A DNA stretch of 64,000 bases, taken from assembly GCA_022775985.1 (NCBI GenBank), contig JALFIM010000039.1, forward strand, positions 43,407 through 107,406, in the 5' to 3' direction. Both the position numbers and the translations under genes were made by a program. The DNA is from Prevotella sp. (lineage in GTDB: Bacteria > Bacteroidota > Bacteroidia > Bacteroidales > Bacteroidaceae). Below are positions 1 through 64,000 of the stretch, in pieces; positions within the stretch are counted from its first letter, which is position 1, and each line of letters starts with the position of its first letter. The notes below the pieces were generated by a model, which saw nothing but the letters and a program-made list of their open reading frames with translations, did no database searches and had not been told where the DNA came from.

Positions 1-930
1 CTCACGGAAGTACAGGGCCTTGCCATCGTAGTTGTTCTCCACGCTGTAATTCAGCTCTATGGGCCGTGCCGACAGCGAGTCGTAGGCAGCACGGCTCAAG
101 TCCCCGAGCCGCAACATATTGCTCAGCACCACGTTGCGGCGCTTCAGGCTGTTGTTGGGATTGGTCTTGGGATTGTAATACGTCGTGGCCTTGAGCATGC
201 CCACGAGCACCGCCATCTGCTCCACGGTGAGCTTGGAAGGCGTGGTGTTGAAGTAGGTCTTGCTTGCCGTCTTTATGCCGAAGGCATTGGAGCCGAAGTC
301 TACGGTGTTGGCATACATGGTGAGGATGTCCTTCTTGTCGTAGACTATCTCGAGCTTCGTAGCGATAATCCACTCCTTGCTCTTCATGATGAGCATGCGC
401 ACTCCAGGTATGTAGCCGAGAAGTCCTGTGGAGTACTGCGTACGCACACGAAACATGTTCTTGGCCAACTGCTGGGTGATGGTGGATGCTCCTCGCGCGT
501 CGTTGTGTACTATCATGTCCTTAGCCGCAGCCAGCATGCCGGGTAAATCTATGCCGTGGTGGCTGTAGAAACGCTCGTCCTCTGTGTCGATAAGCGTTTT
601 CCAGAACATCGGGTTCACGTCCTCGTACTTCACGGGAGTCCTGTTCTCGTTGAAGAACTTGCCTATGAGCTGACCGTCGGCGCTGTATATCTCAGAAGCC
701 TGATGGGTGTCTGGGTGGGAGATACGGCTGAAACCGGGGCTCTTGCCGAACAGCCACAGGAAGTTGATGTCCACCATCCCGAGATAGAGGAAGAACAACA
801 CGATACACGAGGCGATGCCTACCGCACCCTTCGTGTACCACGCACGCCCTTTGTACAGGTTCTTGTACCAAGGCCAGAACGCCTTGATTTTCTGCCAAGA
901 GCTGATGAGTAATTGTTTGATTTTGTTCAT
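1..930 (-). CDS. Class A penicillin-binding protein (PBP1A-like transglycosylase), C-terminus beyond window edge
   Basis: Reverse-strand reading from ATG at 930: MNKIKQLLISSWQKIKAFWPWYKNLYKGRAWYTKG...; GT51 motifs EDERFYSHHGID and GASTITQQLAKN. Missing from the ORF track because it runs off the window. Confidence 0.93.
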   Translation of the reverse strand, partial: MNKIKQLLISSWQKIKAFWPWYKNLYKGRAWYTKGAVGIASCIVLFFLYLGMVDINFLWLFGKSPGFSRISHPDTHQASEIYSADGQLIGKFFNENRTPVKYEDVNPMFWKTLIDTEDERFYSHHGIDLPGMLAAAKDMIVHNDARGASTITQQLAKNMFRVRTQYSTGLLGYIPGVRMLIMKSKEWIIATKLEIVYDKKDILTMYANTVDFGSNAFGIKTASKTYFNTTPSKLTVEQMAVLVGMLKATTYYNPKTNPNNSLKRRNVVLSNMLRLGDLSRAAYDSLSARPIELNYSVENNYDGKALYFRE

Positions 931-1095
931 TTCTGCATGCTTATATGTCTGGCTGACACAGCCGACGTGTATAAATGATATTGGCACGCACAGCGTATTC
1001 GCTGCCAACCGCAGCCATTACGGCCACACACTGGCATCAAGAATTGCAGTAAAATGCCGTGCTTATGGTTGCAAATTTACAAAAATAGCGGCAAC

Positions 1096-1992
1096 CTACC
1101 TATTGTTTTCTATATAATTTATAATTTCTTTAATATTCTGAGGAGCAAACCACGCTATGCTGTCGTCTTTCTTAAACCACGTCTGTTGCTTACGGCAATA
1201 CCGCCTGCTGTTGCTCTGTATCTTGTACACAGCCTCGTCAAGCGTCGTAAGTCCGTCGAAATGCTCAAACAGCTCCTTGTAGCCTACGGTGTTGAGGGCG
1301 TTGAGCTCTCTCAGATGATACACCCGCCTGGCCTCATCCACAAGCCCCTCGTCAAGCATCTTGAGTACACGGCGGTTTATCCTGTCGTACAGTATGTCAC
1401 GGGGAGCGGTCAGTCCTATCTTCAATATTCTGAATGGACGCTGCCTCACTTGGTTCGTCCTGAACGAAGAATAGGTCTTACCCGTCATGTGGCATATCTC
1501 AAGAGCATGCACCACACGGCGTGGGTTGTTCTTGTCTACGACCTGCCAATGCTCATAGTCGAGCCGCCTAAGCTCATCCACAAGGGCAGGAAGGCCCTCC
1601 TCCGCAAGGCGGTGCTTCATGAGAGTGCGCGTGGCCTCATCTACGGTAGGGATGTCGTCTATGCCGTTGCACACCGCATCTATATACATCATGCTGCCGC
1701 CACACATCATGGCGATGTCTGACTCGGCAAACAGACTGTCAAGCAAGCCGATAACGTCCTGCTCATAAAGCGATGCACTGTAATAATCCTGTATATGGTG
1801 TGTGCCTACAAAGAAATGCCTCACCCGACGTTGCTGCTCAGCGGTAGGCGCCGCTGTGCCGATGGGTATCTCATAAAATATTTGCCGAGAATCAGCATTC
1901 ACAATCGGAATGCTGAAATGCTCGGCAACATTTATGCTTGTCTCGGTCTTACCGATACCGGTAGGACCCAATATGACTACAAGGGTTTTCAT
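1096..1992 (-). CDS. miaA: tRNA dimethylallyltransferase
   Basis: VVILGPTGIGKTETSINVA P-loop and NADSRQIF motif typical of MiaA. Confidence 0.95.
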   Translation of the reverse strand: MKTLVVILGPTGIGKTETSINVAEHFSIPIVNADSRQIFYEIPIGTAAPTAEQQRRVRHFFVGTHHIQDYYSASLYEQDVIGLLDSLFAESDIAMMCGGSMMYIDAVCNGIDDIPTVDEATRTLMKHRLAEEGLPALVDELRRLDYEHWQVVDKNNPRRVVHALEICHMTGKTYSSFRTNQVRQRPFRILKIGLTAPRDILYDRINRRVLKMLDEGLVDEARRVYHLRELNALNTVGYKELFEHFDGLTTLDEAVYKIQSNSRRYCRKQQTWFKKDDSIAWFAPQNIKEIINYIENNR

Positions 1993-2762
1993 TAACGGAT
2001 GATACCGCGTTTTGAAGATTCCACGAAATCAATGATGTACTGTATCTCCCTCGTAATCTGGAGATTCTTCTTTATCTCTGCTATACCTTCTGCCATAACA
2101 CCCTTGGAGTACAGCAAGCGGTATGCATCATGTATCAGCGTGATGAGCTCATTGGAAAACCCACGGCGACGCAGTCCCACAAGATTGAGGCCGCAATACT
2201 TAGTCGGCTCTTTCCCGGCAATGATAAACGGCGGGATGTCCTGGCTGAAACGGCATCCTCCCTGTATCATGACATAGCCTCCGATGTGGCAGAACTGATG
2301 ACACAGCACGGTGGCACTGATGATGGCATTGTCGTCCACCGTCACCTCACCGGCAAACTTCGTGGAGTTGCCAATGATAAGGCCATTGCCCAAAACACAG
2401 TCATGTGCGACGTGCATATTCTCCATCAGCAGGTTGTTGCTGCCTACAATGGTGGTGCCTTTCGATGCCGTACCGCGCGAGATGGTCACATTCTCACGTA
2501 TGCTGTTATTGTCGCCTATCTGACACGTGGTCTGCTCGCCTCTGTACTTAAGGTCCTGCGGCTTGGTGGAGATGCTCGCACCGGGGAATATCTCGTTGTT
2601 GTTGCCTATACGAGCCCCGCTGTTTATGGTGACACTATTCTGGAAAATGTTGTTATCACCTATCACCGCGTCCTTGTCTATGAAGCAGAACGGGCCTATC
2701 TCATTATTGTCGCCGAGCTTCGCCTCGGGGTGAACGTATGCTAAGGGGCTTATTCTATTCAT
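1992..2762 (-). CDS. lpxA: Acyl-ACP--UDP-N-acetylglucosamine O-acyltransferase
   Basis: Hexapeptide-repeat protein starting ISPLAYVHPEAKLGDNNEIGPFCFID; adjacent to lpxC/fabZ. Confidence 0.95.
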   Translation of the reverse strand: MNRISPLAYVHPEAKLGDNNEIGPFCFIDKDAVIGDNNIFQNSVTINSGARIGNNNEIFPGASISTKPQDLKYRGEQTTCQIGDNNSIRENVTISRGTASKGTTIVGSNNLLMENMHVAHDCVLGNGLIIGNSTKFAGEVTVDDNAIISATVLCHQFCHIGGYVMIQGGCRFSQDIPPFIIAGKEPTKYCGLNLVGLRRRGFSNELITLIHDAYRLLYSKGVMAEGIAEIKKNLQITREIQYIIDFVESSKRGIIR

Positions 2763-2770
2763 TTCGTTGA

Positions 2771-4156
2771 TTATTTGTTTTTTACAATCTGAGCTGTGAA
2801 CGTGGCCTCAGACACCACATGGTCGCCCACGAACACATAACCCTTCATTGAGGATATGCCATGACGCACAGGGGCAAGCAAGTCTACCTTGAACAGGAGT
2901 GTGTCTCCAGGTACTACCTTCTGGCGGAACTTCACGTCGTCAATCTTAAGGAAATACGTAGACCAACGCTCCGGCTCCTCCACAGTATTGAGCACGAGCA
3001 GACCGCCACACTGAGCCATGGCCTCTATCTGAAGCACCCCAGGCATGACAGGTTCCTGCGGGAAATGCCCCTGGAAGAACGGCTCGTTTGCCGTAATGTT
3101 CTTCACTCCAACGATGCTTGTGGCTCCGAGAGCTATCACTTTGTCAACAAGCTGCATAGGATAGCGGTGCGGCAAAAGCTCACGGATGCGTATATTGTCC
3201 ATTATAGGAGCATCATTCGGGTCGTAGATAGGAGCCTGTATCTCGTGCTTACGTATCTCTCGGCGCATCTGACGGGCAAACTTGTTGTTGATGGTGTGGC
3301 CCGGACGCGTGGCAATGATGCGTCCCTTGATGGGCTTTCCGATAAGAGCCATGTCACCGATGATGTCGAGCAGTTTGTGGCGCGTACACTCATTCTCCCA
3401 CACAAGGGGCTTGTGCTGTATGTAGCCGAGCTTGGTGGCATCCATGTGAGGCACCTTCAGGAAGTCTGCAAGCTGGTCAAGACGCTCCTGTGTGGTCTGT
3501 TTCTCGTATATTACTATGGCATTGTCGAGGTCGCCACCCTTTATAAGGTTGGCCTTGAGCAGCGGCTCTATGTCACGCACGAACACGAACGTGCGTGCCG
3601 GCGCTATCTCCTCAGCAAAGTCATCAATCTTGTCGAGTGTGGCAAACTGGCTGTTCACGAACTTGGAGTTGAACGAGCACATGGCAGTAAGGCTGAACTC
3701 CTCATCAGGAAGAATAGTTATGCACGAGCCAGTAGCCTCATCCTTGACCTCTATCTTGTGACGAATGATGTACCAGTCCTTAGGAGCATTGAGCTCCTCT
3801 ACGCCTACTTCCTTGATTTTATTGATATAAAGGGCTGCGCTTCCATCAAGAATCGGGAACTCAGGGCCGTTGACCTGTATCAAGCAGTTGTCTATACCCA
3901 TAGCATAAAGGGCCGCCAAGCCATGCTCAACCGTAGACACGCGCACGTCGCCCTTGCCGAGCACAGTACCACGCTGTGTGTCGATGACATTCTCAGCCAC
4001 AGCCTCTATGACGGGCATACCGTCCAAGTCTATTCGCTGTATTTTATATCCATGATTCTCAGGGGCAGGATTGAACGTCACCGTGAGGCTCAGACCTGTG
4101 TGAAGTCCTTTGCCGCAAAGCGAGAAACTACCCTTTAAAGACATCTGTTTAAGCAT
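2771..4156 (-). CDS. lpxC/fabZ: Bifunctional UDP-3-O-acyl-GlcNAc deacetylase / 3-hydroxyacyl-ACP dehydratase
   Basis: N-terminal LpxC (KGLHTGLSLTVTFNPA, STVEHGLAALYAMGIDNC) and C-terminal FabZ (LLPHRYPMQLVDKV, GHFPQEPVMPGVLQIEAMAQ) in one ORF. Confidence 0.96.
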   Translation of the reverse strand: MLKQMSLKGSFSLCGKGLHTGLSLTVTFNPAPENHGYKIQRIDLDGMPVIEAVAENVIDTQRGTVLGKGDVRVSTVEHGLAALYAMGIDNCLIQVNGPEFPILDGSAALYINKIKEVGVEELNAPKDWYIIRHKIEVKDEATGSCITILPDEEFSLTAMCSFNSKFVNSQFATLDKIDDFAEEIAPARTFVFVRDIEPLLKANLIKGGDLDNAIVIYEKQTTQERLDQLADFLKVPHMDATKLGYIQHKPLVWENECTRHKLLDIIGDMALIGKPIKGRIIATRPGHTINNKFARQMRREIRKHEIQAPIYDPNDAPIMDNIRIRELLPHRYPMQLVDKVIALGATSIVGVKNITANEPFFQGHFPQEPVMPGVLQIEAMAQCGGLLVLNTVEEPERWSTYFLKIDDVKFRQKVVPGDTLLFKVDLLAPVRHGISSMKGYVFVGDHVVSEATFTAQIVKNK

Positions 4157-4194
4157 ATCAGAATATTTTTGACGTATGGTCTTACCCTACGTTG

Positions 4195-4232
4195 TTGTAT
4201 TTATAATAATACCTTATTGTATTTATAATAAT
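4195..4232. repeat. 16-bp direct repeat TTGTATTTATAATAAT, two copies at 22-bp spacing
   Basis: Copies at 4195-4210 and 4217-4232, between lpxD and lpxC/fabZ. Confidence 0.9.
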
Positions 4233-4272
4233 GTGACAACAGCACCGACAGACTATATGCCGGTGCCGTGAA

Positions 4273-5307
4273 TCACTGATTGTTCTTCAATTCGTCAAGT
4301 TGTTTCTGCAGACTTGCCACCTGCTTGTACAGTTCAGGCAACCTACGGAAGATAGCCTGTGACTTAAAGTAAGCCTTCGGCTCCATGGGAGGAGTACCGA
4401 TGAGGGTCTCGTTGCCCTTGATATTGCCTGGTACTCCCGACTGTGCTCCGAGGAAAGTCTTGTCGCCTATGGTGCTGTGCCCGGCTATTCCCACCTGTCC
4501 GCCGAACATACACCACGCGCCAATCTTGGTACTTCCGGCTATGCCCACTTGCGCAGACATCACGGTGTTCTCCCCTATCTCCACATTATGCGCTACCTGC
4601 ACGAGGTTGTCGAGCTTCACACCCTTGCGCACAATGGTGCTTCCCATGGTGGAGCGGTCAACACACGTGTTGGCACCTATCTCCACATTGTCCTCTATGG
4701 TGACAATTCCTATCTGCGGTATCTTGTCGTAGCCGTCGCTGTTGGGAGCGAACCCGAAGCCGTCAGCACCGATTACGGAACCTGCATGAATCGTAACATT
4801 GTCGCCAATCACACATCCGTGATACACAGTGACATTGGGCTTTATCAAGCACTTGGCCCCGACCTTCACATTGTCGCCTATATACGCATGCGGGAACACC
4901 TGCGTACCATTGCCCAGCACGGCATTGTCGCCGATGTAGGCAAACGCCCCTACATAGCAATCCTCGCCCACCTTAGCCGTGGGAGAGACGAAAGCGAGAG
5001 GGTCTATGCCCTTCTTCACAGGCATGCTTGCCTGATAGAGCTGGAGCAACTTGGCTATGCACTCATACGCATTATCCACACGTATGAGGGTAGTATGCAC
5101 AGGCTCCTCCAGTACCACATCATTGTTTACAAGTACGATGGATGACTTCGTACTATATATATAATGTGTATATTTTGGGTTAGAAAGGAAAGACAACGCA
5201 CCTGGGACACCTTCCTCTATCTTGGCGAAAGTATTGACCGCAGCATTCGCGTCACCTTCGACTTTTCCATTTATAAAGTCAGCAATTTGTTTGGCTGTGA
5301 ACTCCAT
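4273..5307 (-). CDS. lpxD: UDP-3-O-(3-hydroxymyristoyl)glucosamine N-acyltransferase
   Basis: Hexapeptide repeats with [21 protein letters not shown] and lipid A operon context. Confidence 0.95.
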
Positions 5308-5389
5308 TCCTATATGTTTTATACTATTTAATTTTGCAAAAATAGTGATTTTTATTTATAAGAGCTAACATTATGCCTTATTTTTCTCT

Positions 5390-6217
5390 TCAGGCCCCTA
5401 TTTTGCCGAGTTCTTCAGCCATTTGCTCCTGCAGCTCCTTGGCCTTGAGTGCGGCCACCTCAGCGAAATCGGTGCCATTGCCGGCATATATTATGCCGCG
5501 TGAGCTGTTGACGAGCAGTCCGCAGTCCTTGTTCATGGCATACTTGCACACCTCGCTGAGCGAGCCGCCCTGCGCTCCAACACCAGGCACGAGCAGGAAA
5601 TGGTCTGGAGCGAGCCGCCGCACGTCCTTGAACAGCTCACCCTGTGTGGCACCCACCACATACATCATGTTGCTGGCATCGCCCCACTCCTGCGACTTCG
5701 TGAGCACACGCTCAAAGAGACGCATGCCGCTATCATCCTTCGTCATCTGGAAGTCGTGGCTGCCCTTGTTGCTCGTGAGCGCGAGCAGCACCACCCACTT
5801 GCCGTCATATCCGAGGAACGGGGTCACACTGTCCTCGCCCATGTATGGAGCCACCGTGAGCGCGTCAATGTCATACTCCTCGAAGAAGGTGCGTGCGTAC
5901 ATGGCACTGGTGTTGCCTATGTCACCGCGCTTGGCATCCGCAATGACAAGATGGTCAGGACAATGCTCGCGGAGATACCTCACGGTTTTCTCAAACGCCA
6001 CCATGCCTTTCACCCCGAAAGCCTCATAGAAGGCGAGGTTGGGCTTGTATGCCACGCAGTAAGGTGCCGTAGCATCGATGATGGCCTTGTTGAAAGCGAA
6101 TATAGGATCCTCCTCTGTGAGCAGGTGCTGCGGTATCTTCTTCAAGTCGGTATCGAGTCCCACGCAAAGAAACGACTTCTTTGCGAATATCTGCTTAATG
6201 ATGTCTTGTCTGTTCAT
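5390..6217 (-). CDS. pyrF: Orotidine 5'-phosphate decarboxylase
   Basis: [28 protein letters not shown] motif. Confidence 0.95.
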
Positions 6218-6241
6218 ATCTGTGATAAATATGGTTCGTTG

Positions 6242-7354
6242 TTAAAGTTCTGACTCTTTCATGCGCTCTGCGTTCTCAGCCACGGTGAGAGCGTCTATCA
6301 TATCCTGTATGTTTCCGCCGAGGAATCCCTGCAAGTCGTGCGTGGTATATCCTATGCGGTGGTCGGTGACACGCCCCTGCGGGAAGTTGTAGGTGCGTAT
6401 CTTGGCACTTCTGTCGCCCGTAGACACAAGGGTCTTGCGCCTGTTGGCTATGTCATCAATATACTTCTGGTGCTCGCGGTCGTATATGAAGGTACGCAAG
6501 CGCGACAGAGCACGCTCCTTGTTCTTGGGCTGGTCACGCGTCTCGGTACACTCGATGAGAATCTCCTCCACCTCTCCCGTGTTGGGATTCTTCCACGGAT
6601 AGCGCAGACGCACACCCGACTCCACCTTATTGACGTTCTGACCGCCAGCGCCACTGCTTCGGAACGTGTCCCACTTGATGTCGCCCTCGTTGATGTTCAC
6701 CTCAAACTTGTCGGCCTCAGGCAGTACGGCCACCGTGGCGGCACTCGTATGCATGCGTCCCTGCGTCTCCGTAGCCGGCACACGCTGCACGCGATGCACG
6801 CCCGACTCGTACTTCAGCGTGCCGTACACATTGTCACCGCTCACGGCGAAGTCTATCTCCTTGAATCCGCCCACGGCACCCTCGCTGGCACTCGTCACGG
6901 ACAGACTCCAACCCTTCTGGTCACAGAACTTCTTGTACATATTGAACAAGTCGCCCGCGAAGAGGGCCGCCTCGTCGCCGCCCGTGCCAGCCCTTATCTC
7001 CATCTGCACGTTCTTGCCGTCCTCAGGATCCTTGGGTATGAGCGCGATTTTTATCTCCTCCTCTATCTTAGGCTGCAGGGCTTCGTTCTCGGCCAGCTCC
7101 TCACGCGCCATCTCCCGCATGTCGGCATCGCTCTCGTTGGCCATGATGTCCTTGGCCTCCTTTATGGAGTTGAGGCAACTGATGTAGCGTTTGCGTGCGT
7201 CCATGATGTCGCTGAGGTCCTTGTACTCCTTGGTGAGCTTCACGAACCTCTGCTGGTCGGCTATCACCTCAGGGTCGGTGATGAGCGTAGACACTTCCTC
7301 GAACCTGCTCTCAAGCCCCTCGAGTTTCTCCAGAATATTGTTGTTCTCAGGCAT
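6242..7354 (-). CDS. prfA: Peptide chain release factor 1
   Basis: RSSGAGGQNVNKVESGVRLRY (GGQ motif) and PrfA-type N-terminus. Confidence 0.96.
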   Translation of the reverse strand: MPENNNILEKLEGLESRFEEVSTLITDPEVIADQQRFVKLTKEYKDLSDIMDARKRYISCLNSIKEAKDIMANESDADMREMAREELAENEALQPKIEEEIKIALIPKDPEDGKNVQMEIRAGTGGDEAALFAGDLFNMYKKFCDQKGWSLSVTSASEGAVGGFKEIDFAVSGDNVYGTLKYESGVHRVQRVPATETQGRMHTSAATVAVLPEADKFEVNINEGDIKWDTFRSSGAGGQNVNKVESGVRLRYPWKNPNTGEVEEILIECTETRDQPKNKERALSRLRTFIYDREHQKYIDDIANRRKTLVSTGDRSAKIRTYNFPQGRVTDHRIGYTTHDLQGFLGGNIQDMIDALTVAENAERMKESEL

Positions 7355-7385
7355 AATTGCTGATAGTATGTGGATGATGTTGCTG

Positions 7386-8555
7386 TTAATAATCGAATGT
7401 TCCGAACTCCGACTTTATGGTGAGGCTCCTCGGGCCCTCCTCTATGTGTCCCACCACCTGCGCGTCGATATTGAAACTCTTGCTGATGGCTATGATATCG
7501 TCGGCCAGGGCGGGGTCTACATATATCTCCATGCGGTGCCCCATGTTGAACACCTTGTACATCTCCTTCCAGTCGGTCTTGCTCTCCTGCTGTATAGTCT
7601 TGAACAATGGCGGCACGCTGAACATGTTGTCCTTCACCACACGGCAGTTGTCGCCCACGAAGTGCAGCACCTTGGTCTGCGCTCCGCCCGTGCAATGCAC
7701 CATGCCATGGATGTCGGCGTGGTGGGCATCGAGTATCTTCTTGATGACGGGAGCATACGTGCGTGTGGGCGAGAGCACCAGTTGCCCGGCATTGACACTC
7801 ACTCCCTCTATGCTGTCGTCGAGCCTGTGCGAGCCGCTGTACACTAGTTCGTTGGGCACTGCGTGGTCGTAGCTCTCGGGATACTTCTCAGCGAGGTACT
7901 TGGCAAAGACATCATGGCGTGCGCTTGTCAGTCCGTTGCTGCCCATACCGCCGTTGTAGCGGTCCTCGTAGGTGGCCTGCCCGAACGAAGCCAGACCCAC
8001 TATCACGTCACCGGGCCGTATGTTGGCGTTGTCTATGACATCCGAACGCTTCATGCGGCACGTCACCGTAGAGTCTACGATGATGGTGCGCACGAGGTCG
8101 CCCACGTCTGCCGTCTCGCCGCCAGTGGCATATATGCCGATGCCCATCTCGCGCATCTGCTTGAGCAGCTCGTCAGTACCGTTGATGATGGCCGATATGA
8201 CCTCACCCGGCACGAGCATCTTGTTGCGCCCGATGGTGCTCGACACGAGTATGTTGTCTACGGCACCCACGCACAGCAAGTCGTCGGTGTTCATGATGAG
8301 CGCGTCCTGTGCTATGCCCTTCCACACGCTGAGGTCGCCCGTCTCCTTCCAATACATGTATGCGAGCGACGACTTAGTGCCGGCTCCGTCGGCATGCATG
8401 ATGTTGCAGTATTCGGGGTCGCCGCCGAGGATGTCGGGGATAATCTTGCAGAAGGCCTGCGGGAATATGCCCTTGTCGATGTTCTTGATGGCGTTGTGAA
8501 CGTCCTCTTTGGCTGCGCTTACGCCGCGCATCATATATCTGTTAGAATTGTCCAT
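7386..8555 (-). CDS. purM: AIR synthase (PurM-like) phosphoribosylformylglycinamidine cyclo-ligase
   Basis: DGAGTKSSLAYMYWKETGD, TGGETADVGDLVRTI; Bacteroidales PurM-type protein. Confidence 0.85.
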   Translation of the reverse strand: MDNSNRYMMRGVSAAKEDVHNAIKNIDKGIFPQAFCKIIPDILGGDPEYCNIMHADGAGTKSSLAYMYWKETGDLSVWKGIAQDALIMNTDDLLCVGAVDNILVSSTIGRNKMLVPGEVISAIINGTDELLKQMREMGIGIYATGGETADVGDLVRTIIVDSTVTCRMKRSDVIDNANIRPGDVIVGLASFGQATYEDRYNGGMGSNGLTSARHDVFAKYLAEKYPESYDHAVPNELVYSGSHRLDDSIEGVSVNAGQLVLSPTRTYAPVIKKILDAHHADIHGMVHCTGGAQTKVLHFVGDNCRVVKDNMFSVPPLFKTIQQESKTDWKEMYKVFNMGHRMEIYVDPALADDIIAISKSFNIDAQVVGHIEEGPRSLTIKSEFGTFDY

Positions 8556-8630
8556 GATGTATTATGTCACTTGTATGTATTACTTGTTTACTTTCTTATA
8601 GTCTGTACCATGCGGCCATGCACCGCACCG

Positions 8631-9386
8631 TCAGAGCGTCTCCTTGCCATGCCAGAACTCCCAGCTGGCGAACGCCTGCAGCAGGAGCATCTCGAGTCCG
8701 TTCTTGGTGTTGGCTCCGTACTGTGCACCGCGCTTCATGAAGAGAGTCTGGTCGGGGTTGTATATGAGGTCGTAGAGTATGTTGCGCGAGTCCATGGCCT
8801 CGTAGGGCAGCTTAGGGCAGCAGTCCACCTTGGGGTACATGCCGCACGGAGTGCAGTTGACGATGACGTTGTACTCCCTCACCATGTCGGCCGTCACATC
8901 ATCGTAGGTGAGCATGCCGGGGTGCTCGGTGCGGCTCACGAACATCGTCTCCAGACCGAGCGACCTCAGTCCGTAGTCCACGGCCTTGGACGCGCCGCCC
9001 GTGCCGAGAATCAGTGCCTTGCGGTGCGTGCTGGCCTCTATCATGGGCTCTATGCTCCGCGTGAATCCTATGACATCGCTGTTGAAGCCCTTGAGCACGG
9101 TGCTCTTGCCCTTGTGCGTGACACGGATGACGTTCACCGCCCCTATCTCCCGCGCCTCAGGGCTGAGGTAGTCGAGATAGCTTATGACCTTCTGCTTGTA
9201 TGGTATTGTCACGTTGAGCCCAAGCAGCTCAGGGTTGGAGGCGAGTATCTCAGGGAGGCTCTCGATGCTCGGTATCTCGAAGTTGATGTACTGTGCGTCG
9301 ATGCCCTCGTTGTGGAATTTCTCATTGAAATACCCTATTGAGAAGGAATGTCCGAGCGGATATCCTATCAAGCCGTATTTATCCAT
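8631..9386 (-). CDS. aroE: Shikimate dehydrogenase
   Basis: YGLIGYPLGHSFS, LNVTIPYKQKV, LILGTGGASKAV. Confidence 0.93.
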   Translation of the reverse strand: MDKYGLIGYPLGHSFSIGYFNEKFHNEGIDAQYINFEIPSIESLPEILASNPELLGLNVTIPYKQKVISYLDYLSPEAREIGAVNVIRVTHKGKSTVLKGFNSDVIGFTRSIEPMIEASTHRKALILGTGGASKAVDYGLRSLGLETMFVSRTEHPGMLTYDDVTADMVREYNVIVNCTPCGMYPKVDCCPKLPYEAMDSRNILYDLIYNPDQTLFMKRGAQYGANTKNGLEMLLLQAFASWEFWHGKETL

Positions 9387-9433
9387 GTCGTATAAGTTTT
9401 TATTCGTGTCTCATTGGTGCGGCGGCCATGGCA

Positions 9434-10213
9434 TCACTTCGTGGCCACATACATGGTGCATATACCGAACGTGAGCCGCCTGAACGAAGCCTCGGCGAAG
9501 CCCGCCTTCCTCAGTATGCCCACCATCTGCTCGCCTTGCGGAAACGCCTCTATCGTGGCGGTGAGGTAAGAGTATGCGGTGCTGTCCTTGGATATCATGC
9601 GGCCATAGGCCGGCAGCACCGTGTGTGAATATATCCTGAAGAGCTGGCGCATGGGAAACGCCACAGGCGTGGTCAGCTCCAGGATGACCAGCATGCCACC
9701 CTTGCGCAGCACACGGCACATCTCGCGGAGTCCTCCGTCGAGGTCGGCGAAATTGCGTATTCCGAACGCCGATATCACGGCATCAAACGACCCGTCGGCG
9801 AAAGACATGCCGAGGCAGTCCTCCTTTCTGAACGTGATGACGTGCTGCAGCCCTGCGGCCTCCACCTTGCGGCGGCCTATCTCCATCATCTTCTCGCTGA
9901 TATCCACGCCCACTATGCTGTCGGCATGGAGCTTCTGCGCGGCCTTTATGGCGAAGTCGCCCGTGCCGGTAGCCACATCAAGCACGGTGTGCGGACACGC
10001 CTTGGCTATCTGCCTTATGGCGCAGCGGCGCCATATCTTATCGATATTCCACGACAGGCGGTGGTTAAGTGAGTCGTACGTACTGGCTATATGGTCGAAC
10101 ATGTGCTCCACCTGCTCGCCCTTGTCGGCATCCTGCCTGTATGGCTTTATCTCTTCTTGTCCGTAACCCATGGGTGTGGTCTCCGTAGTTTTATGTACTG
10201 TGGTGTATGTCAA
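9434..10213 (-). CDS. menG/ubiE: Demethylmenaquinone methyltransferase
   Basis: [42 protein letters not shown]. Confidence 0.93.
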
Positions 10214-10284
10214 GGCCGTGGCTCTCCGGCTGCAAGTGCCGTCGGAGAGCGGCGTGCCTTATGGTCATTGGCCGCGGCCGTGCG

Positions 10285-11232
10285 TCAGCGTGTGGCGAGG
10301 TAAGCCTTCACGTTACGCTCTATGCGTGCGGCTATGTCGCCGTCCTCGGCGGTCTTGTCAAACTTCTCGCCCGTGATGTGCTCGTAGAGCTCTATATACC
10401 TGCTGCTCACGCTCTCGCAGTACTCGTCGGTCATCTCTGGAACGGTCTGCCCCGGCTCGTTCATGAAGTCGTGCTCTATGAGCCACTGGCGCACGAACTC
10501 TTTGGAGAGCTGCTTCTGGGGCTCTCCCTTGGCGAGTTTCTCCTCATAGCCGTCGGCATAGAAATAGCGGCTGCTGTCGGGCGTGTGTATCTCGTCGATG
10601 AGGTACACCTTGCCATCGCGCTTGCCGAACTCATACTTCGTGTCCACGAGTATCAGTCCGTGGCGGGCGGCTATCTCCTGTCCGCGCTGGAACAGCTTGC
10701 GCGTGTAGTCCTCCACTACGGCGTAGTCCTCAGCACTGACTATGCCCTGACTGATTATCTCTTCCTTAGATATGTTCATGTCATGTCCCTCGTCTGCCTT
10801 TGTGGTAGGCGTGATGATGGGCTCGGGGAAACGCTCGTTCTCCCTCATGCCGTCGGGCAGACGCACTCCGCACAACTCGCGGCATCCGTCCTTGTATGCC
10901 CTCCATGCCGAGCCTGTGAGTATGGAGCGGATAATCATCTCAACCCTGAATCCCTCGCAGCTCAGGCCCACCGTCACCATGGGGTCGGGCGTGGCGAGCT
11001 TCCAGTTGGGACAGATGTCCTTGGTGTCGTCGAGAAACTTGGCTGCTATCTGGTTGAGGACCTGCCCCTTGAAGGGTATGCCCTTTGGCAGGATGACGTC
11101 GAAAGCCGAGATTCTGTCGGTGGCCACCATGACGATCACATCGTCGTTGATGTTGTACACATCACGCACTTTGCCGTGATATACGCTTTTCTGTCCATCA
11201 AAATGGAAATCAGTGTTTGTCAGTGCTTTCAT
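10285..11232 (-). CDS. purC: Phosphoribosylaminoimidazole-succinocarboxamide synthase
   Basis: [45 protein letters not shown]. Confidence 0.95.
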
Positions 11233-11240
11233 AATGTTTG

Positions 11241-12272
11241 TTACTGTTTATGATTGTTTTGAACGTATAGTGTCTCGTCGTGGCCACCGTCCGTGGCCTG
11301 TGCCGCGCTGCGCGGCGGCAGCTGTTGCTGTACGCACTTGTGGTCGTACTCCTCGTAGGCGTGTACTATGCGCGTCACGAGCTTGTGCCTTACGATGTCC
11401 TTCTGCGTGAGGTTGATGATGGCGAGGCCCTCTATCCCGCCGAGTATGGATATGGCCTCCTTCAGGCCGCTGCGCTGTCCGCGCGGCAGGTCTATCTGCG
11501 TCATGTCGCCGTTGATTATCATCTTGGTGTTCATGCACATACGGGTGAGGAACATGCGTATCTGCGCCGGCGTAGTGTTCTGCGCCTCCTCGAGTATCAC
11601 TACGGCATCGTTGAGCGTGCGTCCGCGCATGAAGGCGAGTGGTGCTATCTGTATCACGTTCTTCTCCATCATGTCCTGCAGCTTCACTGCGGGTATCATG
11701 TCCTCAAGAGCATCGTAGAGCGGTTGCAGATAGGGGTCTATCTTGTCTTTCATGTCGCCGGGCAAGAACCCGAGCTTCTCCCCTGCCTCCACGGCGGGGC
11801 GGCTCAGTATGATGCGCCTCACCACCTTGTCCTTGAGTGCTTTCACGGCAAGGGCTATGCTGAGGTAGGTCTTGCCCGTGCCGGCAGGGCCCACGGCAAA
11901 CACCATGTCGTTGGCCTCATACGCGTCTATGAGCTGCTGCTGGTGCTCGCTGCGGCTCTTTATGGGCTTGCCCGATATGTTGTATATGAGCGCACCCTTC
12001 ACGGAGTCGGCCTTCGTCTGCTTGCCTTTCACGATGTCGAGTATGTCCTCATCGTCTATGGCGTTGTACTTGAGCACATGCCTGCGTATGTTCTCCACGT
12101 TCTCCTCGAACGCCGCCATCTCTTCCTCATCGCCAAGCACCCTGATGACATTGTCGCGTGCCACGATGCGGAGTTTCGGAAAGAGCGACTTTATCATTTG
12201 GAAGTGCATGTTGTTCACCCCGTAAAACGTGACGGGGTCTATGTCTTCTAATATGATATGCTTCTCTATCAC
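11241..12272 (-). CDS. PhoH family ATPase
   Basis: [41 protein letters not shown]. Confidence 0.93.
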
Positions 12273-12473
12273 CTTAATATAATAGTTGTTTTCTTGTTCT
12301 TACTCAGTACGCGGCGGCACATCCTGCCGCCTCTGTACGCACAGCGGGCATGCCACCGATTTATTTATGCAAAGGTACGCCAAAAAAATGAGAAAAGCAC
12401 AATTTTACGGCAAAATGATAATGCGTCACACAAAATAGCGGCTCACCGCCAAGCGTCCCTTTACTGCAACGCC

Positions 12474-12543
12474 TTGCGAAATGGCCCATTTCACAGCGCA
12501 AAACGGCCCATTTTGCAACGCGAAATGGGCCGTTTTGCAACAC
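12474..12543. repeat. Quasi-palindrome array, copy A (3 units)
   Basis: gcgaaatggcccatttcacagcgcaaaacggcccattttgcaacgcgaaatgggccgttttgcaac; palindrome centres (GGCC) at 12483, 12505, 12528. Confidence 0.92.
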
Positions 12544-12884
12544 ACTCATAATCAATATACTACGCCAAGCAAATCCATAGCATCAGACATGCGGCGCGAC
12601 ACACCGCCAACAGGCCATCCATACAGCACCCCACTCACCCGATGTGCTCACGACAACACACGTGTCTCACCACTAATTGCCGCCGCACGGCAAAATTATC
12701 ACATCCGTGCGGCAGTTATCTCAGACTATTTTTGTACTTTTGCGCGAAGAAAGCGGCGGGCCACACTGGCACGAGCCACCCTCCCCTGCGGCCGTCCAAG
12801 GCCCTCACGGCAACACATAGCCCACGCCGCACAAAGCCGCCGAAACACGTCCACGTGCCACAGCGGCGCAAACACAGCATACAA

Positions 12885-13727
12885 ATGAGAATCAGCAAGA
12901 AAAGATATATACAGACATTCGGAATGACGGTGATAGCTCTCGCCATCATAAGGGCCGTGTGCCCATCAGTGGATGATGGCGGCACCACGACCTCCACAAG
13001 CGGTGCCACAGCCACCGACACTACGGCCGTAGTAGCCGACACCGCCAGTGCCGATACGCCACGCCACGACGACCCTGCCGACATGCCTGAGCTGCCGGCA
13101 CGATACAGCGGCAAGCTCTCCACCACGCGTTTCTTCAACCCCGACGGCACGCCGGCCAAGCACCGCATATACAGCGTGCCACACTTCGGCAACACGTTTC
13201 CCGACCAGAACGACGTGCAGCTCGCGGCCGCACAGAAATACGGTGTGAAACCCGTAGCCAACCGCGCCGACGCGGAGCATCGCATGAAAGAACTCGTCTA
13301 CGTGGGCAGCAACATGTACTTCCATGTAGACAAGCTGCGCAACAGCATCCCCTACCTCGTGCCGCGTGCCTCGGTGCTGCTTCAGGACATAGGGCGCAGC
13401 TTCTTCGACAGCCTGCAGGTGAAAGGCATACCACTGCACAAAATCATAGTGACGAGCGTGCTGCGCAGTAAGGAGGACGTGAGCAAGCTGCGCGGACACA
13501 ACGGCAACGCCACCCAGAACAGTTGCCACCTCTACGGCACCACATTCGACGTATGCTACAACCGCTACAAGACCGTGTACGACCCCGACGGACCGGCACG
13601 CCGCAGCGTGCGCAACGACACGCTGAAATGGGTTCTCAGCGAGGTGCTCAACGACATGCGCACCAACGGCCGCTGCCTGATAAAGTACGAGGTACATCAA
13701 GGGTGCTTCCACATCACCGTAAACTGA
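12885..13727 (+). CDS. DUF5715 / M15-like peptidase-fold secreted protein
   Basis: Hydrophobic N-terminus MRISKKRYIQTFGMTVIALAIIRAV; VTSVLRSKEDVSKLRGHNGNATQNSCHLYGTTFDV (S-x-H-x-x-G-x-x-x-D-like pattern). Confidence 0.65.
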   Translation: MRISKKRYIQTFGMTVIALAIIRAVCPSVDDGGTTTSTSGATATDTTAVVADTASADTPRHDDPADMPELPARYSGKLSTTRFFNPDGTPAKHRIYSVPHFGNTFPDQNDVQLAAAQKYGVKPVANRADAEHRMKELVYVGSNMYFHVDKLRNSIPYLVPRASVLLQDIGRSFFDSLQVKGIPLHKIIVTSVLRSKEDVSKLRGHNGNATQNSCHLYGTTFDVCYNRYKTVYDPDGPARRSVRNDTLKWVLSEVLNDMRTNGRCLIKYEVHQGCFHITVN

Positions 13728-13838
13728 GGCACGTACCTGTACATCAGCAGCACGCACGCCCTCTTACATATCAGGCGGCTGCACTATTCACTGCCGCCAG
13801 AAATTGTAAAATACATATTATAACTATTGCGACAATAC

Positions 13839-13884
13839 AAAAAAGGCATTGCCTCCGCCCACAGGGCGAAGTCAATGCCTTTTC
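13839..13884. terminator. Bidirectional intrinsic terminator between convergent genes
   Basis: AAAAAGGCATTG ... CAATGCCTTTT hairpin. Confidence 0.85.
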
Positions 13885-13913
13885 ATGTTTACCATCTGTT
13901 TGCTTATACTGTA

Positions 13914-16469
13914 TCAGCCAAGCCACTTCACATAGCAGAAGTCCTGACGGTGCGGCAGGTTCTCGTTCTTCGGGAACATGCGCACGCAGCTCCTGAACGA
14001 GCCGGCCACATCGGGCTCGAAGGTTGCCTCGAAAGTGTAGAGATTGCCCTCACGGCCCACCACCTTGAACGGACGGATGTTGAATATGCGGTCATTGCCA
14101 TTCTCGTCCTTGGTGACGGAGACGAGCTCCAAGCCTACGGCATCGTTCAAGCCCTGCTCGTCGATGACGTAGCGCATGGTGTAATTCTTGCCTGTCTCTG
14201 CACCGTAAAGCACGGAGTCGTCCTTAGACACCACGCTTATGGCATCCCAACGCTCTGCCACGGTCTCCTTCCACTGCGCGAGTTCCTTGGCCAGACGGTT
14301 GTCGTCGGCAGCGAGTTTGTGGAAGCGTGCGGCCTCCTTGGTGTAGAACTTGTCGTAGTAGTCGTCGAGCTGACGCTTCATAGTGTAGTGAGGAGCGATG
14401 GTGGCGATAGAGTTCTTTATGGTCTTTATCCAACCCTCGCTGTAACCCTTCTCGTTGCGGTCATAGTAGAGAGGGATAATCTCGTTCTCGAGCAGACTGT
14501 ATATGGTGGCAGCATCGAGCTGATCCTGATACCCCTGGTTCTGATAGGTACGCTTCTCAGGAAGTGCCCATCCAGCACCCTTGCGGTAGCCCTCTACCCA
14601 CCAGCCATCGAGTACGGAGAGGTTCACCACACCATTCATCTCGGCCTTCTCGCCAGATGTGCCCGATGCCTCCAGAGGACGGGTCGGGGTGTTCATCCAG
14701 ATGTCTACTCCAGACACAAGACGGCGTGCGAGCTGCATGTCGTAGTCCTCCAGGAAGATAATCTTGCCGAGGAACTCAGGACGCTGGCTTATCTCAAATA
14801 TCTTCTTGATAAGGCCCTGGCCTGCGCCATCGGCAGGGTGTGCCTTGCCCGAGAAGAGGAACTGTACGGGATGCTCCGGGTCGTTGACAATCTTAGACAG
14901 ACGGTCGAGGTCGGTAAAGAGAAGGTGCGCACGCTTGTATGTAGCGAATCGGCGGCAGAAGCCTATGATGAGTGCGTTGGGGTTGATACGCTCAAGCAGC
15001 GACACCACACGCGACGGGTCGCCCTGATTCTTGAGCCATGTCTGGCTGAACTTCTCGCGTATGTAGTTGGTGAGTTTCTTCTTAAGAGCCATACGGGTCT
15101 CCCATATCTCGTCATCGGGCACATTGTATATAGCATGCCAGATGCTCTCGTTGCTCTGGTCGCCCATGAAGTTCTCGTCGAAGTACTTGGCATAGAGCTT
15201 GCGCCACTCGGTAGCAGTCCATGTGGGGAAGTGTACGCCGTTGGTGACGTAGCCTACGTGATTCTCCTCTGGATAGTAGCCTTTCCAGATGGGGGCGAAC
15301 ATCTGCTGGCTCACCCATCCGTGCAGCTTGCTCACGCCATTGACCTCCTGACAGGTGTTGCATGCGAACGTAGACATGCAGAAACGCTCCGAGTGGTCAT
15401 CGGGATTCTGACGCCCCATGCCGATAAACTCATCCCATGAGATGCCGAGCATCTGAGGATAGCCGCCCATGTACTTTCCGAAGAGAGCCTCATCGAAGTA
15501 GTCGTGACCTGCGGGCACGGGAGTGTGTACGGTGTAGAGGGAAGAGGCACGCACGAGTTCCAGTGCCTGATTGAATGTGAGGCCCTGCTTAACATAGTCG
15601 CACAGACGCTCCAGGTTGCACAGGGCAGCATGACCCTCGTTGCAGTGGTACACGTCTTTCTTTATGCCGAGTTTCTTGAGCATGAGCATACCGCCTATAC
15701 CGAGCAGTATCTCCTGCTTCAGGCGGTTCTCCCAGTCGCCACCATACAGAGAGTGCGTGATGGGCTTGTCGAACTCAGAGTTCATGTCGTTGTCGGTATC
15801 GAGCAGATACAGCTTCACACGGCCAACGTTCACCTGCCATACGTAGGCATGCACCTGATAGTTCATGTAAGGCACATCCACCACCAAGGGGTTGCCGTTC
15901 TCATCGTGTACGCGCTCTATGGGCAGCGAGTTGAAGTTCTGTGCATCGTAGTTGGCTATCTGCTGGCCGTCCATGCTGAGCGACTGCTTGAAGTAGCCGT
16001 AGCGGTAGAGGAAGCCGATGGCGCACATATCCACGTTGCTGTCGGACGCTTCCTTCACATAGTCGCCAGCGAGCATGCCCAGACCGCCAGAGTAAATTTT
16101 CAGCACCTGATTGATACCGTACTCCATACAGAAGTAAGCTACGGACGGACGCTTCTTATTGGGCTTTACGTCCATGTATGCGCGGAACTGCTTGTACACG
16201 TCCTTCACACGCTTCATGATGGACTTGTCCTTCACGATGGCCTCCTTACGCTCGTAGCTCAGACGCTCCAGCAGCAGCACGGGGTTGCAGCCCACCTCGT
16301 CGTAGAGTTTGGAGTCGAGGCTCTCCCACATGTCGCGGGCTTCGTAATTCCATGCCCACCACATGTTGTGGGCAATCTCATCAAGACACTTCAACTGCTC
16401 AGGGAGTGTAGACTTGATGCTTACTTCCTTCCACTGAGGAGCGTTTGAATAATCTGCTTTAATTTTCAT
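13914..16469 (-). CDS. glgP: Alpha-glucan (glycogen/starch) phosphorylase
   Basis: [79 protein letters not shown]. Confidence 0.93.
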
Positions 16470-16481
16470 TACTATGTATTT

Positions 16482-18140
16482 TTATTTGTCTGTTCGTTTT
16501 GCGGCCTTACGCAATGCCATATCGTAAGCCTCATGATAATACTTTATGAAGTGTGACCACAGGGCTTTCTCCGACAGGGCGAGGGCCTTGCGGCGTACCT
16601 TGGTCACGTCTTTCGGGCTGAGTGCCGAGTACTCCACTATGGTGTCGCATATCTCGGTGGTCAATGCGTCATAGTTGGTGTCGGTACGGTGTACCACCTT
16701 CACGCCGTCGGCTATCTCGCCATAACGCCCTATGACACTGTTGGCCCACAGGCCGAACCCGGCCAAATCGGTGGTAATGCACGGCACATGGAACGCCACG
16801 GCCTCAAGAGGAGTATAGCCCCAGGGCTCATAATAAGAAGGATACACGCACAAATCGTTGCCGAGAATGGCATCATAGTACGGCATGTTGAAGATACCAT
16901 CGTCGCCCGTAAGGTAGCACGGAACGAATATCAGCGTGACACGGTGGTCGGTGTTGTCAATGCCGAGGCGCGATGCCATGCCGAGCACCTTATCCTCCCA
17001 CTCATTATTGAGCTCATGCGTGATGACGGGATTGGGCAGCGGAGTATCGTACACGCGGCTGCTGTCGGCCAGACGGGCCTTGACATCCTCACGAGGTGCC
17101 TTGACCCATGCCGGCACCTCTATCAGTGCTATGACACGCTTGCCGAGGCTGTCTGCTCCACGGAGCTTGGATATGCTGTCAATGAACGCGTCTATGCCCT
17201 TGTTGCGGAACTCATAGCGGCCACTCGTAGACACTATCATCGTGGACTTGTCATCGAAGGTGTCGCCAGTAAGCACGTTTGCGAGACGGAGGATGAACTT
17301 GCGCACCTCCTGACGGCGGCTCTTGAACGCTGCTGCCGAAGGCACGAAGGAGTTGTCGAAACCGTTAGGCAGCACCACGTCTACTGGTTTGTCGAGAAGT
17401 TGCGCACACTCCTTAGCCGTGATGTCGCTTACCGTAGTGAAGCAGTCTACGTTGTGCGCTGTCTGCTTTTCTATCGAGTGCTTGCTCTGCATGTTGAGTT
17501 CGCCGGCCATCTGGTCGCCATTGTAGCCCTCAAAATATTCATACAGGGCCTTGTTGTTGCCGGCTATGCTGCGGCCTATGCTCGTGGCATGCGTCGTAAA
17601 CACCGTGGCGACAGCCGGAAGGTACTTCTTAATGTATAGCAGTCCGAGTCCTGTCATCCACTCATTGCCATGATATATCACGCGGTCGTGGGCAGAGAGG
17701 TAGTGCTTGTAGTAGCTCTCCACCACGCGTGCGGCTGCATACGAGAACATGGAAGCCTCATCGTAGTCGCCATAGGCATGAAGGCTGTCTACGCCGAAGT
17801 CCTCCCACATGCGGCCATAGATACTGTCTTTGTCTGAGTAGAAAGGAGTGAAGTCTACGAGTATGGCGACAGGATTGCCAGGAACAGTCCAGCGTCCTGT
17901 TCTGACCTTCAGCCCCTGATGGGCAGCCTCGACTTTCCAATCGGAAAACAACGAGCCGTCCTCCATAAAATATGGGCACTCCGTCTTTGACCAACAGTCT
18001 GGGCCAATGAATATTATTCGGTCTGGCATTTCGTTCTGCAAGGTTTGCGCACGTGAGGACAAAACTGTATAAATACCTCCTACTTTATTACAAACCTCCC
18101 AACTTGACTCGAATATGTAATCTGGTTTTAAGAGTTTCAT
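16482..18140 (-). CDS. Glycogen synthase, GT3 (eukaryote-like) family
   Basis: FESSWEVCNKVGGIYTVLSSRAQ, TVFTTHATSIGRSIAGNN, YPSYYEPWGYTPLEAVAF. Confidence 0.9.
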   Translation of the reverse strand: MKLLKPDYIFESSWEVCNKVGGIYTVLSSRAQTLQNEMPDRIIFIGPDCWSKTECPYFMEDGSLFSDWKVEAAHQGLKVRTGRWTVPGNPVAILVDFTPFYSDKDSIYGRMWEDFGVDSLHAYGDYDEASMFSYAAARVVESYYKHYLSAHDRVIYHGNEWMTGLGLLYIKKYLPAVATVFTTHATSIGRSIAGNNKALYEYFEGYNGDQMAGELNMQSKHSIEKQTAHNVDCFTTVSDITAKECAQLLDKPVDVVLPNGFDNSFVPSAAAFKSRRQEVRKFILRLANVLTGDTFDDKSTMIVSTSGRYEFRNKGIDAFIDSISKLRGADSLGKRVIALIEVPAWVKAPREDVKARLADSSRVYDTPLPNPVITHELNNEWEDKVLGMASRLGIDNTDHRVTLIFVPCYLTGDDGIFNMPYYDAILGNDLCVYPSYYEPWGYTPLEAVAFHVPCITTDLAGFGLWANSVIGRYGEIADGVKVVHRTDTNYDALTTEICDTIVEYSALSPKDVTKVRRKALALSEKALWSHFIKYYHEAYDMALRKAAKRTDK

Positions 18141-18470
18141 ATATAATTATATAAATAGCCTCGCAAATGTACGATTAAAAATGCGAATAAAAAACTTTAT
18201 AACAAACAAAATCGAAAATTCCGATGCTTTCTTGATTTAATTCTGTGTCAGTGCGTGATTTAAATCCGTATCACAGCTAAAAACCATCACGAGAAGCCGT
18301 ACCAGCCTAATAATCAGCAAAAGACATGGCATTTCTTCAGGAACGTGCAAAACAACCGTCAGCCATGTTTGCCACATAGCATGATTTATCTGAAGAAAAG
18401 ACGAAATTGAACGCACCCGACACCGTAAGCAGATTGTTCAGGACTGAAATTCATACCAGAACATATCAGT

Positions 18471-18562
18471 TTGCGAAATGGGCCGAATTGCACTGCGAAA
18501 TGGGCCGTTTCGCAGCCTAAAACGGGCCGTTTTACGCTGCATTTCGGGCCATCTTGCAACAC
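18471..18562. repeat. Quasi-palindrome array, copy B (4 units)
   Basis: ttgcgaaatgggccgaattgcactgcgaaatgggccgtttcgcagcctaaaacgggccgttttacgctgcatttcgggccatcttgcaac; centres at 18481, 18503, 18525, 18547 (exact 22-bp period). Confidence 0.92.
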
Positions 18563-18773
18563 ATTGTGAATCAGACCGATACGGAACAGCATGTATTTGC
18601 ATCAATGACAATGCTATTACAGATTTCTGATTGGCTAAACGTAGTCTCTCTAATTATTGAAATAATATGTGAGAAAAGACTCTAATATAAATCCATCCTG
18701 TGTACTTCCTTGTCAATACTGCCTTTATCAATGATTTTACCTCAAGCCTTGTTTACTCTCAACTTTTTTATGT

Positions 18774-18844
18774 AAGTTTGCATAATGTAAGCTACGGCTC
18801 GGCAATTGAAACAAGTTCCACTGCCCTCGCACTTGCATTACATC
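18774..18844 (+). repeat. Dispersed promoter/leader repeat, copy 1
   Basis: TAAGTTTGCATAATGTAAGCTACGGCTCGGCAATTGAAACAAGTTCCACTGCCCTCGCACTTGCATTACAT; aligns with reverse complement of 34250-34317. Confidence 0.8.
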
Positions 18845-18865
18845 CGCGTTTAAAATATCTTGATT

Positions 18866-19300
18866 ATGAGAAAATTAGTATTATCATTGCTCACGGCATT
18901 CATATCGCTCACGGCACTGGCACAACAGGGCGACGGCACATTCAAGGGTTATCTCTACAATAAGGAGTATCAGGTGTTTCTGAAGATAAACTTCGTTGAC
19001 AACAACGTGGTGCCCAACGGGCAGGAACTGTTCGGAGAACTGCCTGGTTTCTTCGGCGCGAAACGCGACCCACGCCAATGGCTCATAACCAAAGCCAGTG
19101 TCACAGGCAAGAAATCGGCAAAACTCGACATAATAAACGACTACGGCAGCGAGGATCTCACCGCCACTCTGTCTTACGACGGCAACGGCACCTATACGCT
19201 GAAACAGGAGTCGGGCAGCAGAATAAAGATAGCTGTAAACCGCAAATGGGTGAAGATACCCACTTCACTGAAGTTTACCAGAGCCGACGAGAAGGACTGA
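18866..19300 (+). CDS. Secreted protein of unknown function
   Basis: Signal peptide MRKLVLSLLTAFISLTALAQQ; -7 box TAAGTTTG upstream. Confidence 0.75.
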   Translation: MRKLVLSLLTAFISLTALAQQGDGTFKGYLYNKEYQVFLKINFVDNNVVPNGQELFGELPGFFGAKRDPRQWLITKASVTGKKSAKLDIINDYGSEDLTATLSYDGNGTYTLKQESGSRIKIAVNRKWVKIPTSLKFTRADEKD

Positions 19301-19315
19301 ACATCACTCCAGGCA

Positions 19316-20449
19316 TCACACCATCATCATGTCGCTCATCACCATATCGCTGACGAACAAGCCCTTACGCGTCAGGCGGAGATGATTGTCATGCAGCTCG
19401 AGCAGCCCGTCGGCCATGCTCTTGCGTGCGCATTTGAGAGCGAAAGCACGATGTCTGTCACTAAGCACTCCAAGATTGAGCCCCTCACAAGTGCGCATAG
19501 CTGTGGTCACAAGGTCGTCATAGTGCGTGTCAGCGTCTATCCGCTCACCCTCCTGCGGCACGATGCCATCACTGACAGACCTCACATACTCTGCCACATC
19601 AGCCACGTTCCAGCAACGTCTTGTCTTTAGGTACGAGTGGGCAGAGGCACCAAAGCCGAGATACGGCACATCATGCCAATAGCTGCTGTTGTGCAACGAG
19701 CGCCGCCCTGGCTTCGCGAAATTGCTTATCTCATAATGCTCGTAGCCATTAGCCGCAAGCATGTCCATAAGCTCGGTGTACATCGCAAGGCAGATATCAT
19801 CGTCGGTCTGTGCCACACGGCCCGACTGGAGCATGGCATACAGCGGTGTGCCCTCCTCGTACATCAGACTGTAAGCCGAGATATGCTCCGGCTCCAATGC
19901 CACAGCCGCCCTCAAGTCGTCGCGCCATTGCGCCAATGTCTCACCGGGGAACCCGAACATGAGGTCTATGCTCACATTGTCGATGCCGGCACGTCGCACT
20001 GCGGCCACTGCCTCAACAGCCTGTCGCGCTGTATGACGGCGGTGTATCATGCGCAGACGCTCATCGCTGAAGGTTTGCACGCCCATGCTTATGCGGTTTA
20101 CGCCGCAATCCTTGAGTGCCATTACCACATCACCGCTCACATCGTCGGGATTCATCTCCACCGTTATCTCACGAGGACGACACGTGTATGTCTCCCCCAC
20201 TTTTCCTATTATCGCGCACAAGTCATCGACAGGCAGCACCGAAGGGGTGCCTCCACCTATATATATAGTGTCTACCACGCTGTCGCCCATCGGCGCGAGA
20301 GCATCCATTTCACCGCAGCGAAGTTCCATCTCACGCATCAGTGCCTCCACGTATTGCGAGCGAAGCGAAGCCGAAGTGGTGCTATAAAAACCGCAATATA
20401 TGCAACGGCTCTTGCAGAATGGTATATGTATATAAATGCCTGTTCTCAT
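19316..20449 (-). CDS. hemW: Radical SAM HemW-like (coproporphyrinogen III oxidase-like) protein
   Basis: GIYIHIPFCKSRCIYCGFYS (CxxxCxxC) and VDTIYIGGGTPSVL. Confidence 0.93.
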   Translation of the reverse strand: MRTGIYIHIPFCKSRCIYCGFYSTTSASLRSQYVEALMREMELRCGEMDALAPMGDSVVDTIYIGGGTPSVLPVDDLCAIIGKVGETYTCRPREITVEMNPDDVSGDVVMALKDCGVNRISMGVQTFSDERLRMIHRRHTARQAVEAVAAVRRAGIDNVSIDLMFGFPGETLAQWRDDLRAAVALEPEHISAYSLMYEEGTPLYAMLQSGRVAQTDDDICLAMYTELMDMLAANGYEHYEISNFAKPGRRSLHNSSYWHDVPYLGFGASAHSYLKTRRCWNVADVAEYVRSVSDGIVPQEGERIDADTHYDDLVTTAMRTCEGLNLGVLSDRHRAFALKCARKSMADGLLELHDNHLRLTRKGLFVSDMVMSDMMMV

Positions 20450-20762
20450 AATGATGACATGTTTTTATGACACGCAAAATTAGCAATAAACTCTGATTCC
20501 ACAATATTTTCGCACCCAACAAAAATACGATTTATGCGCAAACACACGTCTGCTGACATACACACCACCGCATTTTCCGTCATCACGCCGCCGACAATAA
20601 TCGCTGTGGATGCTTGGTCTGTGCCGAAAAAGATGTAATTTTGCATATACTCCCCTACGGCATACGCACATGCCACAGACAAAAGCGCAAAACACGGCAA
20701 CGCGATACACTATCAGCAGCGGCCGCCAATACACACATCATCAACGACACTCATCTGAACGA

Positions 20763-21527
20763 ATGAAAGCAATAGTAATGGGAGCCACTTCAGGCATAGG
20801 CATGGAAGTGGCCAGACAGCTTGCCGCCAAAGGCTGGAAGGTAGGCATCGCAGGGCGCAGGACAGAGCGGCTTGCCGCACTTGCGGAGTCGGTAGAAGGC
20901 ATAGTGGCATACAAGAGCATAGACATCATGTCTGATGATGCTCCTGCCCTGCTCACCGAACTTATTGACGAAATGGGCGGTGTAGACCTCTACTTCCACA
21001 GTTCTGGGATAGGATGGCAAAACGAAATGCTCGATATGGGCAAGGAACTGTCTACCGTAGCCACCAATTGCGCCGGCCTTGTGCGGATGACCGACACGCT
21101 GCTTGGATGGTTCGCCGCAAAATGTGGCGCAGAGACACGCGACCACGCACAGCACGACAAGCCACACTTGCACATAGCCTGTATCACGTCGATAGCAGGA
21201 ACGAAAGGACTCGGTGCCGCACCCGCCTACTCGGCTTCCAAGAGATTCCAAAGCCACTACCTCGAAAGCCTCCAGCAACTCGCCACAATACGCCACCTCA
21301 ACGTCAGCATCACCGACATCCGCCCCGGCTTCGTGGCCACGCCACTGATTGAGGGCAGCAGATACCCATTGCAACTAAAGGCCGACGACGTGGCCGCAAA
21401 AGCCATCAAGGCGATAGAACGCGGCAAGAAAGTGTCTGTCATAGACTGGCGTTACGCCATACTCGTACGCCTGTGGCGACTGATACCGCGCAGCCTGTGG
21501 GTAAAACTGCCAATAACTACGAAGTAG
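20763..21527 (+). CDS. SDR family oxidoreductase
   Basis: MKAIVMGATSGIGMEVARQLAAKGWKVGIAGRR; YSASK motif; -7 TAATTTTG at 20637. Confidence 0.9.
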   Translation: MKAIVMGATSGIGMEVARQLAAKGWKVGIAGRRTERLAALAESVEGIVAYKSIDIMSDDAPALLTELIDEMGGVDLYFHSSGIGWQNEMLDMGKELSTVATNCAGLVRMTDTLLGWFAAKCGAETRDHAQHDKPHLHIACITSIAGTKGLGAAPAYSASKRFQSHYLESLQQLATIRHLNVSITDIRPGFVATPLIEGSRYPLQLKADDVAAKAIKAIERGKKVSVIDWRYAILVRLWRLIPRSLWVKLPITTK

Positions 21528-21564
21528 CCGCCCTGCTTGTCGGGTGAGCCCAGGCCCGACTGCC

Positions 21565-21608
21565 GAGAAGCATACATATAAAAAAGGAGAAGCATACATA
21601 CAAAAAAG
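21565..21608. repeat. 22-bp tandem duplication GAGAAGCATACATAyAAAAAAG x2
   Basis: 21565-21586 and 21587-21608, one mismatch. Confidence 0.9.
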
Positions 21609-21637
21609 ACTCCAACACTTTCGTGCTGGAGTCTTTT
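21603..21637. terminator. Intrinsic terminator downstream of tRNA-Pro
   Basis: AAAAAGACTCCAACAC tttcg TGCTGGAGTCTTTT hairpin. Confidence 0.8.
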
Positions 21638-21638
21638 G

Positions 21639-21712
21639 TCGGGGCGACAGGATTCGAACCTGCGGCCGCCTGGTCCCAAACCAGGAGCGCTACCGGGCTG
21701 CGCTACACCCCG
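21639..21712 (-). tRNA. tRNA-Pro (anticodon TGG)
   Basis: Reverse complement CGGGGTGTAGCGCAGCCCGGTAGCGCTCCTGGTTTGGGACCAGGCGGCCGCAGGTTCGAATCCTGTCGCCCCGA folds as a cloverleaf. Confidence 0.95.
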
Positions 21713-22027
21713 ATTGGCTGAGAGGTATTCCTCTTTTGCGAGTGCAAAGGTATGCAAAAACTGTGAGCCTTGCAAATTTTATATTAACAATTTTAATGCA
21801 GCATGGCAATATTCCATGCTTTTTGCGATGCCAAGACATGTATTGACGAACAGCATCTGCTACCAGCCCCGACAGCAATAGCACCCTGCACAATACAACA
21901 TGCACTATATAAAGGCAATGCCTATTATTGCGAACGCCCTTAAACCAACAGACCAAATCTGCCGATTTAAGGGCGTTCTCCGTTTCCTTACAGTGAATAA
22001 CGCCTCTGCGTACAGAGCGTCAGCCGA

Positions 22028-23995
22028 CTACTTGCCGAGTTTCTTCAACCAGTTGAGAGGCTTCTTGAGGATAGACTTCAAGCCACCGTCGTTAGACGGA
22101 TTGACAACTGGCGACATGCCTATGGTCTTTGAGTACTTCGTAGACACCTGCGGCTGGGCATCAGCATCATTGCGCTGCTGGCGCTGCTTACGCGAACGCT
22201 TCTTGGTCTTGGACTGCTGCTTGTCGCCTTGCTTGGCAGACTTCTCGCCCCTCGATGCCTTCTCACCCTTTTGAGCTTTATCATTCTTGGCAGGTTTGCC
22301 ACCATTTGCAGACTTGTCACCCTGCTTTCTATCGCTCTGTCTTGACTGCTTGCCACCGTCCTTCGACTGCTTGTCGCCATTCTCTCCCTGCCGCTTGGCC
22401 TGACGGTTCTGGCGATTGCCCTTGCCACGAGACTCCTGTTTGTCGGCTGATGATGCGTCATCGGCAGCAGACTTCTCTGCGCTGTCCGCGCTACTAACCT
22501 CGCCATCGGCAGACTGTCTGTCGTGCTTGCGCTTGCCGTTTCCACGGCGGCGGCGTGAGTTGCGGCGTTCACCCTGCTGCGTGTCGCCCTCGGTCTGTGC
22601 GTTGTCGGCCTGTGTGCCACCGTTGGTGGAATCCTTACCAACCGCAGCATCTGCCTGTGCGTCAACTGTGGCAGCGGCATTGGCAGACTCACTCTGACCA
22701 ATCTGAGCTGCGGCATCGGCATCAGCCTTGGGCTGTTTCTCCTTACGCTCGTTATCACCACGGCGCGGCTTGTGCTTGTGGGCAGTAGCATCGCGGTTCT
22801 TACGGCGTATGCTCTTGGCCGACGAACGCTGCTTGCGGCCCTCCTTATACTCAGGCCCCTCGCCCAGTTCCTCGGGCAACGGATTCTTGGTCACTTCCTT
22901 CTCCAGGAGTTTCTCTATCTGCTTGAAGTAGTGTATGTCCTCCTCGTTGATGAAGGTAATGGCCACACCGTCGCGGTCGGCACGTGCAGTACGGCCTATA
23001 CGGTGTACATAGTCTTCGGCATCGTGGGGCACATCGAAGTTTATTACCATAGCGATGTCATCAATGTCTATACCGCGTGCGAGGATATCTGTGGCCACGA
23101 GCACGTCTATCTGGCCGCTCTTGAACTTGTACAGCATCTGGTCGCGCTCGGCCTGGTCAAGGTCTGAGTGCATCTCACCGCTGTTGACGTGCATGCGTTG
23201 CAGTGCCCTGTTGATGGCCTTCACCTTCTGTTTCTTGCCAGAGAAGATGATGACGCGCTTCAGGTCGCCCTGCTTGAAAATGTCCTGTATTATGCCCAGC
23301 TTCTGGGTCTCATAGCATACATACGCGCTCTGCTTTATCTTCTCCGCAGGCTTGCTCACGGCCAGCTTCACCACCACGGGGTTCTTGAGCAGTGTCTTGG
23401 CCAGTTCCTCAATCTTGTCGGGCATTGTGGCAGAGAACATGATGGTCTGGCATGTGGGCGGAAGCTGCTGTGCTATCTTCTTGATGTCCTCAGAGAAACC
23501 CATGTCGAGCATGCGGTCGGCCTCATCAAGCACGAAGAACGACACCTTGCTGAAGTCGGCGTTGCCCATGCTTATGTGGCTGATGAGTCGTCCCGGGGTA
23601 GCTATCACCACGTCGGCACCAAGACTCAGGCTCTTGAGTTCCTGGTCATAGCGGTTGCCATCGTTGCCACCGTACACCGCTACGCTGCTTACATCCTGCA
23701 GATAGTAGCCGAAACCCTGCATGGCCTGGTCTATCTGCTGTGCCAACTCACGCGTAGGACTCATGATGACACAGTTGATGGCATCCTTCGGATAGCCTCC
23801 GTCATCGAGCTTGCTGAGTATGGGCAGGAGGTATGCAGCAGTCTTTCCCGTTCCTGTCTGTGCTACTCCGAGCACGTCGTTGCCTTTCAGAATCTCGGGA
23901 ATGCACTGCTCTTGTACGGGTGTGCATTTGTCGAAGTGCATGTCATATAATGCATCGAGCACATTGTCGTTTAAATCTAATTCGTCGAAATACAT
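22028..23995 (-). CDS. DEAD-box RNA helicase with long low-complexity basic C-terminal tail
   Basis: MYFDELDLNDNVLDALYDMHFDKCTPVQEQCIPEIL..., AQTGTGKTAAY, VLDEADRMLD, SAT, HRIGRTAR; K/Q/S/D-rich tail. Confidence 0.94.
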   Translation of the reverse strand: MYFDELDLNDNVLDALYDMHFDKCTPVQEQCIPEILKGNDVLGVAQTGTGKTAAYLLPILSKLDDGGYPKDAINCVIMSPTRELAQQIDQAMQGFGYYLQDVSSVAVYGGNDGNRYDQELKSLSLGADVVIATPGRLISHISMGNADFSKVSFFVLDEADRMLDMGFSEDIKKIAQQLPPTCQTIMFSATMPDKIEELAKTLLKNPVVVKLAVSKPAEKIKQSAYVCYETQKLGIIQDIFKQGDLKRVIIFSGKKQKVKAINRALQRMHVNSGEMHSDLDQAERDQMLYKFKSGQIDVLVATDILARGIDIDDIAMVINFDVPHDAEDYVHRIGRTARADRDGVAITFINEEDIHYFKQIEKLLEKEVTKNPLPEELGEGPEYKEGRKQRSSAKSIRRKNRDATAHKHKPRRGDNERKEKQPKADADAAAQIGQSESANAAATVDAQADAAVGKDSTNGGTQADNAQTEGDTQQGERRNSRRRRGNGKRKHDRQSADGEVSSADSAEKSAADDASSADKQESRGKGNRQNRQAKRQGENGDKQSKDGGKQSRQSDRKQGDKSANGGKPAKNDKAQKGEKASRGEKSAKQGDKQQSKTKKRSRKQRQQRNDADAQPQVSTKYSKTIGMSPVVNPSNDGGLKSILKKPLNWLKKLGK

Positions 23996-24005
23996 AAGTT
24001 CTTGA

Positions 24006-25235
24006 TTAATTTGGTGCTTTGCGGTAGCAGAAGTATGCCACCACAGCGAAAATGATGTTTGGAATCCATGCCGCCAGTATAGGCGGCGTGTTTGCCTGTA
24101 TGGCAAAAGTTGACGACACGGTCTGCAACATGATGTACGTGAAACTCAGTGCAAGACCTATGCCGAGGTACATGCCCATGCCTCCCTTGCGCTTGCGTGA
24201 CGACAACGACACGCCTATAGTGGTGAGGATGAACGATGCGAACGACGACGCTATGCGCTTGTAGTACTCCACCTGATACTGCACTACATTGCTGCTGCCA
24301 CGGTCTATCTGCTTGGAGATATACTCCTTGAGCTCAGGGCTTGTGAACGTCTCCTGCTGCCCTTTGGAGTAGACGAGGTCGGTAGGCTCCATCTGTATGA
24401 TGGTGTCTTTCCTCGCTCCGCTGGTGATATGCTCACGCAGTCCACGCAGCTCACGTACCTTCCAGCTCGTAGCGCTCCAATGGTACTTGGAGTCGGAGAT
24501 GGTGTCGTACTGTATCTCCACCGCCGTCATGTGACTCACGAGCTTCTTGTTCTCGAACCTGTCGAGCGAGAAGCCGTAGCCTTTCTTCATCTGGTTGTCG
24601 TAATGCTGTATGTAGGCTATGACACCCTTGCCCACTTGCAGCATCACGTTGTCTGCCGACGTGTTCTTGCGCTTGTTCTTGTACATGGACTCGAAGTTCT
24701 GCCTCACCACGGTGCCGTGCGGTATGATGTACGCACTCAGGTAGAACGAGAGCGCGGAGATGAGCACGCACGATATCATGTACGGCCGCATGAGCCGGCG
24801 GAAGGATATGCCGGCGGCGAGCATCGATATTATCTCCGAGTTGCCGGCGAGCTTGGACGTGAAGAATATCACGGCGATGAACACGAACAGCGGACTGAAG
24901 AGATTGGCGAAATACGGCACGAAGTTGACGTAGTAGTCGAACACTATGGCCTTGAGAGGGGCGTGGTACTGCGCGAACTTCGCCAGGTTCTCGTTGATGT
25001 CAAAGACTATGGATATGGATATGATGAGCGCAATGGCGTAGAAGTATGTGCCTATAAACTTCTTGATGATATACCAATCAAGACGCTTGATGTAGCGGCT
25101 GGGGCTGAGTACAGCCATAAATGCCAGTTTCTCCTTAATCCATGCGGCAGCCAGAGCCGCCTTGCTGCCGCAGCGCCTCAGGGCGCGTGCGGCATTGAGC
25201 AACTTCTGATACCGTATATTCCTTGCTGTGTCCAT
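24006..25235 (-). CDS. LptF/LptG (YjgP/YjgQ) family LPS export permease; start codon uncertain
   Basis: RLDWYIIKKFIGTYFYAIALIISISIVFDINENLAKF; conserved SPLFVFIAVIFFTSKLAGNSEIISMLAAGISF. Confidence 0.88.
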   Translation of the reverse strand: MDTARNIRYQKLLNAARALRRCGSKAALAAAWIKEKLAFMAVLSPSRYIKRLDWYIIKKFIGTYFYAIALIISISIVFDINENLAKFAQYHAPLKAIVFDYYVNFVPYFANLFSPLFVFIAVIFFTSKLAGNSEIISMLAAGISFRRLMRPYMISCVLISALSFYLSAYIIPHGTVVRQNFESMYKNKRKNTSADNVMLQVGKGVIAYIQHYDNQMKKGYGFSLDRFENKKLVSHMTAVEIQYDTISDSKYHWSATSWKVRELRGLREHITSGARKDTIIQMEPTDLVYSKGQQETFTSPELKEYISKQIDRGSSNVVQYQVEYYKRIASSFASFILTTIGVSLSSRKRKGGMGMYLGIGLALSFTYIMLQTVSSTFAIQANTPPILAAWIPNIIFAVVAYFCYRKAPN

Positions 25236-25371
25236 ACTGTGTTTGTTTTCCGCCGTGTGCCGTCATGTGCGTGGTGCCACACACGCAGCGTCAGGCGGTG
25301 CTCCCTATAATATAATAAGGTGTGCCGTATTGTGTGTTCGTTGCGATTTACTCCGTCGTGTACAGTGCTTC

Positions 25372-26505
25372 CTACACCCTCCGTCCGAGCTGATCTATGA
25401 CGCTGGCCTTCCAACGGGTGAAGTCGCCATCGATGATGTGCTGCCGTGCATCCGTCACCAGTCGCAGGTAGAATGCGAGGTTGTGGATGCTCGCTATCTG
25501 CATGGCGAGGAGCTCCTGAGCCTTGAACAGGTGGTGCAGATAGGCTTTGGAGTGCAGCCTGTCGATTTCGCACCCGTCAGGGTCTATGGGCGAGAAGTCC
25601 TGCTCCCACTTCTTGTTGCGCATGTTCATCGTGCCGTTGTAGGTGAAGAGCATGGCGTTGCGTCCGTTGCGTGTAGGCATCACGCAGTCAAACATGTCCA
25701 CGCCGCGCTCTATGGCCTCAAGGATGTTCTGTGGAGTGCCAACGCCCATGAGATAGCGGGGCTTGTCCTTGGGCAGGATGCCGTTGACCACCTCTATCAT
25801 CTCGTACATCACCTCCGTGGGCTCGCCTACGGCAAGACCGCCTATGGCGTTGCCAGCGGCACCCTTGTCGGCCACGAACTTGGCCGCATCGCTCCTGAGG
25901 TCCTTGAAGGTACAGCCCTGCACGATAGGAAACAGCGTCTGGTCGTAGCCGTAGAGCGGCTCCGTCTCGTTGAAACGCTTTATGCACCTGTCGAGCCACC
26001 GCTGCGTCATGGCGAGGCTCTTCTTGGCATACTGGTAGTCGCTCTGCCCAGGAGGGCACTCGTCGAGTGCCATCATGATGTCGGCTCCTATCACACGTTC
26101 GGTGTCCATGACGTTCTCAGGCGTGAAGAAGTGCTTGGAGCCGTCGATGTGCGAGCGAAACTCGCATCCCTCCTCGCGCAGCTTGCGTATGCCTGTGAGC
26201 GAGAACACCTGAAAACCGCCCGAGTCGGTGAGTATGGGCTTATCCCAAGTATTGAACTTGTGCAGTCCGCCGGCCTTGCGCAGGGTGTCGAGTCCAGGCC
26301 GCAGATACAGGTGGTAGGTGTTGCCAAGGATTATCTGGGCCTTGACCTGGTCGCGCAGCTCGGCGAAGTGTACGCCCTTGACAGAACCGCACGTTCCCAC
26401 GGGCATGAAGATAGGAGTCTTTATCTGCCCGTGTGCAGTGGTGATGAGTCCTGCCCTTGCGTCAGACGCCGGGTCGGTGTGCTGAAGTTGGAATGTCAGT
26501 GCCAT
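25372..26505 (-). CDS. tgt: Queuine tRNA-ribosyltransferase
   Basis: MPVGTCGSVKGV, LGNTYHLYLRPG, LTDSGGFQVFSL, RYLMGVGTPQNILEAIERGVDMFDCVMPTRNGR. Confidence 0.96.
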   Translation of the reverse strand: MALTFQLQHTDPASDARAGLITTAHGQIKTPIFMPVGTCGSVKGVHFAELRDQVKAQIILGNTYHLYLRPGLDTLRKAGGLHKFNTWDKPILTDSGGFQVFSLTGIRKLREEGCEFRSHIDGSKHFFTPENVMDTERVIGADIMMALDECPPGQSDYQYAKKSLAMTQRWLDRCIKRFNETEPLYGYDQTLFPIVQGCTFKDLRSDAAKFVADKGAAGNAIGGLAVGEPTEVMYEMIEVVNGILPKDKPRYLMGVGTPQNILEAIERGVDMFDCVMPTRNGRNAMLFTYNGTMNMRNKKWEQDFSPIDPDGCEIDRLHSKAYLHHLFKAQELLAMQIASIHNLAFYLRLVTDARQHIIDGDFTRWKASVIDQLGRRV

Positions 26506-26509
26506 TTGC

Positions 26510-29005
26510 TTACAGTGTATTGATTGTTGCCGTTGTGTCCTTGTCCTGTTCTGCTGTGGTGTCGTCGATGGTGAACTCCACAGGGGCGGTCACCTTCTCA
26601 TCTGTCAGCGCGAAGGCCCACACATCCTGCACGTTCTCCACATAGTGGAACTCCACTCCCTTGATATACATCTCGGGTATCTCCTCTATGTCCTTCCTGT
26701 TGTCGCGGCACATCACTATGTCGGTGATGCCGGCACGCTTGGCAGCGAGTATCTTCTCCTTTATGCCGCCCACGGGCAGCACCTTGCCGCGCAGTGTTAT
26801 CTCGCCTGTCATGGCGGTGTTCTTGCGCACCTTGCGCTGCGTAAGGGCCGAAGCTATAGACGTGGCGATGGTGATTCCGGCCGACGGGCCGTCCTTGGGC
26901 GTGGCGCCTTCGGGCACGTGGATGTGTATGTTCCAGTGGTCGAACACGCGGTAGTCCACTCCCAGCACATCAATGTGTGCCTTGACGTACTCCAGTGCTA
27001 TCACGGCCGACTCCTTCATCACGTCGCCGAGGTTGCCCGTCAGCGTCAGCTTGCCGGCCTTGCCCTTGCTCAGCGAGGTCTCGATGAAGAGTATCTCGCC
27101 GCCGACACTTGTCCATGCCAGACCTGTCACCACTCCCGCATAGTCGTTGCCCTGATATATGTCGCGGTAGAACGGCGGCTTGCCGAGCAGGTCATCGAGC
27201 TGCGCTGGCGTTATCTTGGTGTAGGGCAACTCGTCGTAGAGGGCCTTCTTCAGGGCGAGCTTGCGCAGGACCTTGTCTATCTGCTTCTCTAGCTGCCGCA
27301 CTCCGCTCTCACGTGTGTACTGCTCTATGATGCGTTCTATGGCCTGTTTGGTAAACTGCGGTTTCACGTCGAGGCCGTCGAGCCCCGTGTCACGGAGCTT
27401 GTTGGGGATGAGATGACGCTTTGCAATCTCTATCTTCTCCTCGGTGATGTAGCCACTCACCTCTATTATCTCCATTCTGTCAAGCAGTGGCTTGGGGATA
27501 GTGTTGAGGTCGTTGGCCGTGGCGATGAAGAGCACCTTCGAGAGGTCGAAGTCCACGTCTATGTAGTTGTCATGGAACGCGTTGTTCTGTTCCGGGTCGA
27601 GCACCTCGAGCAGTGCCGACGACGGGTCGCCGTTGACGGTGTTCTGCGTCACCTTGTCTATCTCGTCGAGTATGAACACGGGGTTTGCCGACCCCACCTT
27701 CTGCATGTTCTTGATGATACGGCCCGGCATTGCGCCGATGTATGTGCGGCGGTGTCCGCGTATCTCGCTCTCATCGTGCAGTCCACCGAGCGACATGCGC
27801 ACGTACTTGCGCTTCAGTGCCGTGGCGATGCTCTTGCCCAGACTCGTCTTGCCCACTCCCGGAGGGCCGTAGAGGCAGACGATGGGCGACTTGAGGTCGC
27901 CGCGCAGCTTCAGCACGGCCATGTACTCGAGTATGCGTTCCTTCACCTTCTCCATGCCATAGTGGTCGCGGTCGAGCACACGCTGCGCCTTCTTGAGGTC
28001 GAGGTTGTCCTTGGTGTACTCGTTCCACGGCAGCGACACCATGGTCTGCAGGTAAGTCAGCTGCACGCTGTAGTCGGGACTCTGCGGGTTGAGGATATCG
28101 AGCTTGTCAAGCTCCTTGTCAAACACCTTAGCCACCTCCTTGCCCCACTTCTTCTTCTTGGCATCCTTGGCAAGCTGCTTGCGGTCGGGCGAGCCCTCGC
28201 CACTGCCGAGCTCCTCCTTTATGTTCTTTATCTGCTGCTGGAGGAAGTACTCGCGCTGCTGCTCGTCTATGTCCTCACGCGTCTTGGAGCGTATGTTCTG
28301 CTTGAGCTGCAGGAACTGCCTCTCACGCGAGAGAGCCTTCAGCGTGACGATGACACGGTCTGTCATGGACGCAGCCTTGAGCATGCCCTCCTTGTCGGCC
28401 ACGCTGAATGGCAGCATGGTGCATGCGTAGTTGACCAGCAGCATGTCGTTGCTGATGTTGGTGAAGTTGAACAACATCTCGTCGGGTATGTCCTCGTTGT
28501 TGCGGATGTAGTCCTTGACATTGCTGCGCAGGTCGGCCAGTGCCGTGGCAAACACGCTGTCGCCATCGGCCGGGAGCTGCTCGGGCTCCAGCTGCGCGTG
28601 CCCCATGAAGTACGGCTTCGTGGTAGTGATGTCGGCACGCCGGCACCTGCCGAGCCCCTGTATTATGGCCGTTATGTTGTCGTTGCCCCCCGGCATGGCT
28701 ATCGTCCTCACGAGCTTTGCGAACACACCATACTCGCAGAGATCCTCAGGCTTGGGGTCATCGACAGACGAGTCGCGCTGTGAGAAAACGGCGAACACGG
28801 CATCGGGGTTCTTCTTCATGTCGTTGATGAGCTCCATGCTCGGCTTGCGCCCTATGAGTATAGGCGTGAGCATGCCCGGAAACAGCACCATGTTGCGAGT
28901 AGTCAGGAATGGTATCTCCTCGTCAGAGTGCATGTTGAAGAGGTTGGAAATATCACCTTCGTAGTCGGCGAACATCTGTATGGATGTGTTTGATTTTCTG
29001 TTCAT
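26510..29005 (-). CDS. lon: Endopeptidase La (ATP-dependent Lon protease)
   Basis: [46 protein letters not shown]. Confidence 0.97.
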
Positions 29006-29252
29006 CAGTCGTTTCTGTTATATAATTGACTTGCAAAAGTAATGTTTTTTTTCCAGTTATCCGAATAAAGCATGCTGATATTGCGTTTTTTAAGTAGTTT
29101 TTATGGTTTGTGCGTGTGCGCGTGAGAGGCCGATGCTTGACACGACGCGAGTCAGACAGCAACATCATCACAAGCCCATAGCGACGGTCTACAAGCCAAT
29201 CCCATAAGCCTCTGATACCAAACGACTTAACAAATCAATACAAACATCGTTA

Positions 29253-29340
29253 CAAAACGGCCCATTTCGCAATCCAAAACGGCCCATTTCGGACGGCAAA
29301 ACGGCCCGAATCGCAGCGCGAAACGGGCCGTTTTACAAAC
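29253..29340. repeat. Quasi-palindrome array, copy C (4 units, inverted relative to B and D)
   Basis: caaaacggcccatttcgcaatccaaaacggcccatttcggacggcaaaacggcccgaatcgcagcgcgaaacgggccgttttac; centres at 29259, 29281, 29303, 29326. Confidence 0.92.
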
Positions 29341-29430
29341 AGGTGTCATACCGTTTGATTAATTTGTTGTTCATATTGAAAACCTCTCAAAGTCATACTT
29401 ACATTTTTTTAGTTGTACTTAATCTGTACA

Positions 29431-29664
29431 TTACTTCCCAAGGATTGTGTCAAACATTTCATCCACAGAGTCCCAATGTGTCACTCTACCCTTGGCAACA
29501 TCCTCTTCAGCAAGTTCTAATCCTGTTTTTTTAGGTTTCAATACAGAAATGGAGCTTACACCATTTAGCATCTGAATGGCATTCTTCAGCTTATTCACCA
29601 ATAATGGGTCAGATATAGAAACAAGCAACTGTGGTTCTTTTAATGCCATAGACTTCATTTTCAT
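29431..29664 (-). CDS. Small antitoxin-like protein (77 aa), no toxin partner seen
   Basis: MKMKSMALKEPQLLVSISDPLLVNKLKNAIQMLNGVSSISVLKPKKTGLELAEEDVAKGRVTHWDSVDEMFDTILGK; C-terminal EEDVAKGRVTHWDSVDEMF pattern of Bacteroidales antitoxins. Confidence 0.55.
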   Translation of the reverse strand: MKMKSMALKEPQLLVSISDPLLVNKLKNAIQMLNGVSSISVLKPKKTGLELAEEDVAKGRVTHWDSVDEMFDTILGK

Positions 29665-29821
29665 ATTTTTCCTCTTTAGTATTATACTTTGCAAACTTAC
29701 ATAAAAAAGGCGAATTATACGCCTGTTTTTATAAAAAAGTTGAAACCGCAGAATCCACAGGCTTTCGTATAATGAGGTTCTACGCGTCCCTTCTGCGACC
29801 TCACAGCATCCCTCCAGTAAG

Positions 29822-30322
29822 TCATGCATCTCCGTCGCCACCCGACCTGAACAGCAGCCTGGCAAGGCCATAGACGTAGCGGCGGAAGCCGGGGCGGTAG
29901 GCCAGCATGCGGTCGAACCAGCCCAAGTGGCGGCCGGCCGTGCGCACCACCATGCCCACATACACCATGGCGAAGAGCGTGCCTATGCCCACGATGTACC
30001 ACTGCCACGCCCCGAAGAACGCATAGCAGAACACCACAGCGAGCACCACCAGCGACGTGTCTACGCATATCTTCACCTTGTGAAACGCCACACCCGTCAC
30101 CGCGCTCACGGCTACGGGGAATCCCTCGCCGGGCATATTGACCGAGCCGCAGCGCACCTCCAGTGCTATGCCTATGCCGAGGATGGTGCATCCTGCCACC
30201 TGCGCGGCCGCCTGTGCGGCTATGCCTGTGGGGATGAGCCACGATGTGAGCCACATGTTCACGTCGATAAGCGACCCGAACACGAATCCTACAAGCAGTT
30301 GGAACAACTGCACGGCCTCAAA
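29822..30322 (-). pseudogene. 5'-truncated YczE/YitT-like (DUF6198) integral membrane protein
   Basis: Homology-like segment begins abruptly at FEAVQLFQLLVGFVFGSLIDVNMWLTSWLIPTG; no N-terminal transmembrane part. Confidence 0.6.
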
Positions 30323-30900
30323 GCGGTGGTGATGTACATCTGTCCGTCGTCGTCGAGGAAGAACTGCGCGTCGTAGCCACGGTAGAAGTAGTTGCCCGGT
30401 GACAGGGCGTTGGCATCAGTCCAAGGCCCCGTAGGCGAGTCAGCCATGGCTATGAATGTCTTGCTGTCTATGCCGTACATAAGATAGTACTTGCCTGTGG
30501 AGGGGTTGTATATGAAGCTCGGGGCCCATACGCACTTCGTACCCGCGAGGTCAGCCCACGACTTCGGCAGTGCCAGTGGGCGGTTCTCCCACCTACGGCA
30601 GTCCTTCGACATCCACATCTGCGTGGGATATACGTTCTCTATGCCTCCGCCGTCGTTCGTGCCGTAGGCATAGAACATATCTGAATGCTCGTCGTACACG
30701 ATGGATGCGTCGGCAAGATAGGCAGGAATGACGGGGTTGCCCGTATTTTGGGCAAACACGTTCAGGTCGCGCCCGAGCATGGTCTGCTGGGCGTGTATGA
30801 CCGATGGCACCATCAATGACAGCGCAAGAACGCCCATGGCGGCATAGCGCATGAGGCTCCTTTCCATAATTGTAAGGTCGGGTATATGCTTAATTGTCAA
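30289..30900 (-). pseudogene. 3'-truncated glycoside hydrolase family 43-like secreted protein
   Basis: Signal peptide; IPAYLADASIVYDEHSDMFYAYGT, CVWAPSFIYNPSTGKYYLMYG, RGYDAQFFLDDDGQMYIT and then a short out-of-family tail TALRPCSCSNCL*. Confidence 0.7.
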
Positions 30901-31925
30901 AGGTTGAGTTTCTTCTGTATGGCCTTGCTTATGGCCTGTATGTGGCGGCCCTGGCGGCTGATGTCGTCGCGCATGATGCTTATCTGGTTGAACAGCTCGG
31001 CTGCGGCGTTCTGCAAAGCATTGGGCTTGCGTAGGCTGCGGTCAGCGAATGGGTTGACAAGCATCTTGATGCCCTTCTCCTGAACCTCCACATCTATCGA
31101 CTCGCCCGTCATCACAGGGTCGCCGTCGTAGTGTATAACGCCGGGTGCGCTGCGCTGTATGTGCAGCTTCTTGCAGCGAAACGTCTTTATCTTGGAGTTC
31201 TTGTCAAGGGTCTTGTTGAACATGTCTATGCTTATCTGGGGCGCGTCTATTACATCAAACGGCTCCATTATTATCACGTCGAGCAGTCCGTCGCTCATTG
31301 ATGCCTGTGGGGCTATGTAGGCATTGTTGCCATACTGCGAGGCGTTGGCACACGACACGAGGAAAGCCTTGTACCGGGCCGTGCCGTTGTCGTCCTGTAT
31401 GACGTAGGTCTCGGGCTTGTACTTGAGACCCTCACGGAGTATGTTCTCGGCGTATGTGATGGGGCCGCGCTTGCCAGACTCCGCGAACTTCTGGCTCACG
31501 AAGGCATCAAAGCCCATTCCACACGTGCAGAAGAACGGGTAGCCGTTGATGATGCCGTAGTCGAGGTCGCGTATCTCACAGGCGTTGATTATATCTATGG
31601 ACTTCTTGAGGTTCATGGGCAGGAGCAGATGGCGGGCGAGACCGTTGCCCGAGCCGCACGGCATGATGCCGAGGGCGGTGCCGGAATGCACTATGGCCCG
31701 CGCCACCTCGTTCACCGTACCGTCGCCACCGACAGCCACTACGACATCCACGCCGTCGGCCTTGGCCCGCGATGCTATCTCGGAGGCATGCCCCGCATAC
31801 TCGGTTATGACCACCTCGTAGTCGTATAAGGATTTGTCGATGTTTGACTCTATAAGGTTCGGCACGCCAGCCTTGTCGGATGTGCCGGAGACAAGATTTA
31901 TTACGAATACGGCTTTCTTTTTCAT
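30897..31925 (-). CDS. Diacylglycerol/sphingoid kinase-family lipid kinase
   Basis: VFVINLVSGTSDK, VVAVGGDGTVNEVARAI, GIMPCGSGNGLARHL. Confidence 0.9.
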   Translation of the reverse strand: MKKKAVFVINLVSGTSDKAGVPNLIESNIDKSLYDYEVVITEYAGHASEIASRAKADGVDVVVAVGGDGTVNEVARAIVHSGTALGIMPCGSGNGLARHLLLPMNLKKSIDIINACEIRDLDYGIINGYPFFCTCGMGFDAFVSQKFAESGKRGPITYAENILREGLKYKPETYVIQDDNGTARYKAFLVSCANASQYGNNAYIAPQASMSDGLLDVIIMEPFDVIDAPQISIDMFNKTLDKNSKIKTFRCKKLHIQRSAPGVIHYDGDPVMTGESIDVEVQEKGIKMLVNPFADRSLRKPNALQNAAAELFNQISIMRDDISRQGRHIQAISKAIQKKLNL

Positions 31926-32073
31926 AATTATCTCACTGCGTTATAGATGATTTCGTGATGTGTATTTCCCACAAAAGTAATAAAAACCTTTCATAACGAC
32001 CGTCTAATTTGGCAAAAAATGCATAAAAACCACTTTTCTCGACCGAAACATACAGAATATTATATCTTTTTTG

Positions 32074-32081
32074 TAACTTTG
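32074..32081 (+). promoter_or_regulatory. Bacteroidetes-type -7 box upstream of spt
   Basis: TAACTTTG (consensus TAnnTTTG), ~245 nt before the start codon. Confidence 0.5.
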
Positions 32082-32326
32082 CGCATTGAAAGTAAAAGAT
32101 ATAAAGGTGGATTCTAATAATTGCATTCATCGGCTTCTTCACTCTTGCCTTTGTAGGGTTGCATTCCGTATGCCTGTGTGGACAGTCCGCACGTAGTCTG
32201 GATAGTGGCGTGAAACGGCTGACTGAGAGAAAGATGACGTGCAAGCCACTTGAAGAATGAATTTTAAATGACGTGTGATTATTAGGACACGCCTAAAGAG
32301 ATTTACACCTATTTTATTGTATAATA

Positions 32327-33514
32327 ATGGGACAATTACAAGAAAGATACAAAAGTTACCGCGAGCCACAGAAATACATGGCTGCGGGCGTGTATCCTTA
32401 TTTCCGTGAGATAACAAGCAAACAGGGCACGGAAGTGGAAATGGGCGGACACGAAGTGCTGATGTTTGGCTCAAATGCTTACACTGGTCTTACTGGCGAC
32501 CAGCGTGTTATTGATGCAGCCAAGGCTGCACTGGACAAGTACGGTTCGGGATGTGCTGGCAGCCGGTTCCTCAACGGAACGCTCGACCTCCACGTACAGC
32601 TTGAGAAGGAGCTTGCCGAATTTGTACACAAGGACCAGACACTGTGCTTCTCTACCGGTTTCTCTGTGAACGCTGGAGTGCTGGCCGTGGTCGTAGGACG
32701 CGGCGACTACATCATCTGCGACGACCGCGACCATGCGAGCATCGTAGACGGACGACGCCTGTCGTTCGCCCGTCAGCTCCACTACAAGCACAACGACATG
32801 GAGGATCTGGAGAACATCCTCAAGGGTCTGCCACACGAAGCCGTGAAGCTGATTGTCGTAGACGGCGTGTTCTCAATGGAGGGCGACCTCGCCAACCTGC
32901 CCGAGATAGTGAAGCTGAAGCACAAGTACAACTGCTCTATAATGGTGGACGAGGCACATGGTCTCGGAGTGTTCGGCAAGCAGGGCCGTGGCGTGTGCGA
33001 CTACTTCGGCCTGACTGACGAGGTAGACCTCATCATGGGCACCTTCTCCAAGTCGCTCGCCAGCATCGGCGGTTTCATAGCCAGCGACAACGACACCATC
33101 AACTATCTGCGCCACACCTGCCGCACGTACATCTTCAGCGCGTCAAACACTCCCGCTGCCACCGCAGCAGCCATGGAGGCACTGCACATACTCAAGCAGG
33201 AGCCCGAGCGCATAGAGCACCTCTGGGACGTGACACGCTATGCCCTGAGCCGTTTCCGCGAGGAAGGCTTCGAGATAGGCGAGACGGAGAGCCCCATCAT
33301 ACCGCTTTATGTGCATGACGTGGAGAAAACGTTCACCGTCACGAAACTCGCTTTCGACAACGGCGTATTCATCAACCCCGTGATTCCCCCGGCTTGCGCT
33401 CCGCAGGATACCCTCGTGCGTTTCGCCCTCATGGCCACACACACAAAGGAGGAAGTGGAGAAAGGCGTGCAGATACTGAAGAAGATATTTGTAGACCTCG
33501 GCATTATCAAGTAA
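32327..33514 (+). CDS. spt: Serine palmitoyltransferase / alpha-oxoamine synthase
   Basis: PLP aminotransferase class II: GSGCAGSRFLNGTLDLHVQLE, VDEAHGLGVFGKQGRGVCDY, GTFSKSLASIGGF. Confidence 0.92.
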   Translation: MGQLQERYKSYREPQKYMAAGVYPYFREITSKQGTEVEMGGHEVLMFGSNAYTGLTGDQRVIDAAKAALDKYGSGCAGSRFLNGTLDLHVQLEKELAEFVHKDQTLCFSTGFSVNAGVLAVVVGRGDYIICDDRDHASIVDGRRLSFARQLHYKHNDMEDLENILKGLPHEAVKLIVVDGVFSMEGDLANLPEIVKLKHKYNCSIMVDEAHGLGVFGKQGRGVCDYFGLTDEVDLIMGTFSKSLASIGGFIASDNDTINYLRHTCRTYIFSASNTPAATAAAMEALHILKQEPERIEHLWDVTRYALSRFREEGFEIGETESPIIPLYVHDVEKTFTVTKLAFDNGVFINPVIPPACAPQDTLVRFALMATHTKEEVEKGVQILKKIFVDLGIIK

Positions 33515-33530
33515 CAAGATACCGATTCAC

Positions 33531-33586
33531 ATAGTTGTGGGTTCTGGACGCACGGCATTGCCATGTATTCAGAACCTACAACTTTT
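33531..33586 (+). terminator. Intrinsic terminator after spt
   Basis: AGTTGTGGGTTCTG ... CAGAACCTACAACT TTTTTTT. Confidence 0.75.
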
Positions 33587-33660
33587 TTTGTAGGGTTTTA
33601 TCACCTCTATTGTACTCAGGACAATACGCTCCCGTATAGTGTCACGACGGTCGCATAGCA

Positions 33661-34203
33661 TCACAATTGCCGTATAGAGTCATAGCTGCGCACATACCGT
33701 CCTTTATGGAAATAGTGGTATGAGCTCATTTGCCGACTCTCGTCATCGCTGCCCGTCAGACTTTTGTAGAACTGCTCACCGTAGTCTTGGTAATTGTCTG
33801 TGCCGTACACGCTGTTGTCGATGACGAGCATGGGGAACGTGTTGCTTGCAGGTATTGGGAATATGCCGTCATACACCGATGACACCACGATAAGGGCTAT
33901 TCCACGTCTGTCGCAAAGACGTTTGACCTCGAGTGGAGAACGGCCATTCTCGCCCGAGCAAAAAGGAAGGTACTCATATACCAGCACCTTGTCGTGCCGT
34001 GCTATACAGCCCTTCACCTGCCCGACATTCACCTTATAGATATTCCCGTCATTACGCAATGAGTCTATTGGGCTGCTGCACGCCCTCACGTGCCGCCTTT
34101 CTGACTCTGATAAGTCGGAATACCCTGAGCTGTTGATTTCTATACATGAGACAAGCATGCACCCTGCTACCAAGGAGAGAATAGGACGAATAAACTTTGT
34201 CAT
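33661..34203 (-). CDS. Lipoprotein of unknown function
   Basis: Lipobox LVAGCMLVSC; 180 aa, no family recognised. Confidence 0.7.
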   Translation of the reverse strand: MTKFIRPILSLVAGCMLVSCIEINSSGYSDLSESERRHVRACSSPIDSLRNDGNIYKVNVGQVKGCIARHDKVLVYEYLPFCSGENGRSPLEVKRLCDRRGIALIVVSSVYDGIFPIPASNTFPMLVIDNSVYGTDNYQDYGEQFYKSLTGSDDESRQMSSYHYFHKGRYVRSYDSIRQL

Positions 34204-34237
34204 GATTTCATTTGCTATGATTTGTTGTCATTGTATT

Positions 34238-34317
34238 CTTATGCAAAGATAACGCAAGTGCGAGAGCAATGGAGCTTGCTCCGATTGCCGAGCCGCAGCT
34301 TGTCTTATGCAAAGATA
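34238..34317 (-). repeat. Dispersed promoter/leader repeat, copy 2, flanked by 14-bp direct repeat CTTATGCAAAGATA
   Basis: Reverse complement TATCTTTGCATAAGACAAGCTGCGGCTCGGCAATCGGAGCAAGCTCCATTGCTCTCGCACTTGCGTTATCTTTGCATAAG; two TATCTTTG -7 boxes. Confidence 0.8.
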
Positions 34318-34657
34318 TGTATTTTTTCGGTCATGCGATACGCCTATTTGCTTGAAACGAACAATATGAAAGTCGGAACGACAGTTTTGCAGGATGAAAC
34401 GCCCCATGATGACAGCATGTTGTTTGCGTTAACAAACGAAAATGTAAAGTGGAGTTTGCATTTTCTTCTGATAATATTTGGGAAAAAGCAAAATATCACT
34501 TATCTTTGCAATATGATTAAAGAGCAAAAGAACCAAGAAAGCACACACAATCAGGCATGATAATATATAAAATGTGAAATGTTCGTTGTGGACTTTCCGC
34601 ATGATGCTACACTAATCAAGAAGAAATAACTAAAAAAAATAAAAACTAACCACGTTT

Positions 34658-37378
34658 ATGAGCGAAAAAAGAATTTTTACGTTTGGCAATGGTCAGGCTG
34701 AAGGCAAGGCCGACATGCGAAACCTCTTGGGTGGAAAAGGTGCCAACCTGGCGGAGATGAATCTTATCGGGGTTCCCGTACCTCCTGGCTTCACCATCAC
34801 CACAGACACATGCAATGAGTACTTCGAGAAAGGCAAGGAGGCCGTAGTGGCTCTTCTGAAGGATGACGTACAGAAGTCTGTTCACCACATCGAGACATTG
34901 ATGAACAGCAAATTCGGCGACGCAGAGAACCCGCTGTTGGTATCTGTACGTTCTGGAGCACGTGCGTCAATGCCAGGCATGATGGACACAATCCTTAACC
35001 TCGGACTCAACGACACGGTGGTTGCAGGCCTCGCAAAGAAAACGGGCAACGAGCGTTTCGCATACGACAGCTACCGCCGCTTCGTACAGATGTACGGCGA
35101 CGTAGTGCTCGGCATGAAGCCTGTCAACAAAGAGGACATCGACCCATTTGAGGCCATAATACAAAAAGTGAAGGCCATACGCGGCATAACTCTTGACAAT
35201 GAGCTGACCGTAGATGAACTCAAGCAGCTCGTAACCCTCTTCAAGGAGGCCATCAAGAGCCAGACCGGCAAGGACTTCCCCAACGACCCGATGGAGCAGC
35301 TTTGGGGGGCTATATGCGCAGTGTTTGACAGTTGGATGAACGAGCGTGCTATCCTCTACCGCAAGATGGAGGGCATACCCGCAGAATGGGGCACAGCCGT
35401 TACTGTCATGGCTATGGTATTCGGCAACATGGGCGACACATCCGCTACTGGTGTCTGCTTCAGCCGCGACGCGGCTACTGGTGAGAATGTGTTCAATGGA
35501 GAGTATCTCGTAAACGCTCAAGGCGAGGATGTCGTGGCAGGAATACGCACTCCGCAGCAGATTACCAAGGAAGGCTCACGCCGTTGGGCCAAGCAGCAGT
35601 GCATAGAAGAGGATGTACGTGTAGCCAAATATCCGTCCATGGAGGAGGCCATGCCCGAGATTTATGCCCAGCTCAACGCCCTTCAGGACAAGCTCGAGAA
35701 GCATTATCATGACATGCAGGACATGGAGTTCACCGTACAGGAGGGCAAGCTCTGGTTCCTCCAGACACGCAATGGCAAGCGCACGGGTACTGCCATGGTG
35801 AAGATAGCCATGGACTTGCTTGCCGAAGGCGAGATAGACGAAAAGACTGCACTTGAGCGTTGCGAGCCCAACAAGCTCGATGAGCTCCTCCACCCGGTGT
35901 TCGACAAACAGGCTCTGGCCCAGGCCAAGGTGCTGACACGCGGACTCCCCGCCTCACCGGGCGCAGCGTGCGGACAGATTGTGTTCTTCGCCGATGATGC
36001 CAAGGAGTGGCACGAAGGCGGTCATCAGGTTGTGATGGTCCGCATCGAGACATCTCCCGAGGATCTCGCCGGCATGTCTGCAGCAGAAGGCATACTCACC
36101 GCACGTGGCGGTATGACCTCTCACGCCGCAGTAGTAGCCCGTGGTATGGGCAAGTGCTGCGTGTCTGGAGCAGGTGCTATCAACGTAGACTACAAGACAC
36201 GCACCGTGGAGATAGACGGTGTAGTGCTCAAAGAGGGCGACTATATCTCTATCAATGGTTCTACTGGTGAGGTCTACTTCGGACAGGTAAAGACCAAGCC
36301 AGCTGAGGTTTCGGGCGACTTCGCAAAACTCATGGATCTTTGCAACAAGTACACCAAACTTGTAGTGCGCACAAATGCCGACACTCCTCACGACGCAGAG
36401 GTGGCCCGCAAGTTCGGCGCCGTAGGCATCGGACTCTGCCGTACTGAGCACATGTTCTTCGAGGCAGACAAGATTAAGGCCATGCGTGAGATGATTCTTT
36501 CTGAGACACAGGAGGGACGCAAGAAGGCTCTTGCCAAGTTGCTTCCGTTCCAGCAGAAAGACTTCTACGGCATACTCAAGGCCATGGATGGCTATCCAGT
36601 GAATATCCGTCTGCTCGACCCGCCATTGCACGAGTTCGTACCCCACGACCTTGCCGGCCAGCAGGCAATGGCTGAGGAGATGGGGGTATCAGTTCAGAAG
36701 ATACAACAGCGCGTCAACAGCCTGTCCGAGGCCAATCCTATGCTCGGACACCGTGGCTGCCGACTTGGCAACACATATCCCGAAATCACAGAGATGCAGA
36801 CTCGCGCCATACTCGGTGCTGCCGTTCAGCTGAAGAAGGAGGGCTTTGATCCGCATCCCGAGATAATGGTACCCTTGATAGGTATCGTCAACGAGTTTGA
36901 CCTTCAGGAGAAAGTCATCCGTGAGACGGCAAAGAAACTCTTCGAGCAAGAGGGTGTTGAGATTCCGTTCAAGGTGGGCACTATGATAGAGATTCCGCGT
37001 GCCGCCCTCACTGCCGACTACATCGCGAAGAAAGCTGAATACTTCAGCTTCGGCACCAACGACCTGACGCAGATGACATTCGGCTACAGCCGTGACGACA
37101 TCGCAAGTTTCCTCCCCGTTTATCTGGAGAAGAAGATTCTGAATGTAGACCCGTTCCAGGTTCTTGACCAGAACGGTGTCGGCCAGCTCGTAAAGATGGC
37201 CGTAGAGAAAGGCCGCTCCACACGCCCCGACCTCAAGTGCGGCATCTGCGGCGAGCACGGTGGCGAGCCTTCGTCTGTGAAGTTCTGCCACCGCGTAGGA
37301 CTCAACTATGTGAGTTGCTCTCCGTTCCGCGTGCCCATCGCACGTCTGGCTGCTGCGCAGGCTGCAGTAGAGGAATAA
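34658..37378 (+). CDS. ppdK: Pyruvate, phosphate dikinase
   Basis: LLGGKGANLAEMNLIGVPVPPGFTITTDTCNEY; GGMTSHAAVVARGMGKCCVSGAG; GIGLCRTEHMFF. Confidence 0.97.
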   Translation: MSEKRIFTFGNGQAEGKADMRNLLGGKGANLAEMNLIGVPVPPGFTITTDTCNEYFEKGKEAVVALLKDDVQKSVHHIETLMNSKFGDAENPLLVSVRSGARASMPGMMDTILNLGLNDTVVAGLAKKTGNERFAYDSYRRFVQMYGDVVLGMKPVNKEDIDPFEAIIQKVKAIRGITLDNELTVDELKQLVTLFKEAIKSQTGKDFPNDPMEQLWGAICAVFDSWMNERAILYRKMEGIPAEWGTAVTVMAMVFGNMGDTSATGVCFSRDAATGENVFNGEYLVNAQGEDVVAGIRTPQQITKEGSRRWAKQQCIEEDVRVAKYPSMEEAMPEIYAQLNALQDKLEKHYHDMQDMEFTVQEGKLWFLQTRNGKRTGTAMVKIAMDLLAEGEIDEKTALERCEPNKLDELLHPVFDKQALAQAKVLTRGLPASPGAACGQIVFFADDAKEWHEGGHQVVMVRIETSPEDLAGMSAAEGILTARGGMTSHAAVVARGMGKCCVSGAGAINVDYKTRTVEIDGVVLKEGDYISINGSTGEVYFGQVKTKPAEVSGDFAKLMDLCNKYTKLVVRTNADTPHDAEVARKFGAVGIGLCRTEHMFFEADKIKAMREMILSETQEGRKKALAKLLPFQQKDFYGILKAMDGYPVNIRLLDPPLHEFVPHDLAGQQAMAEEMGVSVQKIQQRVNSLSEANPMLGHRGCRLGNTYPEITEMQTRAILGAAVQLKKEGFDPHPEIMVPLIGIVNEFDLQEKVIRETAKKLFEQEGVEIPFKVGTMIEIPRAALTADYIAKKAEYFSFGTNDLTQMTFGYSRDDIASFLPVYLEKKILNVDPFQVLDQNGVGQLVKMAVEKGRSTRPDLKCGICGEHGGEPSSVKFCHRVGLNYVSCSPFRVPIARLAAAQAAVEE

Positions 37379-37404
37379 CACGATAATCCTCTATTTCCAA
37401 GGAG

Positions 37405-37455
37405 TTAGGCTGTAAGCCCCGATATATAAAGGGACTTACAGCCTAAGTTGTTTTT
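37405..37455 (+). terminator. Intrinsic terminator after ppdK
   Basis: TTAGGCTGTAAGCCC ... GGGACTTACAGCCTAA GTTGTTTTT. Confidence 0.75.
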
Positions 37456-37462
37456 AGGCGGT

Positions 37463-37499
37463 CTGCACATTCTGCACGATAATCATGCAGAATGTGTAG
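37463..37499. repeat. 14-bp inverted repeat CTGCACATTCTGCA-N9-TGCAGAATGTGTAG
   Basis: One mismatch; immediately upstream of the integrase remnant. Confidence 0.85.
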
Positions 37500-37504
37500 G
37501 GTAA

Positions 37505-37555
37505 ACTTACAAAAACTTACACAAGAAACCGGGCGACCACTTACAAGAACTTACA
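37505..37555. repeat. Four ACTTACA direct repeats (candidate recombinase arm-type sites)
   Basis: Starts at 37505, 37515, 37539, 37549 (10/24/10 bp spacing). Confidence 0.7.
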
Positions 37556-37579
37556 AACGAATTTTGAAACACAGAAAAT

Positions 37580-37705
37580 ATGGCAACATTCAAACCAGTA
37601 GTGAGGACACCGCGCAAGGATGGGTTCTACAAAGTCTATATCCGCGTGGTTCACAAAATCAAGCCCGGCTACATCAGCACGGACAAGTTGGTAACAAAGA
37701 AGTTC
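37580..37705 (+). pseudogene. N-terminal fragment of a Bacteroidales tyrosine recombinase
   Basis: MATFKPVVRTPRKDGFYKVYIRVVHKIKPGYISTDKLVTKK then loss of homology. Confidence 0.65.
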
Positions 37706-37715
37706 ATCGACATTT

Positions 37716-37746
37716 TTTGCTTTACACTAAAAATCCATTACCTTTG
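37716..37746 (+). promoter_or_regulatory. Bacteroidetes sigma-type promoter: TTTG-N19-TAccTTTG
   Basis: -33 TTTG at 37716-37719, -7 TACCTTTG at 37739-37746, 4 nt before ATG 37751. Confidence 0.6.
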
Positions 37747-37750
37747 CAGC

Positions 37751-37897
37751 ATGGAAAAGAAAGACATGATTGGAAGCGTTGACGCAATGCTTGACGAGAA
37801 ATACGGAAAGGTGGGGACACCCGAAAGGGAACAATTCCGCAAGGAGGCACGCGCCTATTGCGAGTGTGAATACGACACGGACACAACAGAGCAATAA
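37751..37897 (+). pseudogene. Truncated XRE/HigA-type antitoxin N-terminus
   Basis: MEKKDMIGSVDAMLDEKYGKVGTPEREQFRKEARAYC followed by unrelated ECEYDTDTTEQ*; no HTH domain follows. Confidence 0.5.
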
Positions 37898-38488
37898 AAA
37901 GGAACAAAAGAAAGAAAAGCCCACGCGCCACTGTGTTCTGCAGTCTGACAACTACTCGAATGCGAGCAACGGTCTCGCCTTTGTGGGCGCGAGTTTCGCT
38001 TCTTCGGTCTCAGTCACGGGCTGCGGTGGGCGGCTGAAATTCTTTTGCTAAGTTTAATCGAAGGTCTCACCTTTATCAAGCCTTATCCCCTTTATTAGAC
38101 TTTATCACCGAGATTATAGCGGACAAGAACATGGAATGCCCATTCAAGCGTGTCATGCCGAACCTACGCCATACGGCCACACACAAAAGTCTACAATGGA
38201 AGGAGAATATTGTCATAGACTGAGTGTATCCTTACTAATGCTTACATACGAATATTGAAGAATTGAAAGACACAGAAATCTGCTTAAACATAACGTACGT
38301 AGTACAAGAAAACAATTTAGGAGCATTCTGAATACCTCATAAACACACGCTGACAAAGCCACACAATACAGATGCACGATACAGGGTCGTGCATTCGTTC
38401 TTGCCTGATAACATACATATCAAGCCGAGATTAAAACTGACCGAAACTGACATTTTATCTTTTTTACAATAAAAAACTATCTTTTTGC

Positions 38489-38518
38489 TTTGTTTTTAAA
38501 TAAAAAACTATAACTTTG
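38489..38518 (+). promoter_or_regulatory. Bacteroidetes-type promoter of gdhA
   Basis: TTTG (38489) - N18 - TAACTTTG (38511). Confidence 0.6.
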
Positions 38519-38571
38519 CAACCGAAAACAAGAAAACACTATTTTTCAACAACAATAAAAGAAAGGAAAAC

Positions 38572-39906
38572 ATGAAAGCAGTTGAAGTCGTAGAATCACT
38601 GAAGCGTAGATTCCCCAACGAGCCGGAATACATCCAGGCCGTAAGTCAGGTGCTCGGCACCATCGAGGAAGAGTACAACAAGCATCCTGAGTTTGAGAAA
38701 GCGAACCTCATCGAGCGTCTCTGCATCCCAGACAGACTCATAGAGTTCCGTGTCACATGGGTAGACGACAAAGGCAACGTGCAGACCAACATGGGCTACC
38801 GCGTACAGCACAACAACGCCATCGGCCCGTACAAAGGCGGCATACGCTTCCACAAATCAGTGAATCTCGGCATCCTCAAGTTCCTTGCTTTCGAGCAGAC
38901 TTTCAAGAACTCTCTCACCACTCTGCCCATGGGCGGAGGCAAGGGCGGCTCCGACTTCTCTCCCCGCGGCAAGAGCAATGCTGAGGTGATGCGTTTCTGT
39001 CAGGCTTTCATGAACGAGCTTTACCGCCATATCGGTCCCGATGAGGATGTGCCCGCTGGCGACATCGGAGTAGGCGGCCGTGAGGTAGGTTTCATGTTCG
39101 GACAGTACAAGAAGCTGACACACACATTCAGCGGCATCCTCACAGGCAAGGGTCTGGAGTTCGGCGGTTCGCTCATACGCCCCGAGGCCACAGGTTACGG
39201 AAACGTGTACTTCCTGCAGAACATGCTCAACACACGCGGCATAGACATCAAGGGTAAGACAGTGCTGGTGAGCGGTGCAGGAAACGTTGCACAGTACACC
39301 GTGGAGAAACTCATACAGCTTGGTGCCAAGCCTGTGACGATGAGCGACTCTGACGGCTACATCTACGACCCCGACGGTATCGATGCCGAGAAACTGGAGT
39401 ACGTGAAGGAGCTGAAGAACGTGGAGCGTGGCCGCATCCGCGAGTATGCCGAGAAATACGGCGTGAAGTATGTGGCCGGTGCCAAGCCCTGGTTTGAGAA
39501 GGCTGACATCGCCCTTCCGTCAGCCACACAGAACGAAATCAACGAGGAAGCAGCCAAGGCTCTCGTAGCCAACGGTGTGTTCGCCGTGAGCGAGGGTGCC
39601 AACATGCCTACCACTCCAGAGGCTATCAAGGTGTTCCAGGATGCCAAGATACTCTACTCTCCCGGCAAGGCTGCCAACGCCGGTGGCGTTGCAGTGTCGG
39701 GACTCGAGATGAGTCAGAACTCAGAGCGTCTGCGCTGGAGCCGTGAGGAAGTTGATGCCAAACTGCACGACATCATGAACGACATCCACGCCAACTGCGT
39801 GAAGTACGGCACAGAGCCCGATGGCTACATCAACTACGTAAAGGGTGCCAACGTGGCTGGATTCCTCAAGGTTGCCAAGGCCATGATGGCACAGGGCATC
39901 GTATGA
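38572..39906 (+). CDS. gdhA: NADP-specific glutamate dehydrogenase
   Basis: VQHNNAIGPYKGGIRFHKSVNLGILKFLAFEQTFKNSLTTLPMGGGKGGSDFSPRGKS. Confidence 0.97.
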   Translation: MKAVEVVESLKRRFPNEPEYIQAVSQVLGTIEEEYNKHPEFEKANLIERLCIPDRLIEFRVTWVDDKGNVQTNMGYRVQHNNAIGPYKGGIRFHKSVNLGILKFLAFEQTFKNSLTTLPMGGGKGGSDFSPRGKSNAEVMRFCQAFMNELYRHIGPDEDVPAGDIGVGGREVGFMFGQYKKLTHTFSGILTGKGLEFGGSLIRPEATGYGNVYFLQNMLNTRGIDIKGKTVLVSGAGNVAQYTVEKLIQLGAKPVTMSDSDGYIYDPDGIDAEKLEYVKELKNVERGRIREYAEKYGVKYVAGAKPWFEKADIALPSATQNEINEEAAKALVANGVFAVSEGANMPTTPEAIKVFQDAKILYSPGKAANAGGVAVSGLEMSQNSERLRWSREEVDAKLHDIMNDIHANCVKYGTEPDGYINYVKGANVAGFLKVAKAMMAQGIV

Positions 39907-39957
39907 TGCTACCACATCACAGACTGAACTTAGAATAAAAGTTTTTATACGATGACA

Positions 39958-39994
39958 GAGCGTTGGAGACGACCATCTCCAACGCTCATTTTTT
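39958..39994 (+). terminator. Intrinsic terminator after gdhA
   Basis: GAGCGTTGGAGA cgacca TCTCCAACGCTC ATTTTTT. Confidence 0.88.
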
Positions 39995-40116
39995 ATAGGA
40001 GGCAACGCATAAGAAGTATTCTGTCGCCCACCTCTGAAATACACTTCCTTATCAAATATCATTATTCAATCATTCTTCTCACCGTAAATAATTTTTACAC
40101 CCCTGTAAAATAATTA

Positions 40117-40160
40117 GACATCCAGTCTGCTTTGCATATTCGCATAACAGACTGGATGTC
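40117..40160. repeat. Perfect 13-bp inverted repeat GACATCCAGTCTG-N18-CAGACTGGATGTC
   Basis: Direct reading; no U-tract follows. Confidence 0.9.
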
Positions 40161-40261
40161 AACGTTATCACTATTTTGGAACACTTTTGGCATTGTAATA
40201 CATGCAAGGCATACACAAACGTTTGCCACGAGAAAGAACGAATGGAAATAACAACAAGAAT

Positions 40262-41311
40262 ATGAAGAAGAAAGTAATCACCACAACGGTATTGTGTCTC
40301 ACAGACATTAAATGACTTCAACATCAACATTGCCACTATCGGCAGCAGCAATACCAAGAGCGACGAGAAGAACGTGGCAGGTTTTCTCTCCATAGGCCAG
40401 CAGTTCGGAAAGATTGCCGTGGAGGCAGGACTTCGCTACGAGTATGTCAACTTCAAATACACGGAGAACGGTCAACTCTTGGAAAACCAAAGCAAGACTT
40501 AGAACAACCTGTTCCCTTTTTTGTCTATTTCCACAGAGATAGGAAAAGCCCAGTTATCCCTGAGCTACACAAGCAAGACCCAGCGTCCGTCATACGATGA
40601 CCTTGACGGGACAGTAAGCTATGTCAATCGTCTGACCTTGGAAGGCGGCAATCCTTACCTGTCTCCCATGAAAATTCATACGGTGGAGCTAATGGGGGCA
40701 TGGAAGCAATTCTTTGCGAAGGTCTCATACGAGCATAGAAGGATGCCATCATACAGACAACGAAATCTTATGGCGAGGATGGAGAAGTGAAGTTGCTCAC
40801 CATGGAGAACACCCCAAAGATTGATGAGCTGCAAGCATTTGTTGGCGCACAATTCAAGATCGGCATTTGGGAACCCAAAGTAAATGCGGGCATCACCAAG
40901 CAGTGGTTCGCTGGAGAGTTTTTGGGTGAGCGCAAGTCCTTCGGCAATCCTATGGCAATAGTACAGTTTCAGAATGCCATCCACCTGCCCGGTGACATCT
41001 GGGCGAATATAGACATGGAGTGGACCAGTCGTGGAAATAAGGACAACATGCGGCTCAGTTCTTCCTCATACCTCAACGCTAAACTTTACAAGGCCTTCTG
41101 CAACAATTGCCTCTCTGTGTCACTACAAGCCGATGACATTTTCAACAAGAGCACCCGTGACGTGGTATTCTACAACAAGGATGTCACGTATTGGCAAAAC
41201 ATGACGAGCGACAGCCGTGCCTTGCTCCTTACGTTGCAGTACAACTTCAATACCTCACGGAACCGATACAAAGGCAAAGGTGCCGGCAATGAGGAATTGA
41301 ACCGTTTTTAA
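40262..41311 (+). pseudogene. Decayed TonB-dependent receptor / outer membrane beta-barrel protein
   Basis: Signal-peptide start MKKKVITTTVLCLT runs directly into C-terminal barrel sequence; in-frame TAG at 40500; frameshift near 40740 (YEHRR / DAIIQTTKSYGEDGEVKLLTMENTPKIDEL); C-terminus intact. Confidence 0.85.
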
Positions 41312-41337
41312 TCTCTCCATGCCCAACGGCCTTACCC

Positions 41338-43041
41338 TCACCGCTGTCTCTGACGCTTTATCATGAAGCGTCCGAGACGGTGCGTCTGGCCTTTCTTCCC
41401 AAACGAGCGCACGGTGTACAGTCCGTCGTCAAGGCGCGACACCCCTACCCTGCCATTGCGTACCACACTCGTAGCCACAGCCCGTCCGTAGACACTCTCT
41501 ATGGTCACAAGCTCGCCATTTATCGCCGACACACTCTCAGGGAGCATCACCGTGCTGTTGTCACACGGCAACAGCCATGCGGCCCATTTGGCCGTGCCGC
41601 CCTCCACATACTGTCCGTCATCGGCATCACGCAGCTGCACGGGCTTGCTCTCATTGCCATACCTGTCTACGGCCGTCACAGCATAATAGCGCGAGGAGTC
41701 GGCCGGCACGAGGAGGTGCCACCGCTTCAGCCGCACGGCCAGGATGTTGTCACCCACCGACACATCCACAGGACAGCGGCGTGACGAGTACACATTATAG
41801 CGCACAGCCACGGTGTCGCGGTCGGCCGGAGTCCACCCAAGCCGCCACACCTTCTTGCCCTCACACGGCACTATGCCGAGCCCTGTCGGCGCATCGGGCT
41901 TAGAAGAACGCTCCCATGTCATAGGCGGCACGAGGGCAGGGCAGCCGTTGAACCGCTCCGTGAATCTGAATATGCCCTTGGTGTCGTCAGTGAAGAACTT
42001 GCTGCGGAAGAAGGCATGCCCCATACCGTACTGACGCGTCACCTCCATCTCGCGCGTTATGTCGTCGAGCGGCCAGTCTTTCTCACGCGGCGACATGAAA
42101 TATATGCCGAGCCCTGGTGCCACGATGCGTCCGTAGCTCTGCTCCGCCCAGTCCACGGCGAACGGGTAGAACTGCTCTCCACGGAAATACATCATCGGGA
42201 ACAGCTCGTCCATGATGCCCTCGCGGAGCCATCCCTGCGCATCCTGACACACACGTGTGTAGGCATTCCAGCCATGGCTCAAGAAACGTGACAGGTCATC
42301 AAACTTGCCTATGGGCGAGCAGCTCATCTTGACCCACGGCTTACGCGCCTTGACACGCTTCGACACCGTGCGCACGATATTCGTGATATAGGAGCGTCCG
42401 CGCTGCAGCGGCACGCTGATATTCCATGTCTCTGGGTACCGTATGTAGTCGAGGTGTATGCCGTCAATGTCGTAGCAGCGCGTTATCTCGTCGCAGATGT
42501 CTGCTATATAGTCAGCGGTACGCGGCCGCTCAGGATTCATGAATCCCTCATCGCCTATCTTCCTCACCAGTTCAGGATGCCTCGCACGCAGCTTCCTGCA
42601 CCCTGCACCGTTCCACTTGCCCACGGGTATGGCCACCACCCACGCATGAAGTTCCATGCCACGGCGGTGGCACTCCTCTATGGCGAAGGCCAGCGCATCG
42701 TAGCCCGGCGACTTGCCTGGCACACCCGAGAGGCACCCGTCCCACGGTTCAAGGCGCGAGGGATATATCGTGGTGGCACGGATGCGTGTCTGCAGTAGCA
42801 CCGTGTTGATGTTGGCATGCTGCAACTTGTTGAGTATCGTGCGCAGTTCATCCTTCTGCCTCTGCACCGAACGTGCCGACTGCGCATAGCCGTGCGGCCA
42901 GTCTATGCCACCGATGGTGGTCAGCCACACGGCCCTCACCTCATATTTAGGGCTCGGCACGCCCGTGAGACACTGTGCCCGGACCGCAGCCACGGACATA
43001 GAAAGCAATAAGGAGGATATGATGCGTGAGAATATTGTCAT
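41338..43041 (-). CDS. Secreted family-10-like glycosyl hydrolase (GHL10/DUF187)
   Basis: Signal peptide; EVRAVWLTTIGGIDWPHGYA, DGIHLDYIRYPETW, SCSPIGKF, LFPMMYFRGEQFYPFAVDW. Confidence 0.88.
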   Translation of the reverse strand: MTIFSRIISSLLLSMSVAAVRAQCLTGVPSPKYEVRAVWLTTIGGIDWPHGYAQSARSVQRQKDELRTILNKLQHANINTVLLQTRIRATTIYPSRLEPWDGCLSGVPGKSPGYDALAFAIEECHRRGMELHAWVVAIPVGKWNGAGCRKLRARHPELVRKIGDEGFMNPERPRTADYIADICDEITRCYDIDGIHLDYIRYPETWNISVPLQRGRSYITNIVRTVSKRVKARKPWVKMSCSPIGKFDDLSRFLSHGWNAYTRVCQDAQGWLREGIMDELFPMMYFRGEQFYPFAVDWAEQSYGRIVAPGLGIYFMSPREKDWPLDDITREMEVTRQYGMGHAFFRSKFFTDDTKGIFRFTERFNGCPALVPPMTWERSSKPDAPTGLGIVPCEGKKVWRLGWTPADRDTVAVRYNVYSSRRCPVDVSVGDNILAVRLKRWHLLVPADSSRYYAVTAVDRYGNESKPVQLRDADDGQYVEGGTAKWAAWLLPCDNSTVMLPESVSAINGELVTIESVYGRAVATSVVRNGRVGVSRLDDGLYTVRSFGKKGQTHRLGRFMIKRQRQR

Positions 43042-43292
43042 AAGAAGATGCTTTTAAGCCGAACAGAAACCGCCATCGCCCACGTGCATATGACAAGCAG
43101 CGCGTACATGGAGCCACGGTCTATCGGCACATTTCTGCAAAGTTAGCGTTTTTCCGACACATTACGTTATTGTAGGTACTGATTTTTTCGTAACGCCACT
43201 GCCATGCCGCCACAAAAATGACAATGGTGGAAATAAAACACCGTTTCCCACGTTATATCACATAAAGGCATATTGCCCAAACGACCAACTAT

Positions 43293-43994
43293 ATGGCAGG
43301 AAACAGTTTCACATTCAAGCAATTCACCGTACGCCAGGAGGCATGCGCCATGAAAGTGGGCACCGACGGTGTGCTCATAGGGGCATGGGCGAGCGGTGGC
43401 CACCGCATACTCGACATCGGGACAGGCACAGGACTCATAGCCCTCATGATGGCTCAGCGTTTCAGTCAGGCACTCATCACGGCCATAGACATTGACCACG
43501 AGGCTTGCGCACAGGCCCGCGACAATGCCAGCGCAAGTCCCTTCGGCACGCGCATAGAAGTGCTTGACACCCCACTGCAAGCCTATACGCCACCTACTCT
43601 CTTCGACAGCATAGTATCAAACCCACCATATTTCCAGAACAGTCTGCGTAATCCCGATGCCCGCAAGGCTGCGGCCCGCCACTCCGACTCACTGCCTTTC
43701 GGCGTGCTCTTCAGTCACGTGGCGCGACTGCTGTCGGCCGACGGCGTGTTCAGCGCGGTGGTGCCCACAGAGAGCGTGAGCGACTTCATAGCCGAGGGCA
43801 GCATGCACTCGCTGTCGGTAGTGCGCCGTTGCGATATACGCACCACGCCGCGCAAGCCCCTGCGCCGCTGTCTGCTGTCATTCGCGCGACGCTGCGGCAC
43901 GGCAATGGAGCGCAGCGAACAGACACTGCAGGCAGCCGACGGTACGAGGTCAGAGTGGTACGCACGGCTCACTGCCGACTTCTATATAAAATAA
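43293..43994 (+). CDS. trmN6: tRNA1(Val) (adenine(37)-N6)-methyltransferase-like
   Basis: FTFKQFTVRQEACAMKVGTDGVLIGAWA, LDIGTGTGLIALMMAQR, IVSNPPYF. Confidence 0.93.
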   Translation: MAGNSFTFKQFTVRQEACAMKVGTDGVLIGAWASGGHRILDIGTGTGLIALMMAQRFSQALITAIDIDHEACAQARDNASASPFGTRIEVLDTPLQAYTPPTLFDSIVSNPPYFQNSLRNPDARKAAARHSDSLPFGVLFSHVARLLSADGVFSAVVPTESVSDFIAEGSMHSLSVVRRCDIRTTPRKPLRRCLLSFARRCGTAMERSEQTLQAADGTRSEWYARLTADFYIK

Positions 43995-44013
43995 TGTATT
44001 AAGAGTATTATCT

Positions 44014-45945
44014 TCATTTGGCTACAAACTTGCCCGTAGCCATGGTGTTGTCGGCGAATGTGACCTTCAGCAAGAACACGCCACACATGCCACCAAGGCA
44101 GATGTCGGCATGCGTGGATGCCAGACTGTGGGTAGAGAGCCGTACGCCTGTCATGGAGTACAGCTCCACGTGCCGCATGTCCTTGTCAGAGCTTACCATC
44201 ACGCGGCCCTCTGCGGCCCTCACGTCGAGTCGGTGCGCCGCCGTCACATGCCCCACGCCAGTAGAGCCGCCGGCCTCACGGAGCCAGAATCCCATCCATG
44301 TGGTCGGAGCCGACGGGCGCGTGTCGATGATACGCTCTGTCACGATGCCTGACGGACGCTTGTTCTGTACCTCTATGTTCACACTCATATGCCTACCAAT
44401 AGGAGCCGACTCCAAGCCAAGCATGGCCCATGGTATGGCCGCCTCCACGGTGTATCTCACGCCATTGTCCGATTTCTTTACCACTATGCCGTCGTATGTC
44501 ACGGTCTTCCATGTGCCACCAGTGCCCAGCCATGCCGTGCTGCTGCCATCGCGGCCCATAAACAGCCGTACAGTCTCGCCCGACACCGACGACGTGGGAG
44601 TGTCGCGCACGTCGAGCGACAGCCGCACGCCGTCGCCTGACGTGCCGTCTGCCGACCTTGTGTCATCATCTACGGTAGCCACGAAGTACAGGTTCTCGGC
44701 ATCATAGGCGAAGTCGGCAGCGGTGGGCAGGTTGTTTCTGAAGCCCATCGTCACCTGATTGGCCGACGGACGGACGTAGCCGTCATCGGCCGAGACCTTG
44801 CCGTCGACAGCGGGCGTAGCCTTGGTGGCCTCAAACTGCCGCATAGGATAGCCCTTTATCATTTCCACCTTGCCGCCAATGCCAGATACAGCCACCACCA
44901 CGCCTGTGTCGATGACGGCCAGTGAGTTCCACAACGCCTGTTGGTCAGAGCCTATGACAAACGGATGAGTCAGAGCCTTGAAGTCGGTGGCATTCTCATC
45001 GCCCACTGCCGTGAGCATGTTCAGTTTGTCGCCATTGTTGTAGTACGACTGCCACGACAGCACGGTCTCGCCCCACGGCAGCACACGTATGTAAGGAGCT
45101 CCGCCTTTCGCCGCCGACACGTTGTGGGCCTTCTGACGCATCGCGCTGTTGCTGTCCACGAAGAATCCACCGCTCCAGTTGTCCGCCAGCGGACATCTCA
45201 CCGTGGTGGGGAAGAAGTCGCCTATGCCAGGCCAGCCGTTGTCCTCTATCGCTATCACTATGCTGCTATGGTCACTGAGCAGTACAGGCGACGGCATACC
45301 GTCACGATACCCGGCACGGAACGACACCTTCTGTGCGGCCGACCATGTCTTGCCACCGTCAAACGAGCGGCAAAGCGATATCTGCTGCTCATTGCTCGAT
45401 GTGTATGGGCCCTCGTCAGCGAAGTACAGTTGCAGCTCACCCGACGGCAGCTCAAGCATCGACGGTTCCCAGCAGCCGTCCTCAAAGGTATGCCGAGCAT
45501 CGTTGACGAATATCTCGTCGCTCCACGTAGCGCCATTATCCACACTGCGCTTGCAGCGTATGCCGAACTTGCGGTCGGTGGTGTACGGGGCCGACGGACG
45601 TGGATTGTAGGCCACGATGATGGTGCCGTCGGACAACTGTATGAGGTCGGGCACGCAGTTTGGCACCCGGTTCACGTTGTTCACTATACGCACGGGCGAG
45701 CCCCATGTGTTGCCATTGTCATCAGAGAATGCTATCACTATGCCGCCACTCTCGCACGTGGCGAGCAGACGGCCGTCGTGCAACTGTATGATACGGGCAT
45801 AGCCTCCGCTGCCGAACACCGTACGGCGCGATGACATGTCCCAGAATATGCGCGACCGCTGGTACGACGACGCGTTAGAGCAGACCGGCATGAGGGCCTG
45901 CAACAAGAACAACAGGATGACTGATAGCTTTTTTTTCATTATCAT
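44014..45945 (-). CDS. Secreted sialidase/BNR-repeat protein with CBM9-like module and T9SS-type C-terminal domain
   Basis: Asp-boxes SDDNGNTWGS, SVDNGATWSD, SFDGGKTWSA; C-terminal VELYSMTGVRLSTHSLASTHADICLGGMCGVFLLKVTFADNTMATGKFVAK. Confidence 0.82.
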   Translation of the reverse strand: MIMKKKLSVILLFLLQALMPVCSNASSYQRSRIFWDMSSRRTVFGSGGYARIIQLHDGRLLATCESGGIVIAFSDDNGNTWGSPVRIVNNVNRVPNCVPDLIQLSDGTIIVAYNPRPSAPYTTDRKFGIRCKRSVDNGATWSDEIFVNDARHTFEDGCWEPSMLELPSGELQLYFADEGPYTSSNEQQISLCRSFDGGKTWSAAQKVSFRAGYRDGMPSPVLLSDHSSIVIAIEDNGWPGIGDFFPTTVRCPLADNWSGGFFVDSNSAMRQKAHNVSAAKGGAPYIRVLPWGETVLSWQSYYNNGDKLNMLTAVGDENATDFKALTHPFVIGSDQQALWNSLAVIDTGVVVAVSGIGGKVEMIKGYPMRQFEATKATPAVDGKVSADDGYVRPSANQVTMGFRNNLPTAADFAYDAENLYFVATVDDDTRSADGTSGDGVRLSLDVRDTPTSSVSGETVRLFMGRDGSSTAWLGTGGTWKTVTYDGIVVKKSDNGVRYTVEAAIPWAMLGLESAPIGRHMSVNIEVQNKRPSGIVTERIIDTRPSAPTTWMGFWLREAGGSTGVGHVTAAHRLDVRAAEGRVMVSSDKDMRHVELYSMTGVRLSTHSLASTHADICLGGMCGVFLLKVTFADNTMATGKFVAK

Positions 45946-46140
45946 TGTGTTTTATGTGTGAGTAATCATTTATTACGCCCCACCAGGATACCACGACCAC
46001 ATGGCCGTAACGCGGTGCTGGCAGCAGCGCAGCGGTTGTATGGCACAAAATTAAACAAATTCCGTGAATAACACGCCTACAAACCCGCAAAATCATCATT
46101 TCATCTCGTTTCTAACGCAATATTTATTCCTTACATACAA

Positions 46141-46192
46141 ATGAAGATTTACGGAATCATTTACGCTTGATACCGTAAATCTTCTTTTTATT
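46141..46192 (+). terminator. Orphan intrinsic terminator-like hairpin
   Basis: GAAGATTTACGG-N17-CCGTAAATCTTC TTTTTATTT; no + strand gene upstream. Confidence 0.65.
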
Positions 46193-46213
46193 TACAGCTA
46201 CTCACCATACCGA

Positions 46214-46303
46214 TTTGCGAAACAGTCCGTTTTGCACTGCGATTCGGTCCATTTCGCGTCCTAAAACGGGCCGTTTTGCAGCGCGATTCGGACTATTTCA
46301 CAA
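46214..46303. repeat. Quasi-palindrome array, copy D (4 units)
   Basis: tttgcgaaacagtccgttttgcactgcgattcggtccatttcgcgtcctaaaacgggccgttttgcagcgcgattcggactatttcacaag; centres ~46225, 46247, 46269, 46290. Confidence 0.9.
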
Positions 46304-46644
46304 GTCACTGAATTTCAAAACGTTACAGTCATAAGACCAGAGCACGACAGACACAGAGCCAAACATCGCATACACAAGTCCAAAGGTACGCCCTGCTGTC
46401 ACCGACATACTGCCCACAGCGGCAGACTCACGCTCTGAAAGCCACGGACGAGCGGGCCATACGGCACACCCCACAGATGGAGCACTACGCCAACTGACGG
46501 GGCTGACGTGCATCTACATGCCAAAGGCCCGACTGGCCAGACAAAACAAATCGAAATAAAAGCGGCCGTTTTCTTTCATAATCGGAATGTTTTATATACT
46601 TTTGCACGCCAGATTATAATTCGGCATAGAAAACACTTAAAATA

Positions 46645-48159
46645 ATGGTATCATTCTTAATAAGTCTTGCAGCATTGGTCGTAGGCTATCTTCTCTACGG
46701 CAAGTTTGTAGAACGCGTATTCGCTCCCGACAACCGTCCCACCCCAGTTGCCACCAAAGCCGACGGCATAGACTATATAGCCATGCCCGGGTGGAAGATA
46801 TTTATGATACAGTTTCTCAACATCGCCGGCACAGGCCCAATCTTCGGAGCCATCATGGGCGCATGGTACGGCCCCGTGGCATACCTGTGGATAGTGCTCG
46901 GATGCATATTCGCAGGGGCCACGCACGACTACCTCAGCGGCATGCTCTCACTGCGCAACGACGGCGCGGGGCTGCCGCAGCTCGTAGGCAAGTACCTCGG
47001 CAAGAAAGCCAAGAGCGTGATGCTCGTGTTCACGGTGCTGTTGCTGCTCATGGTGGGTGCCGTGTTCGTCTACAGCCCGGCCATAATACTGCAAGGCATG
47101 GGCGGCTCGCTGATGATGTGGATTATCATCATATTCGTGTACTACGTCATAGCCACGCTCCTGCCCATCGACAAGATAATAGGAAAGATATACCCCCTGT
47201 TCGCATTTTCGCTGATATTCATGGCCGCCGCGCTCTTCATTGGACTCCTCATCAAGCGGCCCGACCTGCCTGAGCTGTGGAGCGACCTGCCGAGCTACAA
47301 CCTCAACACCGTGAAGGCATGGCTCGGTGCCGACGCGCACATGGCCAAGAACCCGCTGTTCCCCTGCCTGTTCATCACCATAGCATGCGGAGCCATCAGC
47401 GGATTCCACGCCACGCAGAGCCCGCTCATGGCTCGCTGCATGAAGAGCGAGCGCATGGGCCGCCCCATATTCTATGGTGCCATGATAACCGAGGGCATAG
47501 TGGCACTGATATGGGCCACCGTGTCCATATACTTCTTCTACTACGGAGGATGGCGCGAGGTGGTGCCGGCCGGCATCGTGGAGAAGTTCATCGGCCAGGC
47601 CGAGGGCGGCGGCATGACGCTCGTACACTTCTTCAAGGCACCAGAGGTGGTGACATACGTGTGCAAGGGGTGGCTCGGCATGGCCGGAGGCATACTCGCC
47701 ATGCTTGGCGTGGTGGCCGCGCCCATCACCACGGGCGACACCGCGTTCCGCAGCGCACGCCTCATCATAGCCGAGGCCTGCGGCATTGAGCAGCACACCA
47801 TAGGCAAGCGTCTGGCCATAAGCCTGCCCATATTCGTGTGCGCCATACTGTTCCTGGCATGGCAGATAGGCAACCCAGGCGGATTCAACATCATCTGGCA
47901 GTACTTCGGATGGGCCAACCAGACGCTCAGCGTGTTCACGCTGTGGACGCTCACCGTATTTCTCGCGCAGCAGAAGAAGGCATACGTCATCACGCTCATA
48001 CCAGCCTTGTTTATGACGGCGGTGTGCTCCACGTTCATCTTCGTGTCACGCCAGGCCCTCGACCTGCCCGGCATCACAGGCTATCTGATAGGCTTCGCCG
48101 TATGCGTGGCGGCACTGATATGGTTCGTACGGTGGAAAATAAATTCACCGCAAATATAA
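46645..48159 (+). CDS. cstA: Carbon starvation protein / peptide-pyruvate transporter
   Basis: Multi-TM protein; FMIQFLNIAGTGPIFGAIMGAWYGP, GAISGFHATQSPLMARC. Confidence 0.94.
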   Translation: MVSFLISLAALVVGYLLYGKFVERVFAPDNRPTPVATKADGIDYIAMPGWKIFMIQFLNIAGTGPIFGAIMGAWYGPVAYLWIVLGCIFAGATHDYLSGMLSLRNDGAGLPQLVGKYLGKKAKSVMLVFTVLLLLMVGAVFVYSPAIILQGMGGSLMMWIIIIFVYYVIATLLPIDKIIGKIYPLFAFSLIFMAAALFIGLLIKRPDLPELWSDLPSYNLNTVKAWLGADAHMAKNPLFPCLFITIACGAISGFHATQSPLMARCMKSERMGRPIFYGAMITEGIVALIWATVSIYFFYYGGWREVVPAGIVEKFIGQAEGGGMTLVHFFKAPEVVTYVCKGWLGMAGGILAMLGVVAAPITTGDTAFRSARLIIAEACGIEQHTIGKRLAISLPIFVCAILFLAWQIGNPGGFNIIWQYFGWANQTLSVFTLWTLTVFLAQQKKAYVITLIPALFMTAVCSTFIFVSRQALDLPGITGYLIGFAVCVAALIWFVRWKINSPQI

Positions 48160-48304
48160 TTTTCTGCCTTTTCGGCAGTTATTATAACATGTGGGGCTTG
48201 CCGCAGCTCACGCTCGTGGCAGCCGCAGTGTCGCCTGGCCACGGCCTGGCACGGCACGATACCACGTGAACACTCAACATCCACAATCTAAAAACACAAG
48301 AAGC

Positions 48305-48790
48305 ATGCTAAAGAAAATCTTCGCCATCGCAGCCATAGCGCTGTCGTCGCTGACTGCCAACGCCCAGTTTGAACAAGGTAAGATATACCTCAACGGCTCA
48401 CTCACGGGCCTCAACCTGTCGTACAACGGTGAGTCGAAGTTCAACTTCGGCACACAGGGACAGATGGGATACATGGTGGCCGACAACTGGCTGCTCTACG
48501 GACTCGTGGGCTATCAGCACACCGACTCGTCCGACAGTTACAGCGCAGGAGCAGGAGGCAGGTTCTACATAGACCAGAACGGCATATTCCTCGGAGCCAA
48601 CTGCAAAGTGGTACACAGCCCCGGCTACACCGACGTGATGCCCGGCCTCGAGGTGGGCTACGCCTACTTCCTCAGCCGCACCGTGACCATAGAGCCGGCC
48701 ATATACTACGACCAGTCATTCAAGGACCACAGCAAGTACTCCACCATAGGTCTGAAAGTGGGCATAGGCGTGTACCTCTTCAACGACTGA
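48305..48790 (+). CDS. Outer membrane beta-barrel family protein
   Basis: Signal peptide [21 protein letters not shown] and alternating amphipathic strands. Confidence 0.75.
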
Positions 48791-48800
48791 CGGCACACAC

Positions 48801-49418
48801 ATGGACTCATCATATCCCTCGCGACTGCTCGACGATGCCGTAGGAGAGCTGTCGCGTCTGCCCGGTGTCGGACGCAAGACGGCACTGCGGCTTGCCCTGC
48901 ACCTGCTCAGGCGGTCGACCGATGAGGTGGACTCCTTCACCAACGCCATATCGAGAATGAGGCATGAGGTGAAGTACTGCACCGTGTGCCACAACATCAG
49001 CGACAGCGACATCTGCCCCATCTGCGCCGACAGCAAGCGCGACACCCACACCATCTGCGTGGTGGAGAACATCCGCGACGTAATGGCCGTGGAGAACACC
49101 CAGCAGTACAGCGGCGTGTACCATGTGCTCGGGGGCGTGATATCGCCAATGGACGGCATCGGCCCCTCTGACCTCGCCATCGACTCCCTGATAGAGCGTG
49201 TGGCGCAGGGCGGCATCAGCGAGGTGATACTCGCGCTCAGCCCCACGATGGAAGGAGACACCACCAACTTCTTCATATCGCGCAAACTCGGGCCGTATGA
49301 CGTGCGCCTGAGCGTCATAGCACGCGGCATATCAGTAGGAGACGAGCTGGAATACACCGATGAGGTGACTCTCGGACGCGCCATCCTCAACAGAACCATT
49401 ATGAAATCAGAGAAATGA
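48801..49418 (+). CDS. recR: Recombination mediator protein RecR
   Basis: [21 protein letters not shown]4 zinc finger [16 protein letters not shown], Toprim [16 protein letters not shown]. Confidence 0.97.
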
Positions 49419-49846
49419 ATAAGCTCAGACGACACCTCCTCACACTGTTCGCCATACCGACGGGCTGCGCCATACTGCTCGCCGTACTCTTCGAGACTGA
49501 CCTGCTGCCATGCGGCATCTGCGCCGACGACAAGGGCCTTGAGTTCGTGGCGGCCACCATCATGGAGCTGCTCACCATCTGCATCATACCCATAGCCATG
49601 AAGCTGCTGAAGCTAAAGTGCGTGGAGAGGCGGATGACGACGCTCCGCGGCGTGCAGAGGTTCAGCACATACCGCTGTCTCATGCTCACACTGCCGCTGC
49701 TTGTCAACACATTATTATATTATATGTTCATGAATGTCGCCTTCGGCTACATGGCCATAATACTGCTGCTCTGCCTCGCCTTCGTATGGCCTACGAGGCA
49801 GAGGTGCCACGACGAGGCGGCCGCAGCCAGTGACAACGCGCAGTAA
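49415..49846 (+). CDS. Small membrane protein of unknown function
   Basis: ATGA overlap with recR; several hydrophobic segments. Confidence 0.7.
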
Positions 49847-49896
49847 TTCCGCCACGCGCCGGCATCGCTTCCACCCTACACAACAGACACACCGCA

Positions 49897-51081
49897 TTGA
49901 AACTATCCGTCATCATAGTAAGCTACAACGTGAGATACTATCTTGAGCAGTGCCTCCACGCCCTGTTCAAGGCCACTACGGGCATCAGCACCGAGGTGTT
50001 CGTCGTAGACAACCACTCGTCCGACGGCTCCGTGGAGTATCTCTCCGAACGCTTTCATGACATAAACTTCATCAGCAGCAACCACAACCTGGGGTTCGCA
50101 CGCGCCAACAACACCGCCATCAGGCAGTCCCACGGCGAGTATGTGCTGCTCCTCAACCCCGACACCATCGTAGGCGAGCACACGCTGTCGGACGTAATAA
50201 GCCTCATGGACTCCAAGCCCAGCGCCGGATGCGCCGGCGTGAGGATGATAAAGACCGACGGCACCGACGCCATGGAGTCGCGGCGCGGACTGCCCACGCC
50301 TACTACGGCGTTCTTCAAGATGTGCGGACTGTGTACACGCTATCCGCACAACAGGCGCGTGGGCCGCTACTACATGGGGTGGCTGCCGTGGGACAAGCCC
50401 GCGAGAATAGAGGTGGTGAGCGGTGCGTTCTGCATGCTCAGACACTCCGCGCTCGACAAGGTTGGGTTGCTCGACGAGGACTTCTTCATGTACGGCGAGG
50501 ACATAGACCTGTCGTACCGCATGCTGAAGGGCGGATTCGACAATTGGTACGTGCCGTCGCGCATACTGCACTACAAGGGCGAGAGCACGCAGAAGACCAC
50601 GTTCCGCTACGTACACATATTCTACAACGCCATGCTCATATTCTTCCGCAAGCACTATGGGCACATGTCGCTGCTGCTCACCATGCCCATCAAGGCCGCC
50701 ATAGTGGCCAAAGCCGTGGCCGCGCTGCTCAGGACGCAACTCATACAGACGGGGCACGCCATGGGGCTGACATCGTACAAGCGGCGCAAGGAGCCGCTCT
50801 ACGTGTTCATCACGAGCCAGGCCAACAGCGATGCGTGCCGCAGGATAGCCGCGAGAAAGGGCATCAGGGCCTGCTTCCACTGCGCGGACAATCTGCCCGA
50901 AGGACACACGCAGCTGCATCTGGAGCCAGACACGTGTACCTATGTGGTGTATGACGTAGACGCGTTCAGCTACGAGCGCATATTCGAGTTGTCGGCCAAG
51001 GGCTGCAACGACAACATATCCATTGGCACATTCAACAAGGACACTGGAATAATAATCACCGGCGACGAGATTCTGAAATGA
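49897..51081 (+). CDS. Glycosyltransferase family 2 (TTG start)
   Basis: KLSVIIVSYNVRYYLEQCLHAL, VVDNHSSDGS, LLNPDT. Confidence 0.92.
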   Translation: MKLSVIIVSYNVRYYLEQCLHALFKATTGISTEVFVVDNHSSDGSVEYLSERFHDINFISSNHNLGFARANNTAIRQSHGEYVLLLNPDTIVGEHTLSDVISLMDSKPSAGCAGVRMIKTDGTDAMESRRGLPTPTTAFFKMCGLCTRYPHNRRVGRYYMGWLPWDKPARIEVVSGAFCMLRHSALDKVGLLDEDFFMYGEDIDLSYRMLKGGFDNWYVPSRILHYKGESTQKTTFRYVHIFYNAMLIFFRKHYGHMSLLLTMPIKAAIVAKAVAALLRTQLIQTGHAMGLTSYKRRKEPLYVFITSQANSDACRRIAARKGIRACFHCADNLPEGHTQLHLEPDTCTYVVYDVDAFSYERIFELSAKGCNDNISIGTFNKDTGIIITGDEILK

Positions 51082-51599
51082 CCGACACACACACAAGACC
51101 CACCATAACGCTCAGGGCCATGGAGCCTGAAGACCTCGACTTCATATACAGTCTTGAGAATGACGCGGAGGCATGGACTGCCAGCGCCAACACCGTGCCA
51201 TTCTCACGCTACCTGCTCCACGACTACATAGCCAACGCATCCGCCGACATATACACCGACAAGCAGGTGAGGATGATAATAGCCAACAGCGAGGGCACTG
51301 CCGTAGGGTGCATAGACCTGTTCGACTTCAATCCGTCGCACATGCGGGCAGAGGTGGGCATCATCATACACAAAGACCACCGCCACAACGGCTATGCCGC
51401 CTCGGCACTGTCGGCCCTGATAGGCTATGCAGCCACAGTGCTGCACCTACACCAGATTTACGCCATTGTGAACAAGCACAATACGCCGTCAGTAAGACTA
51501 TTCTCGAACGTCGGTTTCAAGTCTGGCACAGTGCTCTCAGACTGGCTTTTCGATGGAAAGGAATACTCCGATGCGGCAATAATGCAATTTTTTTTGTAA
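51078..51599 (+). CDS. GNAT-family N-acetyltransferase
   Basis: TLRAMEPEDLDFIYSLEND, EVGIIIHKDHRHNGYAASALSALI. Confidence 0.9.
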   Translation: MTDTHTRPTITLRAMEPEDLDFIYSLENDAEAWTASANTVPFSRYLLHDYIANASADIYTDKQVRMIIANSEGTAVGCIDLFDFNPSHMRAEVGIIIHKDHRHNGYAASALSALIGYAATVLHLHQIYAIVNKHNTPSVRLFSNVGFKSGTVLSDWLFDGKEYSDAAIMQFFL

Positions 51600-51679
51600 A
51601 AAAGTCACCAAAACATTTGGTGGGTTCACCAATAATTACTACCTTTGCACTCGCTAAAACGAAATGAAGCCCACATAAT

Positions 51680-51753
51680 GGTGCGTTAGTTCAGTTGGTT
51701 AGAACGCCTGCCTGTCACGCAGGAGGTCACGAGTTCGAATCTCGTACGCACCG
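51680..51753 (+). tRNA. tRNA-Asp (anticodon GTC)
   Basis: GGTGCGTTAGTTCAGTTGGTTAGAACGCCTGCCTGTCACGCAGGAGGTCACGAGTTCGAATCTCGTACGCACCG cloverleaf. Confidence 0.96.
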
Positions 51754-51757
51754 CAGA

Positions 51758-51796
51758 AAGCTCTTGCTGATACAAAGGCAAGAGCTTTTTTTTATA
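51758..51796 (+). terminator. Intrinsic terminator after tRNA-Asp
   Basis: AAGCTCTTGCtgatacaaagGCAAGAGCTTTTTTTT. Confidence 0.85.
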
Positions 51797-51865
51797 CCCA
51801 TACGCACACCGTCTGCCCCACGCAGAGACGATATTCGGCAATACTATCACAATACATACAAAACA

Positions 51866-52360
51866 ATGAAAATGAGTAAGACAAAGAAAAGAATACTATT
51901 CGTATGCCTCGGAAACATCTGCCGAAGCCCGGCCGCAGAAGGAGTGATGAGGAAAATGGTGACAGACGCGGGCCAAGAGAGCCTCTACCATATAGACTCG
52001 GCTGGCATCGGCGACTGGCATGTGGGTCAACTGCCAGACTGGCGGATGCGCCAATGCGGTGCCGAACGCGGCTACCGCTTCGACAGCCACGCCCGCCAGT
52101 TCGACAGACGGCACGACTTCACCGACTTCGACTGGATATTCGTAATGGACGATGCCAACCTCAAGGCCATAACGTCCATGGCATCTGATGACGCGGAGAG
52201 GGCCAAGGTGCGCAAACTCTCCGACTTCCTCACCACGCACTCGGGCGCACAGTCAGTGCCAGACCCTTACTATGGCGGCACAAAAGACTTCGAATACTCA
52301 CTCGACCTCATAGAGGAAGCATGCCGCAATCTGCTTGAGAAAAATTTGCTTTCTGTATAA
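51866..52360 (+). CDS. Low-molecular-weight protein-tyrosine phosphatase
   Basis: ILFVCLGNICRSPAAEGVM active-site loop and C-terminal VPDPYYGG. Confidence 0.95.
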   Translation: MKMSKTKKRILFVCLGNICRSPAAEGVMRKMVTDAGQESLYHIDSAGIGDWHVGQLPDWRMRQCGAERGYRFDSHARQFDRRHDFTDFDWIFVMDDANLKAITSMASDDAERAKVRKLSDFLTTHSGAQSVPDPYYGGTKDFEYSLDLIEEACRNLLEKNLLSV

Positions 52361-52377
52361 AAATACAGCAAATCATT

Positions 52378-52427
52378 AACCAAAGAATAGATATAACTAC
52401 ATTTTGTTATATATTCTTTGGTTTTTG
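52378..52427 (+). terminator. Intrinsic terminator
   Basis: AACCAAAGAATAgaTATAAC ... GTTATATATTCTTTGGTTTTTG. Confidence 0.7.
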
Positions 52428-52450
52428 TTTCATTTTGAAAAAATAATTAT

Positions 52451-52458
52451 TATCTTTG
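52451..52458 (+). promoter_or_regulatory. -7 box upstream of acn
   Basis: TATCTTTG (TAnnTTTG). Confidence 0.5.
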
Positions 52459-52543
52459 CACCACGCTCATGACACCATACGGCAGAGACCGCGTGGTGGG
52501 CGGCATCTCATACTGTTTACTCAAATACATTACCCGATAGAAA

Positions 52544-54814
52544 ATGATACTGGATTTAGAAATGCTGAGGAACTTCTACTCCTCATATACTGCAAAGGTA
52601 GAACAAGCACGCAAAACGACTGGACACCCCCTCACATACACTGAGAAAATACTGCTGTCGCACCTGTACGACCAGTCATCACTACGCGACTTCAAGCGCG
52701 GAGCAGACTACGTGGATTTCCGTCCAGACCGCGTGGCCATGCAGGATGCCACGGCACAGATGGCACTGCTGCAATTCATGAACGCCGGCAAGGCCAAGGT
52801 GGCTGTGCCGGCATCGGTGCATTGCGACCATCTTATACGGGCTGACATCGGTGCGGAGCACGACCTGCCCGCCGCCAAGAGTGCCAACAGCGAGGTGTAC
52901 GAGTTTCTGCGCTCAGTATCGGAGAAGTATCACATCGGATTCTGGAAGCCAGGAGCCGGCATCATACACCAGGTGGTGCTTGAGAACTACGCGTTTCCAG
53001 GCGGACTCATGGTCGGCACCGACTCACACACGCCCAATGCCGGCGGCCTGGGCATGGCTGCCGTTGGCGTAGGAGGAGCCGATGCCGTGGACGTACTTAC
53101 CGCACAGCCATGGGAACTGCGCATGCCACGCATCATAGGCGTGAGGCTGTCGGGCCGTCTCTCGGCATGGGCCTCACCCAAAGACGTGATACTCAAGTTG
53201 CTCGGCATGCTCACAGTGAAGGGCGGCACCAACTCCGTGATGGAATATTTCGGCGACGGCGCACGCACGCTCTCCACCACAGGCAAAGCCACTATATGCA
53301 ATATGGGTGCCGAGCTCGGTGCCACATTCTCCGTATTCCCGTTCGACGACAACGCCAGTGAGTACCTCAACCGCACAAGACGTGCCGAGGTAGCCGCCAT
53401 GGCACAGTCGTGCGCCGCCGACCTTATGGCCGATGCTGCCGTGTACGAAGCCCCAGAGCAGCACTACGACAAGGTCATAGACATAGATCTGTCGGCCATA
53501 GAGCCGCACCTCAACGGCCCGTTCACCCCCGATGCCGCCACGCCTATATCGGCAATGAAGGACAAGATGACAACTGAGGACTTCCCTCCTGTCGTGGAGG
53601 TCGGCCTCATCGGATCATGTACCAACTCCTCTTATCAGGACCTTTGCCGCGCTGCATCTGTGGCAAAGCAAGCCTGTGACAAGCACATCCCAGTGAAAGC
53701 GCAGCTCATAATCAATCCCGGCTCGGAGCAGATACGATATACTGCCGAGCGCGACGGCATTCTCGACATATTCAAGAGCATCGGTGCCGTGATTATGACC
53801 AACGCCTGTGGCCCATGTATCGGCCAGTGGCACCGCCACACCGACGACAACACGCGCCGCAACAGCATAGTGACATCATTCAACCGCAACTTCCGCAGAC
53901 GTGCCGACGGCAACCCCAACACATACGCTTTCATCGGAAGTCCTGAACTGACCATGGCCCTTGCCATTGCAGGACGGCTCGACTTCAATCCCGCGACAGA
54001 CAGTCTGACCGATGCCGACGGGCACAGCGTGCGTCTCGACGAGCCTGTCGGTGACGTGTTTCCGCCACGTGGGTTCGCAGTGGACGACAAGGGATTCATT
54101 CCACCGACCGACAATGACACGCAAGACATCAACGTAATAATATCGCCGACATCCGAAAGGCTCCAGCGTCTGGCACCATTCGCGCCATGGGACGGCCACG
54201 ACCTCACCGACATGCCCGTGCTCATAAAGACCAAGGGCAAGTGTACCACCGACCATATATCCATGGCCGGGCCGTGGCTGCGGTTCCGTGGGCATCTGCA
54301 GAACATCTCCGACAATCTGCTGATGGGGGCCGTCAACGCATTCAACGGCGAGAGCAACAACGTGAAATGCCAGCTCTCTGGCGAGTACATGACCGTATCG
54401 GCCGCGGCAAAGGCATACAAGGCTGCGGGCATAGCATCTGTCGTGGTGGCCGAGGACAACTACGGTGAGGGCAGCTCACGCGAGCACGCCGCCATGGAGC
54501 CGCGCTTCCTCAACGTGAGGGCAGTGATAGCAAAGAGCTTCGCACGCATACACGAGACCAATCTCAAGAAGCAAGGCATGCTCGCCCTTACATTCGCAGA
54601 CAAGAACGACTACGACCGTGTGCGCGAGGACGACCGCATATCAATAACGGGGCTTTCCGCATTTGCCCCCGGCCACAACCTCACGGTGACGCTCACACAC
54701 AACGACGGCACAAGCGAGTCGTTTGAGGTGACGCATACCTACAACGCCACACAGGCTGAGTGGTTCAAAGCCGGCAGCGCACTCAACTACGTGCTGAGAG
54801 AGCAACAGCACTGA
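52544..54814 (+). CDS. acn: Aconitate hydratase
   Basis: [55 protein letters not shown]. Confidence 0.96.
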
Positions 54815-54853
54815 CCGTCCAAACAAATAACCAATAAGAACAGAAAAGATACG

Positions 54854-56050
54854 ATGAGTATGGAAAAGATAACAAAGACCGACGGACGGCTCAACGTACC
54901 GTCACACCCTACGATACCATTCATTGAAGGCGACGGCGTTGGTGCCGAGATAACCCCCGTATGCCAGTCTGTGGTCAACGCGGCAGTAAAGAAGGCATAC
55001 GGCACGGCCCGTAAGATAGAATGGAAGGAGGTGCTTGCCGGCGGCAAGGCATTCGAGCAGACTGGCGAGTGGCTTCCACAAGCCACTCTCGACGCTTTCA
55101 GCGACTGCCTCGTAGGTATCAAAGGGCCGCTCATGACACCAGTAGGTGGTGGCATACGCTCCCTGAATGTGGCCCTAAGACAAACCCTCGACCTGTATGT
55201 ATGTCAACGTCCTGTGAGGTATTTCAAGGGTGTGGAGTCGCCAGTGAAGCATCCCGAGAACGTGGATATGTGCATCTTCCGCGAGAACACCGAGGACATA
55301 TACGCCGGTATTGAATGGGAGTCGGGCACGGAGGAGGCAGCACGCTTCTACAAGTTCATACACGAGCAGATGGAAGTGAGCAAGGTGCGCTTCCCTGAGA
55401 CATCGGCATTCGGCGTGAAACCCGTATCACGCGAGGGATCGGAGCGTCTCATACGCAGTGCCATAGAGTATGCCCTCGCCCACAACCTGCCGTCAGTGAC
55501 GCTCGTACACAAGGGCAACATCATGAAGTTTACCGAGGGCGGCTTCAAGAAATGGGGCTATGAGCTGGCCAGACGAGAGTATGCCGACGCGCTGGACAGT
55601 GGCAGACTCGTCATCAAGGACTGTATCTGTGACGCTTTCTTGCAGAACGCGCTGCTCAAGCCCGAGGAATACAGCGTCATAGCCACGCTCAACCTCAACG
55701 GCGACTACGTATCGGACATGCTCGCGGCACAGGTCGGCGGCATAGGCATCGCGCCAGGAGCCAACATCAACTACCAGACGGGCCACGCCATATTCGAGGC
55801 CACACACGGCATAGCTCCCGACATAGCAGGACAGGACAAGGTGAATCCATCATCTATAATACTGTCATCGGTGATGATGCTCGACTACATTGGGTGGCAC
55901 GAGGCGGCCACGCTCATCACCACAGCCATGGAGAGTCTGTTCGCACAGTCAGTGGCTACGGCCGACCTCGCACGCTTCATGGAGGGCGGCACAGCACTCG
56001 GTACAAGGGCTTTCGGCGACAGACTCGTCGATGAGATAGCCCACGCATGA
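54854..56050 (+). CDS. icd: NADP-dependent isocitrate dehydrogenase
   Basis: [51 protein letters not shown]. Confidence 0.96.
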
Positions 56051-56081
56051 CCTCACTCACAACCAAAACCACAGCACATAC

Positions 56082-57428
56082 ATGAACAAGGAATATCTTA
56101 TATACAAGCTGTCTGACGAGGTGAAAACCTCATGCAAGATAGACAACGAGCTGTTTCAGAAATATGGCGTGAAGCGCGGACTGCGCAACGAGGACGGAAG
56201 CGGCGTGCTCGTAGGCCTCACCAACATAGGCAACGTGGTGGGATACGAGCGCGACGACAGCGGACGGCTCGTACCTACGGAGGGCAAGCTCTTCTACCGT
56301 GGCTACGAGCTCGACGACCTCGTGTCACCACTGCTCGCCGAGAAACGCTTCGGCTTTGAGGAGACGGCATTTCTCCTGCTCTCAGGAAGCCTTCCCGACA
56401 GTGAGGAACTGGAGGCTTTCAAGGAACTGATAAACGAGAACATGGCCCTCGACCACAAGACCATAGTACACATCATTGACCTTGAGGGCTCCAACATCAT
56501 GAACATACTGGCACGCAGCGTGCTTGAGATGTACACCTTCGACCCCAACCCCGACGACATTTCACGCGACAACCTCATGCGGCAGGCCATAGAACTGATA
56601 GCACGTTTCCCCACTATCATAGCCTACGCCTACAACATATACCGCCACTCCGTACAGGGACGGTCGCTGCACATACGCCATCCACGCGAGAACCTCACCA
56701 TCGCCCAGAACTTCCTGTACATGCTCAAGCACGACGACTACACCGATCTCGACGCGCGTATGCTCGACATGCTGCTCATCATACAGGCGGAGCACGGCGG
56801 AGGTAACAACTCCACGTTCACCGTAAGGGTCACATCATCATCGCGTACGGACACATACTCGAGCATAGCTGCTGGCATAGGCTCGCTGAAAGGGCCGCTG
56901 CACGGAGGTGCCAACATAAAAGTGATAAACATGTTCCACCACCTGAAGGAGAACATACACGACTGGACAAACATTGACGAGATAGACACGTACCTCAACC
57001 GCATGCTGCGCAAGGAGGCATACGACAAGTCCGGGCTCATATACGGCATAGGACACGCCGTCTACACTATGAGCGACCCACGTGCGGTGGAACTGAAGAA
57101 ACTCGCCGGCGAGTTGGCCAAGGAGAAAGGACGGGAAGAGGAGTACAACTTCCTACGTCTGCTCGAGCAGGAAGGCATAAAGTGCGTGTCGCAGCACCGT
57201 AAGACGAAGAAGCCCATCTGCGCCAACGTAGACTTTTACAGCGGATTCATATATGAGATGATAGGCTTGCCTCAGGAGATATACACGCCCATATTCGCCA
57301 TGGCACGCATAGTTGGATGGATGGCGCACCGCATAGAAGAGCTCAACTTCGAGGGCCGCCGTATCATACGTCCGGCCTACAAGAACATACTCGGAATAAA
57401 GGAATACATACCCATCAACGACCGTTGA
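56082..57428 (+). CDS. gltA: Citrate synthase
   Basis: GLRNEDGSGVLVGLTNIGNVVGYE, QAEHGGGNNSTFTVRVTSSSRTD, GPLHGGANIKV. Confidence 0.95.
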   Translation: MNKEYLIYKLSDEVKTSCKIDNELFQKYGVKRGLRNEDGSGVLVGLTNIGNVVGYERDDSGRLVPTEGKLFYRGYELDDLVSPLLAEKRFGFEETAFLLLSGSLPDSEELEAFKELINENMALDHKTIVHIIDLEGSNIMNILARSVLEMYTFDPNPDDISRDNLMRQAIELIARFPTIIAYAYNIYRHSVQGRSLHIRHPRENLTIAQNFLYMLKHDDYTDLDARMLDMLLIIQAEHGGGNNSTFTVRVTSSSRTDTYSSIAAGIGSLKGPLHGGANIKVINMFHHLKENIHDWTNIDEIDTYLNRMLRKEAYDKSGLIYGIGHAVYTMSDPRAVELKKLAGELAKEKGREEEYNFLRLLEQEGIKCVSQHRKTKKPICANVDFYSGFIYEMIGLPQEIYTPIFAMARIVGWMAHRIEELNFEGRRIIRPAYKNILGIKEYIPINDR

Positions 57429-57803
57429 CAGCGGCGGCACATGCTCATGCACGCCGCACGCTGACCCATACACGCCCCCAGCAGAGACCATGTCCAGCTC
57501 TGCTGGGGGCGAACGTTACATATTCTTCATCTGGGATAAGCCACCAAGAAAGTTTTTATATATGTAAAAATGTCAAAGACCGCTTGCCCATTTCTGTGCA
57601 AATGCAAAGATACACATCTGCGCAAGCGATGTCAAGTTCCTATCAAAAAACATTTAAAACTACCTTGTTTGGAACAACACTATTCCTCTTGTAATAGTGG
57701 GTTGTGGAAAATATTTTTGTTTTTTTGAAAAATAATGAATTGCTCTATTGAAATTTAAAGAGGGACGGCATACGCCACACAGGACACGCGGTCTCCCAGT
57801 GCC

Positions 57804-59282
57804 TCAAAGTATGTCCATCGGAAAAATGATATACCTGTTGTTACAGTAATACTTCAGAGCATCATCTATCACCATGAACGCCACGGGATAGGCGGCACCG
57901 TATTTCTTGCAGGCCTCGCTGATGGCCTTGAACAAATCTGGTTCGTAGCCGTGATGGAAAAGGCTGCGCCAAAACTCTAACTGGTCCTTGAAAGTCATGT
58001 CCTGAAGGATGCGCAAAAGCGGACACGCCTTCTTCTTCAGCACTTTGTCCGCCACAAAATAGGATATAGACATATCATCGGCTGTATGCTCCAAGTCGGG
58101 GTCTATGCCGCCCTTGCACAGGTTCACATACTTGCGCAGGAACACTTCGTCGGGCACCACGCCAAGCAACTGTTCAAAAGCCAACATCTGCTCGCAGTTC
58201 TCAAGATACATGTGCAAGTCGCTGTGCTTGTCAAGCCTGTAACGGTAGGTTTCCGTCAATTCGGTCCAAGTAGAGGGGAAGGCGTTGAAGAATCTCATCT
58301 GTGCCGCACTGTCCGCCGGATGGGCGCGAAGGTAATGATAGGCATCGTCAAGATCGTACACATCGAATATGCCAGACTGTCGGCCAAGCACGCTGCGGTT
58401 GTCTGGAAACACCTTAATGGACTTGGCGTACTTTCCTGACAGGGGCATTACCATTGCCTCCTTGCACTCCATACGATAGTCATCATGCAAGCGGTATGAC
58501 AGGAAAACGCCTTTTTTGACCACGCTGTCACGGTTCTGCGCATAAGTGCTGTGGCTTTCACGTACCCGCACCCGCATTTCTGTCCACACATCCCTTTCGC
58601 CCTGCCTTGCTGCCACACTGTCAGAGAACATGTAGCGCATGTCTTCGGCAGATATGCCCCAACCTAATTGGTCACTGTACCAGAAACGGTCTGTGTATAA
58701 AGTGATAATCGAAGGCACCATGTTGCGCTCTACGGCTACGAGATGGCGGGCCTTGATGCGGCCGTCGGGCGAATAGACCAGGAGAAACACCTCGTTCACA
58801 CCCTTGCCGAATGGCAGGAGGCAGGAGGGGTCCTCACGGTAGACAAAGCACACCCTATCGCCGTTGTCAAGACGCACCTTGCCGCCGTAGCGATAGCGGA
58901 GGCCAAGGGCCGACTCGTCATCGAATCCGCGCCACAGGAACTGAGGCCCGTAGCAAGCTGGTATCTCACGGTGGGTGTTGCTCACGTTTCCGTCGCTACG
59001 AGAACACATGTAAGCATTTTCGGCATTGACATATTCTTTCACCCGTGCTTTTTCATCTCTGCTCAAGTGTGGCGCACGTTTCAAGGAGTCCAACTCAACA
59101 GTGTATAATACATACTTCCAGTTCTTTATTTCATGGAAGCCAGAAAGATATGCAGCGAAAGCGGTGCTGTCTACACTTGCCTCCACACTTGCACAGCAAT
59201 GCGCATGCGGACGGCAATGCGCCGACAATACCGCAAGCGACATGCAGAGCCACACCAAATGAAGTAACATTCCTTTTTTCAT
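57804..59282 (-). CDS. Secreted protein of unknown function, last gene of the LanC-like operon
   Basis: Signal peptide MKKGMLLHLVWLCMSLAVLSAHC; start overlaps upstream ORF by 4 bp (59279-59282). Confidence 0.8.
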   Translation of the reverse strand: MKKGMLLHLVWLCMSLAVLSAHCRPHAHCCASVEASVDSTAFAAYLSGFHEIKNWKYVLYTVELDSLKRAPHLSRDEKARVKEYVNAENAYMCSRSDGNVSNTHREIPACYGPQFLWRGFDDESALGLRYRYGGKVRLDNGDRVCFVYREDPSCLLPFGKGVNEVFLLVYSPDGRIKARHLVAVERNMVPSIITLYTDRFWYSDQLGWGISAEDMRYMFSDSVAARQGERDVWTEMRVRVRESHSTYAQNRDSVVKKGVFLSYRLHDDYRMECKEAMVMPLSGKYAKSIKVFPDNRSVLGRQSGIFDVYDLDDAYHYLRAHPADSAAQMRFFNAFPSTWTELTETYRYRLDKHSDLHMYLENCEQMLAFEQLLGVVPDEVFLRKYVNLCKGGIDPDLEHTADDMSISYFVADKVLKKKACPLLRILQDMTFKDQLEFWRSLFHHGYEPDLFKAISEACKKYGAAYPVAFMVIDDALKYYCNNRYIIFPMDIL

Positions 59283-60091
59283 CTTTCCTTTATTACATAT
59301 AGCTTATACAGCTTTCCCAAGGGATATTTATTATTGTTGTTCGGATTTTGCGGATCATAATAAATCAAATAGCCGTCATCGCTCACTCCGTTGACCACAA
59401 TTTCATGGTAAACAAGATTCTTTATTTCTTCTACCGTTCCCATCATATTCCAACTGCCGTTTTCCTTAAATCTTTTGTCTCCTTTTTTGTATAGTTTCCC
59501 TACCTCACTTCCTTTATACACATTTTCAAGCTCTTTCCCAAATTTCGGCAAGACAAAGTTCAGAAAATCAACCATATAAGATATGGCAAGCCCATCGGCC
59601 ACAGCAGGGCTGACATCCTTTTCAGCCACACCTTTTATATTCTTCAGCCAGTCACCGTAAAGGTCGCTCACACCTATGGAGTTGACTCCCTTCAGATAAC
59701 GGGCAATGCATCTATAAGCACAATCCTTTTGGTTATCCATTGCTACCTTGCTACCTTCATACTTGGCTTCATCATAAGAGTCGTTTTTCACTTCCTCTAT
59801 GTCGAAGTCCCAGTCGGAATAGTAGATGCCTGACGTACCAGACGGCGTGCTCTGTGCCTCGACAAGCCCAAGATTCTCAACGAAGCCACCGCTCCATGAG
59901 CCGTCCACGCACATTTTTTCATACTCGGCTACGGTGTAGGGTATGGACTCGCTCCCTTTCTCCACCGCAACGCCGTTAGGACACCCACCATCAATGCCAC
60001 CACCCTCAAGGCAGCCATTGCCCTCAAGGCTGAAAGAAAGCTCTCCTTGCTGTTCTTTGCTGTTGTCAACAGTTAATTTTCTTTTATCCAT
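59279..60091 (-). CDS. C39/papain-like cysteine peptidase-like protein with Gly-Gly leader-like N-terminus
   Basis: N-term MDKRKLTVDNSKEQQGELSFSLEGNGCLEGGGIDGGCPNG; candidate catalytic regions NQKDCAYRCIARYLKG (Cys) and YHEIVVNGVSDDGYLIYYDPQNP (His, Asp). Confidence 0.6.
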   Translation of the reverse strand: MDKRKLTVDNSKEQQGELSFSLEGNGCLEGGGIDGGCPNGVAVEKGSESIPYTVAEYEKMCVDGSWSGGFVENLGLVEAQSTPSGTSGIYYSDWDFDIEEVKNDSYDEAKYEGSKVAMDNQKDCAYRCIARYLKGVNSIGVSDLYGDWLKNIKGVAEKDVSPAVADGLAISYMVDFLNFVLPKFGKELENVYKGSEVGKLYKKGDKRFKENGSWNMMGTVEEIKNLVYHEIVVNGVSDDGYLIYYDPQNPNNNNKYPLGKLYKLYVIKER

Positions 60092-60095
60092 AATC

Positions 60096-60941
60096 TTATG
60101 ATTTTTGATTAAACATGTTCAGTCCCAACAAGGCAAACTCATTGTTCACCGTGTTTACGTAATGTATGAAATGCGCAGCCACGTATTCCACACGGGTTGC
60201 AAGAACCGCAGAAAAAGCAACCTTCGGCTCCAGACCTATTATTGGAAAAAGAAGGTCATCGACACTGCAACCATAAAGAGCAGCCATGTCGTTTGCCACT
60301 GCTTTTTCACTTGTCCTACAGGATAATGGCATGTGTTCAGGCGTAAAATTCACTTCAGGACATTTTATCCTGTCGCCATACCTACAACGAATCACATCGA
60401 ATACGAAACGGAAGGACTCAAACAACGACGCATCTATCGGAGTGAGGCCATCGTCACAGGCACGTATATATTCCTTACTCACCAATGGCAATATTTCGTC
60501 TGTCCACGATTGCAGCAGAGCACCGTCGAAAGACACTTCCTGACGGGCCAACATATAAAGCCCAGACGTGAAACGTCTGCTGGCATATTTACGGTCAAGA
60601 GCCCAACAGGCCCTGACATTGCCAAGCACCTTCCTGTCGACATCGCCCAACAGAGAGCATGTACTACCTTTGACAAACCCCTTACGGATGAGGTAACACA
60701 ATCCCATGCCTATGCCTGAAAAGCCGTCAAGTATGCCGTATGGCAACCGTGTGTTGTCGCCTTCAAGTACTTCGTACAGCAAGCGGTTGGCCGTCTCGGT
60801 GTAAAACGGGGCTGACATATATCGGCCGTATTCATGCAAGAACAGGCAAAGCCCAGTCTTACCATCCATAAGCCCCACGTGTCTTGTAGTGCAAAGGTTT
60901 GCCACAATAGTATTGGCCATTATCCGCAACATATTTCTCAT
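60096..60941 (-). CDS. LanC-like family protein (Bacteroidales type), no visible zinc-ligand motif
   Basis: GLMDGKTGLCLFLHEYGRYMSAPFYTETANRLLYEV, GILDGFSGIGMGLCYLIRKGFVKG, DVDRKV: hallmark of LanC-like N-terminal repeats. Confidence 0.72.
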   Translation of the reverse strand: MRNMLRIMANTIVANLCTTRHVGLMDGKTGLCLFLHEYGRYMSAPFYTETANRLLYEVLEGDNTRLPYGILDGFSGIGMGLCYLIRKGFVKGSTCSLLGDVDRKVLGNVRACWALDRKYASRRFTSGLYMLARQEVSFDGALLQSWTDEILPLVSKEYIRACDDGLTPIDASLFESFRFVFDVIRCRYGDRIKCPEVNFTPEHMPLSCRTSEKAVANDMAALYGCSVDDLLFPIIGLEPKVAFSAVLATRVEYVAAHFIHYVNTVNNEFALLGLNMFNQKS

Positions 60942-61915
60942 GACTGTCTTTCTTTTATTGCAATTCTGAATTTGTCTATCAGTTCCGGCACATGCCTGTC
61001 GAAACAGAACGACATGCGATGCCGCATGACATTGGCTTGCAGACCTGCCATCAGGATCTTATCATGGAGCATGTCCGACAGATGGTCTATGTCATGAAAC
61101 TGCATGCCTATGCCCAAATTTCTCACACAACGCTCCACCGCCACTATGTGTCCCGTGTTGTCATACTGTATCACGGGCAACGCCGCAGCCATGTAGGTGC
61201 TCAAACGGGCCGGGATGTTCAGGTCGTCCCACGACGCATCATAAAGGTCTCCATAGTTAGCACTTCTTATGCAGTGAAGCCAGGCAGCGTCATACTTCGA
61301 GAACTCTTCCGTCCATCTGTCGGGGGAACAATGGCTGTGTATGTGGAAATAGCCAGAATAAGCCTCTGCAAAATATGCAAACAACTTCTCCTTGGCCGCA
61401 AAGAAATTCTCAAGATACAGGTGCAGATGTATCCTGTTCCTGACCAAAGCCTTGACAGACGTTTCCCTTATGCCAATAAGTCGTCCTGCACACACCGTAT
61501 GCACCTCGCCGTCAGCCTCCGACAACTTGGGCGAGAACGTGTCCTTGAAATAGTCTTTCTTGGGCATATCGCCATCCATAATCATAGTAAGCACAGGTTT
61601 TGACGGCAAAAACAGCTCAAACCACTGCCTTACCGTGTCGTTAAGGAATATCCTCAACGACGCATGGCGATAAAGCCATGCCAGTTCCTGCCAGTTGCCC
61701 ATAGACACGGCAAGCTGGGGCCCTTCCTTGTAATGCCAAGCAAAAGGTATGTCGGGCAGACGGCGAACTACATCATACACCCATCCAATGGCTCCCCAGT
61801 TGAGTAAGCCGTACACGATGTCGGGACGTATACTTGCAACCGCCTCCTCCCAATTGTCATGCGGAATATCCTCCACATTACCGAAAGGCAGCGGGCCTAC
61901 GGTAGAAAAGCTCAA
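60938..61915 (-). CDS. GT4-like glycosyltransferase half; likely C-terminal part of a split GT2-GT4 protein
   Basis: SFSTVGPLPFGNVEDIPHDNWEEAVASIRPDIVYGLLNWGAIGWVYDVV ... WDDLNIPARLSTYMAAALPVIQYDN; only a TTG start, inside the previous ORF. Confidence 0.75.
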   Translation of the reverse strand: MSFSTVGPLPFGNVEDIPHDNWEEAVASIRPDIVYGLLNWGAIGWVYDVVRRLPDIPFAWHYKEGPQLAVSMGNWQELAWLYRHASLRIFLNDTVRQWFELFLPSKPVLTMIMDGDMPKKDYFKDTFSPKLSEADGEVHTVCAGRLIGIRETSVKALVRNRIHLHLYLENFFAAKEKLFAYFAEAYSGYFHIHSHCSPDRWTEEFSKYDAAWLHCIRSANYGDLYDASWDDLNIPARLSTYMAAALPVIQYDNTGHIVAVERCVRNLGIGMQFHDIDHLSDMLHDKILMAGLQANVMRHRMSFCFDRHVPELIDKFRIAIKERQS

Positions 61916-62435
61916 GTTGGGGGAAGAAGTCCTCGCTCACCCATTCGTCCCTCTCCACCCATCTCTCGTCTACACGCCGATGGGCTACCTGTACAAGCTG
62001 AAGCCAGAAACCCGGCCTGTTGCTTGTCGACTCTACATCATTGTCGCCGTGCAATGAATCGCACCTACCATACCTGATACCTGAAAAAGCCAACACCGCG
62101 TTTTCATTCTCCATGAATACAGATGCCATGGCGTCCAGATGGCCGGCATAATAGAAGTCGTCTGATGGAAGATATGCCACATATCCGTATCTGGCCATCT
62201 GCAAGCCACGGTTCACGGCATACCCAAGTCCATGGTTTTCCAGCAGACGAACATATCTTATCCTCGTGTCATGCAGAAACTCTGCCACAACAGTTTCCGT
62301 CTCGTCTGTGCTTCCATCGTCAATCACGATAAGTTCCCATCTCTCATAAGTCTGGCGAAGCAGACTTCTTATAGCCCGGCAAATGAAGCCGCACTGGTTG
62401 TAAGTGGGCATTATTACTGAAAAGCGTATGTCCAT
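61878..62435 (-). CDS. GT2 glycosyltransferase half; likely N-terminal part of a split GT2-GT4 protein
   Basis: FSVIMPTYNQCGFICRAIRSLLRQTYERWELIVIDDGSTDET, YLPSDDFYY, FWLQLVQVAHRRVDERWVERDEWVSEDFF then an abrupt end. Confidence 0.85.
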   Translation of the reverse strand: MDIRFSVIMPTYNQCGFICRAIRSLLRQTYERWELIVIDDGSTDETETVVAEFLHDTRIRYVRLLENHGLGYAVNRGLQMARYGYVAYLPSDDFYYAGHLDAMASVFMENENAVLAFSGIRYGRCDSLHGDNDVESTSNRPGFWLQLVQVAHRRVDERWVERDEWVSEDFFPQLELFYRRPAAFR

Positions 62436-62903
62436 AAACTTTATGATAAAAAGCCTGCCAAAATATTCATAATAGACTAAAATAGGTATTCTACAGTTTT
62501 TTCACATCAATAGAAGTGATGATTTGACAACAGTTCTAATTTCTGCAATATGCATATATTTGCTGTCCGACAACTCCTCTAACTGCAAAAATACAAAAAA
62601 CAATGGATTAAAAAGCCAATATTAACATAAAAAACATCAAAACGCCTATAAATATTGACAAATATTTTGTTTGTTTGCATTTTTATATTATATTATCACA
62701 TTTCATTATTCTTTAAACCATTCAACAACAGACTGCCTATTAACGCCCAACACTAATTGGTTCAGTTTGGCGAAATCAGAGAACACTTCATATAAAAAAA
62801 CGCCACCGCCGTGTAGCAAACGGCACAATACCCGCGTCTAACGGTCAGAAATACAAAAAAAGCAACGCACCCTGCGCAAGCAGGACAACAAACGACAAAC
62901 GCA

Positions 62904-63401
62904 ATGGAAACAAAACATCAACCATCCGCAGAGAGCGACATCAACCGGGAGTTCGCCCGACTCGTGAGGGAGCACAAGTCCACGATATACACCGTGTGCT
63001 ACATGTTCTCCAAAGACAATGACGAGGTGAACGACCTCTTTCAGGAGATACTCGTCAACCTGTGGCGCGGATTCGCCAAGTTTGAGGGACGCAGCGACAT
63101 ACGCACTTGGTTCTACCGTGTGAGCCTCAACACCTGCATAAGCATAGACCGCAAGAAAAAGCGCGGCAAGACCGTGCCCCTCTCCATGAACATCAACCTC
63201 TACGACGACACAGACACCGATACCAAGCAGGTGAAGATGCTCTATGACCGCATCAACAAGTTAGGTCCCTTCGACCGAGCCATAGTGCTGCTCTGGCTCG
63301 ATGGTCTGCCCTACGACGAGATAGGCGACATCGTGGGCATATCGGCCAAGAACGTATCAGTGAAGCTGGTTCGCATCAGAGAGCGACTGAAGCACTCATA
63401 G
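62904..63401 (+). CDS. ECF-type RNA polymerase sigma factor
   Basis: DEVNDLFQEILVNLWRGFAKFEGRSDIRTWFYRVSLNTCI and sigma4 LPYDEIGDIVGISAKNVSVKLVRIRERLK. Confidence 0.93.
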   Translation: METKHQPSAESDINREFARLVREHKSTIYTVCYMFSKDNDEVNDLFQEILVNLWRGFAKFEGRSDIRTWFYRVSLNTCISIDRKKKRGKTVPLSMNINLYDDTDTDTKQVKMLYDRINKLGPFDRAIVLLWLDGLPYDEIGDIVGISAKNVSVKLVRIRERLKHS

Positions 63402-63473
63402 ACAGACACCCGACAACAAATACATAACACGGCCTACTCGCCGGCAGTGGGCCACAAAAAAGCAAATAATATT

Positions 63474-64000
63474 ATGGAAAAGTACAACAGCAAAGAAAAC
63501 GTACAGCAGTCTGCGCCCATGAGCGAGACCGCAAGCATGGACTTGAAGCAGATGCGCGAGCAACTCGCCATCCTCAAGCAGAAACTCGACAAGCAGACCA
63601 TAGTGACAGACAGGCTCATACACCAGGCCATGAAGCACAAGATGTCGTGGATAACGAAGTACTGCTGGGCAGTGGCCCTGATTCTATACCCGTGTATATG
63701 CGTGGTATGGTGGGAAGCCAAGGACGTGTTCGGCATGTCGCTGTGCAGCTATCTGCTCCTGATGGTATTCACAGGCTGCTGCATAGTAGCAGACCTCTTC
63801 GTGAACAGGATGCGGCAGGAGGACTGGGCCAACGAGAACCTGATACGCACCAGTGAGAAGCTGGCAAGGATGAAGCACGTGCGCAAGATGCAGTCTATCA
63901 TACAGATGAGCCTTCTGGTAATAGTGATCCTCGCCATAGCCTACGACATATACACAGCTGGCGTGATGTCGGCCGAGGAGATGACGATAGTAGGCATCTC
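63474..64000 (+). CDS. Two-to-three-TM membrane protein downstream of the sigma factor (runs off window)
   Basis: MEKYNSKENVQQSAPMSETASMDLKQMREQLAILKQKLDKQTIVTDRLIHQAMKHKMSWITKYCWAVALILYPC...; open to the window end, so absent from the ORF track. Confidence 0.75.
   Translation, partial: MEKYNSKENVQQSAPMSETASMDLKQMREQLAILKQKLDKQTIVTDRLIHQAMKHKMSWITKYCWAVALILYPCICVVWWEAKDVFGMSLCSYLLLMVFTGCCIVADLFVNRMRQEDWANENLIRTSEKLARMKHVRKMQSIIQMSLLVIVILAIAYDIYTAGVMSAEEMTIVGI

What the first reader, a model, noticed from the sequence alone, without database searches (positions are those of the whole stretch)
57804..62435. Compact LanC-like / glycosyltransferase / cysteine-peptidase operon: candidate undescribed RiPP-type or secreted-effector system
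Five minus-strand ORFs are packed with overlaps or 4-bp gaps (61915/61878, 60941/60938, 60096/60091, 59282/59279), implying one transcript. Content: GT2 and GT4-like glycosyltransferase parts, a LanC-like protein, a C39/papain-like peptidase-like protein with a leader-like N-terminus, and a signal-peptide protein of unknown function. Bacteroidales LanC-like clusters as I know them usually also carry a radical SAM/SPASM maturase, short GG-leader precursors and an ABC peptidase-exporter; none is visible here. It is either a minimal variant with a different substrate (possibly the peptidase-like protein itself) or a decaying remnant. Family assignments follow motif recognition; the joint function is inference.
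Basis: partly seen in the sequence, partly recalled or inferred. Interest (0 to 1): 0.82.

Follow-up and report, generated by a model that had tools for sequence, protein, structure and literature searches.

The report
Broken secreted-effector cassette in Bacteroidales
A gut-type bacterium carries a partly broken set of genes that, in its relatives, appears to modify, export and guard against small antibacterial-type enzymes carrying a shared N-terminal tag, which points to a little-described weapon family although this particular copy has probably lost its modifying enzyme and its exporter.

Summary
The genes are real and packed as described, but there are four genes, not five: the "GT2" and "GT4" ORFs are two pieces of one GT2-GT4 fusion (about 620 aa in relatives) that has lost about 119 codons and its frame at the junction. 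The LanC-like gene belongs to a Bacteroidales family that keeps the GLxxGKxG repeats but lacks the zinc site, so it is not a lanthionine cyclase. The "leader-like" N-terminus of the third protein is a tag, PYTxxEYxxM-W.GG[YF]V..[LM]G, found (leave-one-out E=3e-13) on 28 other Bacteroidales ORFs whose C-termini vary (C39-like, NlpC/P60, CHAP, L,D-transpeptidase, metallopeptidase, pore-like). Where a gene follows, it usually encodes a signal-peptide or membrane-anchored protein (19 of 21; control 65 of 161). In intact clusters, GT and LanC-like genes sit with a leader-cleaving ABC exporter (PCAT), HlyD, TolC and GG-leader cargo. The window's tagged protein has no GG leader, and no PCAT was found in the assembly. 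Best reading: an orphan, decaying cassette of a polymorphic secreted-effector system, with the signal-peptide protein as candidate immunity. The peptidase fold remains unproven (pLDDT 37).

The parts
62586..62619 (-). candidate Bacteroidetes-type promoter: TATTTTTG at 62593-62586 with TTG about 23 nt upstream, about 150 nt before the GT ATG
   Evidence: weak: the strict pattern TTTG-N17-23-TAnnTTTG does not match here
60938..62435 (-). one GT2-GT4 fusion glycosyltransferase gene, broken: GT2 piece 61878-62435, GT4 piece about 60938-61920, about 119 codons lost and frame changed at the junction near 61918
60096..60941 (-). LanC-like protein, 281 aa, with the GLxxGKxG repeat but no C...CH zinc site
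59279..60091 (-). tagged secreted-effector-like protein, 270 aa; candidate papain/C39-like domain in residues 116-270 (C124, H in VYHEIVV, D in YYDPQ)
59858..59956 (-). family tag (residues 46-78), containing PYTVAEYEKMCVDGSWSGGFVENLGLV
57804..59282 (-). signal-peptide protein, 492 aa, candidate immunity/partner; C-terminal 'FFNAFPSTW' module at about 57804-58340

Best explanation
The operon is an orphan, partly degraded cassette of a Bacteroidales polymorphic secreted-effector system. In intact relatives a GT (GT2-GT4 fusion or GT4) and a zinc-less LanC-like protein sit with a PCAT (C39 ABC exporter), HlyD and TolC and with cargo proteins. The cargo has a GG leader, then the tag PYTxxEFxxM-W.GGYVEG.GYV, then a variable C-terminal enzyme or pore-like domain, and a signal-peptide or lipoprotein partner usually follows. 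Proposed mechanism (inferred): the LanC-like protein binds or presents the cargo, the GT glycosylates it, the PCAT cuts the leader and exports the cargo, the C-terminal domain harms neighbouring bacteria (often at the peptidoglycan), and the envelope-located partner protects the producer. In this genome the GT gene is broken, the cargo has no GG leader, and no PCAT was found. The candidate papain-like cargo and its partner may therefore persist as an orphan effector-immunity pair or be on the way out. Shown: homologies, gene order, tag, domain variability, GT breakage. Inferred: toxicity, immunity, glycosylation, export route.
For: Tag: profile built without the window protein hits it at E=3e-13 and no other window ORF; 20 loci in Bacteroidales genomes. 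Variable C-termini on one N-terminus: Pfam C39_2, NlpC/P60, CHAP, YkuD, PhageMetallopep among 27 proteins scanned. Next gene carries a signal peptide or membrane anchor in 19 of 21 cases against 65 of 161 control pairs, p=1e-5 (my hydropathy rule). GG-type tagged proteins have PCAT, HlyD or TolC in the locus in 9 of 11 loci against 0 of 7 for the no-GG type, p=0.002 (hand tally; test). GT fusion next to LanC-like in 7 of 8 loci. Window signal-peptide protein has homologues at five other LanC or tag loci, E=2e-6 to 2e-24. Broken GT. No PCAT in own assembly. C39 domains of tagged relatives match solved structures 9jdd and 9jg8 (E=3.7e-15 for L050; E=2.9e-19 for the profile).
Against: No toxicity, immunity or glycosylation data exist for any member. 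The window C-terminal domain is not detected by the C39 profile of the family (437 of 2000 shuffles score as high) and only weakly by the GG-papain pair (E=0.07, 0 of 2000 shuffles); the model is poor (pLDDT 36.6). The assembly is a 92%-complete draft in 157 contigs, so the GT deletion could be an assembly fault and a PCAT could be missing. Some tagged genes have no exporter nearby (L050, L064).
Confidence: 0.6

Rival explanations
1. A functional minimal RiPP-type system: the LanC-like protein with a working GT (two polypeptides) modifies the 270-aa protein, which leaves by another route, as in the no-GG-leader subtype seen beside Core-2/I-branching GTs.
For: The no-GG subtype exists with GTs and without PCAT; L065 fuses a Branch-type GT to the tag in one ORF; LanC-like, cargo and partner genes are all open.
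Against: The GT lacks about 119 codons spanning the GT2 end and the GT4 start; the GT fusion is otherwise mostly found in PCAT or GG-leader settings.
Confidence: 0.15
2. The split GT is an assembly error, and the genome has an intact cluster with its exporter in the missing 8%.
For: Draft with 157 contigs, 92.05% complete; relatives have intact fusions.
Against: A deletion of about 119 codons inside a 107-kb contig is unusual for a short-read indel fault (general knowledge); the absence of a GG leader is independent of it.
Confidence: 0.12
3. The tagged proteins are self-directed cell-wall or surface enzymes exported for polysaccharide or envelope remodelling, not weapons.
For: Several C-termini are peptidoglycan hydrolases; GTs, DUF4422 and UDP-galactopyranose-mutase-like genes sit nearby.
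Against: Enzyme type swaps between loci on one tag, pore-like and protease C-termini occur, tandem cargo-partner pairs occur (L051, L054, L067), and the distribution is patchy (3 clear hits in 249 genomes of the genus).
Confidence: 0.1

Closest known systems
Bacteroidales GG-leader/PCAT RiPP clusters with LanC-like proteins (Fernandez-Cantos et al. 2023, PMC10352776, BGC3-5)
   Same: LanC-like proteins without the zinc triad, near carbohydrate-active enzymes, PCAT export of GG precursors; their BGC5 has long cores and no transporter
   Different: There: radical SAM in BGC3-5 and, in most, peptide-sized precursors. Here: protein-sized tagged cargo with enzyme domains, envelope partner genes, no radical SAM in the operon, and a broken GT
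Polymorphic toxin systems (Zhang et al. 2012, PMC3482391), including Tox-PL-C39
   Same: Constant N-terminal region, variable C-terminal toxin-type domains, partner gene after each
   Different: The passages I read list type II, V, VI, VII, PVC, PrsW and MuF export; a text search found no PCAT or double-glycine route in the main text held, and the tag and the LanC/GT module are not in what I read
Cpe1 papain-like interbacterial protease toxin (PMC12136450)
   Same: Papain/C39-type catalytic triad used as an antibacterial toxin
   Different: Carried by T6SS or CDI in Pseudomonadota; direct homology to the window protein was not tested or shown
Solved C39-like proteins 9jdd, 9jg8, 9jg9
   Same: Match the C39 domain of tagged relative L050 and the profile A7
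   Different: Larger protein (617 aa); match to the window domain itself not shown; no paper found
TIGR04157 glycosyltransferase family (glyco_rSAM_CFB)
   Same: The GT4 of cluster L047 matches over its full length (E=2.8e-60)
   Different: Below the curated cut-off; the window GT pieces do not match it

Membership tests
LanC lanthionine cyclase | LanC sequence repeats or fold | tested here: inconclusive
   Sub-threshold PF05147 E=0.0015; family profile hits LicM2 and LanKC cyclase regions at E=5e-5 to 2e-3, so the repeats are met; the fold is not established (model pLDDT 50, best Foldseek hit MadC but E=2.1)
LanC lanthionine cyclase | Zn triad C...CH | tested here: not met
   Absent in the window protein and not conserved in 14 relatives; one chance spacing match in L066
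LanC lanthionine cyclase | LanB/LanM dehydratase partner | not tested
   None among the operon genes; genome not searched
GG-leader/PCAT exported cargo | GG leader on the cargo | tested here: not met
   1.0 bit against 39-65
GG-leader/PCAT exported cargo | C39-containing ABC exporter in the genome | tested here: not met
   Best own-genome hit lacks the C39 part; 92% complete draft
W.GGYVEG.GY-tagged effector family (defined here) | the N-terminal tag | tested here: met
   E=3e-13 leave-one-out
Polymorphic toxin system | one N-terminus with many C-terminal toxin-type domains | tested here: met
   for the family as a whole
Polymorphic toxin system | adjacent immunity gene | tested here: inconclusive
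   Position and signal peptide or anchor only; no binding or protection data
Polymorphic toxin system | toxicity | not testable with these tools
   needs an experiment
Papain/C39-like peptidase | Cys-His-Asp order and fold | tested here: inconclusive
   C124, H and D aligned with relatives, but profile tests weak and model poor
GT2-GT4 fusion | both domains intact in one frame | tested here: not met

The most novel reading that the evidence does not exclude
Bacteroidales have an undescribed class of polymorphic interbacterial toxins that share a W.GGYVEG.GY tag, are handled by a zinc-less LanC-like protein plus glycosyltransferase, and leave through PCAT/HlyD/TolC. The tag would be the address or glycosylation site of the toxin, so LanC-like proteins would be substrate-presenting factors for protein glycosylation rather than cyclases. 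The window is an orphan cassette of it.
Probability: 0.3. Interest if true: 0.8.

Novelty: new variant of a known kind. Interest (0 to 1): 0.52.

Why it matters
To my knowledge few toxin delivery routes are known in gut Bacteroidales beyond T6SS and small or secreted bacteriocins. A tagged, exporter-linked, enzyme-sized cargo family would add one, and would give the many zinc-less LanC-like proteins of this order, whose role is open, a testable job.

Tried and rejected
STING-domain hits of the peptidase-like protein (E=0.011 Pfam, 0.006 PDB): treated as chance helix similarity, one short stretch below cut-off. C26 ABC hit in the own genome: a contig-end ATPase piece that looks MsbA-like, not a PCAT. 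Viral and plasmid carriage: no tagged protein confirmed in viral contigs; no match to L050 in phages or plasmids or to the GT fusion in plasmids. Defence system: no PADLOC hit. Empty-site comparison with relatives: flanking sigma and citrate synthase genes are not neighbours there, so no insertion point could be shown. Simple frameshift of the GT: rejected, since about 119 codons are also missing. Seven-sequence tag alignment gave no usable scan pattern; row 4 of the alignment used for the genome-contig scan (A3) had two residues changed to the family consensus, as a query only. Search for homologues of the L079 GG-papain: none in 295 genomes.

Full report
What is there. The window is G000:C49:43407-107406, from a 92%-complete draft assembly of 157 contigs. 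The minus-strand ORFs are as described. The first two are not two genes: GT2 (61878-62435) and GT4 (60938-61915) align to residues 7-181 and 295-614 of the 621-aa fusion in L011 at about 52%, and likewise to L012 and L066. About 119 residues are missing between them and the frame changes at CCCCC. The fusion is rare: 3 of 393 sampled genomes of the order and 4 of 349 of the family, the window's own included.

LanC-like gene. It has a sub-threshold LANC_like match, and homologues in 5 of 200 genomes of the genus, its own included. It keeps GLMDGKTG but not the C...CH zinc site; in 14 relatives the site is not conserved. A family profile finds cyclase regions of LicM2 and LanKC. The model is weak (pLDDT 50); its best fold match is MadC, but at E=2.1, so not significant. 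Zinc-less LanC-like proteins near carbohydrate-active enzymes are reported in Bacteroidales RiPP clusters (PMC10352776).

The 270-aa protein. Residues 46-78 carry a tag found in 28 other ORFs; a profile made without the window protein finds it at E=3e-13. Tagged proteins have variable C-termini. They fall into a GG-leader type and a type without it. The first sits with PCAT, HlyD or TolC in 9 of 11 loci, the second in 0 of 7 (hand tally; loci on contigs too short to judge left out; Fisher p). Five of those seven have a Branch-type GT nearby by sequence, confirmed by Pfam in three. The window protein has no GG leader. Its C-terminus shows the order C124, H, D of papain-like proteins by alignment, but profile tests are weak and the model is poor, so the fold is open.

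The signal-peptide protein. Its C-terminal module is shared with genes at L013, L053, L054, L047 and L057. Across the tagged genes, 19 of the 21 with a following gene are followed by a signal-peptide or anchored protein, against 65 of 161 control pairs. This position suggests immunity but does not prove it.

Intact relatives. L011 has PCAT, HlyD, TolC, GT fusion, LanC-like and a tagged protein; L047/L055 and L066 are similar. In L073 and L077 the same GT-LanC pair sits with a gene whose sequence looks like a radical SAM enzyme (by eye, CNLKCTYC/CNLRCKYC, not profile-tested) and small GG precursors, so the module appears to serve GG cargo of several kinds. The window's own genome shows no PCAT.

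Interpretation. I file the window as an orphan, decaying cassette of a polymorphic secreted-effector system. Not shown: toxicity, immunity, glycosylation, export. In the open-access library searched, I did not find this tag family described, which is a limited search.

Noticed in passing
L065:1313-3538: One ORF joins a Core-2/I-branching GT (PF02485, E=4.8e-23) to the tag at residue 375; could be a true fusion of GT and cargo.
   Followed up: partly
L054:7888-14564: Three GG-leader cargo genes with similar N-termini (two of them without the W.GGYV motif) and different C-termini, each followed by an apparent signal-peptide gene.
   Followed up: partly
L016, L060, L062, L067: A tagged subtype without GG leader lies beside Branch GT-methyltransferase, DUF4422 or UDP-galactopyranose-mutase-like genes; its export route is unknown.
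   Followed up: partly
window 62800-62890: Terminator-like hairpins on the minus strand between the operon promoter region and the sigma gene; 11 found in 57400-62950 against 4.7 expected.
   Followed up: no
L079:9709-13722: A 1337-aa ORF contains the GT2-GT4 fusion plus about 700 further residues, next to PCAT, HlyD, TolC and a GG-leader papain-like protein.
   Followed up: no

Follow-up and report, generated by a model that had tools for sequence, protein, structure and literature searches.

A probable member of a Bacteroidales polymorphic toxin-immunity family, with an exported partner, in a Prevotella genome

We analyzed a 64,000-nucleotide window of a Prevotella sp. contig (JALFIM010000039.1), in which the target gene is the third of four tightly spaced minus-strand genes: a glycosyltransferase (in two pieces), a LanC-like protein, the target and a 492-residue protein (Table 1). 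The glycosyltransferase and LanC-like genes overlap by 4 nt, the LanC-like gene is separated from the target by a 4-nt gap, and the target overlaps the downstream gene by 4 nt. The reading frame and sequence features given for the target in a preliminary description were borne out, since the N-terminal sequence and the two C-terminal stretches cited there all occur in the protein. Its five cysteines lie at positions 27, 37, 61, 124 and 128. The tight operon and the recurrence of residues 44–80 in dozens of Bacteroidales proteins argue that this is no chance frame. Nothing in Pfam or NCBIfam matched the protein above cut-off, no peptidase match was obtained in Pfam, and PADLOC gave no match.

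Table 1. Features of the target gene and its operon in the window.
Feature	Position	Strand	Basis
Toxin-like protein, 270 aa (target gene)	59279..60091	-	ORF; module also present in other Bacteroidales proteins
Degenerate double-glycine leader-like region, residues 1-31 (KRKLT start, GG 30-31)	59999..60091	-	Length and GG position as in relatives' canonical leaders
Conserved module, residues 44-80, KGxxxxPYTxxEYxxMxxxGxWxGGYVxxxGYV-type	59852..59962	-	Conservation in 43 proteins; AlphaFold; Bfe1 N-terminus match for other members
C-terminal domain, residues 110-270, putative C39/papain-like cysteine peptidase	59282..59764	-	DCxxxC, His229, Asp246; weak profile similarity; low G+C
Cys124, candidate nucleophile	59720..59722	-	Alignment with relatives
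His229, sole His of the protein	59405..59407	-	Position in protein
Asp246 (YYDP)	59354..59356	-	YYDP also in C39-like relatives
Exported 492-aa candidate immunity protein	57804..59282	-	Signal-peptide-like start; C-terminal-half homology to exported proteins of other module loci
LanC-like protein without zinc ligands	60096..60941	-	PF05147 E=0.0015 (under curated cut-off); G126 LanC-like E=7e-27
Glycosyltransferase, second half of two-domain enzyme	60938..61915	-	52% identity to residues 297-620 of 627-aa G126 enzyme
Glycosyltransferase family 2, first half, truncated, other frame	61878..62435	-	PF00535 E=1.6e-31

Residues 44–80 of the target protein (KGSESIPYTVAEYEKMCVDGSWSGGFVENLGLV) constitute a conserved module that is present in about 50 distinct Bacteroidales proteins; the preliminary description, which treated the N-terminus as a leader, had missed it. 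A search for relatives within the genus returned one member, on a contig of Hoylesella timonensis S9-PR14 (G029), whose similarity is confined to residues 42–96. Using that stretch as the query opened the family, beginning with G393, G391, G126 and G559, and the module query matched 38 of 301 family-level genomes at E ≤0.05, the weakest of these matches probably being noise. Module-bearing records come from Hoylesella/Prevotella-like organisms, Bacteroides, Phocaeicola, Paraprevotella, Alistipes and Proteiniphilum, with 19 named loci that include ones in Bacteroides faecichinchillae JCM 17102 and B. bouchesdurhonensis as well as in the latter four genera. The distribution of module proteins is patchy, and our searches of viral contigs and plasmids did not return the module. 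Across 43 members, W66, G69 and V71 (window numbering) never change, and E56 and G68 seldom do. AlphaFold modelled the module with high confidence (pLDDT 88–97) as a helix (residues 54–63) and a hairpin (68–71/75–78), which makes it a folded unit, not an unstructured leader. It is present in duplicate or triplicate in several proteins.

Tandem arrays of module proteins with differing C-termini can be seen at L085 (five proteins), L083, L084, L088 and L092, often with an exported partner and a sugar enzyme for each. At L086 (6275–8500), an ORF of Branch-type glycosyltransferase/methyltransferase sequence is continuous in frame with a module protein at a common YDANPYT, perhaps through recombination or as an assembly chimera.

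The C-termini behind the module vary, apparently as interchangeable parts that would cleave cell wall or protein, and include C39-like (C39_2), NlpC/P60, CHAP, Amidase_5, JAB-like and unmatched types, some with HExxH. For the C39-like type, L088 matched in Pfam at E=0.0029 and the alignment of relatives matched PDB 9JDD/9JG8 at E about 1e-21. We clustered the C-termini and the immediate downstream genes independently by BLAST, which left 41 usable pairs. A downstream family was common to 26 of 49 comparisons between members of the same C-terminal type, against a mean of 2.7 and a maximum of 14 in 20000 shuffles; the comparisons are partly interdependent and the sample is small. The agreement extends across genera and, in the case of two C-terminal types, across leader-bearing and leaderless members. 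An export-type hydrophobic N-terminus was observed in 40 of 42 downstream proteins versus 3 of 50 module proteins, and the exported partners look as immunity proteins for periplasm-acting toxins would. The C-terminal half of the partner in the window is homologous to exported proteins at five other module loci, but this partner does not belong to the partner family of the C39-like type.

At the family level, a constant module is thus combined with variable C-termini and with a partner family that tracks the C-terminal type, the latter being a signature of polymorphic toxin-immunity systems. We regard this family-level claim as well supported by the sequence comparisons, and the target gene as probably a member of such an antibacterial toxin-immunity family of the Bacteroidales, with an exported immunity partner. 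A secreted peptidase with a housekeeping or nutrient-acquiring role and a periplasmic partner, as opposed to a weapon, would be in keeping with how common cell-envelope hydrolases are and with adjoining glycan enzymes that could indicate a polysaccharide locus. The patchy distribution, the tandem arrays in which one module carries different C-termini, the JAB-like toxin domain matches and the pairwise co-segregation with exported partners make it very unlikely. The available part of an account of polymorphic toxin systems (PMC3482391) describes the same combination of a constant N-terminal part, swappable C-terminal enzymes and adjacent immunity genes, and lists C39-like and JAB toxins among its examples. 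The WxGGYV module, double-glycine leaders and glycosyltransferase/LanC-like neighbours were not found there as a trafficking type, and the partners of the module family, unlike those in the part available, are exported.

For one C-terminal type (YYTFPDYI...; L090, L091, L095 and L134), the partners are large exported proteins resembling erythromycin esterases (PF05139), which would be unusual candidate immunity proteins. At L097 (7818–9384, in G126), the locus closest to that of the window, the module protein has a hydrophobic C-terminus and is followed by two small paralogous membrane proteins, an arrangement that suggests a pore-former with membrane immunity.

Searches with the full-length target protein and with its C-terminal domain returned no close relative of this domain in the genome, viral, phage and plasmid collections; weak matches within the genus (L003–L006) proved to be large unrelated secreted proteins. 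A C39/papain-type catalytic triad had been proposed previously, and Cys124, His229 and Asp246 do occur in C39-like order and spacing. The His-to-Asp distance of 17 is that of the H. timonensis relative, Cys124 lies within DCAYRC, and YYDP is common to the window domain and the C39-like relatives. Beyond order and spacing the proposal fared less well, with no profile match above cut-off and a score of only 7.2 bits against the profile of the C39-like relatives, which 3 of 2000 shuffles reached. In two AlphaFold models, confidence over the domain was too low to place the triad residues, and a Foldseek search with the low-confidence model returned no hit with an E-value under 0.5. BLAST of the window domain against that of L102 was not significant, and hhalign, run with shallow profiles, likewise gave no significant match between the C39-like relatives and the C39 domains of exporters. 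The G+C content falls from 51.7% over residues 1–80 to 41.0% behind them (C-terminal domain with linker), as expected for an exchanged toxin part. On balance, we favour a putative C39/papain-like cysteine peptidase as the identity of this domain.

The same domain holds a local STING-like stretch at residues 160–193 (59513–59614; VADGLAISYMVDFLNFVLPKF), of the form VADGLAxSYxxxxLxFVLP and confined to one predicted helix, with matches to STING_LBD in Pfam (E=0.011) and to PDB STING chains (E=0.006). A STING-like cyclic-nucleotide sensor is nevertheless extremely improbable: the match covers only about 35–50 residues, the rest of the C-terminus is not long enough to hold the domain, the operon contains neither an effector domain nor a cyclase, and the context fits the toxin family. 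We rejected this identity for the target protein, as the match is local.

A double-glycine leader had also been proposed for the N-terminus. Canonical leaders of this kind (MKKLTKKSLDELA..P.IEE..QRTYVGG) are found just before the module in L090, L092, L094, L095, L100 and L125, and most leader-type loci encode a C39-peptidase ABC exporter together with HlyD and TolC, beside which a LanC-like gene recurs. The window protein retains the KRKLT start, the leader length and the position of the GG (30–31, compared with 29–31 in the relatives), here within a Gly-rich stretch, but it has lost the inner hydrophobic positions of a canonical leader. Peptidase_C39 (PF03412) was matched in 13 of the 20 genomes in which we looked for it, and neither in the window assembly (G000, 92% complete) nor in six other genomes with leaderless members. 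A fragment of an ABC ATPase located where a contig of the window assembly ends (L115) did score against the exporter, but it spans just 97 residues from the generic ATPase portion and was judged not to be a C39 exporter. Since its leader is degenerate, no C39 exporter was found in the assembly and the glycosyltransferase is truncated and frameshifted, the window copy is probably orphaned; presumably, it either is no longer a C39 substrate or takes another route. The idea of a double-glycine-leader substrate that is itself a peptidase therefore finds its place in the family, which combines such leaders, C39 exporters and peptidase domains including C39-like ones, but not cleanly in the window copy with its degenerate leader.

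A sugar enzyme, from one of several families, is encoded upstream of the module gene in 24 of 48 members, and a LanC-like gene in three. Compared with its 627-residue homologue in G126, the window glycosyltransferase is missing about 109 residues, and a change of frame coincides with the break (61870–61930), which points to a decayed gene or an assembly fault. The Cys and Cys-His zinc ligands of LanC are absent from the window LanC-like protein, which has no CHG or WCxG motif, and from its relatives; this agrees with reports of Bacteroidales LanC-like proteins without zinc ligands (PMC10352776). The target operon also encodes no dehydratase or radical SAM enzyme. Without zinc ligands or a dehydratase, lanthionine chemistry is unlikely, also at the N-terminal Cys, Ser and Thr residues earlier suggested as modification sites.

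These neighbours also bear on whether the protein could be a RiPP precursor, whose Cys/Ser-rich N-terminal part would be modified by the LanC-like protein and the glycosyltransferase before its removal and export, with the C-terminal domain acting as a modifying or processing peptidase. Both kinds of neighbour recur, the leaders of the relatives resemble the TIGR04149 type (L095, E=0.018), and the RiPP-like clusters described from Bacteroidales likewise place zinc-less LanC-like proteins beside double-glycine-leader precursors (PMC10352776). Eight of the nine clusters in that report, however, include a radical SAM enzyme, which is missing from the target operon along with the dehydratase and the zinc ligands, and the precursor here is multidomain. 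After the leader, most members have a folded module and an enzyme-like domain, and the two N-terminal cysteines are not conserved in relatives. We consider a RiPP precursor quite unlikely; the preliminary notion of a leader-bearing modified peptide was right to point to leaders, which occur in relatives, but is better replaced by the polymorphic toxin-immunity reading.

Among known systems, the Bfe1 family (NCBIfam NF053698) gave a match to the module itself. Positions 8–40 of its model were matched in register by 4 of 10 module-only queries (E 0.0012–0.011, far under the cut-off), and 5 of 43 full module proteins matched, the best at 18 bits against a cut-off of 315 and over the module part only; no match was obtained with the module of the window protein. 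Bfe1 is an antibacterial T6SS effector of Bacteroides fragilis that kills when placed in the Bacteroides periplasm (PMC6692515). The likeness to module proteins is weak and ends after the first ~40 residues of Bfe1. If the module loaded proteins onto the Bacteroidales T6SS tube, as for Bfe1, this would suit those members that have no leader and whose genomes gave no C39 exporter. Leader-type members, however, adjoin C39 exporters instead, and VipB was not matched in 14 genomes nor TssC in the window assembly, both being weak tests with no Bacteroidales positive control. A T6SS effector is, in our assessment, an unlikely identity for the target protein.

The Cdz proteins of Caulobacter are similarly antibacterial, leave the cell through a type I system that includes an ABC exporter and have an adjacent immunity gene, but they are glycine-zipper proteins of 84–86 residues and not modular enzymes (PMC5380434). 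Cpe1 is an interbacterial papain-like toxin with an immunity protein and a fold closest to C39 exporter peptidases (PMC12136450), and is by analogy a precedent for a C39-related interbacterial toxin. It differs in cutting GyrB/ParE in the cytosol and in its T6SS/CDI carriers (PMC12136450), whereas the candidate immunity protein in the window is exported.

According to the toxin-immunity reading, the target protein would have two parts: the conserved module, some 35 residues long, and behind it a C-terminal toxin domain that can be swapped. In the window protein, this domain would most likely be a C39/papain-like cysteine peptidase that works outside the cytoplasm. Immunity would come from the product of the downstream gene that overlaps the target gene, and the predicted export of that product points to an extracytoplasmic target. 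In the leader-type relatives, the neighbouring C39 ABC exporter, HlyD and TolC would cleave the leader and secrete the protein; modification or chaperoning of the precursor may fall to the glycosyltransferases encoded upstream and to the LanC-like protein that lacks zinc ligands. We infer toxicity, immunity, the peptidase activity of the window protein and the delivery route from this arrangement, and likewise the role of the sugar enzymes in modifying the precursor. A wider generalization, to which we give somewhat less than an even chance, is that the WxGGYV module could be a delivery or sugar-modification handle of modular enzyme weapons across C39 ABC export, the T6SS (Bfe1) and a third route (leaderless members with no C39 exporter), each toxin having a dedicated upstream sugar enzyme and a downstream exported immunity protein.

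We found no description of the module family in the open-access literature, to which it is apparently new. If our reading is true, it adds a toxin-immunity family to the gut Bacteroidales, with the module as a sequence handle for more effector-immunity pairs. It would also tie C39 ABC export to enzyme toxins instead of small peptides, and would pose the testable question of why sugar enzymes and zinc-less LanC-like proteins accompany these toxins.
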